Assembly: GCF_026248685.1 (NCBI RefSeq)
Contig: NZ_CP111036.1
Span: 496,001-560,000, forward strand
From: Haladaptatus caseinilyticus
GTDB taxonomy: Archaea; Halobacteriota; Halobacteria; Halobacteriales; Haladaptataceae
Length of the DNA: 64,000 bases
Direction of reading: 5' to 3'
A program made the translations under genes and the position numbers. Shown here one piece after another: positions 1 through 64,000 of this stretch. Under the pieces are notes generated by a model, which saw only the letters and a list, made by a program, of their open reading frames with translations, ran no database searches and had not been told where the DNA came from. How positions within the stretch are numbered: position 1 is the first letter of the stretch; the number at the start of each line of letters is the position of its first letter.

Positions 1-2
1 AC

Positions 3-1154
3 TTTGCGGACTTCATGCTGCTCGGCGGCCTCATCTTCGTCAATCTCGCCCTCATCCAGTCCCGCCGAAAACGGCCGAACATCGACCGAGGATTTACCGT
101 GCCCTTCGTCCCGTGGGTTCCGATTATCGCGGTCATCGCGAACCTCGTCCTGCTGGTCAACGTCGAACCGAAAGCGTTCGTCGTCGGTCTCCTCGCGCAA
201 GTCATCGGCATCGGGTTCTGGTTCGCGTGGAAAGCCACCGACCCGGAGGAAACGCAGTTCGAACGCGCGACGCCGACGGTCGTCACCGAACGCGAACCGT
301 CCGACGGCCGGGAGTACCAACTCGCAGTGCCCATCGCCAACCCCGAGCACGTAGAGCAGATGATGGAAACGGCGATCGATATCGCCGAAGACAGGAACGG
401 CGAACTGCTGGTGCTTTCGGCCGCGCTCGTTCCCGAACAGACGCCTATCTCGGAAAGCTACCGTTCCGTCGATGAGGAACGAGAGGTCCTCCGCAAAGCG
501 ATGTCCTCCGCCGAGGATTCGGACGTGCCGGTGAACGGCATCGTCCGAATCGGCCACCGCGCCTCCGACGCCATCCTACATACGGTCGAACAGCACGACA
601 GCGATGCGGTGCTTATCGGATGGCGCGGTCGGGGGTCACACCGTAGGGAAGTCGTGCTCGGAAGCACCGTCGATAGGGTCGTCGAGGAAGCCCCCTGCGA
701 CGTGTTCGTGGAGAAAATCGGCCCGCAAACCGCGGATACCGATTCCGTTTTGGTCCCGACGGCGGGCGGTCCCCACGCCGAGCTGGCGAGCAAGGCTGCC
801 CGCGCTATCGCGCGTGCCGAGGATGCGACGGTCGAAGTCGCACACGTTGTCCCCCCAACCGCCTCGGACGCGGAGCGCGAATCGGCCCGCGAAACGCTGT
901 CAGAGACCGCAGTGGTGTTGGACGGCGTTTCGGTTACGCAGTCGGTACTCGAAGGGGAGGACGTCGCGGCGACGATCGTCGAACGAACCGACGACCACGA
1001 CCTCACCGTCATCGGCGCGACGCGTGAGAGCGAACTTCAACAACTCGTTTTCGGCGCGCTGCCCGAAACCGTCGGGCAACGCGCCAAATCGACCGTCATC
1101 ATGACGAAACGGAACCTCGGGATCACCTCGCGGTTCGCCCGGTGGCTCCAGTAA
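3..1154 (+). CDS. APC-family permease with C-terminal UspA domains (5' end outside window)
   Basis: The reading frame is open at the left edge, so the N-terminal transport core is missing. The visible part starts with two to three hydrophobic segments that match the last membrane helices of an amino acid/polyamine/organocation permease. Two tandem universal stress protein domains follow, the first from YQLAVPIANPEH and the second from DSVLVPTAGGPH. The same arrangement occurs in the complete permease at 4445-6679. UspA domains on APC carriers are known in haloarchaea and are thought to be cytosolic nucleotide-binding regulators; the substrate cannot be read here. trkA lies 77 bp downstream on the same strand. 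Confidence 0.85.
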   Translation, partial: FADFMLLGGLIFVNLALIQSRRKRPNIDRGFTVPFVPWVPIIAVIANLVLLVNVEPKAFVVGLLAQVIGIGFWFAWKATDPEETQFERATPTVVTEREPSDGREYQLAVPIANPEHVEQMMETAIDIAEDRNGELLVLSAALVPEQTPISESYRSVDEEREVLRKAMSSAEDSDVPVNGIVRIGHRASDAILHTVEQHDSDAVLIGWRGRGSHRREVVLGSTVDRVVEEAPCDVFVEKIGPQTADTDSVLVPTAGGPHAELASKAARAIARAEDATVEVAHVVPPTASDAERESARETLSETAVVLDGVSVTQSVLEGEDVAATIVERTDDHDLTVIGATRESELQQLVFGALPETVGQRAKSTVIMTKRNLGITSRFARWLQ

Positions 1155-1231
1155 CCGCCGCTGTTCGAAAAGAGAAATATCCTTACCCTACCGGTGGAAA
1201 GACCCGACAAGAATGACACGGAGGGTAATGC

Positions 1232-2572
1232 ATGCGCGTCATCATCGTCGGCGCTGGTGAGGTCGGTTCGTCCATCGCCGAGAGTCTCGCCGATAACCAC
1301 GAAGTGGTCGTCGTCGACCAGGACGGGGAGCGCGTGGACTCGCTCACCTACTCGCTCGACGTGCTCGCAATCGAGGGTGATGGGACCTCGCTCGACACGT
1401 TACGGGACGCCGGTATCGAACAGGCCGACATGATAATCGCCAGCACCGACGACGACGAGACCAACCTCGTCATCTGCGGGACGGCGAAAACGATAGACGA
1501 CCCGTTCACCATCGCGCGGGTGAAGAAGGTGGACTACCTCGACACGTGGGATCACGCCGAGCAGGGCGCGTTCGGCGTGGATTTTATGGTCTGTACGAAC
1601 CTGCTCACCGCGATGGATATCGTCCGTGTTATCGGCCTTCCCGCCGCGCGCGACGTGGATCCCTTCGCCGGCGGCGAGGTGCAGATGGCTGAGTTCGAAG
1701 TCCGCGCGGAGAGTCCGGTCGCGGACCAGACCGTTCGTCAGGCGGACCGATTCGACTCGCTCACGTTCGCCGCGATCATCCGTAACGGCGACGTCGCGAT
1801 CCCCCGCGGTGAGACGGTGATCCAAGCCGACGACAAAGTCGTCGTCATCGGCAGTCCGGAGAGCGTCCAACAGTTCGCGCTCGAAGTCGCACCCGACGAA
1901 ACGCCGAGTGCGGACAAGGAGTTGGTCATCATCGGTGGGAGCGAAATCGGGTTCCATACCGCCAGGTTGCTCGAAAATCGGGATTTGCGACCGAGACTCA
2001 TCGAGCAGAATCAGGAGCGTGCTCGGGAACTGGCCGAAGATCTACCGAAAACCGTTGTGATGGCCAGCGACGCGACCGATGCCGAGTTTCTCGCCCGTGA
2101 ACACGTGGACGAAGCGGACGTGGTCGTCGCGGCCTTGGAGAACGACGAAAAGAACCTCCTCGTCTCGGTGCTCGCGAAACAACTCGGTGCGGAGCGGGCA
2201 ATCGCGATCGTCGAGGACGCCGAGTACGTCTCACTGTTCGAGGCGGTCGGTATCGACGTAGCGGTCAACCCGCGCGAAGTTACCGCAGAAGAGATCACTC
2301 GCTTTACCCGCGAGGAACGTGCCGAAAACATCGCGCTCATCGAGAACGACCGTGCGGAGGTGCTCGAGATCGAAATCGACGCCGACAGCGTCCTCACGGA
2401 CCGACCCATCCGCGAAGCCGTTTCCGACCTTCCGAACGGTGTCGTCATCGGCGCGATTACCCGTGAGGGGGCGTTCGTCGTCCCGCGTGGTGATACGATC
2501 GTAAAAGAAGGCGACCACGTCGTGATGTTCGTCGATACCGACGTGCTGAACGAAGTGAGTGCCGCGATATGA
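1232..2572 (+). CDS. trkA: TrkA, NAD-binding regulatory subunit of Trk potassium uptake
   Basis: This 446-residue protein has the full duplicated RCK layout: TrkA_N at about 1-120 with the dinucleotide motif GAGEVG (7-12), TrkA_C at 150-215, a second TrkA_N from about 229 (GGSEIG), and a second TrkA_C at 365-446. TrkA is the cytosolic gating ring that controls TrkH in response to nucleotides. Its stop overlaps the trkH start by 4 bp (ATGA), so the two are translationally coupled. Potassium import is central to salt-in osmoadaptation in haloarchaea. The ATG at 1232 begins directly with the conserved MRVIIVGAGEVG. Confidence 0.96.
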   Translation: MRVIIVGAGEVGSSIAESLADNHEVVVVDQDGERVDSLTYSLDVLAIEGDGTSLDTLRDAGIEQADMIIASTDDDETNLVICGTAKTIDDPFTIARVKKVDYLDTWDHAEQGAFGVDFMVCTNLLTAMDIVRVIGLPAARDVDPFAGGEVQMAEFEVRAESPVADQTVRQADRFDSLTFAAIIRNGDVAIPRGETVIQADDKVVVIGSPESVQQFALEVAPDETPSADKELVIIGGSEIGFHTARLLENRDLRPRLIEQNQERARELAEDLPKTVVMASDATDAEFLAREHVDEADVVVAALENDEKNLLVSVLAKQLGAERAIAIVEDAEYVSLFEAVGIDVAVNPREVTAEEITRFTREERAENIALIENDRAEVLEIEIDADSVLTDRPIREAVSDLPNGVVIGAITREGAFVVPRGDTIVKEGDHVVMFVDTDVLNEVSAAI

Positions 2573-4158
2573 AGTTCCGTGTCGATTGGCGAGCCAGCGT
2601 CAGTCTCGTCGGGTCGGTGGTCAAATGGCTTTCAGTCCCACTACTGTTTCCGCTCCTCATCGCTGTTTACTACGGCGAGCTCAACGGACTTCGAACGTTC
2701 GTCACGACGATCGCCATCGCACTGGTAGTTGGATGGTCACTCGAGCGAATCGACCCTGACCCCGACCTCGGTGCACGCGAAGGGTTCCTCATGGTTGCGC
2801 TGACGTGGTTCGTCGTCTCTATCGTCGGCGGGCTACCGTACGTTATCGCCGGGAATCAGATCTCTTTCCTGGGTCAGTTCCCCTTCATTCATATCGTTTC
2901 GGGTCCCTCGACGCTGGCCGACCCGATCAACGCGCTATTCGAAAGCATGAGTGGTTTCACGACCACCGGTGCGACGGTGATGGGGGATATCTCGTTCGAA
3001 ACGCACTCCCGTGCCCTGTTGATGTGGCGGCAGTTGACCCAGTGGCTCGGCGGAATGGGTATCGTCGTTCTCGCCGTCGCGATCCTCCCGGAACTGTCGG
3101 TCGGCGGCGCGCAGTTGATGGACGCGGAAGCGCCCGGACCAGGGATTCAGAAACTCACACCGCGAATCGCTGAAACTGCCCGTGCACTCTGGAAGGCATA
3201 TCTCGGCATCACGGCGCTCGAAATCGTCCTGCTCTATGGTCTCTACCTCGCCGGACTCGCGCCCGGGATGACGCTCTACAACGCCGTCGGTCACGGGTTT
3301 ACGACGATGGCGACCGGCGGCTTCTCGCCCGAGGCGAGAAGCGTGGAAGCGTTCTCGATGTGGGCACAGTGGGTCATCGTCCCGTTCATGATCGCGGCGG
3401 GAACGAACTTCGCGCTGTTCTGGCACGTACTGAACGGCGAACCGCGAAAGCTCATCCGCGACGCGGAGTTTCGGTTCTACATCGGCGTTCTAGCCGTTCT
3501 TTCCGCAGTTTTGACCATACTTATCTACACCCACCAGGGGCTGGTGTTCGTTCCCGGCGGGCCACCTGTCGCGGGCAACATCGAATCGTCGATTCGACAC
3601 GCCACCTTCCAACTCGTCTCCATCGTCACGACGACGGGATATGCGAGCATGGACTTCAACACGTGGAACAGTTCGGCTCAATACCTGCTGCTTGCGGCGA
3701 TGCTGATCGGCGGAAGCGCCGGTTCGACCGGCGGTGCTATCAAAATCGTTCGGTGGATGGTTATCCTGAAATCGTTCCGCCGGGAGTTGTTCACGACCGT
3801 CCACCCGGAAGCGATTCGACCCCTCCGCCTGGGCGGACGGGCACTGGACGAGCGTGCGGTTCGCGGCATCTACGCGTTCAGCCTTCTCTACCTCGTCATC
3901 TTCCTCGTCAGCACGCTCCTGCTCTTCCTCGACGCGGAGCGAGCGGGCGGACCGAACCTGAACTCGCTGGAAGCGCTTTCGGCTATCGCCGCGACGCTCG
4001 GCAACGTCGGTCCGGGGTTCCAACTGCTCGGCCCGATGAACAACTATCTCCCCTTCTCCGACGCCTCGAAGCTGCTCATGATCATGCTGATGTGGATCGG
4101 CCGACTCGAAATCCTCCCCGTGCTGGTGTTGCTGACGCCCGCCTACTGGCGGTCGTGA
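2569..4158 (+). CDS. trkH: TrkH, potassium-translocating membrane subunit
   Basis: This 529-residue polytopic protein carries four selectivity-filter-like segments, as expected for the four M1-P-M2 repeats of TrkH/KtrB: SGFTTTGATV (128-137), GHGFTTMATGGF (241-252), TTTGYASMDF (354-363) and ATLGNVGPG (475-483). It forms the potassium pore in the cytoplasmic membrane and is gated by TrkA, encoded just upstream with a 4-bp overlap. The length is normal for the family. A T-rich stretch follows at 4170-4180 and may terminate the trkAH message. Confidence 0.96.
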   Translation: MKFRVDWRASVSLVGSVVKWLSVPLLFPLLIAVYYGELNGLRTFVTTIAIALVVGWSLERIDPDPDLGAREGFLMVALTWFVVSIVGGLPYVIAGNQISFLGQFPFIHIVSGPSTLADPINALFESMSGFTTTGATVMGDISFETHSRALLMWRQLTQWLGGMGIVVLAVAILPELSVGGAQLMDAEAPGPGIQKLTPRIAETARALWKAYLGITALEIVLLYGLYLAGLAPGMTLYNAVGHGFTTMATGGFSPEARSVEAFSMWAQWVIVPFMIAAGTNFALFWHVLNGEPRKLIRDAEFRFYIGVLAVLSAVLTILIYTHQGLVFVPGGPPVAGNIESSIRHATFQLVSIVTTTGYASMDFNTWNSSAQYLLLAAMLIGGSAGSTGGAIKIVRWMVILKSFRRELFTTVHPEAIRPLRLGGRALDERAVRGIYAFSLLYLVIFLVSTLLLFLDAERAGGPNLNSLEALSAIAATLGNVGPGFQLLGPMNNYLPFSDASKLLMIMLMWIGRLEILPVLVLLTPAYWRS

Positions 4159-4169
4159 GGAATGGACTC

Positions 4170-4180
4170 TTTTTCCTTTT
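4170..4180 (+). terminator. T-tract after trkH
   Basis: Five T, two C and four T residues lie 11 bases after the trkH stop codon, with no strong hairpin. Archaeal termination commonly uses such T-tracts. The next small gene starts only 20 bases later, so read-through is also possible. Confidence 0.4.
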
Positions 4181-4199
4181 GCCACCCCTACTAGGGTCG

Positions 4200-4430
4200 A
4201 TGATTCGCGCATACACGGCCATCATTACGGGCTCCGGAATGTCGTCGGACGTCGTCGAGGCGATTCGCGAACTCCAGACCGTAACGGAAGCGCACATCGT
4301 CGCGGGAGATTTCGACATCATCGCGGAAATCGAAGCCGACGATCAGTACGAGATTCAAAAAACGGTGACGTCGGGAATCGGTTCGATTCCCGGTGTCGGA
4401 CGAACCCGAACGTACGTCCTATTGGATTGA
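4200..4430 (+). CDS. Stand-alone Lrp/AsnC ligand-binding (RAM) domain protein
   Basis: This 76-residue protein starts at the ATG at 4200. It matches the ligand-binding half of Lrp/AsnC regulators (alpha-beta RAM fold: MIRAYTAIITGSGM, then HIVAGDFDIIAEIEADD and a C-terminal RTRTYVLLD strand) and has no DNA-binding domain. Such short proteins probably oligomerise and sense small molecules, or modulate full-length Lrp proteins. It sits 41 bp after trkH on the same strand and converges with the permease at 4445, leaving only 14 bp between their ends. A role in potassium or amino acid sensing is inferred from context. Confidence 0.85.
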   Translation: MIRAYTAIITGSGMSSDVVEAIRELQTVTEAHIVAGDFDIIAEIEADDQYEIQKTVTSGIGSIPGVGRTRTYVLLD

Positions 4431-4444
4431 ACGCCCGTTCGAAG

Positions 4445-6679
4445 CTATCCGAACAGGCGCTCCCGAATCGACCGAGTGCGTGCTTTCTCGGCGAGGAGGA
4501 CCGAACAGTCCACGTCGTTCACCACGTCGAGCGCGAGCGACCCGCGGACGAGACGCGACAGTAGCCCCTCCTCGGTTGCGCCGATAATGAGCATCGTGCA
4601 CGCTTCGGCCGTTCGCTCGATCGCCGATTCGACGTCGCCGTTCTCGACGACGAGGTTCGCATCGTCTAGATCGTGGTCCGTGGCCCACTCGGAGAGGAAC
4701 CGTTCACCGTCCTCCGTCGAATCGTCGGTAACGTAGAGAAGTGACACCTCGGAGTCGTATTCGGAACGGAGCATCCGAGCGATCGCGGCGCTGAGGTCGG
4801 AGTCCGGTCCACCCGCAGTTGGCACGAGCACTCTGCTGGGGTCGAAGCCACGGTCACGGTAGACGACTACATCGCACGGGAGGTCGTTCGTGAGTTCGTC
4901 GATCGCGCTCTCCGCACGTCCGGGCGATCCATGGCTGTCCTCGCCCCAGCCCATGACGACGAGGTCCGCACCGTGGGTTCGGGCGGCGTCGAAGATTTCC
5001 TCGAACGAGCGGTGGGAGAGAATGGTATGTGTTTCGACCGGAACGCCGAACGTTTCGGCGTCTTCGCGGGCTTGGTCGAGCAGCTCCCTGGATTCCGCGT
5101 CGAGCGTTTCGACGTGCTCCGCGCCGCTGGCGAGTGGCGTCTGGTCGGGCACCTGTACGATGTGGGTGGCGACGACGGTTCCGCCGCGCTGACTCGCCAC
5201 CGCACTGGCCAGCGAAATCAGGTCCTTTTCGTGTTCCGGGTTCGCCAGCGGTACCATAACGCGGTAATCGCCGCCGTCCGGTTTCACGGATGTCGCCGCC
5301 GAAACGGCCGGCTCCGGCATCTCGTCGGACCGACTGAGGACGTACTTACTCAGAACGCCCTGTTTGTCGGTCTTGTCGCTAGCATAGAGGAAATACCAGA
5401 GCATCCCGACCGGAATCGATGCGAGTGCGAGGACGATAATGTTCCTCGGGTTGAACGCGATGAGGGCGAACGACAGTATTGCACCCAAAATCGGCGTTAT
5501 CGGATAGAGTGGCACTCGGAAGGACGGTTCGTACTCATCGACCTCCGCTTCTCGCATCACGATGAGCGCGATGTTGAGCAGGCCGTACACGATGAGGTGG
5601 AGGATACTCCCGATGTTCGCGAGCAGCGTAACGTCACCGATGAGGATGAGTCCGAGGATGATACCGCCCGTCACCGCGATGGATCGATACGGCGTACCGA
5701 ACTGTTCATGGATCTCGTTCAGCCACGGGGTGACGAGTTTGTCACGGCCCATTGCGAAGTTGATTCTGGAGGACGCCAGAATCGAGGCGTTCGCGCTGGA
5801 CGCCGTCGCCAACAGGCCACCGAACGTGATGAGGCCACCGCCGAGAACGGCGAGGCCGATCGTTCCGAACGCGACTTCGGCAACGTCGATAACCGGCGTT
5901 TCCGTCACCGCAGGAACGAGTTCCGTCCAGTTGATGACGCTCATCAACACGACCATCACGACGGCGTAGATCGCCGTCACGATAACGACGCTTCCCACGA
6001 CTGCGAGCGGGAGGTTGCGTCCCGGGTTTTTGATCTCTTCGCCGACGGTCGTAATCTGGACGAAGCCGAGATAGGAGACGAAGATGAGCGCAGTCGCGGG
6101 CATGATCTGCCCGGTTCCCCTCGGTGCGAACGGTCGGAGGGTCGAAAGATTACCCTGCGTGAACCCGAGTATAGAGAACACGGTGAGGATACCCACAAGC
6201 GTGATGACGATGATGTTTTGAAGTCGTCCCGTTTCCTTCGCGCCGACGTAGTTGACGACGACGAACAGGGTCCCAGCGACCAGCGCGCCGACTTGGTCGG
6301 GCGTGAGAATCCACAGCGACGGCACTGCGACCAGCGTCTTCACGTACCCACCGAAGCCGAGCATGTAGAACGCCGAGGCGAACGCGAGACCGATCCAGTT
6401 GCCGAGTCCCGCGATGGAGCCGAACAGCGGGCCGAGCGCGTGATTGATGTAATAGTACGCACCGCCCGCTTTCGGCATCGCCGTTCCGAGTTCGCTGGCA
6501 GAAAGTGCGGTAAACAGGGAGATGATGCCGCCGATGACGAACGACAGGGCGACGGCAGGCCCGGCCATCTCCGCGGCCTGCCCCGGAAGGACGAAGATTC
6601 CTGCGCCGATCATCGTCCCGATTCCGATGGTCAGGGCAGCGAGCGGGCCCAAGTCCTTGGCGAGTTCCTCGTCCGACAT
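4445..6679 (-). CDS. APC-superfamily amino acid permease fused to two UspA domains
   Basis: This is a complete 744-residue protein. Residues 1-435 form an APC permease core of about 12 helices, with the N-terminal motif GIGTMIGAGIFVLPG (19-33) and AMPKAGGAYYY (67-77). UspA domain 1 spans about 471-608 (YRVMVPLANPEH) and UspA domain 2 about 611-734 (VLVPTAGGPD). It probably carries amino acids or related cations across the membrane, with the Usp domains as cytosolic sensors. Its ATG overlaps the stop of the upstream usp gene by 1 bp, so they form an operon. The architecture matches the partial gene at the left edge. Confidence 0.92.
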   Translation of the reverse strand: MSDEELAKDLGPLAALTIGIGTMIGAGIFVLPGQAAEMAGPAVALSFVIGGIISLFTALSASELGTAMPKAGGAYYYINHALGPLFGSIAGLGNWIGLAFASAFYMLGFGGYVKTLVAVPSLWILTPDQVGALVAGTLFVVVNYVGAKETGRLQNIIVITLVGILTVFSILGFTQGNLSTLRPFAPRGTGQIMPATALIFVSYLGFVQITTVGEEIKNPGRNLPLAVVGSVVIVTAIYAVVMVVLMSVINWTELVPAVTETPVIDVAEVAFGTIGLAVLGGGLITFGGLLATASSANASILASSRINFAMGRDKLVTPWLNEIHEQFGTPYRSIAVTGGIILGLILIGDVTLLANIGSILHLIVYGLLNIALIVMREAEVDEYEPSFRVPLYPITPILGAILSFALIAFNPRNIIVLALASIPVGMLWYFLYASDKTDKQGVLSKYVLSRSDEMPEPAVSAATSVKPDGGDYRVMVPLANPEHEKDLISLASAVASQRGGTVVATHIVQVPDQTPLASGAEHVETLDAESRELLDQAREDAETFGVPVETHTILSHRSFEEIFDAARTHGADLVVMGWGEDSHGSPGRAESAIDELTNDLPCDVVVYRDRGFDPSRVLVPTAGGPDSDLSAAIARMLRSEYDSEVSLLYVTDDSTEDGERFLSEWATDHDLDDANLVVENGDVESAIERTAEACTMLIIGATEEGLLSRLVRGSLALDVVNDVDCSVLLAEKARTRSIRERLFG

Positions 6680-7110
6680 CAGTCCTCCTCCGCGTCGGGT
6701 AGCACGACGACCGGTCGATTCGTGTCCGAAATGAGGGACAGCATTACGTCCCCGGTGAGCAGTTTCACCCAGCGACTGCCCCCACGAGGCGTAAACGCGA
6801 TCGCCGTCGCATCGACCTCGTCAGCGATGTCGAAGATGGTTTCCGCCACGTCGGTTCCGAACGCGAGTTTCGTCTCACACGAGATGCCTGCATCGCTACA
6901 GCGCTTCCTGACGATGTCGAAGATGTCGTCCGCTCGTTCCTCGCGCTGTTCGACCGATGCCTTGTCGGGGACGCCACCACCTTTCTCGATGACGTGAAGG
7001 GCGATGACCCGACCGCCCGCCGACTCGATTCGTTCGAGCGCGGCGTCACAGGTTGCTTCGGCGTCTTTTTCACTGGCGACCGGGATGACGACGCGGTCGA
7101 ACAGGCTCAT
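6679..7110 (-). CDS. UspA-type universal stress protein
   Basis: This protein of about 143 residues starts at MSLFDRVVIPVASE; four extra in-frame residues upstream (MVRH) are unlikely to be used. It is a single UspA domain with an alpha/beta nucleotide-binding fold. Near the C-terminus GGSRWVKLLTGDVMLSLI resembles the G-x9-G-(S/T) loop of ATP-binding Usp proteins, but in degenerate form. The stop overlaps the start of the permease-Usp fusion, so a free Usp subunit is made together with the fused domains and may associate with them. Confidence 0.9.
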   Translation of the reverse strand: MSLFDRVVIPVASEKDAEATCDAALERIESAGGRVIALHVIEKGGGVPDKASVEQREERADDIFDIVRKRCSDAGISCETKLAFGTDVAETIFDIADEVDATAIAFTPRGGSRWVKLLTGDVMLSLISDTNRPVVVLPDAEED

Positions 7111-7206
7111 GTGACGTACCACCCGGTGTCGATTACCTGGCGCGTATGCCGTCGGATCGCATCCATCCAGTGTTCTATGTCAGACGTATCTCTAATGGCG
7201 TGTCTG

Positions 7207-7222
7207 TGCGTCATGTGACGCA
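7207..7222. promoter_or_regulatory. 16-bp palindrome, candidate operator for the usp-permease operon
   Basis: The sequence TGCGTCA-TG-TGACGCA is a perfect 7+7 inverted repeat with a 2-base spacer. It lies about 16-30 bases downstream (minus-strand sense) of the TATA-like ttaagaat at 7238-7245, so it would overlap the start of transcription for the usp gene at 7110. The half-site catgtgacg recurs at the usp start codon (7108-7116). No regulator can be assigned. Confidence 0.45.
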
Positions 7223-7270
7223 GTAGTTGCGGTGGGTATTCTTAATGGCTACGAAAATCCTACCGGTTCG

Positions 7271-7723
7271 TTACACCTCGACTGCCCAAACCGTGGCCGA
7301 TTTTGGACATTCGTACACCTCTTGGAACGTTCGTTCCACGAACTGCGCAATTCTGTTGACGTCCGCTTTCGCGCTGATGCGGACGTTCGTCCCTTCGGCT
7401 TCCTCCGGGCTCCGGAGTTGCTCGATTTTGAACGCCGGAAACTCGCCCAAGAGTGCTTTGAGGCGGTCGAGTTCCTCGTCGGTGCAATCGAGGTTCAACG
7501 TCCGATCCCCGAATTGGATCCACGGCGGCGCCAGTTCCGATTCCGAACGATCCGTTTCACCATCGTCGTTTTTCGTTTCGGTTTCGCTATCGTCCACGTC
7601 CGTTTCAGCCTCGTGCCCGACCGTCAGCGTACAGAACGGACTTTCGCGCTCGCGGTGGGCACCGATCGCATCCACGACGAGCTTTCGCCGCTCTTTCGGT
7701 GTGTCGGCGCTAAATCGACCCAT
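7271..7723 (-). CDS. Haloarchaeal conserved protein of unknown function
   Basis: This 150-residue protein is taken from [13 protein letters not shown], because the in-frame sequence further upstream runs into the adk promoter and is not protein-like. It has an acidic linker rich in D, E and S (about residues 43-60) and a C-terminal region with alternating strands and helices ([15 protein letters not shown], then a D/E-rich helix and [21 protein letters not shown]) that could be a small alpha-beta domain. No motif gives a function. It diverges from adk across an 85-bp gap. Confidence 0.7.
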
Positions 7724-7808
7724 ATCCACACTTCGTGGGCCGCCGACAAAAAGCGGACGCTCGGACGGTTTCCTTAAGCCTTTATGCGATGGCACTGCAG
7801 ATGTAAGC

Positions 7809-8426
7809 ATGAACCCGAACATCCTCATTCTGGGTGCGCCCGGTGCCGGAAAAGGAACTCAAAGTGCGCGAATCGCCGACGAGTTCGATGTTGAGCACGT
7901 CACGACGGGCGACGCGCTCCGCGCGAACAAACACATGGAAACGGAGCACGGGACGCCCGCGAGTTTCATGGACGCCGGCGAACTCGTCCCCGACCCCGTG
8001 GTGAACGAGATCGTCAACGCCGCACTCTCGGATGCTGACGGATACGTCCTCGATGGCTATCCGCGGAACCTCTCGCAAGCGGAGTATCTGGACGACATCA
8101 CCGACCTCGACGTCGTGCTCTATCTCGACGTGGACGAAGAGGAACTCGTCCACCGACTGACGGGGCGACGACTCGACCCCGAAACGGGCGACATCTACCA
8201 CGTCGAGTACAACCCGCCGGAAGACGAAGCAGTCGAAGCGCGTCTCGAACAGCGTGACGACGACAACGAGGAGACCGTTCGGGAGCGACTCCGGGTTTAC
8301 CGAGAGAACACCGAACCCGTCATCGAACACTACGACGAAACGGGTGAACTCGTCCGTATCGACGGCGAGCAAACCCCGGACGAAGTGTGGGAAGACATCA
8401 GAACGACCGTCGAAAACGAAGCGTAA
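7809..8426 (+). CDS. adk: Adenylate kinase
   Basis: This 205-residue protein has the P-loop GAPGAGKGT at residues 9-17, followed by the AMP-binding region ([10 protein letters not shown], then [15 protein letters not shown]) and a short LID ([13 protein letters not shown]). It interconverts ATP, ADP and AMP. The LID lacks zinc-binding cysteines. The start at 7809 lies directly before the conserved [12 protein letters not shown]; the longer in-frame extension upstream is not homologous. In some haloarchaea adk follows secY, but here it lies about 7 kb away on the other strand. Confidence 0.96.
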
Positions 8427-8604
8427 CGTCGAACGCGCTCGATTTCGACTCGACTACTCTACCGTCAGTTCTTTCTCGCGGAATGGCGGACTCTGCTCGG
8501 AAAAGTACGTCCAGCCGTTGCTCGAACTCCGCTTCGCCGATATCACCGCTGGCATATCGTTTCCGAAGCGTTTCGAGCGCGGTTGGTTCCCGTTCGTCGT
8601 TCAC
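8398..8604 (-). CDS. Small SHOCT-domain protein
   Basis: This 68-residue protein contains [20 protein letters not shown], which matches the SHOCT (short C-terminal domain) pattern L..Ly..GeIteeEFe.....L. SHOCT domains are usually found next to small membrane proteins and probably mediate oligomerisation. The gene immediately upstream (8647-8823) encodes a hydrophobic peptide, which fits that pattern. The last 29 bp overlap the 3' end of adk tail to tail. Confidence 0.75.
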
Positions 8605-8646
8605 GCCTGTGGTTTCGCCCGTCGATTCGACCCACCGACTCGTTAC

Positions 8647-8823
8647 TCAAGCGATGAAAGTGAGGACGACTCCCGCGATGATGGCATTGGAAGCGAAGGC
8701 CCCGGCAATCGCAACGGGAATGACGAGGAAGCCATCCGACCGTGTCACTGGATTCGAATGGTTGTGGTGAAAGGGCTCGTCGAAAACGGTCGAGTTTTTG
8801 CTCGGAGGCGGAGGGGATTCCAT
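8647..8823 (-). CDS. Small membrane protein upstream of SHOCT gene
   Basis: The ATG at 8823 opens a 58-residue frame: a proline-, histidine- and asparagine-containing N-terminus (MESPPPPSKN), then a hydrophobic C-terminal half from GFLVIPVAIAGAF to GVVLTFIA that could make one or two membrane passes. The same frame runs further upstream but as arginine-rich shadow sequence of the gene at 8871. The 42-bp gap to the SHOCT gene and shared strand suggest an operon. The function is unknown and the start is uncertain. Confidence 0.5.
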   Translation of the reverse strand: MESPPPPSKNSTVFDEPFHHNHSNPVTRSDGFLVIPVAIAGAFASNAIIAGVVLTFIA

Positions 8824-8870
8824 CGTCGCAGCGCAACAGTTTCGGGCCGAACACGATCGGCGATCCGAGT

Positions 8871-9284
8871 CTACAGGACGCCGTTGTCCCGAAGCAGGTC
8901 GGCGAGAACGTGGAAGTAGAGCACCACGGCGGTGAAAATCGCCACCACCGGTGAGACGAGGAGGAACCCACCCACGAGAAGGCCCGCGAGTAGGGCATGC
9001 GAGAGGATACGTTCGTGTTCCAGTTTCGCACCATCCACGTCCTCGAACACCCAGTCTTGGTCGCCAAAGGCGGCGACGGGGTCGGCGAGACAGGCTTCGA
9101 GGTGCCGCCAACTTCCGGTACGAAGACGGGTGAGGAGGAAGTGGTCCAAGTCGATGAAGACGCTCAGGAGGACGCCGTAGACGAACAACCCCGCTAGCAG
9201 TGGAACCGAAACGGCTCCCGAAAGCGGAACGAGGAGAACGCCAGACACGACCACGCCGATGAGGAAATGCTCGCGCGAGTACAT
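8871..9284 (-). CDS. Membrane protein of the YdjM/DUF457-like hydrolase type
   Basis: This 137-residue protein starts at MYSREHFLIG. It has about four hydrophobic segments and the motifs YSREHFLIG near the N-terminus, SVFIDLDHFLLTR in the middle and HERILSHALLAG later. The conserved H, D-x-DH and H..SH positions resemble the LexA-binding, inner-membrane putative metal-dependent hydrolase family (YdjM/DUF457). Enzymatic activity is not established for most members. An upstream in-frame extension (MSYTVEVKSQ) is possible but starts inside the promoter region. Confidence 0.65.
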   Translation of the reverse strand: MYSREHFLIGVVVSGVLLVPLSGAVSVPLLAGLFVYGVLLSVFIDLDHFLLTRLRTGSWRHLEACLADPVAAFGDQDWVFEDVDGAKLEHERILSHALLAGLLVGGFLLVSPVVAIFTAVVLYFHVLADLLRDNGVL

Positions 9285-9497
9285 CTGTCGAACCCGACAC
9301 GGTGACGGGAGTAAAAGGTAGCGTCCTACCCGGAAACCCGATGATATCCGCTGCGATTTTACTTCCACTGTATAGCTCATATTTTTATACGACTGTCAGA
9401 TCATTCGCTTGGATGACCGGACCGGTAACCGTGTCGAAACCGCGATTCGAATACTTCCATCCGTGCATCCCTGTGGAAACACGCTCGGGTTCTGTCG

Positions 9498-9522
9498 CTA
9501 CGGGAAATAAAAAAGCCCGTAG
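9498..9522. promoter_or_regulatory. Hairpin with A-rich loop upstream of the deacylase gene
   Basis: The 298-bp gap 9285-9582 holds no convincing gene. It contains an AT-rich patch (ttttatacg near 9382-9390) and this inverted repeat: ctacggg (9498-9504) and cccgtag (9516-9522) around aaataaaaaag. The A-rich loop could act as a TATA element for the gene starting at 9583. Confidence 0.35.
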
Positions 9523-9582
9523 ATCGCCGAAACCACCGACTTTCGATATGTTCATTGCCTTCCCGACGCAGTGATTTAGCCG

Positions 9583-10548
9583 ATGGCAGGACACAGCGCG
9601 GAGCGTGTAACGCTCGCTCGACTCCCCTCCGGTGTCGAGCTCGAAACCACGATACACACCTACGAAGGTGCGGAAGACGGGGCAACTCTCTACGTGCAAG
9701 CCGCACAACACGGTCGCGAAATCAACGGCAGCGAAGTGCTTCGACGGTTCCACGAGGAAATCGACCCCGCCGAACTCGCCGGACGCATCGTCGCAGTTCC
9801 GGTCGCAGACCCGCTCACCTTCGACCGCGTGTCCTACACCACGCCCGAGCAGTTGGACAGTATCAACCCGAACATGAACCGGGTCTGGCCGGGCGACGAC
9901 GAAGGAACGCTTCACGAGCGCATGGCGGCCACGCTCTGGGAGTACGCGAGCGAGGCGGACGCCATCGTGGACCTCCACACCGGCAGTCCCGACATGATGA
10001 CCCACGTCGTGTTCATGGAGGGCGACGAGGAATCGCGAGCACTTGCGGAGGCGTTCGGGACGGACCTCCTGCTTTCGGAGCGAGCAGGCGACGACGCAAA
10101 TGTGGAGTGGAGCGAGCGAGATTTCGGCGGAAAGTTCCGCGTCGCGGCCACGCGCGAGGGAATTCCGTCGATCACGCCGGAACTCGCCCACAACAAGGAA
10201 GTCGTGGAAAATGCCGTCGAAACCGGTCTGACCGGTCTGTTGAACGTCTGCCGGAAACTCGACTTGCTCCAGCCATCCCCCACCGAGAACGGCGATTGGG
10301 CCCTCGCACGCAACCACCTCGGCCGAGTCGATGCGACCGATTCGGGCCTATTCGTGGTCGAATCGGATCACGAACTCGGCGAGCGAGTGGATGCAGGCGA
10401 GCGTATCGGGACCCTGTACGATCCGGCGACGTACGAAGTGTTACAGGAGGTCGAAACCGACCGGGAGGGAGTACTGTACGCACTTACCCGCGAAGCGACG
10501 GTCTGTGGCGGCGAAAAACTACTCAGCGTCGCTTTGCTTCGAAGCTGA
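9583..10548 (+). CDS. Succinylglutamate desuccinylase/aspartoacylase family zinc deacylase
   Basis: This 321-residue protein keeps the zinc carboxypeptidase-like signature of the AstE/AspA family: H43-x-x-E46 in AAQHGREINGSE, the third ligand H132 in VDLHTGSPD, the substrate-binding NPNMNRVWPG (about 95-104) and the likely catalytic Glu in SITPELAH. It probably removes an acyl group from an amino acid or amine; the natural substrate is not determined in haloarchaea. The 3' 181 bp overlap the reading frame of the signal peptidase gene on the other strand. Confidence 0.88.
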   Translation: MAGHSAERVTLARLPSGVELETTIHTYEGAEDGATLYVQAAQHGREINGSEVLRRFHEEIDPAELAGRIVAVPVADPLTFDRVSYTTPEQLDSINPNMNRVWPGDDEGTLHERMAATLWEYASEADAIVDLHTGSPDMMTHVVFMEGDEESRALAEAFGTDLLLSERAGDDANVEWSERDFGGKFRVAATREGIPSITPELAHNKEVVENAVETGLTGLLNVCRKLDLLQPSPTENGDWALARNHLGRVDATDSGLFVVESDHELGERVDAGERIGTLYDPATYEVLQEVETDREGVLYALTREATVCGGEKLLSVALLRS

Positions 10549-11111
10549 ACGGCGAACTGGGGCGTCATTCGCCCGAGACCGGGAAGGCGGACGACGGCGA
10601 CACCGACGATCCATTTGGGACGGACCGGTTCGGAGATGCCGACCGCTTGGTCGTAGTATGGGTTGGCATCCCCTTTCGTCACGAACCCCGCGTGGGGTGC
10701 CGGACAGTTCTGTAGTTCCGCACAGCTATCGGCTTTTGCGAGGTAGATCGGATTGGCCTTGTCGTACCAGTTTTCGCCCTTCTCGACCCAGAACCGCGCA
10801 CGATGGAGTATCGGAATCGCGGACCCGTTGCCGTCCGGTTGGAAGACGAGCACATCCCCCGAGTCACCGAGCGAGTGATAGCCCTTGTCGCGACCGACAC
10901 GGGCCGAGACGACGCCTTCTCGACTCCCGGGTGGGGTCACGCGATGTTCCTCCATGACGACGACGACGTCGGCCGTCTCGACGTTCGGGGCCATGCTTCC
11001 GCTGATGACGGTGTAGGCAGGCGGCCAAACGCCCATCGTCGCCATGAACACCAGACTAACGACGAGGACGACCGTGATGGCTTGAACGACCAGTCGGCGA
11101 AGAGAGGGCAC
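10368..11111 (-). CDS. Signal peptidase I (archaeal S26B type) with run-on C-terminus
   Basis: The N-terminus has one membrane anchor (about 8-30) followed by SGSMAP with the likely nucleophile Ser39. His103 (PILHRARFW) replaces the bacterial lysine, as usual for archaeal and ER enzymes, and GDANPYYDQ (147-155) supplies the conserved acidic residues. It cleaves Sec signal peptides outside the membrane. Homology appears to end near residue 180-190. The last roughly 60 residues are read antisense to the 3' end of the deacylase gene and are serine-rich without recognisable character, so a natural or assembly-derived loss of the stop is possible. Confidence 0.85.
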   Translation of the reverse strand: MPSLRRLVVQAITVVLVVSLVFMATMGVWPPAYTVISGSMAPNVETADVVVVMEEHRVTPPGSREGVVSARVGRDKGYHSLGDSGDVLVFQPDGNGSAIPILHRARFWVEKGENWYDKANPIYLAKADSCAELQNCPAPHAGFVTKGDANPYYDQAVGISEPVRPKWIVGVAVVRLPGLGRMTPQFAVQLRSKATLSSFSPPQTVASRVSAYSTPSRSVSTSCNTSYVAGSYRVPIRSPASTRSPSS

Positions 11112-11364
11112 GACCCGGGGAAACGAGAAATACCGGCTTTGTTATCGACCACCTGTTACGCATCAAGCGACCCTTTCCCGGTCGTTACACTGGGCCAATG
11201 CGGACGAATCGGGAATCCCCTTGTGACCACTACCAGCGGTAGGGTTCGCCAGGTCGGGGACCCGATCCCGGTAGCCGTTGTCCAACCGGGCGAGACGGTT
11301 CGCGTAGATCACCCGTTCACGCGCAACCAGTTACGACGGATGCGGACGTTCCGACCGTTAGGTG

Positions 11365-11646
11365 TCACTCCTGGACGATATTCGCGAACTCCTCGATGGG
11401 GATTATTTCCATCGTCTGTGCGTCGAGACCCTGGTTTTCGATAGCTATCGATGCCCGAAATGCCGCGTTCCGGTCGGGTGCGTCGAAGACGACCATGAAA
11501 TCGTACTCGCCGAGTATCGCATAGCTCTCGACTATCCCCGCATCGTACTCATCGACTTCCGACGCAAGGTTCCCTAACGAGGACGCCAACTTCTGTGGGT
11601 TCTGCACGGAACCACGAATTTTCACCAGTGAGACGTACTTTGCCAT
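11365..11646 (-). CDS. GYD-domain protein
   Basis: This 93-residue protein starts at MAKYVSLVKIRG. It is an alpha-beta barrel-like domain with LGEYDFMVVFDAPD, which matches the GYD motif region (here GEYD), followed by AAFRASIAIENQG. GYD proteins are small, ferredoxin-like and of unknown function; in haloarchaea they resemble ligand-binding domains. The in-frame sequence upstream (MVNPFATIAL) overlaps the divergent promoter and is unlikely to be translated. The 253 bp between this gene and the signal peptidase gene show no convincing gene. Confidence 0.82.
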   Translation of the reverse strand: MAKYVSLVKIRGSVQNPQKLASSLGNLASEVDEYDAGIVESYAILGEYDFMVVFDAPDRNAAFRASIAIENQGLDAQTMEIIPIEEFANIVQE

Positions 11647-11755
11647 CATACGAGGAACGCGAGTCATCGGCAAAGCGATTGTGGCAAAGGGATTCACCAT
11701 CGTCTCAAGCCCTCACGTACCATCGCTTTTTATCTCGGGAAACACCAGTCCAGAT

Positions 11756-12460
11756 ATGGACAAAGACGACCTCCGCGACCGAATCTGGACACGGTTGGAG
11801 GACGACGGCATCGCACGGTTCCCGTTTCCACCACACGGCCGAATCCCCAACTTCGCGGGTGCGAAAGCGGCGGCGGCACGTCTCGCGGACCTGCCGGAGT
11901 GGCGGGACGCGAACGTCGTGAAGGCAAACCCCGACGCACCGCAACTCCCCGTCCGGCGACGTGCGCTCAGCGAGGGAAAAACCGTCTATATGGCGCAACC
12001 CCGATTGCGGGACGAAAAACCGTTCATGAAACTCGACCCGGCAGAAATCGAGGACACCGATGCGGCCGCTACGGTTTCGAAGATGGACCAGTACGCCGAA
12101 CCCGTTTCCCCGGACGAGATGCCGCCTGTCGATTTCGTCGTCTCCGGAAGCGTCGCAGTCACGGAAAGCGGTGCACGAATCGGGAAAGGAGAAGGATACA
12201 GCGACCTCGAATACGCGGTCCTTCACGAGTTGGGATCGGTGGACGAGGCGACGACGATCGCGACGACGGTACACGAAACGCAACTCGTCGCGGACGAGGT
12301 TCCGGTCGAATCGCACGACGTACCGATGGATTCGATCGTCACTCCAGACCGTGTTATCCGGACGGAAACGACGTTTTCGCGTCCGCCGGGAATCGACTGG
12401 AAGACGTTACCGGTCGAGAAAATCGACGAAATCCCGCTTCTCGCGCGACTACGGCCGTAG
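11756..12460 (+). CDS. 5-formyltetrahydrofolate cyclo-ligase family protein
   Basis: This 234-residue protein starts at MDKDDLRDRIW. The N-terminal half has GIARFPFPPHGRIPNFAGA and ALSEGKTVYMAQPRLRD, and the middle has the glycine-rich nucleotide loop GARIGKGEGYSDLEYAVL typical of MTHFS-like proteins. The canonical enzyme converts 5-formyl-THF to methenyl-THF using ATP. Archaeal and plant homologues of this branch (COG0212) may have diverged in function. An mch homologue of the same C1 pathway is encoded at 33322. Confidence 0.85.
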   Translation: MDKDDLRDRIWTRLEDDGIARFPFPPHGRIPNFAGAKAAAARLADLPEWRDANVVKANPDAPQLPVRRRALSEGKTVYMAQPRLRDEKPFMKLDPAEIEDTDAAATVSKMDQYAEPVSPDEMPPVDFVVSGSVAVTESGARIGKGEGYSDLEYAVLHELGSVDEATTIATTVHETQLVADEVPVESHDVPMDSIVTPDRVIRTETTFSRPPGIDWKTLPVEKIDEIPLLARLRP

Positions 12461-12555
12461 CCGACGAGCGGAAACGAGCAGTTACGGTCGAGGAATGGCG
12501 CATACCACCAACACTGCGAGTGAATAACGAACTATGGGCGGCGCGAAAGCGGAGT

Positions 12556-13587
12556 ATGCGAACGGCATGGGCTCTGACTACGCTTTCGCTCGTTCTCGCT
12601 TTGACGCTCGTCGGTGGGGGCGGAATCGAGGGAACGGTGGGCCAACAGACGGTCGAAGCGGACACGCGACAGGAGCGGATCGATTCCTGCACGACGATTT
12701 CGGATCCGGGCCAGTACGTTCTCACGACTGACGTGACGAACAGTAGGGTCGATACCTGTGTTCGAGTGAGAGCGAACGACGTGGTGCTCGACGGACGAGG
12801 AAACAGTGTCGATGGCGTCGGCGCGTTCGGTTCTGCCGGCGTCCTCGTCACCGGAAGGACGAACGTTACGGTTCGGAACGTGGTGGCGACCGATTGGGAC
12901 GACGGAGTTCGGTTCACTGGTACCCGGAATGCGACCATCGAGCGGACGACGACGGCTCGGAACCGAGTTGGCCTTTCCCTCGTCTCACTTCGAAGCGGGA
13001 CTGTCGAGAACAACACTGCCCGCTCGAACGCCGTAGCTGGCGTCTTCCTCGTCGGTACGAGCGAGGACAATACGCTCAGAAACACGACAGCGACCGATAA
13101 CGCGCTGGTCGGCGTGCAACTCGTCGAAGCACGAGAAAACAGAATCGTCGGCACCGTCGCCCGTGGCAACGAGTTCGGCATCGCCCTGCTCGGCGCGAAC
13201 CGAAACACGGTGACAGGAAGTGTCGCGACTGGAAACGACATCGCGGGGATTTGGCTCTCGGCAGCCAGCGATACCGTCGTTCGAAACAATCGAGTGACGA
13301 ACCGATTTTACGGGATTTACCTCGCCGACGGTGCACGAAACAACATCGTCGAGTCGAACACGGCACGGGGAAACCCGGTCGGCGTTCGGCTCCGGTCGAG
13401 CGACCGGAATCGAATTCTCAGTAATCGAGTATCGAACAGCAGTGACACCGGAATTCTCCTCATTTCGAGTGACAAAAATCGGGTTGTCGACAACGTCGGA
13501 ACCGGAAATCGACGTGGAATTATCGTGTCACCGTCTTCACGAGACACGACCCTCTCCAACAATTCGGTCGAAGAACGGGGACGATGA
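12556..13587 (+). CDS. Secreted right-handed beta-helix (NosD-like) protein
   Basis: This 343-residue protein begins with a likely Sec signal (MRTAWALTTLSLVLALTLVG). An N-terminal CTTISDPGQYVLTTDVTN segment leads into about a dozen 22- to 24-residue repeats built around N-x-V and T-x-x-N pairs (for example NTARSNAVAGVFLVG, RNTVTGSVATGNDIAGIWL), the pattern of parallel beta-helix/PbH1 domains seen in NosD and CASH proteins. There is no C-terminal anchor, so it is probably secreted. Its ligand is unknown. It converges with the next gene, leaving 10 bp between the two stops. A GTG at 12520 is an alternative start. Confidence 0.8.
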   Translation: MRTAWALTTLSLVLALTLVGGGGIEGTVGQQTVEADTRQERIDSCTTISDPGQYVLTTDVTNSRVDTCVRVRANDVVLDGRGNSVDGVGAFGSAGVLVTGRTNVTVRNVVATDWDDGVRFTGTRNATIERTTTARNRVGLSLVSLRSGTVENNTARSNAVAGVFLVGTSEDNTLRNTTATDNALVGVQLVEARENRIVGTVARGNEFGIALLGANRNTVTGSVATGNDIAGIWLSAASDTVVRNNRVTNRFYGIYLADGARNNIVESNTARGNPVGVRLRSSDRNRILSNRVSNSSDTGILLISSDKNRVVDNVGTGNRRGIIVSPSSRDTTLSNNSVEERGR

Positions 13588-13597
13588 GTGGACGGAG

Positions 13598-14599
13598 CTA
13601 TACCCGAGGTGCATATTCACGGGCAAAGACGGTGACGAGCGACCTGAGCACACCGAGGACGATCGGACCGAAAAAGAGACCCATGAATCCGAACGCGTAG
13701 ACGCCACCGAAGATGCCGACGACGAGCAGGCCGGGGTTGAGTCGTGCCTCGTGGCCGCTGACCACGGGACGGAGGTAGTTGTCCGAAAGGCTGACGACGA
13801 ACGTTCCGTAGACGAACAGGAACGCGGCCGAAACCGGACGGTTCGCGAAGAACAGATATGCTGAAGCGGGCAGCCAAACGACGGACGCGCCGATAAGGGG
13901 AAGCAAGGAAAGAAGCGTCGTCACGACCGTCCAGAACACCACGCCCGGAACGCCCGCGATGGCGAGGCCGACACCCGTAAGCATTCCCTGCACGACGGCG
14001 ACGAGGACGTTTCCAACCAATACACCCCACATCACTCGATTCATCTCACCGTACAGTTCGTCCTGCACCGATGCCGGAAGCGGCGTACTCCGGCGAACCC
14101 AGCGAAGAAACGTGTCGCCATCGACGAGGAGATAGTAGAGGAGAAACGCCAGCACCGTAATGCCGATGAGGGCGTCCGAAATCCCTCCGAAGATGCTCAT
14201 CGCGTTTTGCAACAGTTGTGACGTACCGTCGGAAGGAATGAATTCGCGTATGTTGCGTCCCTCGATGACGATGCCGGTGTAACGCTCGACGAGGCGGAGT
14301 AGTTCGAGAATCTGCGGGTCACCACGGAGGATCGCTCCGAAGATCTCGAGCGCTTGCTGAGCGGCGACGAAGAGAAGCGTCGCAACGGGGACGAGGACGA
14401 CGAGCGTCGTCACGATGAGAAGGAAGAGTGCGGACACTCGCGGACCGATACGGGGTGCGAGCCGTCTTTGAAGCGGGTAGAGGACGTAGCTCAGCAGAAT
14501 CGCGGCAAGAACGAACTGAAGAAACGGTTTGACGAGCAGTAACGCGAGCAGGCCGAACACGACGATCAAAAACAGCAAAAACCCACGTTCCCTGTTCAT
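13598..14599 (-). CDS. AI-2E family (PerM-type) transporter
   Basis: This 333-residue membrane protein starts at MNRERGFLLFLIV; twelve upstream residues in frame are arginine-rich and would lie within the promoter. It has about eight helices with the usual pattern: two N-terminal pairs, a central soluble stretch (about 90-150) and a glycine-rich C-terminal half ending with SDNYLRPVVSGHEARLNPG and FGFMGLFFGPI, which match the conserved AI-2E transporter region. Family members have been linked to autoinducer-2 export or to Na+/H+ exchange; the substrate here is unknown. Confidence 0.88.
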   Translation of the reverse strand: MNRERGFLLFLIVVFGLLALLLVKPFLQFVLAAILLSYVLYPLQRRLAPRIGPRVSALFLLIVTTLVVLVPVATLLFVAAQQALEIFGAILRGDPQILELLRLVERYTGIVIEGRNIREFIPSDGTSQLLQNAMSIFGGISDALIGITVLAFLLYYLLVDGDTFLRWVRRSTPLPASVQDELYGEMNRVMWGVLVGNVLVAVVQGMLTGVGLAIAGVPGVVFWTVVTTLLSLLPLIGASVVWLPASAYLFFANRPVSAAFLFVYGTFVVSLSDNYLRPVVSGHEARLNPGLLVVGIFGGVYAFGFMGLFFGPIVLGVLRSLVTVFAREYAPRV

Positions 14600-14621
14600 G
14601 CCCCCACAACGACGCGAACGC

Positions 14622-14629
14622 GTATAAAT
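14622..14629 (-). promoter_or_regulatory. TATA box of the AI-2E-family gene
   Basis: On the minus strand this reads atttatac, ending 22 bases before the ATG at 14599. That spacing is typical for a leaderless haloarchaeal transcript. The element is nearly symmetric, so it could also serve the plus-strand gene at 14716. Confidence 0.55.
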
Positions 14630-14715
14630 CGACACGTCGATGACTGAAATCGACCATCAGCATCTAGCCATCACGCCTATAGAAACCCCTGTCGTCGCCG
14701 GGCGTGGGGGATACG

Positions 14716-15447
14716 ATGGCACAGAACCAGCAACCGCAGGACGAGCAGTATCGAGTATCACACGGCCAGCAGTACCAACCACAGCGTCAACAGCAATCGC
14801 AGGGACAAACGTCACAACCACGGACAGAAGGGCAGTTCGGCGGGATGGGCCAGCAGTTCGGCGGCCAGCAAGCGAGCCAGCAGGGCAAACAGCAGGTGAC
14901 GTCCTACGACGAACTGCTTCCGAACGACATGCGAACGGCGCTCCACGATTTCAGCCACCTGAAGAAGTCGTGTGAGTGGGCGGCCGAGCAAGTTCATGGA
15001 CAGATGCCGGGCGAGACGGAGATCCCGCGAACCCTCGAAGACCTCGCGGAGATCGCCGAACTGAACGAAAAGCTCATCGTTCGCGACTCGAGACACGGCC
15101 CGGAGGTTGCAGAGACGTTCCTCAAAGTGGCACGACAGGACGTCCAACAGCTACAGCAGATGGCCCAGCAACAGCCCGTCCTCGTGACGGTCGTTTCAGA
15201 CCTTCAGCGGACCATCAACTCGACGACCCAGATGCTGGGAAGCCTCGGTCAGCAGGTCGGTGGACAGCAGTCGATGGGTCAACAACCGATCGACCAACAA
15301 TCGATGGGTCAACAATCGATCGACCAACGGTCGGGTGGGCAGCAATCGAGTGGGGCACAGTCCATGGGTCCACAATCGACCGGCGGACAGCTCGGGGGAC
15401 GACAGTCAGCCGGTCAGCAGTCGATGGGACGACAGGGCCAGTACTAG
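14716..15447 (+). CDS. Glutamine-rich repeat protein of unknown function
   Basis: This 243-residue protein has three parts. Residues 1-60 are mostly Q, G, S, P and R. A central helical domain (about 63-180; from SYDELLPNDMRTALHDF to DLQRTINSTTQMLGSL) looks like a folded helical bundle. The last 60 residues consist of QQSMGQQ and QQSIDQ-type repeats. The low-complexity tails resemble prion-like or coat-forming regions. No transmembrane segment or signal peptide is present. The ATG at 14716 is preferred over a GTG four codons upstream. The protein was not recognised beyond this; a DNA- or surface-associated structural role is only a guess. Confidence 0.7.
   Translation: MAQNQQPQDEQYRVSHGQQYQPQRQQQSQGQTSQPRTEGQFGGMGQQFGGQQASQQGKQQVTSYDELLPNDMRTALHDFSHLKKSCEWAAEQVHGQMPGETEIPRTLEDLAEIAELNEKLIVRDSRHGPEVAETFLKVARQDVQQLQQMAQQQPVLVTVVSDLQRTINSTTQMLGSLGQQVGGQQSMGQQPIDQQSMGQQSIDQRSGGQQSSGAQSMGPQSTGGQLGGRQSAGQQSMGRQGQY
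15271..15330 (+). repeat. Two 30-bp tandem repeats inside the glutamine-rich gene
   Basis: Copies 15271-15300 and 15301-15330 both begin tcgatgggtcaacaa and differ at three positions. They encode the decapeptide unit SMGQQ(P/S)IDQ(Q/R). A diverged form of the unit continues to about 15440, so the tail could change length by slippage. Confidence 0.8.
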
Positions 15448-15470
15448 CTCCGAACACTGAGAAACAGTCC

Positions 15471-15476
15471 TTTTTT
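15471..15476 (+). terminator. T6 tract after the glutamine-rich gene
   Basis: Six T residues lie 23 bases beyond the stop codon at 15447, in the 103-bp convergent gap before the secY stop. This is a likely intrinsic archaeal terminator for the plus-strand gene. Confidence 0.5.
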
Positions 15477-15550
15477 GACACCTACTGCTACCGAGTCGAT
15501 GGCTGATCGCGATACGGTATCGGAAAAGTGAATCGACAGCGAGTGTCGCG

Positions 15551-17011
15551 TTAGCCGCCGAACATCTCGCGCATCATCGGATGCATTTCCATCAACTGCT
15601 CTTCGGCGATTTCCTCGTAGAGCTTGTACGTGATGGAGACCGTCAGCAGAAGTCCCGTACCGGAGACCGCACCGATGGTACCGAGCATGTTCGCCAGCAC
15701 GGCCAGCAGACCGACCAGCGCGCCGCCGAGGACGGTGACTTGTGGGATGTACCGCTCCATCACCTTCTCGATGACGCCCGTGTTCTGGCGGAAACCGGGG
15801 ATTTGCATGCCGGAGTTCTGAATCTGTTTCGCCGTCGCCTCCGGACCCATGTCCGTCGTCTCGACCCAGAAGACGGCGAAGATAGCCCCGCCGACGACCA
15901 TGAACGCCAGGTCGATCGCAACGCGGAGCAGGACCTGCCATGGCTCTTGGGCGATCGTTCCGGCCCACCACATCCAATCCCGTGGTGCCTGAATCGGCGC
16001 GAAGTAGTAGAACAAGCCACCAGTGGGCTGACCTTGCGAATAGCTGCCGAGCCACGCCGGAAGACCACCAAGCTGGCTATTGAGAATGCGCCCGAGGAAC
16101 TGGATGTTCGCTTGCAGGGCGCGGACGAGGATCATCGGCAGGACGCTCGCGTAGATGAGTTTCACGGGGAAGCGGCCGCGGGCACCCTTCACTCGTGCGT
16201 GGCTGAGCGGAATTTCGACGCGGACGCTCTCCGCATAGACGACGATGGCGAAGATGAGCACCGTCGTGATGAGCGCGATGAGTTGTCCCTGACCGATCAG
16301 GAGGAACTGGATACCCTCACCGGTCAACAGCGACGGAACGTTGCCGGCGTTGCCCGTAATGATGTCGAACCACTGTGGGATGAGGCCGACTTGGTTACCG
16401 AGGCCGCGCGGCGAGAACAGCCCGCCGACGAGGCTCTGGCTGACACCGGCGATGATGAACAGCCCGATACCGCTCCCGACGCCCCATTTGCTCACGATCT
16501 CGTCCATGAACAGGACGAAGATAGCGCCGATGAATATCTGCGCGAAGATGAGCCACTTGACGGCCATCGGGGAGCCAAGCGCCGCGACGAGCGCATCCTG
16601 CGGCTGGAAGAACCCGCCGACGAACACCATCGGCAGCCCCGTCAGACAGATCATCACGACCACCAGCAGCTTCTGGAGGCCCTGATAGAGCACCTGGTCG
16701 CGGGGATCGTCCGTATCTAATCCCAGAAGGTCGGCACCGCCGAGCAGTTGGAGGACGATGCTCGCCGTGACGATGGGACCGATACCGAGATGTAGCACGG
16801 ACCCCTGTGCACCCGCGAGCAGTGAGCGGAACTGGCCGAAAAGGTCAGTGCTCGTGTTCACCCCGTACAGAGTGACGTTCGTTAAGAAGAAATACAACAC
16901 GAGGATACCGGCCGTCCACGCCAGCTTCCGCTTGAAGGGCACGTGCCCCTCTGGGCGCTGGACGGCGGGCATCCGCGTTAAAACCGGCTCTGCGGTTTCT
17001 TTCCAACCCAT
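15551..17011 (-). CDS. secY: SecY, channel subunit of the Sec translocon
   Basis: This 486-residue protein with about ten membrane helices starts with the archaeal N-terminus (MGWKETAEPVLTRMP...GHVPFKRKLAWT). It has the plug-region GAQGSVLHLGIGPIVTASIVL, the cytosolic-loop VRVEIPLSHARVKGARGRFPVKL and a C-terminal EEIAEEQLMEMHPMMREMFGG. It forms the protein-conducting channel. It follows the ribosomal operon in the usual order but is separated from rpl15 by 324 bp, more than any other gap in the cluster, so it may have its own promoter. Confidence 0.97.
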   Translation of the reverse strand: MGWKETAEPVLTRMPAVQRPEGHVPFKRKLAWTAGILVLYFFLTNVTLYGVNTSTDLFGQFRSLLAGAQGSVLHLGIGPIVTASIVLQLLGGADLLGLDTDDPRDQVLYQGLQKLLVVVMICLTGLPMVFVGGFFQPQDALVAALGSPMAVKWLIFAQIFIGAIFVLFMDEIVSKWGVGSGIGLFIIAGVSQSLVGGLFSPRGLGNQVGLIPQWFDIITGNAGNVPSLLTGEGIQFLLIGQGQLIALITTVLIFAIVVYAESVRVEIPLSHARVKGARGRFPVKLIYASVLPMILVRALQANIQFLGRILNSQLGGLPAWLGSYSQGQPTGGLFYYFAPIQAPRDWMWWAGTIAQEPWQVLLRVAIDLAFMVVGGAIFAVFWVETTDMGPEATAKQIQNSGMQIPGFRQNTGVIEKVMERYIPQVTVLGGALVGLLAVLANMLGTIGAVSGTGLLLTVSITYKLYEEIAEEQLMEMHPMMREMFGG

Positions 17012-17335
17012 TGACTATGCCTCCGACTTCATCACATGTATCTCCTTCGACTTCGTAATGTGACAGCCAACGGAGTTTCTCCCGTTCCCTTCTCCCATCG
17101 AGGGAACCTTGTCCAACCTCCGTCGGAAAATCAAGGCCGAATCACAGGAACGTTTCAGTCGCTGTCGGCCCGTCGACGGGAGCCGTCGAATCGAGACATA
17201 TCTACGAATCGCATACTGCGCTCGAGACGACAGTAGACCTGAATCGGACTGTCGATACGACTGACTGTCCGAAACGAGAGACAGTACCAGTCGGTACCGA
17301 AGAAATACTGACCGAGAGAATGAATTCGAGTGAGA
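17012..17335 (-). other. 324-bp gap between rpl15 and secY
   Basis: No coding frame or RNA gene is convincing here. Short stems such as gacagtcagtcg/cgtatcgacagtc-like pieces (about 17240-17275) occur on the minus strand, along with an AT-richer segment near 17300-17330 (aagaaatactgacc, gaatgaattc). It could hold a secY promoter or a structured leader. Nothing stronger can be said. Confidence 0.4.
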
Positions 17336-17824
17336 CTACTCGGCTTCGTCTTCTGCGTCGTCGTCCGACGCTTCCTCTTCCTCTTCGGCGCGGTCGCTGA
17401 GGACGGCACTGCCGTCCGCTTCCTCGAGGAGCTCGACTGCGGTCGCCGAGAAGGCGTCCGCGGTCACATCGAGGCTGTTGCGAACCTGGCCGCCGCCGAG
17501 CACCTTGACGGCGTCGGCGTCCCAGCCGTCATCGACGACGTCGCGTGCGTCGATTTCGTAGCCGTCGTCGGTCTCTTCGGCGACACCCTCTGCCGCGAAG
17601 AGTGCAGCGTCCTCGTCGAGTTTCTGCACGGACACGGTGCGCACCGTGTCTTTTGCGTCTTCGGGTCGTTTGAACCCGTGCTTTCCGAGCGGTTCGTAGT
17701 TGTGGAACTCGTGTTTGGCGCGGCCTGCGCGTCCGCGTCCACCGCGGTTACCCGCACCGCGGCGGTTCTTGTGCGTCCCGCCGCCGTGCGTGCGCGAGCC
17801 ACGTTGGCGTCGTTTCTTACTCAT
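17336..17824 (-). CDS. rpl15: Ribosomal protein L15 (uL15)
   Basis: This 162-residue protein starts MSKKRRQRGSRTHGGGTHKNRRGAGNRGG-style, with the basic glycine/arginine-rich N-terminal tail that enters the 50S core. Its globular part includes GKHGFKRPEDAKD and the C-terminus is acidic (EEEEEASDDDAEDEAE). The stop ends the contiguous ribosomal operon. The rpl30 stop lies 2 bp upstream. Confidence 0.96.
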   Translation of the reverse strand: MSKKRRQRGSRTHGGGTHKNRRGAGNRGGRGRAGRAKHEFHNYEPLGKHGFKRPEDAKDTVRTVSVQKLDEDAALFAAEGVAEETDDGYEIDARDVVDDGWDADAVKVLGGGQVRNSLDVTADAFSATAVELLEEADGSAVLSDRAEEEEEASDDDAEDEAE

Positions 17825-17826
17825 GG

Positions 17827-18291
17827 TTATCGCATCGACTCGAGGAGTTCGTTGATTTCCTCAGTCGTGTGTTTGCCGAGTTGGCCGCCCTCTTTCGTTG
17901 GGTGTTTGATGCCCTCGTGACCACCGCGTGGCGGGTGGAGTCGGAGGACCGGAGTGAGACCCTGCTCTCGGAGGGTCGTTTCCTCATCGAGCAGTGCCTC
18001 CGAGAGCTCGGCGAAGTCGGCGTACTCCGTGTTCTCTGCGAGCCATTCCTCGTCAACGTCGTCGCTTCCTTCGAGCGGCTGCGCTCGCTTGGACAGCACC
18101 GTTTCCAGGACTTCCTGGCCGGGTTCGCCGTGTGCGACCCAGTCGTTGACCTTGGTCACCATTCCGCGGTAGGTCTCCGTTTCCGGGACCAGCGCGCAGT
18201 GATTGACCTTGTGGAGGTTGAGCATGCCGAGCGTGTCACGGACACCCTGCGTCATGTCTACCTCACCGCGAATCTGGACGACTGCTCTCAT
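17827..18291 (-). CDS. rpl30: Ribosomal protein L30 (uL30)
   Basis: This 154-residue archaeal-length L30 starts [20 protein letters not shown] with the conserved RLHPPRGGHEGIKHP near the C-terminus. It is longer than bacterial L30 (about 60 residues), as expected for Archaea. Its ATG shares one base with the rps5 stop, indicating coupled translation. Confidence 0.96.
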   Translation of the reverse strand: MRAVVQIRGEVDMTQGVRDTLGMLNLHKVNHCALVPETETYRGMVTKVNDWVAHGEPGQEVLETVLSKRAQPLEGSDDVDEEWLAENTEYADFAELSEALLDEETTLREQGLTPVLRLHPPRGGHEGIKHPTKEGGQLGKHTTEEINELLESMR

Positions 18292-18938
18292 CAGTCGGCC
18301 ACCTCCGGCTCTTCGTCAGGACGGGCGCGCGGGCCGCGTGCCTGTGACGCGTTCTCCAAGGCGTTGTAGGTTGCCTTGGCGAGGTTGAGCGTCGTCCGGG
18401 TGTTGCCGTGGCTCTTCGTCCATGCGTTCTCGACACCGGCAAGTTCGAGGATTTTGCGGACGGTGTCGGTCGCTGCGAGACCCAGTCCGGCGGGTGCCGG
18501 GATGAGTTCGACTTCTACACTGCCAGCCTTGCCGGTCGTCCGGTGGGTGAGCGAGTGCGGTCGGTCGCTGCGGTCCTCCCACGACCCTGCGCCGCGGGGA
18601 ACGTCGATGATGTTCAGCTTCGCGATTTCGATCGCCTTTTGGATGGCACCGCCGACCTGGTCGTCTCGGCCTTCGGCGTAACCCACGTAGCCGTCGCGGT
18701 TGCCGATGGCACAGACACAGCGGAACTTCACGCGTCGCCCGGAGTCGGTCATGCGCTGAACCATGTTGATGTCCAGCACTTCGTCCTCGAGTCCGGGGAG
18801 GAGCTGGTCGACCAGTTCCGGCTCCTTCAGCGGGAGACCGGAGTTGAGGGCGTCTTCCATCGTATCGATTTCGCCCTCGGCGACCTTGCGGCCGAGACGG
18901 GTCTGGGGTTCCCAGCCGTCGTTATAGTTTGCACACAT
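18291..18938 (-). CDS. rps5: Ribosomal protein S5 (uS5)
   Basis: This 215-residue protein starts at [19 protein letters not shown]; the longer upstream frame overlaps rpl18 and is a shadow. The S5 fold is seen in [21 protein letters not shown] and in the C-terminal [20 protein letters not shown]5 sits at the mRNA entry and contributes to decoding accuracy. The start lies 1 bp from the rpl18 stop. Confidence 0.96.
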
Positions 18939-18939
18939 A

Positions 18940-19494
18940 TTATTCGTCCTCCTGGAGGGTAGAGAGCACTTCGTCGAAGTGCTCAGGTAGTTCTGTGGCG
19001 TCGAAATCCCCACCGTACAGCGGTTCGTCTCGCTGCTCCGCGTATTCGGCGATATGTTCGCCGCGGTTACGCGACCAGTCAGCCAGCACGCTGTCGTTGT
19101 GCGGGATGTCGAGGCCAGCGTCGATTGCACCTTCCTGTACTGCGAATGCCTTGCTACCGGGTGTTGCCGTGTTGAGGCCGATGTCGAGCACAGCCTCGTC
19201 GTAATCGGCATCGAGTGCGCGTTTTCCGAGCAGATATCCAGTGAGGTACGCGCTGGGGAGGTTGCCCGTTGGGGCTTCCCAGCCGTACTCCTCCAGATCG
19301 CCGGAGTACGCACTCGCAACCGTGTTATCGCCGTCGGGACCCATCGTGACCAGCTGCGCCCTGACGTGCTGGTTGCTCTTCCGAGCGACCAGGCGGGGCT
19401 TGCCCGATTTCAGCAGGCGCAACCTCTGATGGTAGTCAGTTCGGACCTCGCGGCGGCGGCGCATCGGCACCTTGTATCGTGGTCCAGTTGCCAT
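18940..19494 (-). CDS. rpl18: Ribosomal protein L18 (uL18)
   Basis: This 184-residue archaeal/eukaryal-type L18 (L5e-like) starts [20 protein letters not shown]. It has the 5S rRNA-contact region [19 protein letters not shown] and [19 protein letters not shown]. It packs 5S rRNA with L5. It lies between rpl19e and rps5 with gaps of 1-2 bp. Confidence 0.96.
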
Positions 19495-19496
19495 TG

Positions 19497-19937
19497 TTAG
19501 TAGTTGTTCTCTATGTAGTTCAGCAGGTATTGCACGCTACGGAACTCGCCACCCTTGGACTTGTCGTAGAGGTCACGGTACTGTGACTTCGTGATCTCGC
19601 CCTCGGCGCGGAGTTCACGCAGTTTGCGTCGCTGCGCACGAATCTTGTTCTGCCACTCCTCTTTCGAGTTCTTGCGGCCGCCCTTCTTCCCCTTTCGGGT
19701 ACCTGGTCCCTTCCGGTGACCGTATTTGCGCTTTCGGTTGCGCTCGCGGGCGCGGCCGCGGGAGTTGCTCTTTGCGTCCTTGGCCTGAATCGACCCGTCG
19801 TCGACGAGTTCGCGGATGTCCTCGCGGGTAATCGCGTCCGCGATGGCACCCTGCGCGTCGGGGTCGAACCAGACTCGGTTCTTGCCGACATCGAGCACGT
19901 CGGCGGCGAGTCGCTTCTGTGCACTCAGGTCACTCAT
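19497..19937 (-). CDS. rpl19e: Ribosomal protein L19e (eL19)
   Basis: This 146-residue protein starts [26 protein letters not shown]. It has the basic central region ([20 protein letters not shown]) and the helical C-terminus typical of eL19, which forms an inter-subunit bridge. The family is absent from bacteria. It overlaps the upstream rpl32e stop by 4 bp. Confidence 0.96.
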
Positions 19938-20632
19938 TCTTCCACCTCAACTTCGACGTAGGTCGGATTGAGAACGCGGATTTTCTCTTCCTCGGCGACT
20001 TCCTCGATGCGCTCGCGTTTGCGAGCACCGACTTTCGAGGCGATGCGAACCGCTTGCGTGTCGCCGTCCACGCCGTCGAGGTCATCGACGTTGTGAACGC
20101 GAACTTCGTCGAAACCGCTCGGGTGCTTGCCCCGAACCGATTTCGGCGAGCGGTAGCCCGACTCGACCATGTCGCCTTTGCCCTTGATACCGCGGCGTTG
20201 CTTGCTCAGGTTGCCCCGAGGCTTGCGCCACGACGTGGGCGTCCGCTTTTTCTTGTGGTAGTCCTGTCGATTGAACTGCGGTTTGCCCTCGCGTTTACGC
20301 TGTTTGAGCAGTCGCGCTTCCTCGTCGCCGAGGTCGGGCGTCTTCTCGGTCAGCCCGCGGGGTTGCAGTTCGGTTTCGACGTCCTCTTCCGGTTCCTCTT
20401 CTTCGGTTTCGTCTTCGATTTCGGCTTCCGTCTCCTCTTCGACTTCGAGGGCACCGACGTCCGCCTTGATACGGGCGGCGAGTGCGTTGCCGATACCGTC
20501 GACTTCGGCGAGTTCACTCTGCTCGGCGCCGGCGATGTCCTCGACGGACTCGTAGCCAGCGTCGCGGAGCGATTCCGCCTTGCTCTCGCCGACACCGCTG
20601 ATGTCTTCGATCTGTTCTGGTTCGTCAGCCAT
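19934..20632 (-). CDS. rpl32e: Ribosomal protein L32e (eL32) with N-terminal extension
   Basis: This protein has 232 residues, about 100 more than the core eL32. Residues 1-60 are a helix-hairpin-helix-like domain ([36 protein letters not shown]). A strongly acidic linker ([20 protein letters not shown]) follows, then the conserved eL32 core from [19 protein letters not shown]. HhH extensions on L32e are known in haloarchaea; their role is unclear. Translation is coupled to rpl19e by a 4-bp overlap. Confidence 0.95.
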
Positions 20633-20635
20633 CTA

Positions 20636-21172
20636 TCAGGCACCTCCCGTAGACGGCTTCTCCGTAATGTAGACGCCGTCCTGGAACACGCGCGTGTCTT
20701 TGCCGCTCACGCGAGTGAGTTGTTCGATGTCCGCGGCGGTCTGGCCCACATCTTCGATGCTCGGGCCGCGCAGGGACAGTTCCTCGTCGTTCACTTCGAC
20801 GGTGGTGTCCCCGTGGACGTTCGTCCGACGGGGCGCTTTCTCACCGAGGAAGTTCTCGATGACGACTTGGTCGCCCTCGGAACGAACCTGCATTGGGAAG
20901 TGAGAGTAGAAGACTTCCATCTTGTACTCCCACTCCTCGGACACGCCGTGAAGCATGTTTCGTACGTGGCTCTCGAACGTTCCCATCGTCGCCTTCGTTT
21001 TGGCGTCGGTGGCATCGCTCTCGATGACCACTGCGTCGTCCTCGACGCTGACACTGATGTTCGGGTACCAGAGCCGTCGTGTGACGGATCCTTCCGAGCC
21101 ATCAACGGTCATGTCGAGGTGGTCTACGTCAACGGTCACCTCGTCCGGAATTTCGATTTCTACTCGTGGCAT
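20636..21172 (-). CDS. rpl6: Ribosomal protein L6 (uL6)
   Basis: This 178-residue protein is taken from MPRVEIEIPDEVTVDVDHLD; the 11 residues in frame upstream overlap the rps8 gap and lack homology. It has two related alpha-beta domains and a conserved AADIEQLTRVSGKDTRVFQDG near the C-terminus. L6 lies near the GTPase centre of the 50S subunit. Confidence 0.95.
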   Translation of the reverse strand: MPRVEIEIPDEVTVDVDHLDMTVDGSEGSVTRRLWYPNISVSVEDDAVVIESDATDAKTKATMGTFESHVRNMLHGVSEEWEYKMEVFYSHFPMQVRSEGDQVVIENFLGEKAPRRTNVHGDTTVEVNDEELSLRGPSIEDVGQTAADIEQLTRVSGKDTRVFQDGVYITEKPSTGGA

Positions 21173-21176
21173 TGTT

Positions 21177-21569
21177 CTAGTACACGTACGCGATGACTTG
21201 GCCACCGATACCCTGATCGCGGGCCTCGTAGTGGCTCATGACGCCGTGGCTGGTCGTGACGACGAGTGACCCGTAGTCCTGGGCGGGGAGGAACCGTTTC
21301 TCCCACTTCTCGAAGTCGTCTTTACCCGCGGAGTAGCGGGGTTTGACCGCACCACATTCGTTGATCGCGCCTTTTAGTTCGACCTCGAAGCGACCGGCTT
21401 TTCCGTCATCGACGAACTCGAAGCCGTCGATATACCCGTGGTCGTAAAAGACCTCGAGTACACTGCCGATCTCGTTCGAGGCGGGCTGTACCGTGTGGGA
21501 CAGATGACCGACACTCTCGGCGTTATCCACGCCGGAGAGTGCGTTGCTGAGTGGGTCGTTTCCTGCCAT
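21177..21569 (-). CDS. rps8: Ribosomal protein S8 (uS8)
   Basis: This 130-residue protein starts at [18 protein letters not shown]. The C-terminal [21 protein letters not shown] is the characteristic S8 signature. S8 binds helix 21 of 16S rRNA and is an early assembly protein. The upstream in-frame residues belong to the rps14 region and are not used. Confidence 0.96.
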
Positions 21570-21571
21570 GA

Positions 21572-21748
21572 TTATCGGTACTTCTTGAATCCCATGTCGC
21601 GTGCGATTTCGCGGAAGCACTGGCGACAGAGGTTAATGTCGTATTTTCCGACCAGACCTTGCTTTCGACCACAGCGCTGGCACGTTTGGAGTTGTCCCGT
21701 GCGCTTGGCCGTCTGCTCGCCGGTCGCATCGTTCTCACTTTCGCTCAT
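21572..21748 (-). CDS. rps14: Ribosomal protein S14 (uS14), zinc-binding type
   Basis: This 58-residue frame starts [16 protein letters not shown] and ends DMGFKKYR. It carries the zinc-ribbon pairs CQRC and CRQC (C-x2-C-x14-C-x2-C), the typical C+ form of archaeal S14. The start overlaps the rpl5 stop by 4 bp and the stop is 2 bp before rps8. This is the expected position in the spc operon. Confidence 0.95.
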
Positions 21749-22263
21749 TCATCCACCTCAACGTCGAAGTTGGCTTCGAGGAACGCGATGGCGTCCTCGG
21801 CCGTCAGTCGGTGGTTCGACGGAATCTGGCGGGAAACCTTGTCACGTTTCGCGACGCGGTAGCCCGGTCGAACGAGGTTGACGGTCACGTCAAGCCCGTA
21901 GATTCCGACGTTCGGGTCGTACTCCTGGCTCGGGAACTCGGTGTGTTCTTCGATACCGAAGCTGAAGTTCCCGGTCTCGTCGAACTGCGTCCTCGAGAGA
22001 TCCGAGAGTTCCAGTGCAGTGTCGAGGAACTCGTGTGCTGCCTCGCCGCGGAGCGTGACTTTCGCGCCGATCGGGTCGCCCTGACGGATACCGAAGTCGG
22101 GAAGCGTTGATTTCGCCAGCGTTCGGACGCTTTCCTGTTCGGTTACGTCTTCGAGGATTTCCTCGGCGTTGGCGAGTTCTCGACCACCTTCACCGACGCC
22201 CATGTGGGCGACGACCTTCTCCACTTTCGGCTCTCGCATCTGGTGGAATTCGGCTTCGCTCAT
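21745..22263 (-). CDS. rpl5: Ribosomal protein L5 (uL5)
   Basis: This 172-residue protein starts [20 protein letters not shown] and contains [21 protein letters not shown] and [20 protein letters not shown], the conserved 5S rRNA and P-site tRNA contact regions. The length is normal for Archaea. It overlaps rps4e and rps14 by 4 bp on either side. Confidence 0.96.
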
Positions 22264-22961
22264 TCGTCATCACCCGTGAAGTTCTCGTCGATGACGACGA
22301 CGTACTCCTCGACGGTTTCGAACGAGGTGTCGTCACCGTCGACGGTGACGGTGTTCGAACCGCTACCGGGCGTCACCGTGATATCGGTGACCTCACCGAT
22401 TTCGCCCGCGTGCTGACCGCGGACGGCAGTGACGAGACAGCCCTCTTCGTATGGGAAGTGAGCGAGGATGTCTTTGTCCTCGGTTCCCACGACGATGGAG
22501 TCTTTCGTGCTGTAGTCGTCGGCATCGTCCACGCGGAGATTGCTTCCGTCGTGGAGATTGAGTTGGGTTTCGCCACCGGATACCTGCGTCTTGTCCTCGA
22601 TTTTCGCCAGTCGGCCGTCCGCCGCATCTTCGTCGATGTGGGTCAGCGCGAGGCGTCCACCTTCGTCGGGGAAGACGCGGTAATACTCTTCGCGTTCGGT
22701 GAACGCGATGATGTCGAACATGCCGATGGGTCGCTGTTCGTCGCTAACTGCCTCGCCGTTCACGAGAACGGAGTCCTGGTTGAGCGCGTAGCGGGCTTCC
22801 TTCTTCGAGTTGGTGTAGCCCAGCACGTCCCGCAGGATGATGAGGAGCGGGACACCGTCACGTCCATGCGGGCCAGCGCCGGCCTTCACGGTGAACGTGG
22901 CGGTCTTTCGCTCGACCGGCCAGGAGTTCGGAACGGAGAGTCGTTTCTGATGGTTGCTCAT
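22260..22961 (-). CDS. rps4e: Ribosomal protein S4e (eS4)
   Basis: This 233-residue protein starts [20 protein letters not shown]. An S4-like RNA-binding part ([21 protein letters not shown]) and a C-terminal KOW-like region ([18 protein letters not shown]) match eS4. The family is archaeal/eukaryal only. It has 4-bp overlaps with rpl24 and rpl5. Confidence 0.96.
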
Positions 22962-23314
22962 TCGGTATCACCTTCTAGACGTGCCTCGCGGCGGTCGTCT
23001 TCCAGGTTGAGGTCTGTCACGCGAACGTTGCTCGTGTCGAGCGGACGCGGAACGTCCTCGCCGTCGGCTTTCGGGAGCGTGATCTCTTCGACGTGGATAA
23101 CCGCGTTCTGCATGTCCACTTCGAGAACTTCACCCTCTTCGCCGGCGAAATCGCCGCGCATGACCTCGACCGTGTCGCCCGCGTTGACGCGAACACTTCG
23201 CTGTCCGTACTCCTCACGGAGTTCGTCGGACAGCGTCGCTTTGACCTGCTGGTGCCGCTTGTGGAGCGGGGCGCGTTCGGTCTGGTTTCGCTGTTTGCGT
23301 GGTTGTCGGGTCAT
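22958..23314 (-). CDS. rpl24: Ribosomal protein L24 (uL24)
   Basis: This 118-residue protein starts [20 protein letters not shown]. It has the KOW motif ([21 protein letters not shown]) and lies near the polypeptide exit tunnel. It overlaps both neighbours by 4 bp. Confidence 0.96.
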
Positions 23315-23709
23315 ACTATCATCGTAGCTGTGCTTGCAATACTTCCAAACCGCTCGGCGACTTCCTGCGCGATGGGACCTTTGATCTCCGTCCCTCGCGG
23401 CTCTTCGACGTCGTCGATAACGACGGCCGCGTTGTCTTCGAATTTGACACGCGTGCCGTCCGGACGGCGGATGGATTTGCGCTGTCGAATGATGACAGCT
23501 TCCAGCACCTGACGCCGCATTTCGGGCGTCCCCTTCGTGACGGACACGGTGATCTTGTCACCGATGCCTGCCTTCGGGTGTCGGCTCTTCGTGCCGTGGT
23601 AGCCGGAAACGCTGATGACTTTCAGCTCTCTTGCGCCGGTGTTGTCGGCACAGTTGAGTAGGGAGCCCTTCTCGACACCCTGTGTCACATCAGCTTTGAG
23701 TGCTTCCAT
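23311..23709 (-). CDS. rpl14: Ribosomal protein L14 (uL14)
   Basis: This 132-residue protein starts [20 protein letters not shown]. The beta-barrel core includes [20 protein letters not shown] and the charged [21 protein letters not shown]14 takes part in inter-subunit bridges. The start shares 1 base with the rps17 stop. Confidence 0.96.
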
Positions 23710-24035
23710 CAGTTGTCACCTCCGAGTGTCTCGACGACGACGTGTGATTTCGTCTTCGAGAGCGGTCGGGTCTCTGCGATACGAACCGTGTCGCCAACTT
23801 CGAGAGCCAGGCAGTCCGGCGCGTGGGCCGGAACGCGGGAACGACGTTTCATCTGCCGGTCGTATTTCGGCACTGTAACGTCGTACTCTCGCTCGACGAC
23901 GACGGTCTTTTCCATGTCGGTGGAGGCGACCTCCCCTTCGAGAATCTGTCCGCGCACGGAAAGCGTTCCGTGGAACGGGCAGTCCTCGTCGGAGCATGTC
24001 TCCTCCGGTTCTGGTACGTTCAATCCTAACGCCAT
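23709..24035 (-). CDS. rps17: Ribosomal protein S17 (uS17)
   Basis: This 108-residue protein starts [20 protein letters not shown], the archaeal N-terminal form with a Cys pair (CSDEDC). The OB-fold includes [20 protein letters not shown] and [20 protein letters not shown]. The upstream rnp1 frame overlaps its start by 10 bp. Confidence 0.95.
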
Positions 24036-24454
24036 TTCGAATTACCTCCTGCTTCGGTACGCAATGCGGGTCGTGAGAGCAGTGTGACTCCATCCACCGT
24101 AACGTAGGCTCCGCCCTCGCCACCGTCGGAACGGTTCCGACGGGCCTCCGAGCGTGGCTCGGAGAAAGAGCAAGACTGACTGGATTTTCCTCCAGCAGTT
24201 TCCAACTCCCGTTTGGACGGAGTCCCCGTTCCCTCGCGGGAGACGGCGGCTTCATCTGTGAGTGCAAACTCGAATCTCGTGCCCTGCTTCGGTACCTGCC
24301 ACGACCGAGACGCAGCCTCTACGGTAAGCGTGCGCATCGTCTCGGAAACGACTCGACCCTCGATACTTTCGAGGGACGGATTCGTGGCCGAAACGACTCG
24401 CACTGGGAGACCGGCGAGTTCGTGTTTCGTGAGCGTCTCGGGTGTCAGTGGCAT
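24026..24454 (-). CDS. rnp1: RNase P protein component 1 (Rpp29/Pop4)
   Basis: This 142-residue protein starts at [21 protein letters not shown]. The Sm-like core reads [41 protein letters not shown] and a C-terminal [16 protein letters not shown]. Rnp1 helps RNase P RNA mature tRNA 5' ends. Its place between rpl29 and rps17 is conserved in Euryarchaeota. An insertion of about 40 serine-, arginine- and glycine-rich residues (about 79-115) makes it longer than most homologues. The stop lies 10 bp inside rps17. Confidence 0.9.
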
Positions 24455-24455
24455 C

Positions 24456-24662
24456 TTATTCGGAGTCGCCTTCTTCTTGCTGAATCGTTTTGATTCGAGC
24501 GATGGTCCGGCGAAGTTCCTTGATGCGACCCGGGTTTTCGGGTGCACCACCCGCGGCTTTGACCGCCTTCGAGTTGAGCAGTTCCGTCTCGAGCTCTTCG
24601 AGTTCTGCTTCTCGCTCTGCAGGCGTCATGTCGCGGATCTCTTCGGTGTGAAGAATAGCCAT
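24456..24662 (-). CDS. rpl29: Ribosomal protein L29 (uL29)
   Basis: This 68-residue helical protein starts [20 protein letters not shown] and ends with the basic [18 protein letters not shown]29 lies at the tunnel exit and is part of the SRP docking site. The start shares one base with the rps3 stop, and the rnp1 start lies 1 bp beyond its stop. Confidence 0.95.
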
Positions 24663-25555
24663 TATTCTTCACCCTCCTCGTCTTCCATCTCTTCTAGCAG
24701 TTCCTCGGCTTCGGCTTCGACTTCCTCTTCGAGTTCGTCGAGCTCTTCCTCGACGGACTCGGATTCGGACGCGTCAGCGTCTGCCGATTCTTCCTCGATG
24801 ACCTCTTCGACGATCTCTTCATCGACGTCGGTCTCGCCGGGTTCCGGCGATTCCTCGTCGTCGTCTTCGAGTTCTTCGAGTGTTTCCTCGTCGGGTTCCT
24901 GGATGAGGTCCGCCGTCTCGTTGGCCTCGACCGCTTCCGGAACGAGTTCTTCTGGGTCCGCACCCTCCTCGATCTGGAAGTCATCCGGTAGGTTCGCTCC
25001 CGGCGGGATGATTTTGACGTCCACGCCGATGGTGCCGAGTTTCATCACTGCGACACCCTGGCCGTGATCGACGATCTCCTGTGCGGGTTCACCGTTGTGC
25101 TTGATGTAGCCACGGTTGAACTTCTCCACGCGCGACCGTGCGCCCGTGACTTTGCCGGACAGGACGATTTCGGCGCCGAGTGCGCCGGAATCCATGATTC
25201 GGTCGATGGTCGTGTGACCTGCCTTTCGGAAGTACCAACCGCGTTCGAGCGCGTTGGCGAGCCGGTCGGCGACGATTCGGGCGTTGAGATCCGGTTCATC
25301 GACTTCCTGAACGTCGATCTGCGGGTCGTCCAAGTTGAACCGCTCACCGAGTTCTCGGGTGATTTTCCGGATGTTTTTCCCGCCCTTTCCGATGACCATA
25401 CCTGGCTTTTCCGCCTTGAGGACGATCTGTGTCCCCATCGGAGTTTTGGCGACGTCCATGCCGCCGTAGCCAGCACGGCCGAGTTCTTCCGCGAAGAACT
25501 CGTCTATCTGCGAGCGCTGAAGCCCGTCCTGAATAAACTGATGTTCGTCTGCCAT
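24662..25555 (-). CDS. rps3: Ribosomal protein S3 (uS3) with long acidic tail
   Basis: This 297-residue protein starts [20 protein letters not shown]. The KH domain includes [20 protein letters not shown] and the C-terminal S3 domain includes [16 protein letters not shown]. About 80 C-terminal residues are a Glu/Asp-rich tail, much longer than in non-halophiles. The core functions at the mRNA entry site. It overlaps rpl22 and rpl29 by 1 bp each. Confidence 0.96.
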
Positions 25556-26016
25556 TATTCTTCGACCTCCTCAAGGATGAGTTCGACATCCACCTCGGGC
25601 GTGTTCCAGGCGGTTGCGCGGCCGAACGCGCGGGGCTTGCGGCCCTGCACTTCACCGACCTTGTGGGCGGCGACGTGCATGATTTCCATCGATTCGCCGT
25701 CGAAGCCCTGGGCATCCGCGTTGGCCATGACGTTGTCGAGCAGTTCGATGAACGCCTTGCTCGCCTTTTCGGGGTAGCGACCTGCGTCCCAGCCGTCGAT
25801 GTCCGAGCGATGGCCGACGCCGCTGTTGTGCTGCTTGAACGGCACCGACCGCTCCTCGTTCACGACCTGCTGGAGGTACGCTTTCGCGTCCCCGGCAGTT
25901 TTGCCCTTGATTTCGCGGGCAATCGCCTTGCTGTGCTTGTGGCTCATATGCCGCTCCCGGAGCATCCCTTTCGCTGTGGTGTCCGGGTCGGCATCGACGC
26001 TGTAGCTGATTCCCAT
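25555..26016 (-). CDS. rpl22: Ribosomal protein L22 (uL22)
   Basis: This 153-residue protein starts MGISYSVDADPDTTAKGMLR. The conserved part contains SHKHSKAIAREIKGKTAGDA, and a beta-hairpin near KPRAFGRATAWN reaches the exit tunnel. The length is typical of archaeal L22. Confidence 0.96.
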   Translation of the reverse strand: MGISYSVDADPDTTAKGMLRERHMSHKHSKAIAREIKGKTAGDAKAYLQQVVNEERSVPFKQHNSGVGHRSDIDGWDAGRYPEKASKAFIELLDNVMANADAQGFDGESMEIMHVAAHKVGEVQGRKPRAFGRATAWNTPEVDVELILEEVEE

Positions 26017-26019
26017 GGT

Positions 26020-26445
26020 TTATTTGAGTGGCACGAACTTCGAGGAGCGGGTCGCACCGATGCCCGCTTGTCCGTGTTCGACGGAGTTGCGGGTCAGCTG
26101 GAACTCGCCGAGGTAGTGGCCCAACATCTCGGGTTCGATGCGTACGCGCTCGAACTCGCTGCCGTTGTAGACGGCAAACGTCTTGCCGACGAACGATGGG
26201 AGCACCGGCATGTCGCGCAGGTGCGTTCGAATCGGGCTGTTCGCCGATTCTTCCTCGGTCTTGTTCCGGGCCTTTTCGAGCAGTTTCTCCTGCTCGACGG
26301 TCAACCCGCGAAGGATGCTTCGCCGCTTACGTGCGGGGAGCAGTTCTGCGACTTCCTCCAGGCTCATGTCCTGCAGTTCGTCCAGGTCGTAGCCGCGATA
26401 GGTGAACTCACCCTCGCGTCCGGTTCGGTATTCGTTTCCGCTCAT
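26020..26445 (-). CDS. rps19: Ribosomal protein S19 (uS19)
   Basis: This 141-residue protein starts [20 protein letters not shown]. The core has the S19 signature [19 protein letters not shown] and [21 protein letters not shown]19 sits in the 30S head with S13. It overlaps the upstream rpl2 stop by 4 bp. Confidence 0.96.
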
Positions 26446-27164
26446 TTGTTACCTCCTCGTCCGGTTCGTTTGGACGAGATGTCCCCGACCTTTCGTCCCG
26501 GCGGGGCGTCCCGCGAGACACTTTTCGGTCGGCCAGGGTGCTGGCGGCCACCGCCACCGAACGGGTGGTCTACGGCGTTCATCGCCACACCACGCACGTT
26601 CGGCCATTTGGTGCCGCGCGCTTTCATCTTGTGATGTTTGTTACCGGCCTTGACCATCGGTTTCTCCGTTCGACCGCCACCGGCAACGACGCCGATGGTG
26701 GCACGGCAATCAGGCGACAATCGCTTGATTTCGCCGCTCGGGAGTTCGACGACTGCGGCCTCTCGGTCGTGCGTGATGAGGTCCGCGCTGACGCCGGAGG
26801 CGCGCGCGAACTTTCCGCCGTCACCGGGTTGGCGCTCGACGTTGCACACCGGAACCCCTTCCGGGATTTCGGCGAGCGGGAGCGTGTTACCTGGCTTGAT
26901 TTCGGCGGTGACGCCGACCTGAATCTCCTCGCCCACACCGACGCCTTCCGGCGCGAGGACGAGTCGCTGGTCGCCATCGTCGAATTCGATAGCCGCGACG
27001 GGGGCACTGCGAGCAGGGTCGTGTTCGATTCCGACGACCGTGCCAGTGACCAAGTCGCTGTCTTCGGTCCGCTTGTGGCTCAGTTCAGCTTTGTATCGGT
27101 GCGACGGTGCGCGGAACGTCGGTGTACCGCGACCACGTCGCTGTCCCTGAATCCTGCGTCCCAT
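26442..27164 (-). CDS. rpl2: Ribosomal protein L2 (uL2)
   Basis: This 240-residue protein starts [20 protein letters not shown]. The conserved C-terminal [20 protein letters not shown] surrounds the catalytically important histidine near the peptidyl transferase centre. The RNA-binding N-terminal domain and the basic tail (KRTGRGGNK) are present. Confidence 0.97.
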
Positions 27165-27166
27165 TG

Positions 27167-27418
27167 TTAGAACACCCCAATTCGGGAGGCGACGTCCTGC
27201 GCGTCGTCATCGTCGGACAGCGCGACGGTCGCCTTTTTCTTCCCCTTCATCGTTACTTGGGTGTTGATTTTCTCGATGGTGACTTCGTAGCGCTCTTCGA
27301 TTTCGTCTCGAATCTCGGGCTTGGTGGCGTCGAGCGAAACGATGAACTGGAGCTTGTTGTCGAAGTCCATCTCGTTCATCGCCTTCTCCGTAACCCACGG
27401 ATACTCGATGACGCTCAT
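27167..27418 (-). CDS. rpl23: Ribosomal protein L23 (uL23)
   Basis: This 83-residue protein starts MSVIEYPWVTEKAMNEMDFD. The conserved LQFIVSLDATKPEIRDEIEE and KKATVALSDDDDAQDVASRI identify L23, which contacts SRP and chaperones at the exit tunnel. It overlaps rpl4 by 4 bp. Confidence 0.96.
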   Translation of the reverse strand: MSVIEYPWVTEKAMNEMDFDNKLQFIVSLDATKPEIRDEIEERYEVTIEKINTQVTMKGKKKATVALSDDDDAQDVASRIGVF

Positions 27419-28161
27419 CGGTCGGCCACCTCCTCGAGTGCGCTCTCGGTCCAGACGGTCAGTCGTCCTGCTTGCGTACCGGGGGCGAGGTCTTCTGCGT
27501 TGACCTCGCTCGCCGTCGCGACGTCGGCGCCAGCGAGGTTGCGTGCCGCACGGGACGGCTCTTCGCTGGTGACGAACAGGATCGACTTCGGCGTCTTGTA
27601 CTTACGACCACGGGTCGTCCCGCGACCGGCTCGGACCTTCTTGTTTTCTTCCGCGCGCGTGATGTCGGCGTCGATGCCGACTGCTTCGAGGAAGGAAACG
27701 ACCTCCTTCGTTTTGACGAGGTCCTCGAACTCGTCGCTCACGACGAGCGGAAGTTCGAGGTCGTCATCGAAGCGGTGGCCGCGCTCGGCGACGCGCTCTG
27801 CGTCGACCGTTGCGGCGATAGCGCTGCGGACAGCCTGTTTACGCTCTTTCTTGTTGATGGAGAGCGTTCGGTCTTTCTCCGCCTTTGGCGGGTGTGCGAC
27901 ACGACCGCCCACGGTGAATGGAACGCGAGCACCGCGTCCGTTGGTTCGCGGGACGTGGGCCATACCGCGGCCACTGCCCGGCGACTCGGCGGACGTACGC
28001 ATTCCGGCGTGCGGGTCGGTACCGTAGTCCTGTTTCCGATTTGCCTGTGCGGCGAGTACTGCACGCTTGATGAGGTCCGTCCGAATGGTCGTATCGAACA
28101 CGTCCGGAAGGTCAACCGTGTCAGCTTCCTCGCCATTCAGGTCTCGTACTGTTGCCTGCAT
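27415..28161 (-). CDS. rpl4: Ribosomal protein L4 (uL4, archaeal L1e type)
   Basis: This 248-residue protein starts MQATVRDLNGEEADTVDLPD. The internal loop with AESPGSGRGMAHVPRTNGRG reaches the tunnel, and the C-terminal ILFVTSEEPSRAARNLAGADV is the L4 core. L4 regulates its own operon in bacteria; in Archaea this is not established. Confidence 0.96.
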   Translation of the reverse strand: MQATVRDLNGEEADTVDLPDVFDTTIRTDLIKRAVLAAQANRKQDYGTDPHAGMRTSAESPGSGRGMAHVPRTNGRGARVPFTVGGRVAHPPKAEKDRTLSINKKERKQAVRSAIAATVDAERVAERGHRFDDDLELPLVVSDEFEDLVKTKEVVSFLEAVGIDADITRAEENKKVRAGRGTTRGRKYKTPKSILFVTSEEPSRAARNLAGADVATASEVNAEDLAPGTQAGRLTVWTESALEEVADR

Positions 28162-28164
28162 GGG

Positions 28165-29181
28165 TTATCCCTGGTTAGACTCCGTGCTTACGTAGCGCAC
28201 CTCGGGGTCGAGGCGCGGTTGGTCAGTCGGTCGAATCGCAGGGCGGAAGCGCACGAGGCGCTTGTTCGGTCCAGGAACCGAGCCCTTGATGAGCGCGTAT
28301 GATCCATCGACCTCGCCGTAGTTGACGAATCCGCCATCGACGGAGGCTTCGTCGTCGTCGCCGAGGGAGATGAGGCGCTTGTTGAGTTCGGTACGCTGGT
28401 GGTAGCCCATCTGACCCAGCTGTGGAACCGTCGATCGAACGCGCGACGGATTCCACGGGCCGAGGTTACCGATGCGGCGTCTCCAGCCTTGGCGGGCGTG
28501 TTTGCCCTTTCGCTTCTGGACGCCCCATCGCTTGACGGGACCCTGCGTTCCTTTCCCTTTCGTGACGCCACCGATATCGAGGTACTCGCCTGCGCGGAAC
28601 ACGTCCGTGATGTCGTGTTCTCCGCCGTCTTCGAGTACGTCGAGCGCGAAATCGGCGCGGTCCGTGAGGGAGCCGCCGCCGACGCGCGTTTCCATGACGT
28701 CCGGTCGTTTCTTCGGTACGTTCTGCAGTTCACTAGGGACAGTGTGGGTAATGACTCGGAGGTCAGCCACGTCGCCTGCCTCGATGGCGGTGCGGAGTTC
28801 GTCCTCCGCGGATTCGGCGTCGTGATTCTCCGGCACGTTGAGCGTGCGGTCGAGTTCCTCGTGGAACTCCGAACCCCACACTTCAGTCAACGGCTTCTTC
28901 CCGTATGGCGTGTCTTCGTAGGCACGAACGGCGACTGCCCGCATCGGGGGCGTCTCGACGATGGTGACGGGAACGGTCTCCTCCATCCCTTCGCGGGGGG
29001 AGTTTGCCTCGTCGTTGACCATCACCACGTGAGTCATTCCTGCCTTGTAGCCCGCAAAGCCTTGGAGCGACGGCTGACCGTCGCTCTCGGGCCAAGAGTT
29101 GAAGCGCGGAACCTCGCTGGTTGCACGCTTACGGGGGCCGAAGCCCAGCGAACCTTTTCGTGGTCTGCTTGTTTGTGGCAT
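28165..29181 (-). CDS. rpl3: Ribosomal protein L3 (uL3)
   Basis: This 338-residue protein starts MPQTSRPRKGSLGFGPRKRA. It has the long internal extension with KGKGTQGPVKRWGVQKRKGK and GPWNPSRVRSTVPQLGQMGY that enters the peptidyl transferase region. L3 leads the classical S10-type archaeal operon. The SPOUT gene ends 4 bp upstream. Confidence 0.97.
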   Translation of the reverse strand: MPQTSRPRKGSLGFGPRKRATSEVPRFNSWPESDGQPSLQGFAGYKAGMTHVVMVNDEANSPREGMEETVPVTIVETPPMRAVAVRAYEDTPYGKKPLTEVWGSEFHEELDRTLNVPENHDAESAEDELRTAIEAGDVADLRVITHTVPSELQNVPKKRPDVMETRVGGGSLTDRADFALDVLEDGGEHDITDVFRAGEYLDIGGVTKGKGTQGPVKRWGVQKRKGKHARQGWRRRIGNLGPWNPSRVRSTVPQLGQMGYHQRTELNKRLISLGDDDEASVDGGFVNYGEVDGSYALIKGSVPGPNKRLVRFRPAIRPTDQPRLDPEVRYVSTESNQG

Positions 29182-29185
29182 CGTA

Positions 29186-30028
29186 TCACTCGCTGTTGAG
29201 GTTGAGGCACGCGAGGGAGGCGAACATCGCTTCTTCAGTTCGTATGACCTCGCTGCCTTGGTTCGGAACCGTATTCAGCCAGAGGTCGAACCGGGCTGGT
29301 ACGCCGGATTCGACCGTGGAGATACGCTCGGGGTCTATCCCGAGTATCTCCGGCAGTCCTCGACCGGGCGAACCGAACACGACGGACATTCCGTCGTGTT
29401 CGGTTCGCGCAACGATTTCGTCGAGTCGCGCCACGGAGAGCGATTCTCCGAAGCGTGACGTGGCGATTCGGACGCCAGCATCGTCGCGGTCGAGGGCCGC
29501 CGAAAGGTCCATGCGCATCACTGTGAACCCCGATAGTGGGACGTCCACGAGCTTCGCACGGACCGGTCTTCTCGAAGAGATCCTGACGGTAACGCGCTCT
29601 CCCTCACCGACCGTCATTTGTGACGGAACGACGAGGGAGATCGGGTGTTGCAGTCCGCAATTGACCCGAACGCGCCCTTCAGGTCCGACCTCGGTCACGA
29701 TTCCCTGTCTTAACGACCCCGAACCCTCCGATTCGGAGCCGGTCTGCGATGGAGCGCGGAGCGGCGGTAAGACGCCCACATATTCCAATTCGTCGCGCTT
29801 CCCGAATACCTCCTTTCGAAGATAGGGCGGTGTAGCGGCGTACCGGAGTACGGTTTCGACGAATCCGCCGCCCCACCTGCGTTCGCCTTCCGAATCGGGG
29901 AAGACGATCAGGTTATCTGCCCGGAAGATGGTCGCCGCGCGGGCGACGTAGCCGATCTTGCGAGTTGCCTCGCGTTTGTCTTCGGCCTCCCGGACGAGGG
30001 ACGACGGGACGAGTATGTTGACGGTCAT
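29186..30028 (-). CDS. SPOUT-type RNA methyltransferase (putative uridine N3)
   Basis: This 280-residue protein is read from MTVNILVPSSLVREAEDKRE. It matches the archaeal/eukaryal Methyltrn_RNA_3 family (human C9orf114/SPOUT1): an N-terminal ATRKIGYVARAATIFRADNL, a central inserted OB-like region (GIVTEVGPEGRVRVNCGLQH), and the C-terminal trefoil-knot segment (VFGSPGRGLPEILG) that binds SAM. It probably methylates rRNA. It is the first gene of the ribosomal operon, 4 bp before rpl3, a position shared with other haloarchaea. Residues in frame upstream of this methionine belong to the leader. Confidence 0.88.
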   Translation of the reverse strand: MTVNILVPSSLVREAEDKREATRKIGYVARAATIFRADNLIVFPDSEGERRWGGGFVETVLRYAATPPYLRKEVFGKRDELEYVGVLPPLRAPSQTGSESEGSGSLRQGIVTEVGPEGRVRVNCGLQHPISLVVPSQMTVGEGERVTVRISSRRPVRAKLVDVPLSGFTVMRMDLSAALDRDDAGVRIATSRFGESLSVARLDEIVARTEHDGMSVVFGSPGRGLPEILGIDPERISTVESGVPARFDLWLNTVPNQGSEVIRTEEAMFASLACLNLNSE

Positions 30029-30200
30029 ACCGTGACGCTTCGACGCCTCATCACTAGACTGTAGCGAAATTTTCTCAGTGATGGTTAAAAGGGTGACGCT
30101 TCCGATTTGGGCGTGTGACTCCGTCACGCGCCCGAAAACATCCGAATTAAGAGAGGTAGGTGAGTGAGTCACACACGATGGAGGGGGCGACTCGCAAGCC
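30029..30200 (-). promoter_or_regulatory. Promoter and leader region of the ribosomal operon
   Basis: This is the only gap before the first gene of the operon. On the minus strand a TATA-like cttaattcgg lies near 30137-30150 and a second AT-rich piece (ttttaaccat) at about 30083-30093. A 9-bp inverted repeat (gtgtgactc near 30113 and gagtcacac near 30165) brackets the first TATA. It may be a leader hairpin or operator. Confidence 0.45.
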
Positions 30201-30208
30201 TTATACAT
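30201..30208 (+). promoter_or_regulatory. TATA box of tRNA-Gly copy 1
   Basis: ttatacat begins 41 bases before the first base of the mature tRNA, consistent with an archaeal promoter giving a short 5' leader removed by RNase P. Confidence 0.6.
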
Positions 30209-30241
30209 TAGTCGGGAATACGGGGAAGTGCAAGCAACACT

Positions 30242-30312
30242 GCGCTGGTAGTGTAGTGGTATCACGTGACCTTGCCATGGTCACAACCTGGGTTCAAATC
30301 CCAGCCAGCGCA
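30242..30312 (+). tRNA. tRNA-Gly (anticodon GCC), copy 1
   Basis: The 71 bases fold as a cloverleaf: acceptor GCGCTGG pairs with CCAGCGC, discriminator A at 30312, D-arm with GTGG, T-arm CTGGG-TTCAAAT-CCCAG. The anticodon GCC is at 30274-30276 within TTGCCAT. CCA is not encoded. There is no intron. A T4 run follows at 30315-30318, and a hairpin at 30327-30350 (acgacga/tcgtcgt) lies just beyond. Confidence 0.96.
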
Positions 30313-30503
30313 CTTTTATCGAACTCACGACGACTCGCTCCGCTCGTCGTCAGTGAGGGGAAACCGACGTCAGAGAGGAAAAACCGTTCACAGCAGCGAG
30401 CGCCACGATTAGTGATCACCCACGCGCGAGCGATGAAACCGATTTTCGGCTCTGATTCAGGACCGGCGAGATCTCGCCCGTTCGTCGGCGAGTCGATCTG
30501 TCG

Positions 30504-31478
30504 TCAGCGTACATCTGCCGTGGCGTCTTCCGCCTCCTCCCTCGAAGTAGACGATGGTCGAAATCGGTCGATAACGACCGTCACTTCCCCGGAACTCATG
30601 AGAAGAAATCCGAGGAAGATGACGAGAAATCCGACGAACGCCTCTGGAGTGAGTCGCTCGCCGAGCACCAACCACCCCGCAACTGAGGCGACGACCGGAA
30701 CGATGTACTGGACGAAGCTGGCACGAACCGCACCGATGTCCTCGATGAGTGTGACGTACATGGGATAGGCAATCGCGGTCATGAGCACACCGACATACAA
30801 GAGCGCGGCGAGCGCCGTTACGGTTGGGCTGATCGACGCAAGGGACTCACCGATGCCGAGGCTCACTAGATGCATCGCGGGTGCAGCGACCGCCATCGCC
30901 CACGCGGTCAATGTGATTTTCCCCATCTGGTGGTGCGATAGCCGAATGAGCACACCTCCCAGCGCGAGACTCATCGCACCGAGCAGGATGTACTCCTCAC
31001 CACGGAGGTTCCCGGAGACGAAGCGGGCTGGGCTGGGCTGGACGACGATTGCGACGCCAACTAACGCGATGACGACACCGAAGAGGCCGAATCGAGAGAG
31101 GCGTTCGTCCGTGAGAAGGAGCGCCGCGAGCGCGATGGTAAGAACCGGGTCGAAGCTAAAGATGATCGCCGCAACCCCGCTGGTCGATTGTTCGAGACCG
31201 ATGAACAGCAGCGAAAGGGAACCGAAAACGAAGAAGATACCTCCCGCGATGATACCCGCTGCGTCCTGTCGCGTGCGTGGCCGCCAGTCGTCGGTCCGTA
31301 AAATCGCGTACGCCAGCAGTAAGACGGCCGCGATATCGAGTCTGAACGCCGCGAACAGTAACGGGGGGATAAACCCCAATCCGATTTTGATCGCGACGAA
31401 TCCGAACCCGAGAAGGAGGGAAACAAGCGAGAAGAGGACGAATGCGCGGTTTCGCGTCGCTACCGATTGTACTGACAT
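30504..31478 (-). CDS. EamA/DMT-family transporter
   Basis: This 324-residue protein has ten predicted membrane helices in two EamA repeats: the first ends near IAAIIFSFDPVLTIALAALLL, and the second includes ASFVQYIVPVVASVAGWLVLGERLTPEAFVG, which carries the usual P.....G....GE pattern. It probably exports metabolites such as amino acids or nucleobases; the substrate is not visible. The charged C-terminus is cytosolic. It lies between two identical tRNA-Gly genes that run in the opposite direction. Confidence 0.9.
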   Translation of the reverse strand: MSVQSVATRNRAFVLFSLVSLLLGFGFVAIKIGLGFIPPLLFAAFRLDIAAVLLLAYAILRTDDWRPRTRQDAAGIIAGGIFFVFGSLSLLFIGLEQSTSGVAAIIFSFDPVLTIALAALLLTDERLSRFGLFGVVIALVGVAIVVQPSPARFVSGNLRGEEYILLGAMSLALGGVLIRLSHHQMGKITLTAWAMAVAAPAMHLVSLGIGESLASISPTVTALAALLYVGVLMTAIAYPMYVTLIEDIGAVRASFVQYIVPVVASVAGWLVLGERLTPEAFVGFLVIFLGFLLMSSGEVTVVIDRFRPSSTSREEAEDATADVR

Positions 31479-31672
31479 GGTAGTTCATACCACACCAAGC
31501 GAACTAACCATTGCGGCCGCTCGTGAGGCCGTGTTCGCACCGGAACGGAGTGCTGTGTCACAGTCGTAGTTCACGAATACGCGGACAACGCTCGACGGTA
31601 AAAAGAAAAGAACACCTTTCGAATCGTAGGGTCCGCCAACGACTTCGTATCACCGCCCTGCTTGCGTAATGC

Positions 31673-31690
31673 ATTTATACCCACGCGTGG
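31673..31690 (+). promoter_or_regulatory. TATA box plus 10-bp palindrome upstream of tRNA-Gly copy 2
   Basis: atttatac (31673-31680) is followed directly by the perfect palindrome ccacgcgtgg (31681-31690). The tRNA starts 41 bases later. Copy 1 has a TATA box but not this palindrome, so the two identical tRNAs may differ in control. Confidence 0.5.
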
Positions 31691-31731
31691 CAAGATTGTA
31701 CTGTCGCGAGGCGCGACGAACGCAACGCTAC

Positions 31732-31802
31732 GCGCTGGTAGTGTAGTGGTATCACGTGACCTTGCCATGGTCACAACCTGGGTTCAAATCCCAGCCAGCG
31801 CA
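31732..31802 (+). tRNA. tRNA-Gly (anticodon GCC), copy 2
   Basis: This copy is identical over all 71 bases to the tRNA at 30242-30312, with the anticodon at 31764-31766. Flanking sequence diverges immediately on both sides apart from a shared short T-run (cattt after the 3' end), so the repeat is exactly the gene. The spacing between copies is 1,490 bp. Confidence 0.96.
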
Positions 31803-31988
31803 TTTCTATCACGAGCAAATCGACGAGCGACTGCTGCTTCGTAGCTCGACTCCGTGCGAGGTAAAACCGACTGTAGATTCGAGCAGACGATGTCGCGGCC
31901 CGCGGAGGCGAACGACCGTAAGCCGAGCGGGAATGTTCGGTGAGTTCGGGAATTTTGTGCGCCGATTCTCCCAGCGTGCGACAGATAG

Positions 31989-32141
31989 ATGACCCGTTTT
32001 CCCAATATCGAGCGCGCTGGCGACGCGCTCGACCGGGTCAGGGGTGCGTTGCGCGAAGTATTCGAATCACAAACTGATGACTATCCGTCCGAAATCCTCT
32101 TGCCGGAATCCGTCGTCCAGAGGATGAGGTGGGGAGAATGA
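31989..32141 (+). CDS. Small ORF translationally coupled to dpsA
   Basis: This ATG-to-TGA frame of 50 residues starts MTRFPNIERAGDALDRVRGA and ends VVQRMRWGE. A stop codon precedes the ATG directly, fixing the start. The stop overlaps the dpsA start (ATGA, 32138-32141), and a purine-rich gaggtgggg just before the dpsA ATG lies inside this ORF, as expected for a coupled ribosome binding site. The acidic, helical composition fits haloarchaeal proteins. The sequence was not recognised. No convincing gene lies between tRNA-Gly copy 2 and this ORF (31803-31988). Confidence 0.6.
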   Translation: MTRFPNIERAGDALDRVRGALREVFESQTDDYPSEILLPESVVQRMRWGE

Positions 32142-32779
32142 ACCAACCGGAACACAGATCCGAAGATCGACACGGCGAATCGACAGCCCGAATGTTTTTC
32201 ACACAGAACGATGTCCCGGACCGTGACCGCCGGGCACTGGTCGAACTGCTGAATCAAGAACTCGCGGACACGACCGACTTGCTGACACAGACGAAGTACG
32301 CACACTGGAACGTGAAAGGGATGCAGTTTTACCAACTGCATCTCTTGTTCGACGATTTCGCGTCGGTGCTGTTCGAACACGGTGACGAAATCGCGGAGCG
32401 GGCGACTGCCCTCGGCGGCGAAGCGATGGGGACGGTTCGGATGGCGTCTACTAACTCTCGGCTTCCGGAAATTCGAACCGACGCCGTCACCGGCCAGCAG
32501 TACGTCGAAGCACTGGCGAACAACGTGTCCATCCACGCCGCAAACGTGCGGGAAGGTATCGATATCGCGGTAACACACACCGATCAAGACACCGCCGATC
32601 TGCTCACCGAACTCTCGCGAGAGGTGGACAAGTACCTCTGGTTCCTCGAGGCGCATCTACAACGGGAACCGATTCAGCCAGCGGTCGAAGAACAGGGACG
32701 CAGTCCGAAACGGGAGTCGAACGAAAACGGGAAAGACCGACCACGGCGCTATCAGCAAGGAACAGCTCCGACACGGTAA
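32138..32779 (+). CDS. dpsA: DNA-protecting ferritin-like protein DpsA
   Basis: This 213-residue protein has the Dps four-helix core. The ferroxidase-centre residues are visible in YAHWNVKGMQFYQLHLLFDD (His, His and Asp) and FEHGDEIAERATALGG (Glu and Asp). It stores iron and protects DNA from peroxide in haloarchaea. The C-terminal 30 residues are a charged extension (GRSPKRESNENGKDRPRR) beyond the core. The ATG at 32138 is favoured by a good ribosome binding sequence and by overlap with the small ORF upstream. Confidence 0.95.
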   Translation: MNQPEHRSEDRHGESTARMFFTQNDVPDRDRRALVELLNQELADTTDLLTQTKYAHWNVKGMQFYQLHLLFDDFASVLFEHGDEIAERATALGGEAMGTVRMASTNSRLPEIRTDAVTGQQYVEALANNVSIHAANVREGIDIAVTHTDQDTADLLTELSREVDKYLWFLEAHLQREPIQPAVEEQGRSPKRESNENGKDRPRRYQQGTAPTR

Positions 32780-32919
32780 CGAACGGTACACGGATACGGC
32801 GCGTGCGATACTGGAACGGGATATATCGACCCCATATTTTACGCAACGAGACGAGAACCGGACCGACTGCCGGGAGGAAAACCCACACGCTAACGTCATT
32901 CGCGATCGACAGGAACCGT

Positions 32920-33231
32920 ATGACAGTAATCGCGCTCCTTTCAGTCGCACCGGTTACCGAGGGAAGCATGGCAGGCGAAGTCGCGAAGGCAGTCGAAGCA
33001 CTGGACGATTTCGACGTTTCGTATGAAACGAATCCAATGGGGACAGTCATCGAAGCCGATTCTATCGATGAACTGTTCGCCGCCGCACGGGCAGCACACG
33101 AAGCGGTGGACGGTGAACGTGTGAGCACGGTGCTCAAGATAGACGACAAGCGCACGCGCGACCAGCGCGCTCACGAGAAAGTCGATGCGGTCGAAGCGGC
33201 GCTCGGCCGGGAAGCGAAACGCGACCGGTGA
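32920..33231 (+). CDS. MTH1187-family thiamine-binding protein
   Basis: This 103-residue protein starts MTVIALLSVAPVTEGSMAGE; 39 upstream in-frame residues are not homologous. It matches the MTH1187/YkoF-like thiamine-binding fold (ferredoxin-like, usually tetrameric): VSYETNPMGTVIEADSIDEL and a final basic helix KVDAVEAALGREAKRDR. It may chaperone or buffer thiamine. It is 90 bp before mch on the same strand. Confidence 0.88.
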   Translation: MTVIALLSVAPVTEGSMAGEVAKAVEALDDFDVSYETNPMGTVIEADSIDELFAAARAAHEAVDGERVSTVLKIDDKRTRDQRAHEKVDAVEAALGREAKRDR

Positions 33232-33321
33232 GGGTTGGTTGGGGATCGATACCCCGCCGACTGGACGACCACCGAGTCAGGAACCCGGAACTGTTTACCG
33301 GGTGACGACCAACCCGGAGAC

Positions 33322-34254
33322 ATGGAGAGTCTCAATCGGATGGCCCTCGAACTCGTGGACGAGGCTATCGACTTCGCGGGCGAACTGAACGTCGCCGCGT
33401 ACGAGTTGGACAACGAAGCGACCGTTCTCGATTTCGGTATCGAAGCACGGGGCGGAACGGAGGCTGGGCTCCTTCTCACGGAGCTCCAAACTGCGGGATT
33501 GGCGACGGTACAGACCCGGATGGGCGACGTCGCCGGGGCTCCCTTCCCGTACGTCGAACTCTCGACGGACCAACCCGCGCTCTCCCTCCTCTGTTCGCAA
33601 AAGGCGGGGTGGGAACTCGCCGTCGATGGATTCGAGGGACTCGGAAGCGGCCCGGCCCGCGCACTGGTTGCCGAGGAGGACGAATACCGGCGCGTCGGCT
33701 ACACGGATGCCTTCGATTTCGCCGTGCTCGCCATCGAATCCGACGAGCTTCCGGACGAGGCGGTCGCCGAGCACGTTGCCGACCTTGCGGATGTCGAGCC
33801 GAACTCGGTGTTCCTCCCTACCTTTTCCACGGGGAGCACTACGGGGAGCGTGAGCGTCGCTTCTCGAGCCGCCGAACTCGCCGTCTTCCGACTGAGCGAA
33901 CTCGGATACGACCCACTAGACATCCTCTCCGCGAGGGGTTCGGCTCCCGTCGCGCCGGTCAGCTACGACGAAGCGACCGCTATCGGGCGAACGAACGACG
34001 CCCTCGCGTACGGCGGACGAGTTCACCTCACCGTTCGCGAGGAGTTCGACCGGTTCGACGAACTGCCGTCCACCGCGAGTGACGAGTACGGCACGACGTT
34101 CCAGACGTTCTTCGACGGTGCCGACTGGGATTTCGACACGATTCCCGAGAGCGTCTTTGCACCGGCACAGGTTACGGTGGACGTAGTGAACGGGCCAACG
34201 CACGTCCTCGGCGAGACGAACCACGACTTGCTAACGGACAGTTTCGACCTGTGA
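33322..34254 (+). CDS. mch: Methenyltetrahydropterin cyclohydrolase homologue (Mch)
   Basis: This 310-residue protein starts MESLNRMALELVDEAIDFAG. It matches archaeal Mch throughout: GGTEAGLLLTELQTAGLATV, LSLLCSQKAGWELAV, and the C-terminal PVAPVSYDEATAIGRTNDAL and ALAYGGRVHLTVR. In methanogens it hydrolyses methenyl-H4MPT to formyl-H4MPT. Haloarchaea use folates, so this copy likely acts on tetrahydrofolate derivatives in purine or one-carbon metabolism. The stop overlaps the next gene by 4 bp. Confidence 0.9.
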   Translation: MESLNRMALELVDEAIDFAGELNVAAYELDNEATVLDFGIEARGGTEAGLLLTELQTAGLATVQTRMGDVAGAPFPYVELSTDQPALSLLCSQKAGWELAVDGFEGLGSGPARALVAEEDEYRRVGYTDAFDFAVLAIESDELPDEAVAEHVADLADVEPNSVFLPTFSTGSTTGSVSVASRAAELAVFRLSELGYDPLDILSARGSAPVAPVSYDEATAIGRTNDALAYGGRVHLTVREEFDRFDELPSTASDEYGTTFQTFFDGADWDFDTIPESVFAPAQVTVDVVNGPTHVLGETNHDLLTDSFDL

Positions 34255-34736
34255 AGTTCAAACTCGTCCCCGAAGCACCCGCGGAGTTCGGTTTCGTGGC
34301 GGACGCCCAGCGGGCCGTACCGCTGGTACCCGGTACGGAGGACGACTGTTGTGCCCGTCTCATGAACCGGCTCGATTTCCCGAGTCGTGACGTCGCCCGG
34401 ACGTGGCTTACCTTCCTCCGGGCGCTCGAACTGGCAGAAGAGACGCAGTCGGGGTACGCCCGACTGCGTCGTGACCCGAACCGCGACGAGCTGGCCGAGG
34501 CGTTCGAATCGCGGGTATACGGTGTCTCGACCGTTCTGTCCGTGCTCGACGAACACGGCCCACTTACCGAGCAGGCCGTGTTCGAACGATTCCGCGAGGA
34601 GATTCCGACGTGGGAACGCCACAAAGACCCGACCAGGGTAGAATCGGTGTGGCGCGAACGAGTCGGAAATATACTGGACTGGTCGGTGCTGTTCGGACTG
34701 GCGGAGCACGTGAATGGCGAGTATCGGCGAGTGTAA
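34251..34736 (+). CDS. Conserved haloarchaeal protein coupled to mch
   Basis: This 161-residue protein starts MKFKLVPEAPAEFGFVADAQ. It is mostly helical with one pair of cysteines (DDCCARL, about 31-37). The C-terminal half (LSVLDEHGPLTEQAVFERFR and WRERVGNILDWSVLFGLAEH) resembles a winged-helix-like fold. The ATGA overlap with mch indicates co-expression, so it may be an accessory or regulator of C1 metabolism. No named family was recognised. Confidence 0.75.
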   Translation: MKFKLVPEAPAEFGFVADAQRAVPLVPGTEDDCCARLMNRLDFPSRDVARTWLTFLRALELAEETQSGYARLRRDPNRDELAEAFESRVYGVSTVLSVLDEHGPLTEQAVFERFREEIPTWERHKDPTRVESVWRERVGNILDWSVLFGLAEHVNGEYRRV

Positions 34737-34801
34737 ACGGGTCGGTGGAGCGGAGTAAACCCGGAATCGGAGGACATCAACCCGAAGTGGTTCCGTTTTC
34801 G

Positions 34802-34809
34802 TATATAAA
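34802..34809. promoter_or_regulatory. Strong TATA-like element without an obvious gene
   Basis: tatataaa on the plus strand (and tttatata on the minus) lies in the 175-bp convergent gap between the mch operon and the gene at 34912. No plus-strand gene follows within the gap, only a ctcgtcgag-type stem at about 34857-34869. It may drive a small RNA or an antisense transcript, or be chance. Confidence 0.35.
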
Positions 34810-34911
34810 CGTACGCCGACCCAGCATCCGATTTCGCCGTCGAAAAAGCCCCGACCGCTCGTCGAGCGTCCGTGGGTGTAAGGGTCTCCGTCGATATACC
34901 TCGTTTATCCG

Positions 34912-35256
34912 TCATTCCTCGGCTTGCAGATATCGAAACCCGAGTGTGACGAGCATGACCGACCCCGCCACACCCATCAGCAGGGAGAACTGGTCGCGGC
35001 CGCCGAGGAAATAATCCGTCAGCGACCAGACGACGACACCGCTGAAGAACGCCACCTGCCAGCGGAGGGTTCGCGTTATATCGCGGAACACGCCGACGAA
35101 GAGGACGCCGACGAGGTAGAGGATAGGAACGCCTTGGACCAGTCCGCGGACGCCTCGTTCCGAGACCAACCCAGCAACCGAGGCAAGTGAAACGAGCAAG
35201 AGGAGTGCTGTAAACACCTTCGTCACGGTGGCTGCGTCAAATCGCACTCTCGACAT
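34912..35256 (-). CDS. Small membrane protein, four predicted helices
   Basis: This 114-residue protein starts MSRVRFDAATVTKVFTALLL. Hydrophobic segments occur at about 12-30, 40-56, 66-82 and 90-106. The loops contain few charged residues apart from FRDITRTLRWQ and LGGRDQF. No family was recognised. It lies 31 bp after the GTPase gene start, on the same strand and downstream of it only if transcribed from its own promoter. Confidence 0.7.
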   Translation of the reverse strand: MSRVRFDAATVTKVFTALLLLVSLASVAGLVSERGVRGLVQGVPILYLVGVLFVGVFRDITRTLRWQVAFFSGVVVWSLTDYFLGGRDQFSLLMGVAGSVMLVTLGFRYLQAEE

Positions 35257-35287
35257 GAACGATATTTCGGTAAGCGGGAAAATAAAC

Positions 35288-36931
35288 CTACTCGACCGGC
35301 GTCACGTCGGTGACGGTACCGACGCCCTTGCTTTGGCCTTCGCGGAAGACGAATCGCTGACCTTCCTCCACGAGGTAGGGACGGAACTTGAATCGGACCG
35401 TCGTCGTCCCTTTGTCGCCTGGAAGGAGGTGGCCACCCTCGGGTTCGAAGACGGCGGTTTCGCTGACGGTTTCGAGGTGGACGACGGGTTCGTAGCCCGT
35501 TCCGATTCTCGTGGGGTGATTCAGCACCATCACTTCGGCCTCGAACTCCCGGACTGCGGTGAGGTCCGTCTCGGGCGGGACCAACACCATTCCACGCTCG
35601 ATGTCCGCTTCTCGTACTCCTTTCAGCGCGATACCGACGATTCGGCCCGCCTTCGCCTCGTCGACGCGATGGTAGTGCATCTCGATGGATCGAACGACCA
35701 CCGTTCGGAACCTGCCATCGGGCATAGGGCCGAGCAGCAGCTCATCACCCGCCTCCACCGACCCCGAGTTGATGGTTCCGCTCGCGACCGGACCGACACC
35801 CGTTACGCTATAACTACGGTCGATGTACATCCGGAACTCGCCGCTGTCCGCGGTCGTCTTCGGTAACCGTTCGAACATCGAGTCCAAGTCGTCCATCCCG
35901 TCCATCGTGACCGCGCTCGTCAGCAGAACGGGAACGACGTCCTTGCTCACCTCTTCGATGGCGACGTCGACGCCGTGGCGTCCGACCCGAAGGGGTGTCT
36001 TGCCGACCTCACGAAGCAGTCGCTCGACTTCGCGTTCGACCGCCATAGCGCGGTCCTCGTCCACCATGTCGGTCTTCGTGATGACGACGATGGTCGGCAG
36101 TTCGGTCGCCAACAGGATGCCGAGATGTTCGCGCGTCGTCTTCGTCGGACCGTCGTCCGCGGCGACGGTCAGGAGTCCATAGTCGAGTTTCTGTCCGACA
36201 AGGCCGCGAATCGTCGTCCGGAGCCACGGTTCGTGCCCCACGGTATCGACGAACGAGACGAGTCGGTCGCTCTCCTCGACGATTCGTGCGCGGTCCGACT
36301 TGCGGTGCGGATTGTCCATGTGGACCGGCCCATCCTCGTCGAATCCGTAGACTGCGTAGGAGAGATCGGCGCTGAGTCCGCGCTGGACTTCGTGGGGTTG
36401 CACGTCGAGGTACCCTCGGGTTCCGCCTTCGCCGTCGTCCGATTGGCCGGTGACGAGACTGCCGACGAGGGTGCTCTTCCCGTGGTCCACGTGGCCCGCG
36501 GTTCCGACGACGATATGCTCGCTGTCGGTTTCGAGCACCGCTCCCTCGCGAATGGTTGCGACGCCGACGATACCCCCAGCCCCGTTTCGCGTCGAGGCGC
36601 GAGTACTGGTTTCCGTAGCGTCGATTCCCCACGTCTGGACGTCCTCGATGTGTGCTCCAGCCTCCTCCGCGAGAAACGAAAGGACGTCCATCGATTCCGA
36701 AAAGAGATCGGGGTTGATTCCTGCCAGTCCCCCATCGTCAGTAACGCCGACCACGTACGTCGCCTCGCCGTTCCCCGACAGGACGCGGTGGCGTAACTGT
36801 GCGGCCAGACTTTCCATCCGCCCTTCGGCGAGGTGGATCTCCCTCGTTAGCCGTTCCTTGAACTCAACGCTACCGCCTTCCTGCTCCCCTTGGTCGAGAG
36901 CATGCTGCAAGGCGGCGCGGTCGGCGCTCAT
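35288..36931 (-). CDS. GTPBP1/HBS1-like translational GTPase
   Basis: This 547-residue protein has an N-terminal domain of about 135 residues not found in EF-Tu, containing VEFKERLTREIHLAEGRMES and VVGVTDDGGLAGINPDLFSE. A canonical GTPase follows: P-loop GTAGHVDHGKST (143-154), G3 DTVGHEP (about 228-234) and G4 TKTD. EF-Tu-like domains 2 and 3 end near the C-terminus. The layout matches archaeal GTPBP1-type proteins linked to mRNA surveillance or ribosome rescue. The start shown gives the full N-terminal domain. Confidence 0.9.
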   Translation of the reverse strand: MSADRAALQHALDQGEQEGGSVEFKERLTREIHLAEGRMESLAAQLRHRVLSGNGEATYVVGVTDDGGLAGINPDLFSESMDVLSFLAEEAGAHIEDVQTWGIDATETSTRASTRNGAGGIVGVATIREGAVLETDSEHIVVGTAGHVDHGKSTLVGSLVTGQSDDGEGGTRGYLDVQPHEVQRGLSADLSYAVYGFDEDGPVHMDNPHRKSDRARIVEESDRLVSFVDTVGHEPWLRTTIRGLVGQKLDYGLLTVAADDGPTKTTREHLGILLATELPTIVVITKTDMVDEDRAMAVEREVERLLREVGKTPLRVGRHGVDVAIEEVSKDVVPVLLTSAVTMDGMDDLDSMFERLPKTTADSGEFRMYIDRSYSVTGVGPVASGTINSGSVEAGDELLLGPMPDGRFRTVVVRSIEMHYHRVDEAKAGRIVGIALKGVREADIERGMVLVPPETDLTAVREFEAEVMVLNHPTRIGTGYEPVVHLETVSETAVFEPEGGHLLPGDKGTTTVRFKFRPYLVEEGQRFVFREGQSKGVGTVTDVTPVE

Positions 36932-37021
36932 GAACCCGAGTTAGGGACGGTCAGACAAAAGGTTTGCCCGCGTTACAGGACCGTCGACAGTGGTCGGATA
37001 TAGAGCACTCGAGAGAACTAC

Positions 37022-37993
37022 TTACAGCGTGACGGCCAAATTTGAATCCCGAGTGAACGCGATACGAACGCCACCGTGTTTTACCCGGTCGCTGACGATG
37101 AGCGTCGCCTCGCTCGCATCGGCGTCGAGGGAGACGACGGTCCAGAAGGTCTCCGTCTGCCCAACCCCGATCACCGTGGGCGAGAACGCAGTTACGTTTT
37201 CTAATGGCTGATACCCGTGAACCGTTCCGTTCGAACGAACGCCGAAATCCGCCGGTTTGAGGCCGACCGAATCGTTGCCCTCGTTCGTGACGTTCATCCT
37301 GACGAGGAGGAACTGCGTACCCTCGTTCGGTTTATAGACGCCCGAATCACCGGACTCCGGGTCGATTTCCGACACACGCTTGGCGTTCCACCGGATCGAC
37401 AGTGAATCGGTGGCGTTGTGAGGTGACGTGAATCGTGCCGTAAGGTTCCATTCACGCTCCTGTACCTCTCCGCCGGTTTCGAAAATCATCGGTGCGACGG
37501 TCGTCGCACCGACGAGAGCGAGGAGGGCAACGACGATACCGGCGGCGACTTTCGGCGAGATATGCATCGAGTCCGGAAGCGACGGGAGTGAGGGCCCGGC
37601 GTCGTCGGAATCGGTCGTTTCATCCACGTCGGTGTCCGCGTATCGTCGGACGAGGTCGTGGAGTTCGCGTGCTTCGACGATGGTTCGAAGTTTTTCGCCA
37701 TCGACCAACTGCACACCCGCCTGTGAACCGATTTTCTCGGCATCGTCGGTGAAATTCCCCGACGTAACGACGGCACCTTCGCCGACACCATACTGCTTAC
37801 AGAGCAGACCGAACTGCTGGATCTCCTCACCACTGATGCCTTCACCAGTCGCTGGCCGCGCCCAAATCAGGCCTTCGGCACCGTCGCGTTGCAGTGTGAC
37901 GAACGATTTCTCCTTTTTCGTGGTCACCTGTGTTTGCCACCCCTGTTTCGACCAGAGGGCAGCGACGAACTCGGCGAACTGGGACTGTTCCAT
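37022..37993 (-). CDS. Membrane protein with degenerate Mrr-like nuclease domain and DUF4352-like domain
   Basis: This 323-residue protein is read from MEQSQFAEFVAALWSKQGWQ. Residues 1-115 resemble the Mrr restriction-endonuclease fold. The usual Q/E-x-K catalytic motif reads LIWAR here, with arginine in place of lysine, so activity is doubtful. One membrane helix spans about 148-170. Residues 178-323 form a beta-rich extracellular domain (QFLLVRMNVTNEGNDSVGLK) like DUF4352/telomeric-repeat-binding-like lipoprotein domains. It may be a sensor rather than a nuclease. It is followed 79 bp upstream by the surface protein gene on the same strand. Confidence 0.75.
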   Translation of the reverse strand: MEQSQFAEFVAALWSKQGWQTQVTTKKEKSFVTLQRDGAEGLIWARPATGEGISGEEIQQFGLLCKQYGVGEGAVVTSGNFTDDAEKIGSQAGVQLVDGEKLRTIVEARELHDLVRRYADTDVDETTDSDDAGPSLPSLPDSMHISPKVAAGIVVALLALVGATTVAPMIFETGGEVQEREWNLTARFTSPHNATDSLSIRWNAKRVSEIDPESGDSGVYKPNEGTQFLLVRMNVTNEGNDSVGLKPADFGVRSNGTVHGYQPLENVTAFSPTVIGVGQTETFWTVVSLDADASEATLIVSDRVKHGGVRIAFTRDSNLAVTL

Positions 37994-38072
37994 TGAACGT
38001 ATCATGGTCTGCGGGGCACCGCTGGGTTCGTGCAGTTATCCTCAGTCATCGTATAAAAACTATTGGACAATT

Positions 38073-39476
38073 TCATCGGAAGCGTCGAACGACGAGGAAT
38101 CCGGCGGCCACGAGCGCAACGAGTGCAACAGTCACATCGAATCCCGGCAGGCCGCCCTGCGAAACCGTCTGGGCGGTAATCGGTGCGTCGGTGGAAATCG
38201 ATGTCGGCGGTGCCGTCCCGGTCGTAGTCGTAGTCGCGGTAGTCGTAGCCGTTGTCGTCATCGTCGTGGTCGGTGTGGTCGTCGTAGTCGTCGTGGGTTG
38301 TACGATGGTCACGGGTGTCGATGCCACGATCCCGCGGGTCGTTTTCCCTTGGTCTCGGAGTTCGATCGTGAACTCGGTACCGGACGTGACCGCACCGAAA
38401 TCGAAGGTCGCACCGAACGTCCGGTTTTCAGTGACGACTGGTGTCGCTGGCCAGAAGAACGGTTTTTTCCCCTCGTCGAATGCGGTCACATTGATGGTCG
38501 TTCCTGGCGCGAGCGTCGTCTTTCCGCCAATGGTAGTCTCGTCCGCAACGATCAGCACGTCGCCATCGTAATCCAGCGTCACTCGGCGTTCGACCACCCT
38601 GAAACTCGTCGTCGCGGTTTCGACATCAGTGACCATCGAGTTGTCCGCACCGATTTCGAACGTCACATCGTACTCGTCGCCGACTTCCATGCCGTGCTTC
38701 GCCGTATCGACGACGAGGTACAGCGTATCGGTTTCCTCGTCTAGTCGAAGCCGTTCCGGTTCGACTTCGGTCACGTCCGCGCCGTCGAACTCGTTCGGAA
38801 CCGTGTTTCGCTCGCTATTACTCTCGTAGAACGCAATCGAGACGTTCTCGTCGCTTCCGTCGAGGCTCGCATCGTGAATGAAGCCCGCAAGGCCGGATAC
38901 ATCGAGTGCGAAAACGAACCGGTCACGGCTCGCAATCGTTCCGTTGGCGTCGGTCGTCGATGCCGCTTTTTCGAGGTCGGCCGGTGATTCGAACGACGCG
39001 AGATCCGTACTGGCGGGGAGAACCAGCGTGCGCGCACTGCCCGTTTCACGCTCCTCGACGGTAAACGACCCAACGTCCTGCGTAATCCCGTCGATCGTGA
39101 CGTTCATATCGTACGTTCCTGTCTGAAGCGGCCCCGCCTCGGATGGAACTAGTGTGTCGACCTTTCCCCGCAATCCGCCCTCGACCAGTGTAACCGAGTC
39201 GTTACCATCCGCTCGGTAGGTGTTGAGCGCGAGCGTCGTCTTCCCGCCCGTCACGTTTGCTTTTACCCAGAACCCCTCGGCCTTCGATCCGATATTTACG
39301 GTTGCGGCCTCGTTCGTTCGTACAGTTATTTCGATCACGTCGCCGCGGTCGTCGCTTACCGTCGAATCCGTGAAGGCGGCGCTCTTTCCATCTACGACGG
39401 TAATAGACGCCAGCGGAGCGACGACGAGCGAACAGAGGAGTACCGCGACCACCCATGCGTGCTTTTCGGACGTCAT
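38073..39476 (-). CDS. Surface glycoprotein with PGF-CTERM anchor
   Basis: This 467-residue protein has a signal peptide (MTSEKHAWVVAVLLCSLVVA) and beta-rich extracellular domains with many N-x-S/T sites. A threonine-rich linker (about 400-435, made largely of T with P, A and M) comes before the C-terminal LPGFDVTVALVALVAAG and RRFR. That tail is the PGF-CTERM sorting signal for archaeosortase A, which replaces the helix with an archaeal lipid. The domain near the N-terminus (DRGDVIEITVRTNEAATVNI) resembles BGTF surface domains of S-layer proteins. It is probably a cell-surface protein of unknown ligand. Confidence 0.85.
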   Translation of the reverse strand: MTSEKHAWVVAVLLCSLVVAPLASITVVDGKSAAFTDSTVSDDRGDVIEITVRTNEAATVNIGSKAEGFWVKANVTGGKTTLALNTYRADGNDSVTLVEGGLRGKVDTLVPSEAGPLQTGTYDMNVTIDGITQDVGSFTVEERETGSARTLVLPASTDLASFESPADLEKAASTTDANGTIASRDRFVFALDVSGLAGFIHDASLDGSDENVSIAFYESNSERNTVPNEFDGADVTEVEPERLRLDEETDTLYLVVDTAKHGMEVGDEYDVTFEIGADNSMVTDVETATTSFRVVERRVTLDYDGDVLIVADETTIGGKTTLAPGTTINVTAFDEGKKPFFWPATPVVTENRTFGATFDFGAVTSGTEFTIELRDQGKTTRGIVASTPVTIVQPTTTTTTTPTTTMTTTATTTATTTTTGTAPPTSISTDAPITAQTVSQGGLPGFDVTVALVALVAAGFLVVRRFR

Positions 39477-39640
39477 TTAGCACCACATAATTTATAGTAT
39501 CGAAGACGGGAGCCCTGAAACAGTTTTTTTCGGCGCATATGAGTGCTGATAGACGGTATCGATAGTGTCGTCATAAATTACTAATAAGACTGTTATGAAC
39601 CGACGGTAATAAATTCGTCCGTCAGTACCGCGAGTGATAA

Positions 39641-40156
39641 TCAGCGGTCGTTCCGAACTCGTTCGTATGCCCTGTTGACGCGCTTGAACGCTTCTTCGTT
39701 ACCGTCCGTTTGGTCAGGGTGAACGTTCTTCACTTTCTCACGGTATGCCTCGCGAACCGTCTCGTCGTCGGCAGTGACGTCCACGCCGAGGATTCGATAC
39801 GCTTCCGCCGAACTCGGTCCCGAAGCACTACCGACCGTCGCGCGCTGGCGCTCGTCCCCCCTCGTTCGCCACCCCGCTCGTTCGCGTGTTCGTTGCCGGG
39901 TTCGCCGTCGTGCTCCCGCCCCAACCCCGTCGGAATTTGGTCCGAACCCACGGGTCGGATCGCCGTACACGGCGTCTCGTTCTACTTTCTTCTGCAGTCG
40001 TCCCGTCGCATGATACCACAGGATAGCCGTCGTAATGGCGAACGGTATCGCAAACACGACCAAAAACAGGTTGTACACGAACCCGAGGATGGAGAGCGAA
40101 ACCGTAATCCCGGCAAAGACCGCTGCGACGCCGAGCAAGAGGCGGGACCTGTACAT
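39641..40156 (-). CDS. Membrane-anchored J-domain protein
   Basis: This 171-residue protein starts MYRSRLLLGVAAVFAGITVS. Two hydrophobic segments (about 5-25 and 28-46) come first, then an arginine-rich linker (80-106). The C-terminal J domain starts near 117 and has the HPD motif (146-148, in KNVHPDQTDG) needed to stimulate DnaK ATPase. The reverse order (helices first, J domain last) makes it a membrane-tethered co-chaperone, not DnaJ. It is divergent from the zinc-finger gene at 40213. Confidence 0.88.
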   Translation of the reverse strand: MYRSRLLLGVAAVFAGITVSLSILGFVYNLFLVVFAIPFAITTAILWYHATGRLQKKVERDAVYGDPTRGFGPNSDGVGAGARRRTRQRTRERAGWRTRGDERQRATVGSASGPSSAEAYRILGVDVTADDETVREAYREKVKNVHPDQTDGNEEAFKRVNRAYERVRNDR

Positions 40157-40212
40157 GTTTGCGCTACGGGTGGATGGATGTTAAGCCTCTCGCCGCCCGT
40201 AGACTGAAATCG

Positions 40213-40458
40213 ATGGACGACGAACGGGGAGTCATGAGCGTCACAGGGCTATGTCAAATCTGTGAGACCGCGGAAGCGACGCACGATTGCGACCGTTGTG
40301 GTGCCCTCGTCTGTTCCGAACACTGGAATCGGGGGAACGGTCTCTGCGTCGAATGTACGGCCGAAATCGGTGGAGGAAGCGGGGAGAAAACACCACGTGG
40401 ATCGGGAAGCGAGGACATCCGCCCGCCGGACACGGACGACGAGACGCACCAACTGTAA
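40213..40458 (+). CDS. Small zinc-finger protein (HIT-type-like)
   Basis: This 81-residue protein is read from MDDERGVMSVTGLCQICETA; a second start lies at 40234. The Cys/His pattern CQICETAEATHDCDRCGALV, then CSEHW and CVEC, gives two zinc-binding knuckles like the HIT/B-box type. The C-terminus is acidic and disordered (GGGSGEKTPRGSGSEDIRPP). It probably binds protein or nucleic acid. It converges with pyrF. Confidence 0.72.
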   Translation: MDDERGVMSVTGLCQICETAEATHDCDRCGALVCSEHWNRGNGLCVECTAEIGGGSGEKTPRGSGSEDIRPPDTDDETHQL

Positions 40459-40504
40459 CGAAACGGAAAGACCTACTGTCGCAAAACCGGGGCGTCGCCC
40501 ACGG

Positions 40505-41302
40505 CTATCGATACTGGTTTAACCGCTTTTTCAGTCGTTTTGCCGCTTGCCCGGCGGCTTTGTGGAAGTCCTCACCGGCGTTTTCGCCCGCAAAGATGAT
40601 TCCCCGCGAGGAGTTGACCAACCCGGCACCGTCGGCGAGGGCGAAAGTCGCCGCGGCCTCGACATCGCCACCTTGCGCGCCGACGCCGGGAACGAGGAAC
40701 GGAAGGTCCGGCACACGCTCGCGCACTTCCTCCAGTTCGTCGGGCGTCGTCGCCCCAACCACGAGTCCGACGTTTCCGTTCGCGTTCCAAAGGTCGGCGA
40801 GCGATGCGACCCACTCGTACATCCTTTCCCCGGAGGCGAGTTCGAGGTCCTGGATGTCCGTTCCGCCGGGATTCGACGTTCGGCAGAGGATGAACACGCC
40901 CTTGTCTTCGCGCGAGAGGAACGGGTCGAGCGAATCACGGCCCATGTAGGGATTGACCGTGATGGCGTCGGCCGTGTCGAGCAGTCTCGCGTACTTCCGC
41001 GCCGTATTCCCGATATCGCCGCGCTTTGCGTCCAAAAGGACGGGGACGTCTTTCCCGTGCGCGTACGCGATGGTTTCTTGCAGTGCAGCCCATCCGTCCC
41101 TATCCTCGTAAAACGCGACGTTCGGTTTGTAGACCGCCGCGTGTTCGTGTGTCGCATCGATAATGCGTCGGTTGAACGCCCAGCGGGGAAGGTCGTGTTC
41201 GTGGAGGTGGTCCGGAATCCGATCGAGGTCCGCGTCGAGTCCGACGGAAACGATGCTGTCGGTGGCGGCGATGCGGTCACCGAGTCGGTCGAAGAAGTTC
41301 AT
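40505..41302 (-). CDS. pyrF: Orotidine 5'-phosphate decarboxylase
   Basis: This 265-residue protein starts MNFFDRLGDRIAATDSIVSV. The catalytic loop VLLDAKRGDIGNTARKYA carries the D-x-K-x-x-D charge network. Other conserved parts are VYKPNVAFYEDRDG and FLVPGVGAQGGDVEAAATFA. It makes UMP from OMP. It is of the longer PyrF class 2 found in haloarchaea. It diverges from the HAD phosphatase gene across 72 bp. Confidence 0.95.
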   Translation of the reverse strand: MNFFDRLGDRIAATDSIVSVGLDADLDRIPDHLHEHDLPRWAFNRRIIDATHEHAAVYKPNVAFYEDRDGWAALQETIAYAHGKDVPVLLDAKRGDIGNTARKYARLLDTADAITVNPYMGRDSLDPFLSREDKGVFILCRTSNPGGTDIQDLELASGERMYEWVASLADLWNANGNVGLVVGATTPDELEEVRERVPDLPFLVPGVGAQGGDVEAAATFALADGAGLVNSSRGIIFAGENAGEDFHKAAGQAAKRLKKRLNQYR

Positions 41303-41374
41303 ACGCCGAAATTCATCCAATCGGTTATGGATGTATCGAACTGGTAAAGAGTCCTCGCGACATAGCTGTTTCAA

Positions 41375-42031
41375 ATGCGCGTGACCGCTGTGGGTTTTGA
41401 CCTCGATGACACGCTTGCGGTGACCGACCGACCGCGAGCGACGCTTCTCTCGGACGCGACAAACGCGGTGAGCGCACCCGCGCTCTCACGCGACGACTAT
41501 CTGGACGCCCACAGTCGGCACCTCGCGACCGAGACGCGCGAGCCGATCTTCGCCGACCTGCTTCCCGAGGGGAGCGATACCTCGTCGGAACGGCTGACGG
41601 AGGCGTATCGCGACGCGATTTTGGACGCGCTCACGCCACTCACCGGCGTTCCGAATCTACTCGATACGCTTCGTCAGGAGTATCGCGTGGGATTACTCAC
41701 GAACGGACCGGTCGTCGCACAGCGTGGGAAAATCGCCCAACTCGGCTGGGAACCGTACTTCGATACGACGATCGTTACGGGCGAACTCGAAGCGGGAAAA
41801 CCGGACAGGCGGGCGTTCGACGCGCTCAGTACCGAACTCGGAGTCCCGACCGAAGAAACCGCCTACGTCGGGGATGATCCCGAGATGGACGTTCGAGGTG
41901 CGAGCGATGCCGGAATGAGAACGATACAGGTGACGTATCCAGACGGTCCCGACCCGATGTCGGTGGCCGATGCGCACATCGACCGCCAGGAACTCGTGTT
42001 GGGGCTTCCCGACCTGCTTTCGTCGCTGTAG
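41375..42031 (+). CDS. HAD-superfamily hydrolase
   Basis: This 218-residue protein has motif I FDLDDTLAVTD (8-18), a helical cap (about 20-95), motif II LLTNG, motif III lysine in ELEAGKPDRRAF and motif IV VGDDPEMDVRGASDAGM. The arrangement is that of subfamily I phosphatases such as phosphoglycolate phosphatase and pyrimidine 5'-nucleotidase. The substrate is unknown. Its location beside pyrF is suggestive of nucleotide metabolism but is not proof. Confidence 0.88.
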   Translation: MRVTAVGFDLDDTLAVTDRPRATLLSDATNAVSAPALSRDDYLDAHSRHLATETREPIFADLLPEGSDTSSERLTEAYRDAILDALTPLTGVPNLLDTLRQEYRVGLLTNGPVVAQRGKIAQLGWEPYFDTTIVTGELEAGKPDRRAFDALSTELGVPTEETAYVGDDPEMDVRGASDAGMRTIQVTYPDGPDPMSVADAHIDRQELVLGLPDLLSSL

Positions 42032-42047
42032 TTGCTTTCGGTTCCGA

Positions 42048-42425
42048 TTAGCTGGCCTCGACTCCGGCGATGACAGCGTCCACCGCGCGTTTGACGTGTG
42101 CACCCTGTTCGACGAAGATGAGGACTCGCGGGGGTTCGACCGCTTTCGGACGAACGCGAAGCTCCGCCCGACGGGCAGTTCGCTCCGCCGACTCGATGCC
42201 GTCGGTGAGTTCGATTCTGATTCGGTCGGGTTGGACGAACACGCTCGCCACACGCTCACCGTCCCGTTCGACTTCGTACGCCAGCGCACCGTCGTCTGTT
42301 GGCTCCACGTTCGTATCGGCGTTCACGACGGCGAGCGAATCGAGCGGTGGGTCTTCGCGTCCGTCGAGTTCGGACGAGAGGAGTTGTGCGATTCGCACGC
42401 CATCCGTAGTTATATCCTCGACCAT
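42048..42425 (-). CDS. Haloarchaeal conserved protein of unknown function
   Basis: This 125-residue protein starts MVEDITTDGVRIAQLLSSEL. It is predicted as alternating strands and helices (ALAYEVERDGERVASVFVQP and DRIRIELTDGIESAERTARR, then PPRVLIFVEQGAHVKRAVDA). The fold could be small and alpha-beta. No motif gives activity. It is 24 bp downstream of the DUF2240 gene on the same strand, so the two are probably co-transcribed. Confidence 0.7.
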   Translation of the reverse strand: MVEDITTDGVRIAQLLSSELDGREDPPLDSLAVVNADTNVEPTDDGALAYEVERDGERVASVFVQPDRIRIELTDGIESAERTARRAELRVRPKAVEPPRVLIFVEQGAHVKRAVDAVIAGVEAS

Positions 42426-42449
42426 ATCCCGCGTTGGTGGAGGGGAGGT

Positions 42450-42896
42450 TTACGTTTTGAGGTCGGAGAGCGCCTCGTCGGCTTCACTGCTTACGTCGAT
42501 TCCCTTCCGTCGGGCGTAGACGATTGCCGCCGCCTCCACGGAGATACCTGCACTTCGTTGCAGTTCGTTGATCTCCGCGACCGCGGTCTGTTTCGTCGTC
42601 CCGTGCGCGACGATCGTATCGAGCGCCTTTTCGAAGGTCGATTGCTCCTGGAGGAGGCTTTCGTCCGGGTGAAAATCCTCCGGTATCTCGACATCGGCGG
42701 GGTCGAACTCCGCGACGAGCGTCTCCTCGTCGTGCGAGAGAAGCCCCTGTCCGCTGGCGATATCGACGAGACGTTTGGCCTGGTCGGGTGAGAACCAGTC
42801 CCGGTCGAGCGACAGCGCGACGACGAACTCGCTTTCACGCATCCGTTTGCGCCCGTTTTGCTGGAACGGCGCGGCGACAGCTATCCGCAAACTCAT
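42450..42896 (-). CDS. DUF2240-like conserved archaeal protein
   Basis: This 148-residue protein starts MSLRIAVAAPFQQNGRKRMR. It looks helical with a winged-helix-like N-terminal part (ESEFVVALSLDRDWFSPDQA and SGQGLLSHDEETLVAEFDP) and a helical C-terminal domain (VAEINELQRSAGISVEAAAI). It resembles the archaeal DUF2240 family. The function is unknown. It diverges from rps8e across 91 bp, so a role near translation is possible. Confidence 0.7.
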   Translation of the reverse strand: MSLRIAVAAPFQQNGRKRMRESEFVVALSLDRDWFSPDQAKRLVDIASGQGLLSHDEETLVAEFDPADVEIPEDFHPDESLLQEQSTFEKALDTIVAHGTTKQTAVAEINELQRSAGISVEAAAIVYARRKGIDVSSEADEALSDLKT

Positions 42897-42987
42897 CGTC
42901 CTGCGGAACTGGATGTGGTGGCCTAAATCTGCCGATGTCGAACCGCGAATCGAGTCATTGAAGTATTTCGTGGGCGACCCTCACGAT

Positions 42988-43365
42988 ATGAAAGACCAAG
43001 GACGTTCTACGCGAAAGCGAACCGGTGGCCGACTGAAGCCCCTGAAGAAGAAGAAGAAACACGAACTCGGCCGACAACCGACCGAGACGCAGGTCGGAGA
43101 ACCACGGTTCCGCACCACGGACGCTCGCGGCCACAACACGAAGGTTCGAGCGCTCACGACCGACAGCGCCAACGTGACCACCGACGGTGAGACGGTCAGC
43201 GCGACGATTCAGGACGTGCTCGAGAACGGCGCGAACCCGAACTACGCTCGCCGAAACATCATCACGAAGGGTGCCATCATCGTCACGACCGAAGGCAAAG
43301 CGCGCGTGACCTCGCGTCCCGGCCAGAACGGACAGGTCAACGCCGTTCTCGTCGACGACGAATAA
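42988..43365 (+). CDS. rps8e: Ribosomal protein S8e (eS8)
   Basis: This 125-residue protein starts MKDQGRSTRKRTGGRLKPLK; the longer frame upstream is a shadow of the DUF2240 gene. The basic N-terminus (KKKKKHELGRQPTETQVGEP) and the C-terminal ANPNYARRNIITKGAIIVTT match eS8, a family absent from bacteria. It is monocistronic here. Confidence 0.96.
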   Translation: MKDQGRSTRKRTGGRLKPLKKKKKHELGRQPTETQVGEPRFRTTDARGHNTKVRALTTDSANVTTDGETVSATIQDVLENGANPNYARRNIITKGAIIVTTEGKARVTSRPGQNGQVNAVLVDDE

Positions 43366-43378
43366 GCGAACTGCCGTC

Positions 43379-43383
43379 TTTTT
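43379..43383 (+). terminator. T5 tract after rps8e
   Basis: A run of five T residues 14 bases after the rps8e stop, in the 90-bp convergent gap to the SnoaL-like gene, is a likely terminator. Confidence 0.4.
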
Positions 43384-43455
43384 CGATTACACTCGATGTG
43401 TTGGGCGATAGCTTCCGCTTCGTGACTGCGAACCGACCGTCCCTCCCTCGGATAA

Positions 43456-43911
43456 TCATTTACTGGATGGATCGGCGTCGAGTTGCTCGATGAGACCGAG
43501 CATGTCGCTCTGTGTCCATGTCTCGGCGAGTTTGCCGTCCTCGAAGCGGTCGATCTCGATAGCGGTCAGGGTCACCCGTTTTCCCGTCGGGGCGATTCCG
43601 AACATCGAGCCCTCGTGGGTACCAGTCATCGTCCATCGGAGGGCGACTTCGTCGTCCTCCGCAACCATGTCATCGATTGTAAACATCATATCCGGGAAGA
43701 TTTCACGGGTCATGTCCGCGAGCGTCTTGTACAGTTTCGGACCCCGCATCTCCTCGGCGATTTCTCGGTCGTGAATGATGTACTCTGAACCAACGAGTGT
43801 GTCCGCAACATCCGGATTCGTGCCGTTCCACACACCTTCGTAGAGCGTTCGAAGCAGTTCTGTGTGCTCTGTCACTGTCATCGGCTTTCCGCAATACCCG
43901 TCGCTGGCCAT
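43456..43911 (-). CDS. SnoaL-like ester cyclase/polyketide cyclase-fold protein
   Basis: This 151-residue protein starts MASDGYCGKPMTVTEHTELL; a later start at MTVTEHTELL is also possible. It has the NTF2-like core: LYEGVWNGTNPDVADTLVG, EEMRGPKLYKTLADMTREIF and RWTMTGTHEGSMFGIAPTGK. Family members are small-molecule cyclases or binding proteins, and stand-alone copies are often uncharacterised. The substrate is not visible. Confidence 0.8.
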   Translation of the reverse strand: MASDGYCGKPMTVTEHTELLRTLYEGVWNGTNPDVADTLVGSEYIIHDREIAEEMRGPKLYKTLADMTREIFPDMMFTIDDMVAEDDEVALRWTMTGTHEGSMFGIAPTGKRVTLTAIEIDRFEDGKLAETWTQSDMLGLIEQLDADPSSK

Positions 43912-43979
43912 GTAAGTAGTCGTTAGTGTTTCGTGATTTCGAACCGTTATCGAACAACGCGAAAAAACCGATACGTCGA

Positions 43980-44978
43980 TTATGGACGCGGTGCCGCCTT
44001 CTGTAGTGCCGTCTCTGCGACGTTACCGCCGTAGTCGGCACAGCGAGATAACGAGTCCACGACGAGTCCGAGCGACTGGGTCTGTTGTGGGTCCTGCTCG
44101 CGGAGCAGTTTGTCGATGGAGCGTGCGTGTTCGTCGATTTCCAGGATCGACTGGCGGGCATCGTTCGCGAGTTCGGTCGCTTCGTCGCTGTCGTCGGAAA
44201 AGAGCGCATCCATCGCGGTGTCGATGACGGTGGTCGCGTCGGTGTGGAGTTCTTCGAGGCTGTCGATGACGTCTTCGGGTGGACTCGACGACATCTGGAG
44301 CGTCAACCGACCGATCTTGGTGGCGTGGTCCGCTATACGTTCGAGTTGCCGTGCGCTGGAGTGGTAGTCGAAACACACCTCACGTGACATGCCGAGTTCC
44401 TCCGTCGCTTTCGCCGTCCTGAGTGCGGCCCGAAAGATCCGGGAGACGACGTACCACAGGCGGTCAACGTCCTCGTCACGGGTGATGACATCGCGTGCGA
44501 TATCCGCGTCGTTTTCCGCGAGCGCGGTTATCGCGTCGTCCAACATCGAAAGCGCGATGAGTCGCATGCGTGTGACCGCGTTGTGAATCGACAGCTCGGA
44601 GGAGTCGAGAAGATCCTGAATGACGACCTTGTTGCCGGTCTCTTCCAGCACTTCGAGTCCGACGAGGCCCTGCGTAGCGGAGCTGATAGTTCTTCGTTGT
44701 TCGGTCGTGATACGGTTCGATTCGAGGGTGATGATGTCGAAGCCGCTCACGTACATCGTCATGACCGCGCGTTTCAACTCTTCGTCTCGGAGGTCCCTGA
44801 TGTCGAGCGACCCCTCGAGTTGGTCCCGCTCGTCCTTCGGAGTGAGCAGAAGCGAATCCGATTCCGGATAGAACTCGACGACGCTTCCGGCTTCGATGCC
44901 GTTGTCGGTTGCCCACGTCTTCGGGAGCGAAACGGTATACGTCGAACCGCCGGTAACCTGCACCTTGCGCGTCTCCAT
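43980..44978 (-). CDS. AbrB-PhoU regulator of phosphate uptake
   Basis: This 332-residue protein starts METRKVQVTGGSTYTVSLPK. Residues 1-50 are a SpoVT/AbrB DNA-binding domain (WATDNGIEAGSVVEFYPESD), and residues 100-325 form two PhoU-type helical bundles (DYHSSARQLERIADHATKIG and a C-terminal DSLSRCADYGGNVAETALQK). The combination is typical of archaeal PhoU-like repressors. It faces the pst operon across a 320-bp AT-rich region, so it probably binds there and couples transcription to phosphate state. Confidence 0.88.
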   Translation of the reverse strand: METRKVQVTGGSTYTVSLPKTWATDNGIEAGSVVEFYPESDSLLLTPKDERDQLEGSLDIRDLRDEELKRAVMTMYVSGFDIITLESNRITTEQRRTISSATQGLVGLEVLEETGNKVVIQDLLDSSELSIHNAVTRMRLIALSMLDDAITALAENDADIARDVITRDEDVDRLWYVVSRIFRAALRTAKATEELGMSREVCFDYHSSARQLERIADHATKIGRLTLQMSSSPPEDVIDSLEELHTDATTVIDTAMDALFSDDSDEATELANDARQSILEIDEHARSIDKLLREQDPQQTQSLGLVVDSLSRCADYGGNVAETALQKAAPRP

Positions 44979-45001
44979 ACCCTCACGTGGTTTCGACCAC
45001 A

Positions 45002-45009
45002 CTATAAAT
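45002..45009 (-). promoter_or_regulatory. TATA box of the AbrB-PhoU gene
   Basis: The minus strand reads atttatag, ending 24 bases before the ATG at 44978. This predicts a leaderless transcript. Between it and the ATG lies the inverted repeat cacgtggt/accac around 44984-44998. Confidence 0.55.
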
Positions 45010-45241
45010 CCAACTATCTCTATATACATCTTCCAGTATAACACTATCTTCACCGACAGTATAGGTCAAACTCATATGATTCATATTTGGAGAAGAATTC
45101 AAGCAGCTAAAAGGATGGAATTATAAAATAAATGCGCCGTATAAATCCGGACAAGTCGTCTAAATACGGGTTTGAGCGGTATCTGGATACCAAACGATTC
45201 CGGATGACATACATGACCAACCGTAGAACAATACCATACGT
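45010..45241. promoter_or_regulatory. AT-rich control region of the pst operon, distal part
   Basis: The intergenic stretch is far richer in A and T than the surrounding genes. It has several TATA-like elements (ttataaaata at 45121-45130, gtataaat at 45139-45146) and a perfect 6+6 palindrome ggtatc-tg-gatacc at 45178-45191. It probably holds the binding sites for the divergent PhoU-type regulator. No gene is seen. Confidence 0.5.
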
Positions 45242-45244
45242 AGG

Positions 45245-45274
45245 AATATATAGAAATAATAGCAACGTATTATT
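45245..45274 (+). promoter_or_regulatory. Core promoter of the pst operon with overlapping palindrome
   Basis: aatatatag (45245-45253) is a TATA box about 46 bases before the pstS ATG at 45299. The inverted repeat aataat-n8-attatt (45255-45274) follows directly and would lie between the TATA box and the start of transcription. That is where an archaeal repressor would block RNA polymerase. Confidence 0.5.
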
Positions 45275-45298
45275 ATGCTCTGTTCTTGGAATTCAGTG

Positions 45299-46309
45299 AT
45301 GTCAGGGAAGTCGTCAAACGGTGTTTCACGGCGCAAGTTCATCGTGGGAGCAGGTGCATCGGGAGCAATCGCCATCGCGGGTTGTACCAAAAACCCGGCG
45401 GCCAGCGGTTCCGAAGGTTCGGGAGACGACGATGCACTGAGCGGATCGATCAGCATTTCGGGCAGTTCGACGGTGTTCCCGTTGGCCCAAGCGATGCAGG
45501 AGAAGTTCGTCGAAGAACACGAAAACGTGAGCATCGACATCAAATCGACCGGAAGCGGCGGCGGCTTCGCAAATCACTTCTGTCCAGGAACCACGGAGTT
45601 CAACAACGCCTCTCGACCGATTAAGAAGGAAGAGATATCGGCTTGCAAGAAGAACAACGTCGTTCCCGTCGAACTGAAAGTGGCGACGGACGCTCTGACA
45701 GTCGTTGTCAACAAGAACAACGATTTCGTCGACTGTATGACCGTCGATCAACTCAAACAGATTTGGCAAGGTGGGAACGACAAAGTCACGAAGTGGAGCG
45801 ACGTGAACTCGGAATGGCCGGACGAGAAGATCATACTCTACGGACCGACCGAAGCCTCCGGAACGCTTGATTACTTTCACGAGGCTATCGTCGGGGAGGA
45901 CAACGAACATCGGATGGATCACCAGGCGAGCGAAACAGACCGTAATATCATTGGGGGGGTCGAAGAAAGCAAATATGCTCTAGGTTACCTCGGATTCGCC
46001 TACTACAGCGAGGCTAAAAACAAGGTGAAAGCACTTGGAGTCGATAACGGTAACGGCTGTGTGAAGCCATCGCTGGAAACCGCAAAGTCCGGCAAATACA
46101 AGCCGCTTTCGCGGCCGCTGTTCACGTATCCGAAGCAGTCAGCACTCAGCGAAGACCACGTCGCCGAGTTCGCGAAGTTCTGGATAGAAAACGCGACGAG
46201 CAAGGAGATCGTGGCGAACAGCGTCGGATACGTCCCGCTCGACGAAGCCGAGAAGAAAGAGCAGATGAACACCCTCGAAACGGCAATCGAGAAGGCGAAC
46301 GGTAACTGA
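45299..46309 (+). CDS. pstS: Phosphate-binding lipoprotein PstS (Tat exported)
   Basis: This 336-residue protein starts MSGKSSNGVSRRKFIVGAGA. The twin-arginine motif RRKFIV (11-16) and a lipobox ending IAGC (Cys29) predict Tat export and lipid anchoring, common for haloarchaeal binding proteins. The phosphate site is visible in SISISGSSTVFPLAQAM and KSTGSGGGF. It delivers phosphate to PstC/PstA. An ATG eight codons upstream is possible but would put residues before the Tat signal. A Gly-Ser-Glu linker follows the cysteine. Confidence 0.95.
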   Translation: MSGKSSNGVSRRKFIVGAGASGAIAIAGCTKNPAASGSEGSGDDDALSGSISISGSSTVFPLAQAMQEKFVEEHENVSIDIKSTGSGGGFANHFCPGTTEFNNASRPIKKEEISACKKNNVVPVELKVATDALTVVVNKNNDFVDCMTVDQLKQIWQGGNDKVTKWSDVNSEWPDEKIILYGPTEASGTLDYFHEAIVGEDNEHRMDHQASETDRNIIGGVEESKYALGYLGFAYYSEAKNKVKALGVDNGNGCVKPSLETAKSGKYKPLSRPLFTYPKQSALSEDHVAEFAKFWIENATSKEIVANSVGYVPLDEAEKKEQMNTLETAIEKANGN

Positions 46310-46364
46310 AGCGACCGAATCGGTAAACGAAGGCCTTTTCGAAGACGACCGGAGATTACGAACA

Positions 46365-47321
46365 ATGAGTACTGATCAGATAACACAAACCCTAACAAGA
46401 CGAACAGGAAATTCGTCACGGGAGCTATTAGCGCGCCTATTTTTCTTCACTTGCGCACTCCTGTCGATAATCACGACCGTCGGTATCGTCCTTCTGTTAT
46501 TCAACGAATCGCTGCGGTTTTTCAGCGAAACTGCGGGACTGTTGGGCGTCAGCGGCGAAACCACGTCCATCGTCGACTTCTACACACATACGACGTGGCG
46601 ACCCAGTAGCGGTCAGTTCGGTGTGTTGGCACCGCTGACCGGAACGCTCATGGTGACCATCGGTTCAGCGTTCATCGCGTTACCGCTAGGTGTCGCGACC
46701 GCACTCTATCTCAGTGAGTACGCGAGTCCACGGACACGATCGGTGCTAAAACCGGCACTCGAAATCCTCGCCGGGGTACCAACCGTCGTCTACGGATTCT
46801 TCGCGCTCATCTATATCACTCCGTTTTTCGACATCTTTATAAATTTGCAGTTTTTCAACATGCTATCGGCGAGCATCGTCGTCGGTATCATGATCATCCC
46901 GATGGTCGCATCCATTAGCGAGGACGCGATGAGCGCCGTTCCCGATAGCCTTCGGCAAGCAGGATACGGAATGGGTGCGACGAAGTTCGACGTGTCGGTC
47001 GACATCGTTATTCCCGCGGCGATTTCGGGTATTTTCTCCTCGTTTATCCTCGCACTGTCGCGGGCGATCGGGGAGACCATGGCGGTAACCATCGCGGCAG
47101 GAAGCGTGTCGTTCTTCCGGAATCCGCTCAACCCGGCGGCATACACCAACCCGAACATGCCGATGACCTCGGCAATCGTGCACTCGCTCACGGGTGACTT
47201 CGCCGGTGGCGGTATCGCGTATCGAAGCGCGTTCGCCGTCGGTCTCACCTTGTTCATCATCACGCTCGTGATGAATGTCGTAAGCGACCTCATCGCGGAA
47301 CACTACCGGGAGGAATACTGA
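46365..47321 (+). CDS. pstC: Phosphate ABC transporter permease PstC
   Basis: This 318-residue protein has six membrane helices. The MetI-type coupling loop contains DSLRQAGYGMGATKFDVSVD, which includes the EAA-like motif docking to PstB. Also typical is LAGVPTVVYGFFALIYITPF. It forms one half of the phosphate channel. The stop lies 1 bp before pstA. Confidence 0.95.
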   Translation: MSTDQITQTLTRRTGNSSRELLARLFFFTCALLSIITTVGIVLLLFNESLRFFSETAGLLGVSGETTSIVDFYTHTTWRPSSGQFGVLAPLTGTLMVTIGSAFIALPLGVATALYLSEYASPRTRSVLKPALEILAGVPTVVYGFFALIYITPFFDIFINLQFFNMLSASIVVGIMIIPMVASISEDAMSAVPDSLRQAGYGMGATKFDVSVDIVIPAAISGIFSSFILALSRAIGETMAVTIAAGSVSFFRNPLNPAAYTNPNMPMTSAIVHSLTGDFAGGGIAYRSAFAVGLTLFIITLVMNVVSDLIAEHYREEY

Positions 47322-47322
47322 G

Positions 47323-49005
47323 ATGGCAACGGACACTGGCGGATACGAATCGACGAAACAGTTTTCGAGGGTCAGCCGAACCACCGGGACGATTTTCAAA
47401 TATGCACTCCTGGCCGCGACACTCTTCGGAATCGTTGCGCTCGGCGTGCTGCTGCTGTACGTGGCGAACGACGCCATTCAACCGCTCACCGCCGACCCAG
47501 GATGGTACCTCGTCTTCTTCACGACGTTCGTTCTACCGACCGTCGCCGTCGCCTGGTATCTGAACCGAACAGACGAACGATCGCTTTCGACTGGGGTAAC
47601 CGCGCTCGGCGTGCCGCTCGTCGGGACGATATTCGCGGCGGGAATCTCGACTGTCTTCATCGACGTGGTGTACCCACTCATGTGGTTCGCATACTTCGCC
47701 GCGTTCGCCGTTCCCGTCGTATTCGCCGTTGGATTGAGTCGAAGCGATTTCGATATCCCGTTCCTTGGATGGCTGGGTATCATAATACTCACCTTCGCCG
47801 CATCGTTCGCGCTCGTGCCGTACGGCATCCTCCGTCTGCTCTACGTCCCGACTAACGGGATGTCGATGGCGCTCACCTTCGGTTCGGTGGCTGCGTTGGC
47901 CGCGAGAAGCTACGTGGGTAAACGATGGGACGGAAAACGAACCGGTGACATTGCCGCCGGTATCGTTCTCCTCGTAACAATGTTGTCGCCATTTGTCGGC
48001 GCCATCGTCGGTATCGGGGCGGTTCCCGCACCGATTCTGACGACGATAGCTCTCGTCCCGGTCGGACTCTACGTCGCTAGTACGATGGCTCATCGACCGG
48101 AATACGTCATCGGGCTCGCACTGCCCGTCATCGTCGTCGTCGGCGTGCTCCTCGGTGCGTTCCTCGTCGACGTGTTCTCGTTCGCCGGACCGCACTCGTG
48201 GCTCGACTGGGCGTTCGTTACGGGCGACAGTTCGGGAGAGGCCGCGAATGCGGGTCTGTATCCCGCAATCGTCGGTTCGGTGTTGCTGATGTTCGTCGTC
48301 GCGCTCGTTTCGTTCCCGGTTGGCATCGGTGCAGCGGTGTACCTCGAAGAGTACGCACCAGACAACAAGTTGACCAGAATTATTACGATCAACGTCTCGA
48401 ACCTAGCTGGCGTCCCGAGCGTCGTCTACGGACTGCTCGCTGCAGGTGTCTTCGTCACCTATCTCGGCCCAGGTATTCCGGTCCTTCCGCCAGCGATCGC
48501 GAATCCATTCGGCCTCTCTCCGATATATGTCGCCGGAAATCTGTTCGGTTCCGGTACCATCATCGTGGGAGGACTGGCGCTTTCGCTACTTATCCTACCC
48601 ATTATCATCATCTCGTCACAGGAAGCGGTTCGGGGGGTTCCGGATGACATGCGACAGGCGTCCTACGGAATGGGCGCGACTAAATGGCAGACGGTGAAAA
48701 ACGTCGTCCTTCCCCGGGCGTTCCCCGGCATCCTCACCGGAACGATTCTTGGACTCGGACGTGCAGTCGGTGAGACCGCGCCTCTGATTATGATCGGTGC
48801 GGCGGCCATCGCTCCGGTTCCACGCACGTTCGAGTCGGTCGTCGCCGCGATGCCGATGCAAATCTACGTGTGGGCAGGGGACTTCGCTACGGATGAGTTC
48901 TTCAACCGGGTCGTTCCGGCGGGCGTCATCGTCCTCCTCATCGCCATGCTGGCGATGAACTCGGTCGCCATCGCACTGCGCAACAGGTTTCAGAGAGAGG
49001 GATAA
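47323..49005 (+). CDS. pstA: Phosphate ABC transporter permease PstA with long N-terminal membrane extension
   Basis: This 560-residue protein is about twice the usual PstA length. The C-terminal 280 residues form the typical permease with VSNLAGVPSVVYGLLAAGVF and the coupling loop DDMRQASYGMGATKWQTVKN. The first 270 residues carry additional hydrophobic segments (for example YPLMWFAYFAAFAVPVVFAV) not found in bacterial PstA. Haloarchaeal PstA proteins often have such an extension; its purpose is unclear. Confidence 0.93.
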   Translation: MATDTGGYESTKQFSRVSRTTGTIFKYALLAATLFGIVALGVLLLYVANDAIQPLTADPGWYLVFFTTFVLPTVAVAWYLNRTDERSLSTGVTALGVPLVGTIFAAGISTVFIDVVYPLMWFAYFAAFAVPVVFAVGLSRSDFDIPFLGWLGIIILTFAASFALVPYGILRLLYVPTNGMSMALTFGSVAALAARSYVGKRWDGKRTGDIAAGIVLLVTMLSPFVGAIVGIGAVPAPILTTIALVPVGLYVASTMAHRPEYVIGLALPVIVVVGVLLGAFLVDVFSFAGPHSWLDWAFVTGDSSGEAANAGLYPAIVGSVLLMFVVALVSFPVGIGAAVYLEEYAPDNKLTRIITINVSNLAGVPSVVYGLLAAGVFVTYLGPGIPVLPPAIANPFGLSPIYVAGNLFGSGTIIVGGLALSLLILPIIIISSQEAVRGVPDDMRQASYGMGATKWQTVKNVVLPRAFPGILTGTILGLGRAVGETAPLIMIGAAAIAPVPRTFESVVAAMPMQIYVWAGDFATDEFFNRVVPAGVIVLLIAMLAMNSVAIALRNRFQREG

Positions 49006-49008
49006 ACA

Positions 49009-49890
49009 ATGAGTCAAGAGAACATGCAGAACGAGGAAACGAGCGACAGAGAGCGAGCGGAAGAACCGTCCGACTCGATGACCGACGAGATGGTCATCGA
49101 CACCGAAGTGGACTCGGGAAGCGTCAACCGTGCGGACACCCGACCCATCATCACGTCGAAAGGCGTCAAGGTCTGGTACGACGACGATCAGGCGCTGCGA
49201 GGGATCGACATGGAGATCCCGGAAAACCGCGTCACCGCGATGATCGGTCCGTCGGGCTGTGGGAAGTCCACGTTCCTCCGGTGTATCAACCGGATGAACG
49301 ACCTCATCGACGCGGCACGCGTCGAGGGTGAACTCACCCTGCGCGGCAAGAACGTCTACGACGACGATGTTGACCCCGTTGCACTCCGTCGACGCGTCGG
49401 GATGGTGTTCCAGAAGCCGAACCCGTTCCCGAAGAGCATCTACGACAACGTCGCTTACGGCCTGGACATTCAGGACAAAGATGGCAACTACGACGAAATC
49501 GTCGAGGAGTCGCTGAAGCGCGCTGCACTTTGGGACGAGGTGAAAGACCGGCTCGACGAATCCGGTCTCGAACTCTCCGGCGGGCAACAACAGCGACTCT
49601 GCATCGCCCGCGCCATCGCACCCGACCCGGAAGTCCTGTTGATGGACGAACCCGCGAGCGCGCTCGACCCCGTCGCAACCTCGAAAGTCGAGGATCTCAT
49701 CGCTGAACTCGCGGAGGATTACACCGTCGTCATCGTCACGCACAACATGCAGCAGGCGGCACGTATCAGCGACAAGACGGCCGTCTTCCTGACCGGCGGC
49801 GAGCTCGTGGAGTTCGACGACACACAGAAGATCTTCGAGAACCCCGAACACGAGCGCGTCGAGGATTACATCACGGGCAAATTCGGATAA
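49009..49890 (+). CDS. pstB: Phosphate ABC transporter ATPase PstB
   Basis: This 293-residue protein has Walker [10 protein letters not shown], the signature [15 protein letters not shown], Walker [14 protein letters not shown] and the H-loop VTHNM. PstB-specific features include [17 protein letters not shown] and [20 protein letters not shown]. An acidic N-terminal extension of about 45 residues ([20 protein letters not shown]) is typical of haloarchaea. It powers phosphate uptake. Three bases separate it from pstA. Confidence 0.96.
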
Positions 49891-49940
49891 GATTCATACC
49901 GAAGACTCTCGAACACACTACTAACTCTCAAATACAACCT

Positions 49941-50618
49941 ATGGCACGCAAAAGCTACCAACAGCAGTTGGCGGACCTCCGCGAAAACGTCCTCTACATG
50001 AGCGAGGTCGTGATGGAGCGCCTCCGCCTCGGTCTCAACTCGCTCGAACAGAAAGACCGGGAACTCGCCCGGGAAGTCATCGAGGGCGACTACGAAGTCA
50101 ACGAGATGTATCTCGACCTCGAACAGGATTGTATCGACCTGCTTGCGCTGCAACAACCAGTTGCGAGCGACCTTCGGATGATCGCCGCGTCGTTCAAAAT
50201 CATCACCGACCTCGAACGAATCGCCGACCTTGCAGTGAACCTCGGCGAGTACACGCTCGAGGCGGACCACGACGTGTTCCCCGAAGTCGATATTCAGGAA
50301 CTCGGGACCGTCACGCTCGACATGCTGGAGGCGACGATGGAGGCCTACGCCGAGGACAACACCGACAATTGCTACGCCGTCGCTGACAAGGACGACGAGT
50401 TGGACGACCTCTGTGAGCGCGCCAGCGCGCTCGTCGTTCGAGACCTCATCGAGACCGAACTCGAAGAGAACACCGAAGCGGAAATCGAACGGCTCCTCCA
50501 GGACGTTTCCCGCCTCCTGCTCACCATCCGCGACCTCGAACGTATCGGCGACCACGCGGTTAACATCGCCGCACGAACGTTCTACATGGTCGAAAACGAC
50601 GACGAACTCATCTACTAG
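49941..50618 (+). CDS. phoU: PhoU, phosphate uptake regulator
   Basis: This 225-residue protein starts MARKSYQQQLADLRENVLYM. It has two three-helix bundles with the metal-binding motifs of PhoU: ITDLERIADLAVNLGEY and IRDLERIGDHAVNIAARTFY. It modulates Pst transport and signalling. It is the last gene of the operon, 50 bp after pstB. The window also encodes an AbrB-PhoU homologue at 43980. Confidence 0.94.
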   Translation: MARKSYQQQLADLRENVLYMSEVVMERLRLGLNSLEQKDRELAREVIEGDYEVNEMYLDLEQDCIDLLALQQPVASDLRMIAASFKIITDLERIADLAVNLGEYTLEADHDVFPEVDIQELGTVTLDMLEATMEAYAEDNTDNCYAVADKDDELDDLCERASALVVRDLIETELEENTEAEIERLLQDVSRLLLTIRDLERIGDHAVNIAARTFYMVENDDELIY

Positions 50619-50627
50619 AACACACCT

Positions 50628-50632
50628 TTTTC
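50628..50632 (+). terminator. T5 tract after phoU
   Basis: A run of five T residues 9 bases after the phoU stop probably ends the pst message. It is followed immediately by the 34-bp palindrome at 50644-50677. Confidence 0.5.
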
Positions 50633-50643
50633 TGCGGTCGGGA

Positions 50644-50677
50644 GCCGAGACGAACGCCACGTGGCGTTCGTCTCGGC
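50644..50677. repeat. Perfect 34-bp palindrome downstream of phoU
   Basis: gccgagacgaacgccac is followed directly by its exact reverse complement, giving 17+17 bp without a spacer. Either strand can form a very stable hairpin or a cruciform. It follows the T-tract at 50628-50632, so it does not have the usual hairpin-then-T order of a bacterial terminator. Confidence 0.85.
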
Positions 50678-50780
50678 CTACCTCCCTGGAAAAATCTGCA
50701 CCAAAAGCACTGCGTCACCTCCTCCGTCACTTCGAAAACTCGCGGTGCTCGTTTTCTCGCTCCGTCGAAGGTTCCTTGGC

Positions 50781-50803
50781 CCGGAAAATTGGAAATTTTC
50801 CGG
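50781..50803. repeat. Inverted repeat of 10+10 bp
   Basis: ccggaaaatt and aattttccgg are perfect reverse complements with three bases between them. This is one of several hairpins in the gap 50619-51133. Confidence 0.8.
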
Positions 50804-50862
50804 AGAATGGACTGGCCGCCAGCGGGTGTGTAATTTGCTGCTTTTGCCGGTTGTGTCACTGA

Positions 50863-50931
50863 CCTATCGCTCCCGTTGCTCGCTATCCTACGTCACTGAG
50901 AAGTTCTCGTTAGTGACGAAGGAGCGATAGG
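50863..50931. repeat. Nested inverted repeats (11-bp outer, 7-bp inner)
   Basis: cctatcgctcc (50863-50873) pairs with ggagcgatagg (50921-50931). Inside, cgtcact (50891-50897) pairs with agtgacg (50912-50918), and gagaa pairs with ttctc at the tip. The structure could be a stem with an internal loop. Confidence 0.8.
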
Positions 50932-50938
50932 CTGGCCT

Positions 50939-51134
50939 ACTTTTCACAGGGACAAGCATACTCACCGCGAACGAAGTGAGCGGGCCGACGACTGAATGGA
51001 GTCCGACGGACTCGTACCGCGAGTCTGCCGTGACGAAGTGAAGGAGGAGTGCTTTTGATGAACGTTTTACAGGGAGACGGACGTGGCCAGCGCGAATCGC
51101 GCTGGCTTCGTCCCTCGACCGTGGTAAAACGTTC
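50939..51134 (-). ncRNA. Candidate structured element abutting the 3' end of cdc48
   Basis: gaacgttttac (51060-51070) pairs with gtaaaacgttc (51124-51134). Inside, gacggacg (51076-51083) nearly pairs with cgtccctc (51109-51116), and ccagcgcga (51087-51095) pairs with tcgcgctgg (51097-51105). The outer right arm ends exactly on the first base of the cdc48 stop codon. On the minus strand the sequence continues with atcaaaagcactcctcc and alternating GC-rich repeats. The pattern looks like a haloarchaeal REP-like intergenic element or a 3'-UTR structure. Whether it makes a stable RNA is not known. Confidence 0.45.
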
Positions 51135-53356
51135 TATTGGAAACCGATCCGCCCGCCCGCCTGGCGTTGCGGGCCGGACGAGCCACCCTTGAAGTCCTGT
51201 TCGATCTCCGAATAGTAATCGAGCAGGTCCTCGGTGATGGTGGCGCGCACGCTCTCCATCGCCTTGCGGAAGTGACGCATTTCGACCTCTTCGGCGTCGT
51301 CGTCCTCACGGAGGGCCTCGATTGCCGCTTCGCGGGCGATCGATTCGAGGTCACTGCCGACGTACCCGTCGGTCATCTCCGCGAGTTCACGCAGGCTCAC
51401 GTCGGGCGCGAGCGGCGTGTCCTCCGTGTGAATCTTGAGGATTTGCTCGCGGCCTTCCTCGTCGGGTTGACCGATCATGACGAGGCGGTCGAAGCGACCC
51501 GATCGGATGAGTGCCGGGTCGATCATGTCCGGACGGTTGGTCGCGCCGATGACCATCACGTCGCCCTTCTCTTCGAGGCCGTCGAGCTCCGTGAGCAGTT
51601 GGTTGACCACGCGCTCGGAGACGTTGCTCCCGACCTCCTGGCCCCGGCCGGGCGCGAGGCTGTCGAGTTCGTCGAAGAAGATGACCGTCGGGCTGACCTG
51701 CCGCGCTTTGCGGAAGGTCTGACGGATGGCCTTCTCGGACTCGCCGACCCACTTCGACAGCAGCTGCGGGCCACGCACGCTGATGAAGTTGGCGTTCGTC
51801 TCGTTGGCGACGGCTTTCGCCATGAGCGTCTTCCCGGTTCCGGGTGGTCCGTAAAGCAGGACGCCGGACGGCGGGTCTATTCCCATCCGGTCGAACTTCT
51901 CGGGCGAGGAGAGTGGCCACTCGACGCTCTCCTTGACCTGGCTCTTGGGGTCCTCGAGACCGCCGACGTCGTCCCACGAGACCTTCGGGAGTTCGACCAG
52001 CACTTCCCGCATCGCGGAGGGTTCGACCTCGTTCAGCGCACCTCTGAAGTCCTTGCGCTTGACGATCATCCGGTCGATGAGCGACGGCGGGATGGACTCC
52101 TCGTCCAAGTCGATTTCGGGCAGATACCGGCGAAGTGCCTTCATCGCGGCTTCTTTCGTCAGGCTCTCGATGTCGGCACCGACGAAGCCGTGGGTGTCGT
52201 TCGACAGCTTCGGGAGGTTCACGTCGTCAGAGAGCGGCATTCCGCGGGTGTGAATCTGGAGGATTTCCGTGCGGCCTTCCTCGTCCGGCACGCCGATTTC
52301 GATTTCGCGATCGAAACGGCCGGGGCGTCGGAGCGCCGGATCGACCGAATCGACACGGTTGGTCGCCGCGATGACGATAACCTGACCACGCGCTTCGAGG
52401 CCGTCCATCATCGTCAGCAGTTGCGCGACGACGCGGCGTTCGACCTCGCCGGTCACGTCCTCACGCTTCGGTGCGATGGAGTCGAGTTCGTCGATGAAGA
52501 TGATGGATGGCGACTCCTCGGCCGCATCCTCGAAGATTTCACGCAGTTGCTGTTCTGATTCGCCGTAGTATTTCGAGATGATTTCGGGACCGGCGATGGA
52601 GAAGAAACTCGCGCTGGTCTCGTTGGCGACGGCTTTCGCCAGCAACGTCTTCCCGGTACCCGGTGGGCCATGGAGGAGAACCCCCTGTGGCGGTTCGATA
52701 CCGAGCTTTTGGAAGATCTGCGGGTGTTTCATCGGGAGTTCGACCATCTCCCGAACGCGCTGGATTTCGTTCTGCAGACCACCGATATCTTCGTAGGTGA
52801 TCCCGCCACCGGTCTTCTCGAAGCCCGAAATCGGCTCCTCGCGGAGTTCGACTTCGGTGTCCTCGGTGATGAGGCAGACGCCCTGCGGGTCGGTTTCGAC
52901 CGCGATGAGCGGGATTGCCTGCCCGGGGGAGCGCATGAACGGGTGGTTCGTGCTCGACATGACGGGCACGATGTCGCGCTCGACCACGGGACGCTTCAGA
53001 ATCTGGCGTTTGACCATGCCTGCGGCGTCGCTTCCGAACTGGACGCTCGCCTCTTCCGGCGGCGCGAGCACCAGTTTATCGGCCTTTTCAGCCTCAGCTT
53101 TGCGGATTTCGACGCGCTCGCCGATGCCGACGTCGGCGTTTTGGCGCGTAAACCCGTCGATTCGGACTGTATCGGTGTTCCAGTCCTGGCGGTCGGCACG
53201 CCAGACTTTCGCCGCTGTCGTATCGCCGCCTTCGATTTCGATGATGTCTCCGGGGCTCAGCTTCAGATGCAATAGCGTGTCCGGGTCGAGACGGGCGATA
53301 CCGCGCCCCGAATCATTCGGATACGCTTTCGCAACCTCCAGTTGCACTTCGTTCAT
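51134..53356 (-). CDS. cdc48: Cdc48/VAT AAA+ ATPase
   Basis: This 740-residue protein starts [20 protein letters not shown]. The Cdc48 N-domain covers 1-180. D1 has Walker A GPPGTGKT (230-237) and D2 the same motif (503-510), each with a Walker B acidic pair ([11 protein letters not shown] and [11 protein letters not shown]) and sensor ATNR motifs. It unfolds proteins for proteasomal degradation. The C-terminus has no HbYX motif (it ends GGRIGFQ). It is the only such gene in the window. Confidence 0.96.
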
Positions 53357-53560
53357 GATTGTTCAGTCACGGGGGATAGTTATGGGTGATAGTTCGCGGG
53401 GTATAAGTCCTTTGCTACCGGGGTTCTCGGCCACGCTATCTCCCGATATCGGTGGACGGTGCCCGCGTGCGATGGTTGACACTACGGGATAACAGTACAA
53501 AGGGATAGTGGTGCCGACATGACCGGTGGAATTTTCGCGTTCCGGAACGGGATGCGACGT

Positions 53561-54919
53561 ATGGAAATGCTTGCGTTCGACGGGCGAATGGGAGCCAGCG
53601 GCGACATGATTCTTGGCACGCTGTTGGACGCCGGGGCGAACAGCGACGTCCTCGCGCCGGTGGAAGACGCTCTCGATGTGGAATACGAAGTCGAACGGAC
53701 CGTGAAAAGTGGGATTTCCGCGACCCGCGTTCGCGTGTTGTTGACGGACGATGGGGAATCCGACGACGAGGAAGGTCACGATGACCACGAACAGACTCAC
53801 GATGCGGGCGATACCCACGACGATCACCACGAACACGACGATGGGGAGCATCACCATCACGGGCACGAACACGCGAGTCATCACGGTCACTCACACGACC
53901 ACCAGCACGCGGAAGGTGCAGGCCCGGCACGAACCTATCGGGAGGTCATCGACCTGCTCGAATCGATGGGGCTCGACGAGAACATCGAATCCGATGCGAA
54001 AGCCGTCTTCCGAATTCTCGGGGAAGCGGAGGCGAACGTCCACGACACCGACCTCGATTCGACGCACTTCCACGAGGTCGGCGCGGACGACGCCATCGCG
54101 GACGTGGTCGGAGCGTCCCTGCTGTTCGCCGATCTCGACCCTGAACGGATCGTGACGACGCCGCTCGCGACCGGAGGTGGGGAGGTCGAAATGAGCCACG
54201 GAACGTATCCGATTCCCGCCCCCGCCGTGGTCGAAATCGCGTCGCAGGCGGACTGGTCGCTCTCGGGCGGTCCGATCGATGCGGAACTACTGACTCCCAC
54301 GGGTGCGGCGATTCTGGCGCATTTCGCGGACGGTGTGGAGACGATTCCGACCCTCAACATCGAAAACTCGGGTTACGGCGCAGGAGGATACGATTTTCCC
54401 GACCATCCGAACGTCCTCCGTGTTTTGGCCGGTGAATCGGAGGACATCGTCGGACTCGTCCGCGACGATATCACCGTCCTCGAAACGAATCTGGACGACG
54501 CACCGCCGGAAGTGCTCGGGGGACTGCAGGAGACGCTCGCAGACGTAGGTGCACGAGACGTATCTATCCTCCCGGCGACGATGAAGAAATCGCGTCCGGG
54601 GCATCTCGTGAAGATCATCACGAAACCCGAAGACGCGGAACGAGTCGCGAGAAGGCTCGCCGAGGAGACCGGCACCCTCGGCGTTCGCGCTTCCGGTGCG
54701 AGCCATCGGTGGATCGCCCACCGAGAGTTCGAGACGATATCCCTGGAAATCGACGAGTCGAAGTACGACGTCACCGTGAAAATCGCGAGCGACGAATCCG
54801 GGTCGGTCTACGACGTGAGCACCGAATTCGACGATGCCCTCGCAGTGGCGGAGGAGACGGGGGTCACGGTTCGGGAAGTGATGCGACTGGCGGAAAACGC
54901 GATACACGGAAACCGATAA
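53561..54919 (+). CDS. larC: Nickel pincer cofactor biosynthesis protein LarC with histidine-rich insert
   Basis: The protein has 452 residues when started at MEMLAFDGRMGASGDM; ATGs at 53519 and 53552 are alternatives. GRMGASGDMILG is the family N-terminus, and FHEVGADDAIADVVGA, LLTPTGAAIL, LETNLDDAPPEVLGGLQETL and KKSRPGHLVKII are typical of LarC/DUF111. LarC inserts nickel into the pincer cofactor of lactate racemase. At about residues 73-116 lies an insert with more than 20 histidines (for example HEHDDGEHHHHGHEHASHHG), a likely metal store. larA, larB and larE are not in the window. Confidence 0.9.
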   Translation: MEMLAFDGRMGASGDMILGTLLDAGANSDVLAPVEDALDVEYEVERTVKSGISATRVRVLLTDDGESDDEEGHDDHEQTHDAGDTHDDHHEHDDGEHHHHGHEHASHHGHSHDHQHAEGAGPARTYREVIDLLESMGLDENIESDAKAVFRILGEAEANVHDTDLDSTHFHEVGADDAIADVVGASLLFADLDPERIVTTPLATGGGEVEMSHGTYPIPAPAVVEIASQADWSLSGGPIDAELLTPTGAAILAHFADGVETIPTLNIENSGYGAGGYDFPDHPNVLRVLAGESEDIVGLVRDDITVLETNLDDAPPEVLGGLQETLADVGARDVSILPATMKKSRPGHLVKIITKPEDAERVARRLAEETGTLGVRASGASHRWIAHREFETISLEIDESKYDVTVKIASDESGSVYDVSTEFDDALAVAEETGVTVREVMRLAENAIHGNR

Positions 54920-54943
54920 TACACGACAGTTTGTACTAAACGT

Positions 54944-55168
54944 ATGGTCCTCGTTCGCGTGCAGTGTCCGTTCGATGGTTGCGACGGGATGGGTGAGTTC
55001 GAAACCGACCCGGAGGGCGAAGTCGTCGCCCGCGAAATGGGTCACGTCGAACTGGACAAGTTCCAGAAAGTCGGGAAACAGTTGCTCTCGGGGACGATCC
55101 TGAAAGAGGAGTTTCTCCGGTGTCCGGTGGACGAAACCCACCGATATACCGTGTTGGTAGAACTCTGA
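54944..55168 (+). CDS. Small conserved haloarchaeal protein with Cys pair
   Basis: This 74-residue protein starts MVLVRVQCPFDGCDGMGEFE. It has C-x4-C near the start and a single late cysteine (LRCPVDETHRYTVLVEL), so it may bind a metal through three cysteines and the histidine. The beta-rich end suggests a small ribbon fold. It lies 24 bp after larC on the same strand. The family is not named. Confidence 0.7.
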   Translation: MVLVRVQCPFDGCDGMGEFETDPEGEVVAREMGHVELDKFQKVGKQLLSGTILKEEFLRCPVDETHRYTVLVEL

Positions 55169-55228
55169 TCGGTGTTGGGCCGGATTTTTATCGGTGTCGG
55201 AACGACGACTCCCGTCGGGCGCTGGTTT

Positions 55229-55957
55229 TCACTCCTCGCGATGTTCCGCGAGTGCTTCCTCGATGGTCAACTCGCCCGCCGCTACTCGGCGGGCGAGTTG
55301 CTCGTCGATTTCCCGGTTGTCGTCGGAACGTTCACGTGAGCGACGTTTGATGACGCCGAGTTCCCCTTGCGTCGGGTCGATATCGCGCTCCTCGACGACG
55401 TCGCCCTCCAATCGCGCGATGTTGACCGCGGCGAGCACGTCACCCATGCCGCGCGCGCCGGTGCCGAGATACGGAGTCGTACCGGTTTCGTCCACGAGTT
55501 CGACCAGCACGTCTTCGAGTTCGCGGATAAGTTGTGCACCCTGCAAGCGCGCGCCGTCGCCGATTCGGACGACTGGATCGATGGCGTCTTCGATTTCTTC
55601 GCGGACGACAGCCGCGGCATCAGCGAGTGGGACGTGAAATGCTGAAACGACGAGGTCGCCCGAGAGAATCGCGATTCCGGGGCGCGTTCCGGGATCGATA
55701 CCGATGATTGTTCTTCCCGATTCCCCGCGGAGAACCGCGAGTGCCTCCTCGACGACCTTCCGGGGATGGTTCGAGTCAGCGACGATAACCGGGAGTTCCG
55801 TGTCGACATCGTCCCCCTCGGCTCGAATGCAAATCCGTGCCTGCTCCGGTAGGTCATCGCCCGGTTCGATGGTGGTAAACTGGACGCCCCTGTCGCGCAG
55901 TTCGTTTACCACGTCGTGGTACACTTCGAAATCCGCTGTCGCAACGACGACTGTCAC
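55229..55957 (-). CDS. RNase H-fold (RuvC-like) conserved archaeal protein
   Basis: This 242-residue protein starts with GTG (VTVVVATADFEVYHDVVNEL); in-frame sequence upstream is not protein-like. The central IIGIDPGTRPGIAILSGDLV (about 84-103) matches the RuvC/RNase H first strand with Asp88, and later ALRGMGDVLAAVNIARLEG-like sequence gives helices typical of Holliday resolvase-like folds. The C-terminal helix ends in ELTIEEALAEHREE. It may be a nuclease or a binding protein for DNA or RNA; activity is not proven. It diverges from radB across 86 bp, which hints at a DNA repair role. Confidence 0.75.
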   Translation of the reverse strand: MTVVVATADFEVYHDVVNELRDRGVQFTTIEPGDDLPEQARICIRAEGDDVDTELPVIVADSNHPRKVVEEALAVLRGESGRTIIGIDPGTRPGIAILSGDLVVSAFHVPLADAAAVVREEIEDAIDPVVRIGDGARLQGAQLIRELEDVLVELVDETGTTPYLGTGARGMGDVLAAVNIARLEGDVVEERDIDPTQGELGVIKRRSRERSDDNREIDEQLARRVAAGELTIEEALAEHREE

Positions 55958-56043
55958 TGCTCGGTATTGGCAGGGATAGAACAAAATCCCAACGGTCGAG
56001 CAGAAACCGGAACCTTTTGCGTGAGAAGGGCTAACGACCGGAT

Positions 56044-56742
56044 GTGACCGACGCCGAGAAACTGACGACCGGGTGCCCGCCCATGGACGACCTGCTCGGA
56101 GGAGGACTGGAACGCGGAACCGTAACACAGGTGTATGGGCCGCCCGCAGCAGGGAAAACGAACGTGGCGCTGGGAACCGCGATCGAGACCGCGCGCGATG
56201 GCGGGACGGTGGTTTACATCGACACCGAAGGACTCTCTATCGAACGATTCGAGCAAGTCGCGGAAGCGAGAGTGGACGACGTGGACGACGTCGCCTCTCG
56301 CATCGTCATCAAGGAGGCGCTCGATTTTTCGGAGCAGGAGGAGGCCGTCAAAGACGTAACCGAGTTCGCCAACCGCGCGGACCTCGTCGTCCTCGACAGC
56401 GCAACCGGATTCTACCGACTCGAACGAAGTGACGACACCAAGGGCGGCGAAGCGCTGCGTGGCGTCGCCCGACAAGTCACTCACCTCCTCTCGCTAGCGA
56501 GAAAGCACGACCTCGCCGTTCTCCTGACGAATCAGGTGTACACCGACCCGGATTCGGACGGTACCCGCCCCCTCGGCGGCCACACGCTGGAACACTGGAC
56601 CGGTGTGGTCCTCCGAGTCGACCGCTTCCGGGGAGGGAATCGCCGGGCGACTCTCGAAAAGCATCGCTCGAAACCCGCCGGGAAGCGTGCCCAGTTCCGA
56701 ATTACGGATGCCGGACTGGAAGGCGTCGAAGATATGCCGTAG
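56044..56742 (+). CDS. radB: DNA repair and recombination protein RadB
   Basis: This 232-residue protein starts with GTG at 56044 (MTDAEKLTTGCPPMDDLLGG). The P-loop GPPAAGKT (32-39), Walker B LVVLDSATG and the C-terminal DNA-binding region GHTLEHWTGVVLRVDRFRGG identify the RadA paralogue RadB, a RecA-family recombination mediator in Euryarchaeota. It lacks the N-terminal HhH domain of RadA, as expected. Confidence 0.93.
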   Translation: MTDAEKLTTGCPPMDDLLGGGLERGTVTQVYGPPAAGKTNVALGTAIETARDGGTVVYIDTEGLSIERFEQVAEARVDDVDDVASRIVIKEALDFSEQEEAVKDVTEFANRADLVVLDSATGFYRLERSDDTKGGEALRGVARQVTHLLSLARKHDLAVLLTNQVYTDPDSDGTRPLGGHTLEHWTGVVLRVDRFRGGNRRATLEKHRSKPAGKRAQFRITDAGLEGVEDMP

Positions 56743-56950
56743 ACTCGAAACGGGATCTTCCAGCCGAATCGACCGTGTCGTGACCGATTTTGGCAGGGTG
56801 AAGACACCGAATTCCCGACGTAACTTGCGCTCATACCGACGGGCGGAGAGGTCAGCAACCCGGCCACGATTCACCGGACTCGATGACCGCTCGAGTCGCA
56901 AATACATGTTCGAGGCGAAGGCTTTTGGCCCTGGTTTTTAAATGTAGATT

Positions 56951-57835
56951 ATGGTCACCGTGCGGGCACCTGCGACGAGCGCCAACCTCGGAAGCGGATT
57001 CGACGTGTTCGGATTGGCGCTGGAACGACCCGGGGACGTGGTTCGGGTCGAACGTGCCCCCGAAACGACGATAGAGGTTATCGGAGTCGGACAACAGTAT
57101 ATTCCGGAGGATCCGGCGAAAAACACAGCAGGTATCGTCGCCAAAGAACTCGACGCGCCAGCACACATAGAAATCGACAAGGGAGTCCGCCCGTCGTCCG
57201 GGCTAGGCTCGTCGGCGGCGAGTGCTGCTGCTGCCGCGGTCGCGTTGAACGAACTCTACGATTGCGGACTCACGCCGACGGAGTTGGTCCGTGTCGCCGC
57301 GGAGGGTGAAGCCGCGGTCTCGGGCGAGGCTCACGCCGACAACGTCGCACCCGCCATCCTTGGCGGATTCACGGTGGTCTCCGAAGACCACGTGACGCAA
57401 GTCGATACCTCCATTCCGGTGGTCGCGTGTCTTCCCGAAATCGTGGTTTCGACGCGAGACGCACGACAGGTCGTTCCGCAATCAGTTGCTATCGACGAAC
57501 TCGTCGGAACCGTTGGTGACGCCGCGACGCTCACCGCGGGGATGTTCCGAAACGACCCGACGCTCGTCGGACAGGGACTCCGAGACAACTCGCTCACCGG
57601 GTCACGCGAACCGCTCATCGACGGGTTCGACTCGGTTCGAGAATCCGCGCTCGATGCGGGCGCAACCGGCGTCGCCGTAAGCGGTGCAGGGCCGAGCATG
57701 CTGGCAATCTGTCACGAAGGAACGCAGGCGGAGATTGCGAGCGCGATGCTCGACGCCTTCTTCGACGTCGGGGTCGAAGCACGAGCCTATCAAACGTCGG
57801 TCGGCGGTGGAGCCACCATCGTACGGAAAACGTAA
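56951..57835 (+). CDS. thrB: Homoserine kinase
   Basis: This 294-residue GHMP kinase starts MVTVRAPATSANLGSGFDVF. The ATP-binding motif PSSGLGSSAAS is at 81-91, and the C-terminal GVAVSGAGPSMLAICHE is the third GHMP motif. It phosphorylates homoserine in threonine synthesis. No other threonine gene is near. A ttttaaat element is immediately upstream (56936-56943), only 8 bases from the start, so the true promoter may be a little further up. Confidence 0.94.
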   Translation: MVTVRAPATSANLGSGFDVFGLALERPGDVVRVERAPETTIEVIGVGQQYIPEDPAKNTAGIVAKELDAPAHIEIDKGVRPSSGLGSSAASAAAAAVALNELYDCGLTPTELVRVAAEGEAAVSGEAHADNVAPAILGGFTVVSEDHVTQVDTSIPVVACLPEIVVSTRDARQVVPQSVAIDELVGTVGDAATLTAGMFRNDPTLVGQGLRDNSLTGSREPLIDGFDSVRESALDAGATGVAVSGAGPSMLAICHEGTQAEIASAMLDAFFDVGVEARAYQTSVGGGATIVRKT

Positions 57836-57867
57836 CGACCACGGGGACCCGTGGAAACGGTGATGAT

Positions 57868-58074
57868 ATGACGGATAGGAACCGTTGTCCAGACTGTAGC
57901 GTCACACTCGAACCTGTCAAATTCGGGATGAGCGACGCATGGCAACCGCACGTGAAAACGAACGACCGGAGAGGAGGACTGCTCGGGTCTCTCGGGTTGA
58001 ACGAAACGAGAGCCGTTCGAACGCGGATGTGTCCCGAATGTGGCCGCCTGTTGTTTCACGCGGAAATCGACTGA
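57868..58074 (+). CDS. Zinc-ribbon protein
   Basis: This 68-residue protein starts MTDRNRCPDCSVTLEPVKFG. The pairs CPDC (7-10) and CPEC near the end (RMCPECGRLLFHAEID) make a C-x2-C ... C-x2-C ribbon that would bind one zinc ion. The middle is charged and polar. It is 32 bp after thrB and may be co-transcribed. No specific function is indicated. Confidence 0.7.
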   Translation: MTDRNRCPDCSVTLEPVKFGMSDAWQPHVKTNDRRGGLLGSLGLNETRAVRTRMCPECGRLLFHAEID

Positions 58075-58100
58075 ACGTCTCGGTGGTGCGGGATGCCGAT

Positions 58101-58988
58101 CTAAATCCGATACAGACGTGTCGTCCAGAGCTCGCGGAACGCGTCATCCAGTGCGTCCTCCGGATCACCCGTCGCATCGACTGGTTTCGTCCGCTCTGCC
58201 TCGTTTCGAAATTCGGAAAGGAGCGTTCGTTGGCCGACGACGTACAGTCGTTCCGCCCCTCTATCTTCGATTTTCTCGCGACAGCGTTCCAAATGTTCGT
58301 CGATTTGGGCGTCCCGTCTACGCTCGAATCGGCCCTGGGAAAAGCCGCCTTTCGAGTGGTCGCTTTTCACGTCGCTCTCGAAACCCGAAATCGACTGTCG
58401 TTTCGGACCCTCGTACTCACCGATGGCGAAGAGGTCAGAGCGAACGAGTGCCAGCGCGAACGTGCCTTCGGGGCGAAACCATCCAGTATCGAGTTCGAAC
58501 CCATCTGCCCACGTGACGAACTGCTCCGGCGGATTCGGTGGGACGAGGGCGGCGCTGACGAGCCCGGCGTCGTCGGCCACTGCTAGACACGGGGATGCAC
58601 GGGCGACGAGCGAAGCGTGGTCACCGAACTCGTCTCGAACGACATCAGGGAGGTCGTCACGAACCATCGCGGTAAGTGCCCCCTCGGGGTCCGTCTCGAC
58701 CGATCGGAGGCGGGAGAGAACGCCGTCGAGCCGTTTCCCCCGAACGGTTTCGACGCCTCGGAACTCGAGGGTATCCTCGTCGCCTTGCAGCCGTTCGACT
58801 CGGTCCTCGAGTTCCTCGACTCTATCTTCGAGGCGGTTGGCTCGCTCCTCGGCTTCCTGTCGTTCGGTGACGGCCTCCGATCGGCGTTCCCGTTCGGCGT
58901 CGCGTTGTCGTTCGAGGTGGTGTTTTTCCTCTTCGAGGTCGTCGATTCGCTCCTTTAATTCCGCACGCCCGAGCAGCTCGTCCAGCAT
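58101..58988 (-). CDS. Vms1/ANKZF1-like peptidyl-tRNA hydrolase (archaeal release factor type)
   Basis: This 295-residue protein starts MLDELLGRAELKERIDDLEE. Residues 8-70 form a coiled coil rich in E, R and L. Residues 75-290 resemble the VLRF1 domain of Vms1 and eRF1-like factors, with the key KGGFSQGRFERRR (213-225), where the glutamine corresponds to the release-active position. In eukaryotes Vms1 frees nascent chains on stalled 60S ribosomes. Archaeal homologues are predicted to do so too. The gene converges with the zinc-ribbon gene. Confidence 0.75.
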   Translation of the reverse strand: MLDELLGRAELKERIDDLEEEKHHLERQRDAERERRSEAVTERQEAEERANRLEDRVEELEDRVERLQGDEDTLEFRGVETVRGKRLDGVLSRLRSVETDPEGALTAMVRDDLPDVVRDEFGDHASLVARASPCLAVADDAGLVSAALVPPNPPEQFVTWADGFELDTGWFRPEGTFALALVRSDLFAIGEYEGPKRQSISGFESDVKSDHSKGGFSQGRFERRRDAQIDEHLERCREKIEDRGAERLYVVGQRTLLSEFRNEAERTKPVDATGDPEDALDDAFRELWTTRLYRI

Positions 58989-59079
58989 CGACTCGAAGCG
59001 CGTGTCCTACTGTCTTGTAGTTTGGTGTGTTGGAACAGAGAGCGGAGAGAAAGCGATGGGGGTGACAGGAAAAAATCGA

Positions 59080-59307
59080 CTACGAACCGTCGGCGAGTTC
59101 GTACTGGTAGGGCGATGTGCGAATCACGGTCACGTCTCCGAACTGTGCTTGCCGTCCAAGCACGGTTGCGATTTCGTGTGCACTCTCGAACTCTTCGTCG
59201 TGGTCGTTCAGCAGTGAGAGGATTTCACGTGCCGTAAGGGGATCGTCGGCTCCAGTTTTCGAGATAACTGCCCGAATTCGATCGAACGCGTGACCCCGAG
59301 CGTGCAT
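59080..59307 (-). CDS. Small haloarchaeal winged-helix-like protein
   Basis: This 75-residue protein starts MHARGHAFDRIRAVISKTGA. The helices AREILSLLNDHDEEFESAHE and IATVLGRQAQFGDVTVIRT, followed by a YQYEL strand, resemble a winged-helix DNA-binding fold. It is not a recognised named family. An AT-rich gap follows (59308-59361). Confidence 0.65.
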   Translation of the reverse strand: MHARGHAFDRIRAVISKTGADDPLTAREILSLLNDHDEEFESAHEIATVLGRQAQFGDVTVIRTSPYQYELADGS

Positions 59308-59361
59308 ATTTCATACTACTGATGAATGCTATTTAGTCTTCAGTCAGACGTGTGGCAGACG

Positions 59362-59895
59362 TTATGCGGGGCGGTCGTGTGGACCGGTGAAATCCCGCTC
59401 GTTCCGGTACTGGTCCACGAATTCGGCCACATCAAAGTTGAGCATGTCCGCTTCGAACTGGCTCATCGCGTCTTCGTTTTCGGCGTGGCTGACGGCGTGT
59501 TCCATCAGTTCGACGATGAGTTCGACGACGATTTCGTGGAGTCGTCGCGAGTCGAAGTCGGCGACCCAGACCATCGCGTAGCCGACGTCGGGGTTTTCGG
59601 CGACATCCTCGGCGACGACTTCGCTCGGGAACTCCTCCAGCACGACGCCCATGATGTGTAGGGTACCGAACTCCCCAGCATCGTCCGTCGTTTCGATGGT
59701 TTCGCGGAGGATATCTACGAGAAACTCCGGAACGAATCGTGAGGGCGGGTGGATATCCATCACGACTGCGTGCGAGTCGCCGCAGTCGCAGTCGTACTCG
59801 CGCATTCCCATGTCGAGTCGCTGGACGGAAACCGACTCGCCACACGGAAGGTCGAGCGTCGCACCGTTGCTTCCCGGCACGCGCGGTTCTGCCAT
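59362..59895 (-). CDS. Haloarchaeal DUF5815-like protein
   Basis: This 177-residue protein starts MAEPRVPGSNGATLDLPCGE. It has a zinc-like centre with YDCDCGDSHAVVMDIHPPSR (Cys, Cys, His) and a helical C-terminal part with LHEIVVELIVELMEHAVSHA. The pattern resembles a haloarchaeal family known as DUF5815. The function is unknown. Confidence 0.65.
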   Translation of the reverse strand: MAEPRVPGSNGATLDLPCGESVSVQRLDMGMREYDCDCGDSHAVVMDIHPPSRFVPEFLVDILRETIETTDDAGEFGTLHIMGVVLEEFPSEVVAEDVAENPDVGYAMVWVADFDSRRLHEIVVELIVELMEHAVSHAENEDAMSQFEADMLNFDVAEFVDQYRNERDFTGPHDRPA

Positions 59896-60073
59896 AGTCG
59901 AGGGTTCGTCCTTTACGAGTTTAAACGACGTGATTGTCGCTCATTCGATCTTGTCACGAACTGGATACATGATCGAACCGTAGAGGTATCGGACAATAGT
60001 CCTCAGTTCGGACGATTCGAAATATATTGTACTCTTAGCGAGCTATTTGATGGGGGAATAATTAACGGAGAAC

Positions 60074-60331
60074 ATGGCACAGGCAAGCCGGGTCCCCGAC
60101 CGACTACAACCGACCGACGAGCGAATCCTCCGACTGCTCGACGTGGAGGGTATGCAGGTACGAGTCGACATCGAGCAGCAACTCTCCCTCCCCGGACTCC
60201 TGACGGCGAGACGTTGCCGCTCGCTCGCGGACAGTGGCTTGGTCCGCAACACCAACTGGTGTTGTTACGAGATTACGGAACGAGGCCGTCAGTGTCTGCG
60301 AAGAAGTTCGGTGCAGAGCTTCTCCCGATAG
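60074..60331 (+). CDS. Winged-helix repressor-like protein
   Basis: This 85-residue protein starts MAQASRVPDRLQPTDERILR. The helices LQPTDERILRLLDVEGMQV and LTARRCRSLADSGLVRNTN, followed by the wing WCCYEITERGRQCL, match PhiH1-repressor/MarR-like winged-helix proteins found across haloarchaea. A CC pair in the wing could respond to redox or bind metal. An AT-rich region with gaaatatattg (60017-60030) lies upstream as a promoter. Confidence 0.72.
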   Translation: MAQASRVPDRLQPTDERILRLLDVEGMQVRVDIEQQLSLPGLLTARRCRSLADSGLVRNTNWCCYEITERGRQCLRRSSVQSFSR

Positions 60332-60344
60332 CCGATTCGAGGCG

Positions 60345-60758
60345 TTAGGGCCAGTCGTCGCGGACGTCCTCTTCGACCGCGTTTTCGTCCTCATCATCGT
60401 CCGATGCGAGGCTCCAATCCGCCGCCTCCGCCGCGTCTTCGACGTGCAGGAACTCCCAACCGTGCGCTTCGGCGAGTTCGCGGTCGTCGTCGCTCATCGC
60501 GACGAAGACGTGGCGGTCGGTGTCGAACTGGGCTTTGACGCTGTCCAGACTCTCGGCTTTCCCTTTCGGGCCGGAGAAGAAATCCTGCCGGATACGGTTC
60601 TTTCGAGTGAAATTCGTCACCACGTAGGTCGGTTGGTCGGAGATAACGCCGACGTACTGGGTCCAGCGCCGGGCGTCGTCGAACACCGCGCCGGGACTTG
60701 CCAGTGCTTTGAGCGCCGACAGTTCGAACGCCAGCGTCATCTCTCCGCTTCCGTTCAT
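60345..60758 (-). CDS. Haloarchaeal conserved protein (DUF7124-like)
   Basis: This 137-residue protein starts MNGSGEMTLAFELSALKALA. A compact alpha-beta part contains SPGAVFDDARRWTQYVGVIS and QPTYVVTNFTRKNRIRQDFF. The C-terminal third is acidic and likely disordered. It seems to belong to a haloarchaeal family without known role. It converges with the winged-helix gene, leaving 13 bp between their ends. Confidence 0.65.
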   Translation of the reverse strand: MNGSGEMTLAFELSALKALASPGAVFDDARRWTQYVGVISDQPTYVVTNFTRKNRIRQDFFSGPKGKAESLDSVKAQFDTDRHVFVAMSDDDRELAEAHGWEFLHVEDAAEAADWSLASDDDEDENAVEEDVRDDWP

Positions 60759-60816
60759 ATCCCTACATCCCGGCCTGCCGGAGAAAACGGCTTCGGTTGT
60801 TCCGCCGCCGGTGGCG

Positions 60817-61074
60817 TTAGACGACGTCGATTCGGTAGTAGTCGGTGAACACGACGGTCGTATCGGTGGCGATGTCTGTCGCCAGTTCGCGTGTGAGGGG
60901 AACCGTCATCTCGTCGCCATCGAACGCCGTGAAAAGCGTTTGTGTCGCCTCGGACAGTTCGTCGAAATGACGGACTCGCGTCTCGGGAGCGACGGTTTCG
61001 GTTCGGCGGACGACGAGGGAACTCGCACCACCGCTCGGAACAGTGTCAACGCTAGTTGTCGTGTTCGAAGCCAT
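60817..61074 (-). CDS. Small haloarchaeal protein of unknown function
   Basis: This 85-residue protein starts MASNTTTSVDTVPSGGASSL. The second half (FDELSEATQTLFTAFDG and LATDIATDTTVVFTDYYRID) recurs in short haloarchaeal proteins that end in FTDYYR-type sequence. The N-terminus is Thr/Ser-rich. Role unknown. Confidence 0.6.
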   Translation of the reverse strand: MASNTTTSVDTVPSGGASSLVVRRTETVAPETRVRHFDELSEATQTLFTAFDGDEMTVPLTRELATDIATDTTVVFTDYYRIDVV

Positions 61075-61224
61075 TGATGTATGATACCAATTGTCGTGGC
61101 ATAGCTTAAACGTTGTGGGATATTCTACGTGAAAAGAATAAATCGATCGCCGAAAGGGAAATCCGATAGTAGCCGATGTTGTATGAACTACGACGAAAAG
61201 TGACTTCGAAACCGTCTTGCGCCG

Positions 61225-62472
61225 TTACTGTTCCTGTGGTTGTGCGAGTTTGTCCGGATCGAACTCCTTTTCGAGGAGGATCTCCTTTTGATCCGCGACT
61301 TCGACCTCGTTCCGGATGAGGTCCTTGTACTTGCCCTGCGGCGCGATGTCGCCGATGAGAACGCCGCCGATGAGTTTGCCGTCCTTGAACGAGAGCCGCC
61401 GCCATTCGGTGTCGCTGTACTTCTCCTCGCATTCGTCGTCGCCCATCGTCGGGAAGCCGAAGGAGAGGAACGGGAAGTCGAAGTGCGTAATGGAGTAGGA
61501 GGAGACCCAGCGGAACTCCTCTTTCTCGTCGTCGCCATCCGCGACCATGTTCTTGCCAGCGATGGCACCCTGCTGTTTCGCACTGCCCCACGACCCGTTC
61601 TGCGCGTATTCGTCGAGAATCACGTCGTAATAGCGTGTGATGTCACCGGCGGCGTAGATGTCCTCCACGTTCGTCTGCATGTACTGGTCCACGACGACGC
61701 CGTTGTCGGTCTCCACACCGCTTCCCTGGAGGTATTCGGTGTTGAAGTTGAGGCCGATGGCGATGCCGACGAACTCGCTGTCGTACTCGTTGTCGTCCGC
61801 GTCGAGCGTGGCGACAACGTTGCCGTCGTCGTCCGTCTTGAACCCGTTGACGCCGCTTTCGAGAACCGGCGTGACGCCCTTCTCTTCGAGCGCGTTGTGG
61901 ATGATTTCCGCACCGTCGAGGCTCAGACCGTAGCGCCACCACCGATTACCGCGCATGATGTAGTGGGCGTCAACGTCCTGTTCGCCACAAATCGCGGCGA
62001 GGTCGATGCCGAGTAGTCCGGCACCGACGACGACGCCGGTGTCGGCCTGTTCCGCGTTCTCCGCGATTTTGCGCGCATCCTGGAACGTCCAGAAGTGGTG
62101 TACGCCGTCCGCGTCGCTGTTGTCCACCGGCAGTTGGGTCGGTGTTCCACCCGTGGCGACGAGCAGTTTGTCGTACTCGAAGGTGCCGCTGTCGTGAGTG
62201 TGGACTTCGTGTGCGTCCGCGTCGATATCCGTAACGAACGTGTTCAGTTCGAGGTCGATGTCGCGCTCCGCGTACCAATCTTCCTCGTGGATCGAAATCG
62301 GGGCTTCCGGAAGTTTGCCCTTCGCGAACTCCTTGATGAGAATACGATTGTAGAGGGCTTCGCCCTCGTCGGTAATGACGGCGACGTCGGCATCGGGTTT
62401 CGCCTCGCGGATGGTCTCCGCCGCGGAACTGCCCGCGATACCGTCGCCGATAATCACGTACGATTCGCTCAT
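61225..62472 (-). CDS. FAD-dependent NAD(P)H oxidoreductase
   Basis: This 415-residue protein starts MSESYVIIGDGIAGSSAAET. It carries two Rossmann folds: the FAD motif GDGIAGSSA (9-17) and a central NAD(P)-binding VVVGAGLLGIDLAAICGEQD, plus the second FAD motif NVEDIYAAGDITRYYD. The layout matches the rubredoxin/ferredoxin/nitrite reductase NirB-type branch. The physiological partner is not visible. The last 60 residues form a beta domain typical of this group. Confidence 0.9.
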   Translation of the reverse strand: MSESYVIIGDGIAGSSAAETIREAKPDADVAVITDEGEALYNRILIKEFAKGKLPEAPISIHEEDWYAERDIDLELNTFVTDIDADAHEVHTHDSGTFEYDKLLVATGGTPTQLPVDNSDADGVHHFWTFQDARKIAENAEQADTGVVVGAGLLGIDLAAICGEQDVDAHYIMRGNRWWRYGLSLDGAEIIHNALEEKGVTPVLESGVNGFKTDDDGNVVATLDADDNEYDSEFVGIAIGLNFNTEYLQGSGVETDNGVVVDQYMQTNVEDIYAAGDITRYYDVILDEYAQNGSWGSAKQQGAIAGKNMVADGDDEKEEFRWVSSYSITHFDFPFLSFGFPTMGDDECEEKYSDTEWRRLSFKDGKLIGGVLIGDIAPQGKYKDLIRNEVEVADQKEILLEKEFDPDKLAQPQEQ

Positions 62473-62617
62473 GTGGGAGAAGTTCTGCGTCAGGGTTAAA
62501 GTGGATTGCTATCTCGAAATTGGTGTCAAAGGCCAACACACCTTCGAGTCCGGGAGTAGTCCTCTCCCCGACGAGTGTGCCGGGACGTTGAAGACGCTCG
62601 CGTTCCAACCCTCGTCC

Positions 62618-63202
62618 ATGAAAATCCGTCAGAACGCTCGTCACTTCGCGTCGAGAAAGGCACTCGAACTGCCCGTCGTGAGCGACGTGGTGAAATCGAA
62701 ACTGGTGGACTTGCACACGAAAATCTTCCTGAAAAAAGCGGACCCCGACCATCAGGACGAACGCAGGGAACGACTCGATGCGTTCTTCGGCGCGACGATG
62801 GACTCCTATCTCGCCGCACTCCAGGAAGGTGCACCCGAGGCGGAAGCCCGCGAAATCACGCACATTCAAGCCAACTTCGACTTCTACAACCACGGCTGGA
62901 CCGAGATGATGGAGTTCCCCGGCGACGAACTCGAGGACCATTACGAACGGTACGAGACGTTCTTCGAGCGGCACGGAATCACCATCGCCGACCCCCTCGG
63001 CGAGTTCGCGCCGGAAGAGATGCCCGAAGCACCGTCCACGCCCGAGAAGCTGGACGACCCGGAACATCCCCACGCGGAGGGTGGCTTCGCGGACGACGTC
63101 TACGTCGAAGGCGACGACGGCGAAGTTCGAATCGGCGGCCAAGAAGAACCGGAGGATGTGGACATCTCGGACGCGGTCGGTGTGGACGAAGGCGAGGCCT
63201 AA
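62618..63202 (+). CDS. Haloarchaeal DUF6149-like protein
   Basis: This 194-residue protein starts MKIRQNARHFASRKALELPV; the longer frame upstream is a shadow. It is helical with HQDERRERLDAFFGATMDSY and THIQANFDFYNHGWTEMMEF, and has an acidic tail. It resembles DUF6149, a haloarchaeal family without known function. It diverges from the FAD oxidoreductase. Confidence 0.68.
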   Translation: MKIRQNARHFASRKALELPVVSDVVKSKLVDLHTKIFLKKADPDHQDERRERLDAFFGATMDSYLAALQEGAPEAEAREITHIQANFDFYNHGWTEMMEFPGDELEDHYERYETFFERHGITIADPLGEFAPEEMPEAPSTPEKLDDPEHPHAEGGFADDVYVEGDDGEVRIGGQEEPEDVDISDAVGVDEGEA

Positions 63203-63248
63203 ACAGGTCCCGTTTCGACCGACATCAGTCCTGATCTTTCCTCGCCAA

Positions 63249-63695
63249 TCACTCCCCTTCTTCCTCGCCCTCCCCGAGTCGAACAGTTACGACGGGAACA
63301 GTCGCCCGTCTGACGACTTTTTCCGTGACGCTGCGACGAAGCGGATACAGGATACCCTTTCGACCGTGTGTTCCCATCACGATGAGGTCGATATCCCGGG
63401 CGTTGGCGTAGTCGAGAATCGCACGGTGGGGCTTACCTTCAGCGATCGAACCGGCAGTCGTTCCGATCCCTCTCTCTTCCGCCCTGTGAATCACGTCTTC
63501 GACCATTTCCTGCGATTGCTGTTCGAACTCGTCGAACATCGCTTCGCGTTTTTCACTCGATTTGGCTTCGCTCGTATCGACGACTGAGACGGTGTACAGG
63601 TTCGCATCGTACATTTCCGCCAGTTCGAGTGCGTGTGGAATCGCGTTTTTCGCCGCCTTGCTCCCGTCGATGGGTATGAGAATTCGTTCGTACAT
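63249..63695 (-). CDS. UspA universal stress protein
   Basis: This 148-residue protein starts MYERILIPIDGSKAAKNAIP. It keeps the ATP-binding motif VMGTHGRKGILYPLRRSVTE (G-x2-G-x9-G-S/T with slight changes). It is a free Usp protein and is not fused to a transporter, unlike the two near the left edge. The usual partners are other Usp proteins or unknown targets. Confidence 0.9.
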   Translation of the reverse strand: MYERILIPIDGSKAAKNAIPHALELAEMYDANLYTVSVVDTSEAKSSEKREAMFDEFEQQSQEMVEDVIHRAEERGIGTTAGSIAEGKPHRAILDYANARDIDLIVMGTHGRKGILYPLRRSVTEKVVRRATVPVVTVRLGEGEEEGE

Positions 63696-63760
63696 GGTTT
63701 TGAATCGTGTTGTTGCCGCCCGTTCGACCGGACGATACGGTGTTGAAACGACAGTTCCGG

Positions 63761-63994
63761 TTACTCGGGGGATTCGGTTCCTTCCGCTGCCTCCACCGAA
63801 TCGGTCTTCTTCGGCGTTTCGCCACGCCACCGTTTTTCGTCATCGTACTCCTCCAACCGGTCTCGAACGCGGTCTTTGAGTTCGTCGTCGTTGACGTTCA
63901 CTTCGAAGACGTATCGCTGGTCGCGGTCACGCGTTCGCTCCACGTTTGCACTGACGAGTTCGTTGTCGAAATACACCGGCGAAACCTGCGTCAT
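63761..63994 (-). CDS. Small acidic haloarchaeal protein (start may lie outside window)
   Basis: The frame is open to the right edge, so the start at MTQVSPVYFDNELVSANVER is provisional. The 77 visible residues have a beta-strand-rich first half (DQRYVFEVNVNDDELKDRVR) and a charged tail ending EAAEGTESPE. No family was recognised. It is 65 bp upstream of the uspA start on the same strand and may be in one operon. Confidence 0.55.
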   Translation of the reverse strand: MTQVSPVYFDNELVSANVERTRDRDQRYVFEVNVNDDELKDRVRDRLEEYDDEKRWRGETPKKTDSVEAAEGTESPE

Positions 63995-64000
63995 GACGTG

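Follow-up and report, generated by a model that had tools for sequence, protein, structure and literature searches.

The gene at positions 58101..58988 on the minus strand of the window (the whole 64-kb stretch of Haladaptatus caseinilyticus DNA that was analysed) encodes a new member of aVLRF-1, an archaeal family of Vms1-like release factors that was named by Burroughs and Aravind in 2019 (PMC6514570) and is apparently uncharacterised. We consider it fairly probable, at about 65%, that this protein is a codon-independent release factor acting on large subunits that retain peptidyl-tRNA after the splitting of stalled ribosomes. Ribosome binding, a preference for large subunits, hydrolysis and the binding of partners are what we infer for the protein in this role.

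The window encodes an aVLRF-1 protein

The gene comprises 295 codons and a stop and is an intact open reading frame in a genome of 4.8 Mb. Its product matched the Pfam family PF18859 (acVLRF1) over residues 176-292 at 118 bits (E = 4e-34; cut-off 27.1 bits), followed by weaker matches to baeRF_family10 (1.1e-6) and eRF1_2 (0.0024). The NCBI model for acVLRF1 (NF041024) scored 30.3 bits, below its 125-bit cut-off. Because of the PF18859 score and of orthologous frames in 52 of 59 relatives, where a protein search found the gene to be usually single-copy, we regard it as a real gene and not a chance frame.

The protein begins with a long predicted helix or coiled coil (residues 2-68; 58785..58985, minus strand) bearing a conserved tip, D3-x-L5-L6-G7. 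A reduced eRF1 N-domain-like region, delimited by aRF1 profile alignment and devoid of the NIKS segment, occupies residues 78-172 (58473..58757, minus strand), and an RNase H-fold domain of the peptidyl-hydrolase type (the M domain), recognised by PF18859 and by a match to aRF1 8hku, occupies residues 175-292 (58113..58466, minus strand). The chain stops at residue 295, just past the M domain, and no Pfam match to eRF1_3, the C-terminal Pelota/L7Ae-type domain, was found. The catalytic loop and the start of a basic helix, KGGFSQGRFERRR, correspond to residues 213-225 (58314..58352, minus strand), and the codon of Q218, the presumed catalytic glutamine, lies at 58335..58337 on the same strand.

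In its passages on these families, PMC6514570 describes aVLRF-1 as archaeal, with an extended coiled coil at the N-terminus that precedes a stop-codon-binding-type domain, and as devoid of a Pelota domain. Our protein shares with the family the predicted coiled coil, the stop-codon-binding-type domain, the RNase H domain, the GGxSQ motif and the downstream arginines, and likewise has no Pelota domain; we found no difference of substance, the placement being made by sequence features. With acVLRF-1 (PF18859; NF041024) it has in common the 118-bit PF18859 match and the GGxSQ motif, but it keeps the N-domain-like region, has a coiled coil and misses the NF041024 cut-off. It belongs to the same superfamily as Vms1/ANKZF1 (eVLRF-1), with which it shares a glutamine-bearing loop and whose Vms1-60S structures match it (6r87); however, it gave no Pfam match up to E=0.1 to the zinc finger or ankyrin repeats that are features of the animal and fungal forms. 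The N and M domains of aRF1/eRF1 align with the protein, which differs from them in having neither NIKS nor a C-terminal domain and in the shift of its glutamine by two residues. Balon resembles it in its aeRF1-type N and M domains and in lacking both NIKS and GGQ proper, whereas our protein keeps the loop glutamine and has no C-terminal domain. Identity with canonical aRF1, Pelota or Balon was ruled out by motifs and domain make-up. According to the same passages of PMC6514570, the VLRF-1 proteins of bacteria and archaea stand alone, separate from the rest of the RQC components, eukaryotic VLRF-1 is nearest to bacterial bVLRF-1, and eukaryotic Vms1 is not directly derived from aVLRF-1.

A first-pass annotation, made from the sequence alone, had described the product as a Vms1-like release factor of archaea that starts with a coiled coil, and this description is borne out by PF18859, by the predicted helix at residues 2-68 and by the matches of the folded domains to eRF1/aRF1 and, more weakly, Vms1. 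Its suggestion that an archaeal version was not well described has to be withdrawn as a claim of novelty, since the aVLRF-1 family was named and described in 2019 in the sections of PMC6514570 devoted to it. A full-text literature search, with most subscription journals and preprints outside its coverage, returned no experimental work on aVLRF-1; a text search gave no paper on acVLRF1, and the literature searched yielded nothing on how archaea release nascent chains once ribosomes have stalled.

The same genome encodes a chromosomal aRF1-type protein of 416 aa, and a second one, of 358 aa with all three eRF1 domains and the sequence GGQSAQRF, is encoded on a 389-kb contig (C7; L002:1195-2271).

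Predicted structure resembles eRF1, aRF1 and Pelota

The AlphaFold2 model of the protein had a mean pLDDT of 89.6. In this model, the N-terminal helix spans residues 2-68, the catalytic loop lies between strand 196-204 and helix 218-241, and nothing follows the M domain, whose least certain part is the loop itself (block mean pLDDT 67, residues 211-220). A Foldseek search with the model matched eRF1 (8ip8, 2.1e-8), aRF1 (4af1, 1.3e-7), Balon (8v9l, 5e-6), Pelota (3wxm, 4.3e-4) and ribosome-bound Vms1 from a Vms1-60S structure (6r84, 3.6e-3).

Alignment with VIA gave Z 12.0 over 202 residues for eRF1 1dt9 at an rmsd of 14.1 Å, so the two domains are set differently, and Z 11.0 over 204 residues for Balon 8v9l at 11.8 Å. 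Closer superpositions were obtained with aRF1 8hku (Z 10.7, rmsd 2.6 Å, 112 residues) and Pelota 3wxm (Z 10.3, rmsd 2.5 Å, 102 residues). For Vms1 6r87 we obtained Z 7.1 at 4.5 Å over 154 residues, a match weaker than those of eRF1 and Pelota and at a level (Z of about 7) that is common to RNase H-fold proteins such as ParM and exopolyphosphatase. A profile alignment with archaeal aRF1 4af1 spanned both the N and M domains (E=8.2e-18), and in the profile alignments the NIKS segment is an insert in aRF1 relative to aVLRF-1.

aVLRF-1 is nearly universal in the haloarchaea sampled

Among relatives with completeness of 90% or more and contamination of 5% or less, 35 of 37 carried aVLRF-1. The protein search of the 59 relatives found no match in G012, G025, G028, G032, G044, G054 and G057. 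Two of these genomes, G012 and G032, are listed at 99% completeness, so either the gene is dispensable in some members of the group or it escaped detection in these two.

In a profile search, 175 of 295 genomes of the phylum matched at E <= 1e-5. Within the organism's own order, 71 of 72 genomes matched among those listed (G032 did not), a count that rests on a listing seemingly ordered by kinship, with 100 unmatched genomes outside it. Outside the order, 104 of 223 genomes matched, 71 of them strongly (E <= 1e-13) and 33 with weaker values between 2.7e-9 and 8.8e-6, which are possibly cross-hits to aRF1. Twenty of the 71 strong matches were fetched, and every one of them contained a loop-bearing open frame of 310-379 residues. 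A scan of species genomes with patterns that contain the loop added the best 80 of 313 confirmed stretches, all haloarchaeal by title except one (L115), which is labelled Euryarchaeota only. These genome searches covered the phylum of the organism, and the wider archaeal spread of the family is taken from PMC6514570. The near universality of aVLRF-1 in the haloarchaea sampled, some of which have tractable genetics, makes the question of archaeal large-subunit release directly testable.

The loop glutamine is conserved and displaced from the GGQ register

In the gap-free stretch of the eRF1 profile alignment, HSKGGFSQxRFER sits over HGRGGQSALRFAR, and in that of the aRF1 profile alignments it sits over KGGQSAQRFAR. 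This pairs F216 with the glutamine of GGQ, and Q218 with the alanine that comes two residues later, in eRF1, in both aRF1-type proteins of the genome and in 4af1. Despite this C-terminal shift of Q218 by two residues, the GG-x4-RF spacing is the same in aVLRF-1 and eRF1/aRF1. No alignment placed the glutamine outside the catalytic loop, the outcome that had been set beforehand as a refutation. The first-pass annotation, which had assigned this residue to the position used by Vms1 and eRF1-type factors, was right that it lies inside the catalytic loop and wrong about the eRF1 column, as the gap-free alignments put Q218 two residues past the GGQ glutamine.

Conservation was counted in sets of 50 and 20 orthologs from the protein and profile searches and in the 80 loci, whose glutamine counts are biased, as these loci were found with loop-containing patterns in genomes partly the same as the 50. 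The third residue after GG was glutamine in 50/50, 80/80 and 20/20 orthologs, and the motif GG[FYW]SQ, which reads GGFSQ in our protein, was present in equally many (the 80 being pattern-selected). NIKS and GGQSA, by contrast with aRF1, occurred in none of the 50, 80 or 20. Invariant in the 50 haloarchaeal orthologs were H211, S212, K213, G214, G215, S217, Q218, R220, F221, E222 and R223, as well as D3, L5, L6 and G7 of the N-terminal tip; R220 and R223 were thus kept in 50/50 and R225 in 49/50. In a set of 24 diverse orthologs that included ten from beyond the order, L60, H211, K213, G214, G215, S217, Q218, R220, F221, H232 and G252 were kept, R220 being invariant and R223 and R225 present in at least 90%.

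Q218 fits GGxSQ exactly, the motif given for aVLRF-1/acVLRF-1 in section 2.3 of PMC6514570. For the bVLRF and eukaryotic families, that source gives the motif GxuQ, which it argues does the same job as GGxSQ. Because the presumed catalytic glutamine is displaced by two residues, aVLRF-1 also allows the requirements of the GGQ geometry to be tested cleanly.

Neighbouring genes

The window also holds Cdc48 (51134-53356), 4.7 kb from the aVLRF-1 gene, and a GTPBP1-like GTPase of the EF-Tu type (35288-36931), 21 kb away. From the presence of all three genes inside 64 kb, one could read them as a single archaeal quality-control neighbourhood, the context put forward in the first-pass annotation. 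Comparison of flanks to 8 kb argued against it: a relative of the GTPase was found in 0/80 named haloarchaeal loci (its 21-kb distance in the window lies beyond the flanks compared), a Cdc48-like AAA protein in 1/80 (43% identity, at the edge of the locus) and Cdc48 in 0/5 named Haladaptatus loci. Synteny with Cdc48 and GTPBP1 is therefore unconserved when compared to 8 kb, and we hold such a local module to be highly improbable. The other window neighbours (thrB, DUF5815, a zinc ribbon and others) stood beside aVLRF-1 in only 5 to 9 of the 80 named loci, those of Haladaptatus and a few near relatives. The gene for NFACT (Rqc2/NEMF) lies about 210 kb from aVLRF-1 in this genome; because all 119 of the phylum genomes tested have NFACT, finding it here is not informative, and it shows no co-variation with aVLRF-1.

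More widely shared neighbours were found among the 80 named loci. In 60 of them (among L082-L161), DUF5802 was encoded no more than 1.5 kb upstream, on the strand of aVLRF-1; DUF1611 lay downstream on that strand in 53, at up to 3.7 kb, and GatD upstream at 2.4-7.8 kb in 32. In the present genome, DUF5802 lies about 190 kb from aVLRF-1. The model of this small protein (pLDDT 82.6) resembles a fold that we take to be the double-psi barrel. Its best matches were p97 N-domains (Foldseek E 4.6e-3; VIA Z 7.7, 2.3 Å over 77 residues), RNA polymerase barrels tied with them (Z 7.0-7.4), and no match reached E 0.001. Given this tie and the lack of any E under 0.001, we do not claim DUF5802 as a Cdc48 homolog.

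A gene for an FtsJ-type methyltransferase (FtsJ-TRAM) followed aVLRF-1 on the same strand in 10/10 fetched loci of one family of the phylum (f19; L162-L165, L172-L174, L176, L177 and L179), which probably consists of Methanosarcina relatives; in 8 of the 10, a DUF7109 gene was recognised between the two. Neither the 10 remaining distant loci nor the 80 named haloarchaeal ones showed an FtsJ gene near aVLRF-1. In E. coli, the target of methylation by FtsJ/RlmE is the A loop of 23S rRNA, which is also the place where a release factor would be expected to act.

Proposed function

In the mechanism that we propose, the RNase H-fold domain would enter the A site and the basic helix, with R220, R223 and R225, would grip the rRNA of the large subunit. 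The GGxSQ loop would then reach the peptidyl-transferase centre, where Q218 would take part in breaking the peptidyl-tRNA ester, and the long N-terminal helix with its D-x-L-L-G tip would probably dock to the subunit or to a partner. With the NIKS segment lost and no C-terminal Pelota/L7Ae domain present, we expect the protein neither to read stop codons nor to be delivered by a GTPase in the usual way; judged by its motifs, termination at stop codons by aVLRF-1 is unlikely. The simplest reading, and to us the best, is that aVLRF-1 releases chains from split large subunits independently of any codon.

The same substrate could be handled by other chemistry, with the 3' CCA end of the peptidyl-tRNA being cut instead of the ester being hydrolysed. 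Vms1/ANKZF1 is called an endonuclease that cleaves the CCA tail in the part of a 2026 review that deals with it (PMC12868832), and the offset of the aVLRF-1 glutamine from GGQ leaves room for altered chemistry. However, Burroughs and Aravind argued for hydrolysis from the motifs (PMC6514570, section 2.3), and the GG pair, a serine and the glutamine are kept in the orthologs counted, which makes CCA cleavage unlikely in our judgement; one arginine is said in the same source to be specific to eVLRF-1. The protein might instead sit in the A site of idle ribosomes as a plug or hibernation factor, releasing no peptide, as its structural matches to Balon (8v9l; Foldseek 5e-6, Z 11.0) and its want of both NIKS and GGQ proper, which Balon shares, would allow. 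Potential Balon homologs, picked by the absence of NIKS and GGQ, are reported in 30% of Methanosarcinia in the relevant part of PMC13324472. A silent plug is nevertheless at odds with the retention of the loop glutamine, found in every ortholog counted, because families thought silent lose this residue according to the passages of PMC6514570 on them. aVLRF-1 also has no C-terminal domain of the kind that Balon uses to engage EF-Tu, as described in PMC10901736 where it treats that contact, and we regard a Balon-like role as decidedly unlikely. As a separate observation, the potential archaeal Balon set is described in that part of PMC13324472 as chosen by the absence of NIKS and GGQ together with a separate lineage, and aVLRF-1 would have the first of these properties.

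A VLRF-like loop in COG2433/DUF460 proteins

The genome also encodes a COG2433/DUF460 protein (C1:848267-850297; L004:1093-3123) whose N-terminal part contains a VLRF-like loop. PF18859 matched this protein weakly, at 25.6 bits, below the 27.1 cut-off. Used as a query, the protein found matches in 117 of 119 genomes of the phylum, and 95 of these matches covered the N-terminal part. We compared the loop in 50 sequences, made up of 30 loci given by the search and 20 picked from the rest. GG was present in 50/50, the second residue after it was serine in 43, and the third was glutamine in 38, glutamate in 10, alanine in 1 and serine in 1, so that most loops read GG-W-S-Q/E-x-R-F/Y. Glutamine was present in 28/28 sequences from outside the order, and the 22 haloarchaeal ones had glutamine in 10, glutamate in 10, alanine in 1 and serine in 1.

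PF18859 matched 15 of 18 COG2433 members at E <= 0.01, with a best value of 9.9e-6; the single bit score available, 24.9, falls short of the cut-off. Profile comparison of COG2433 with aVLRF-1 gave 91.7% over 58 columns; the probability was 0.8% against the aRF1 profile, and the comparison with the unrelated DUF5802 gave 0.1%. Given the 0.8% against aRF1, the resemblance is to the VLRF loop only, and it may have arisen by convergence of a short loop sequence. Among solved structures, the best match to the COG2433 N-terminal region had E 0.079, and the matches, mostly retroviral integrases, were taken as chance-level. The part of PMC3985635 concerned with COG2433 reports an RNase H-like domain as the only one found and takes the protein length to suggest others. 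No link between COG2433/DUF460 and release factors was found in the titles or abstract openings of the literature searched.

It is conceivable, and in our view improbable, that large-subunit rescue in the phylum has two arms built on the GGxSQ loop. One arm would be aVLRF-1 beside NFACT/Rqc2 and, in most haloarchaeal loci examined, DUF5802, a small protein whose predicted structure recalls the double-psi barrel of the Cdc48/p97 N-domain. COG2433/DUF460 would form the second arm, its unannotated N-terminal region bearing a VLRF-like loop next to a RuvC/Tex-like nuclease domain; the loop glutamine is replaced by glutamate, alanine or serine in some haloarchaea, perhaps because aVLRF-1 performs release there. 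If real, the COG2433 lead would mean that a conserved archaeal protein of unknown function carries a loop like that of release factors, and this lead may matter more than the identification of aVLRF-1 itself. In the window, a minus-strand open reading frame at 55229-56128 gave a weak match to DUF460 (E=0.0026) and is possibly a short RuvC-like relative of COG2433.
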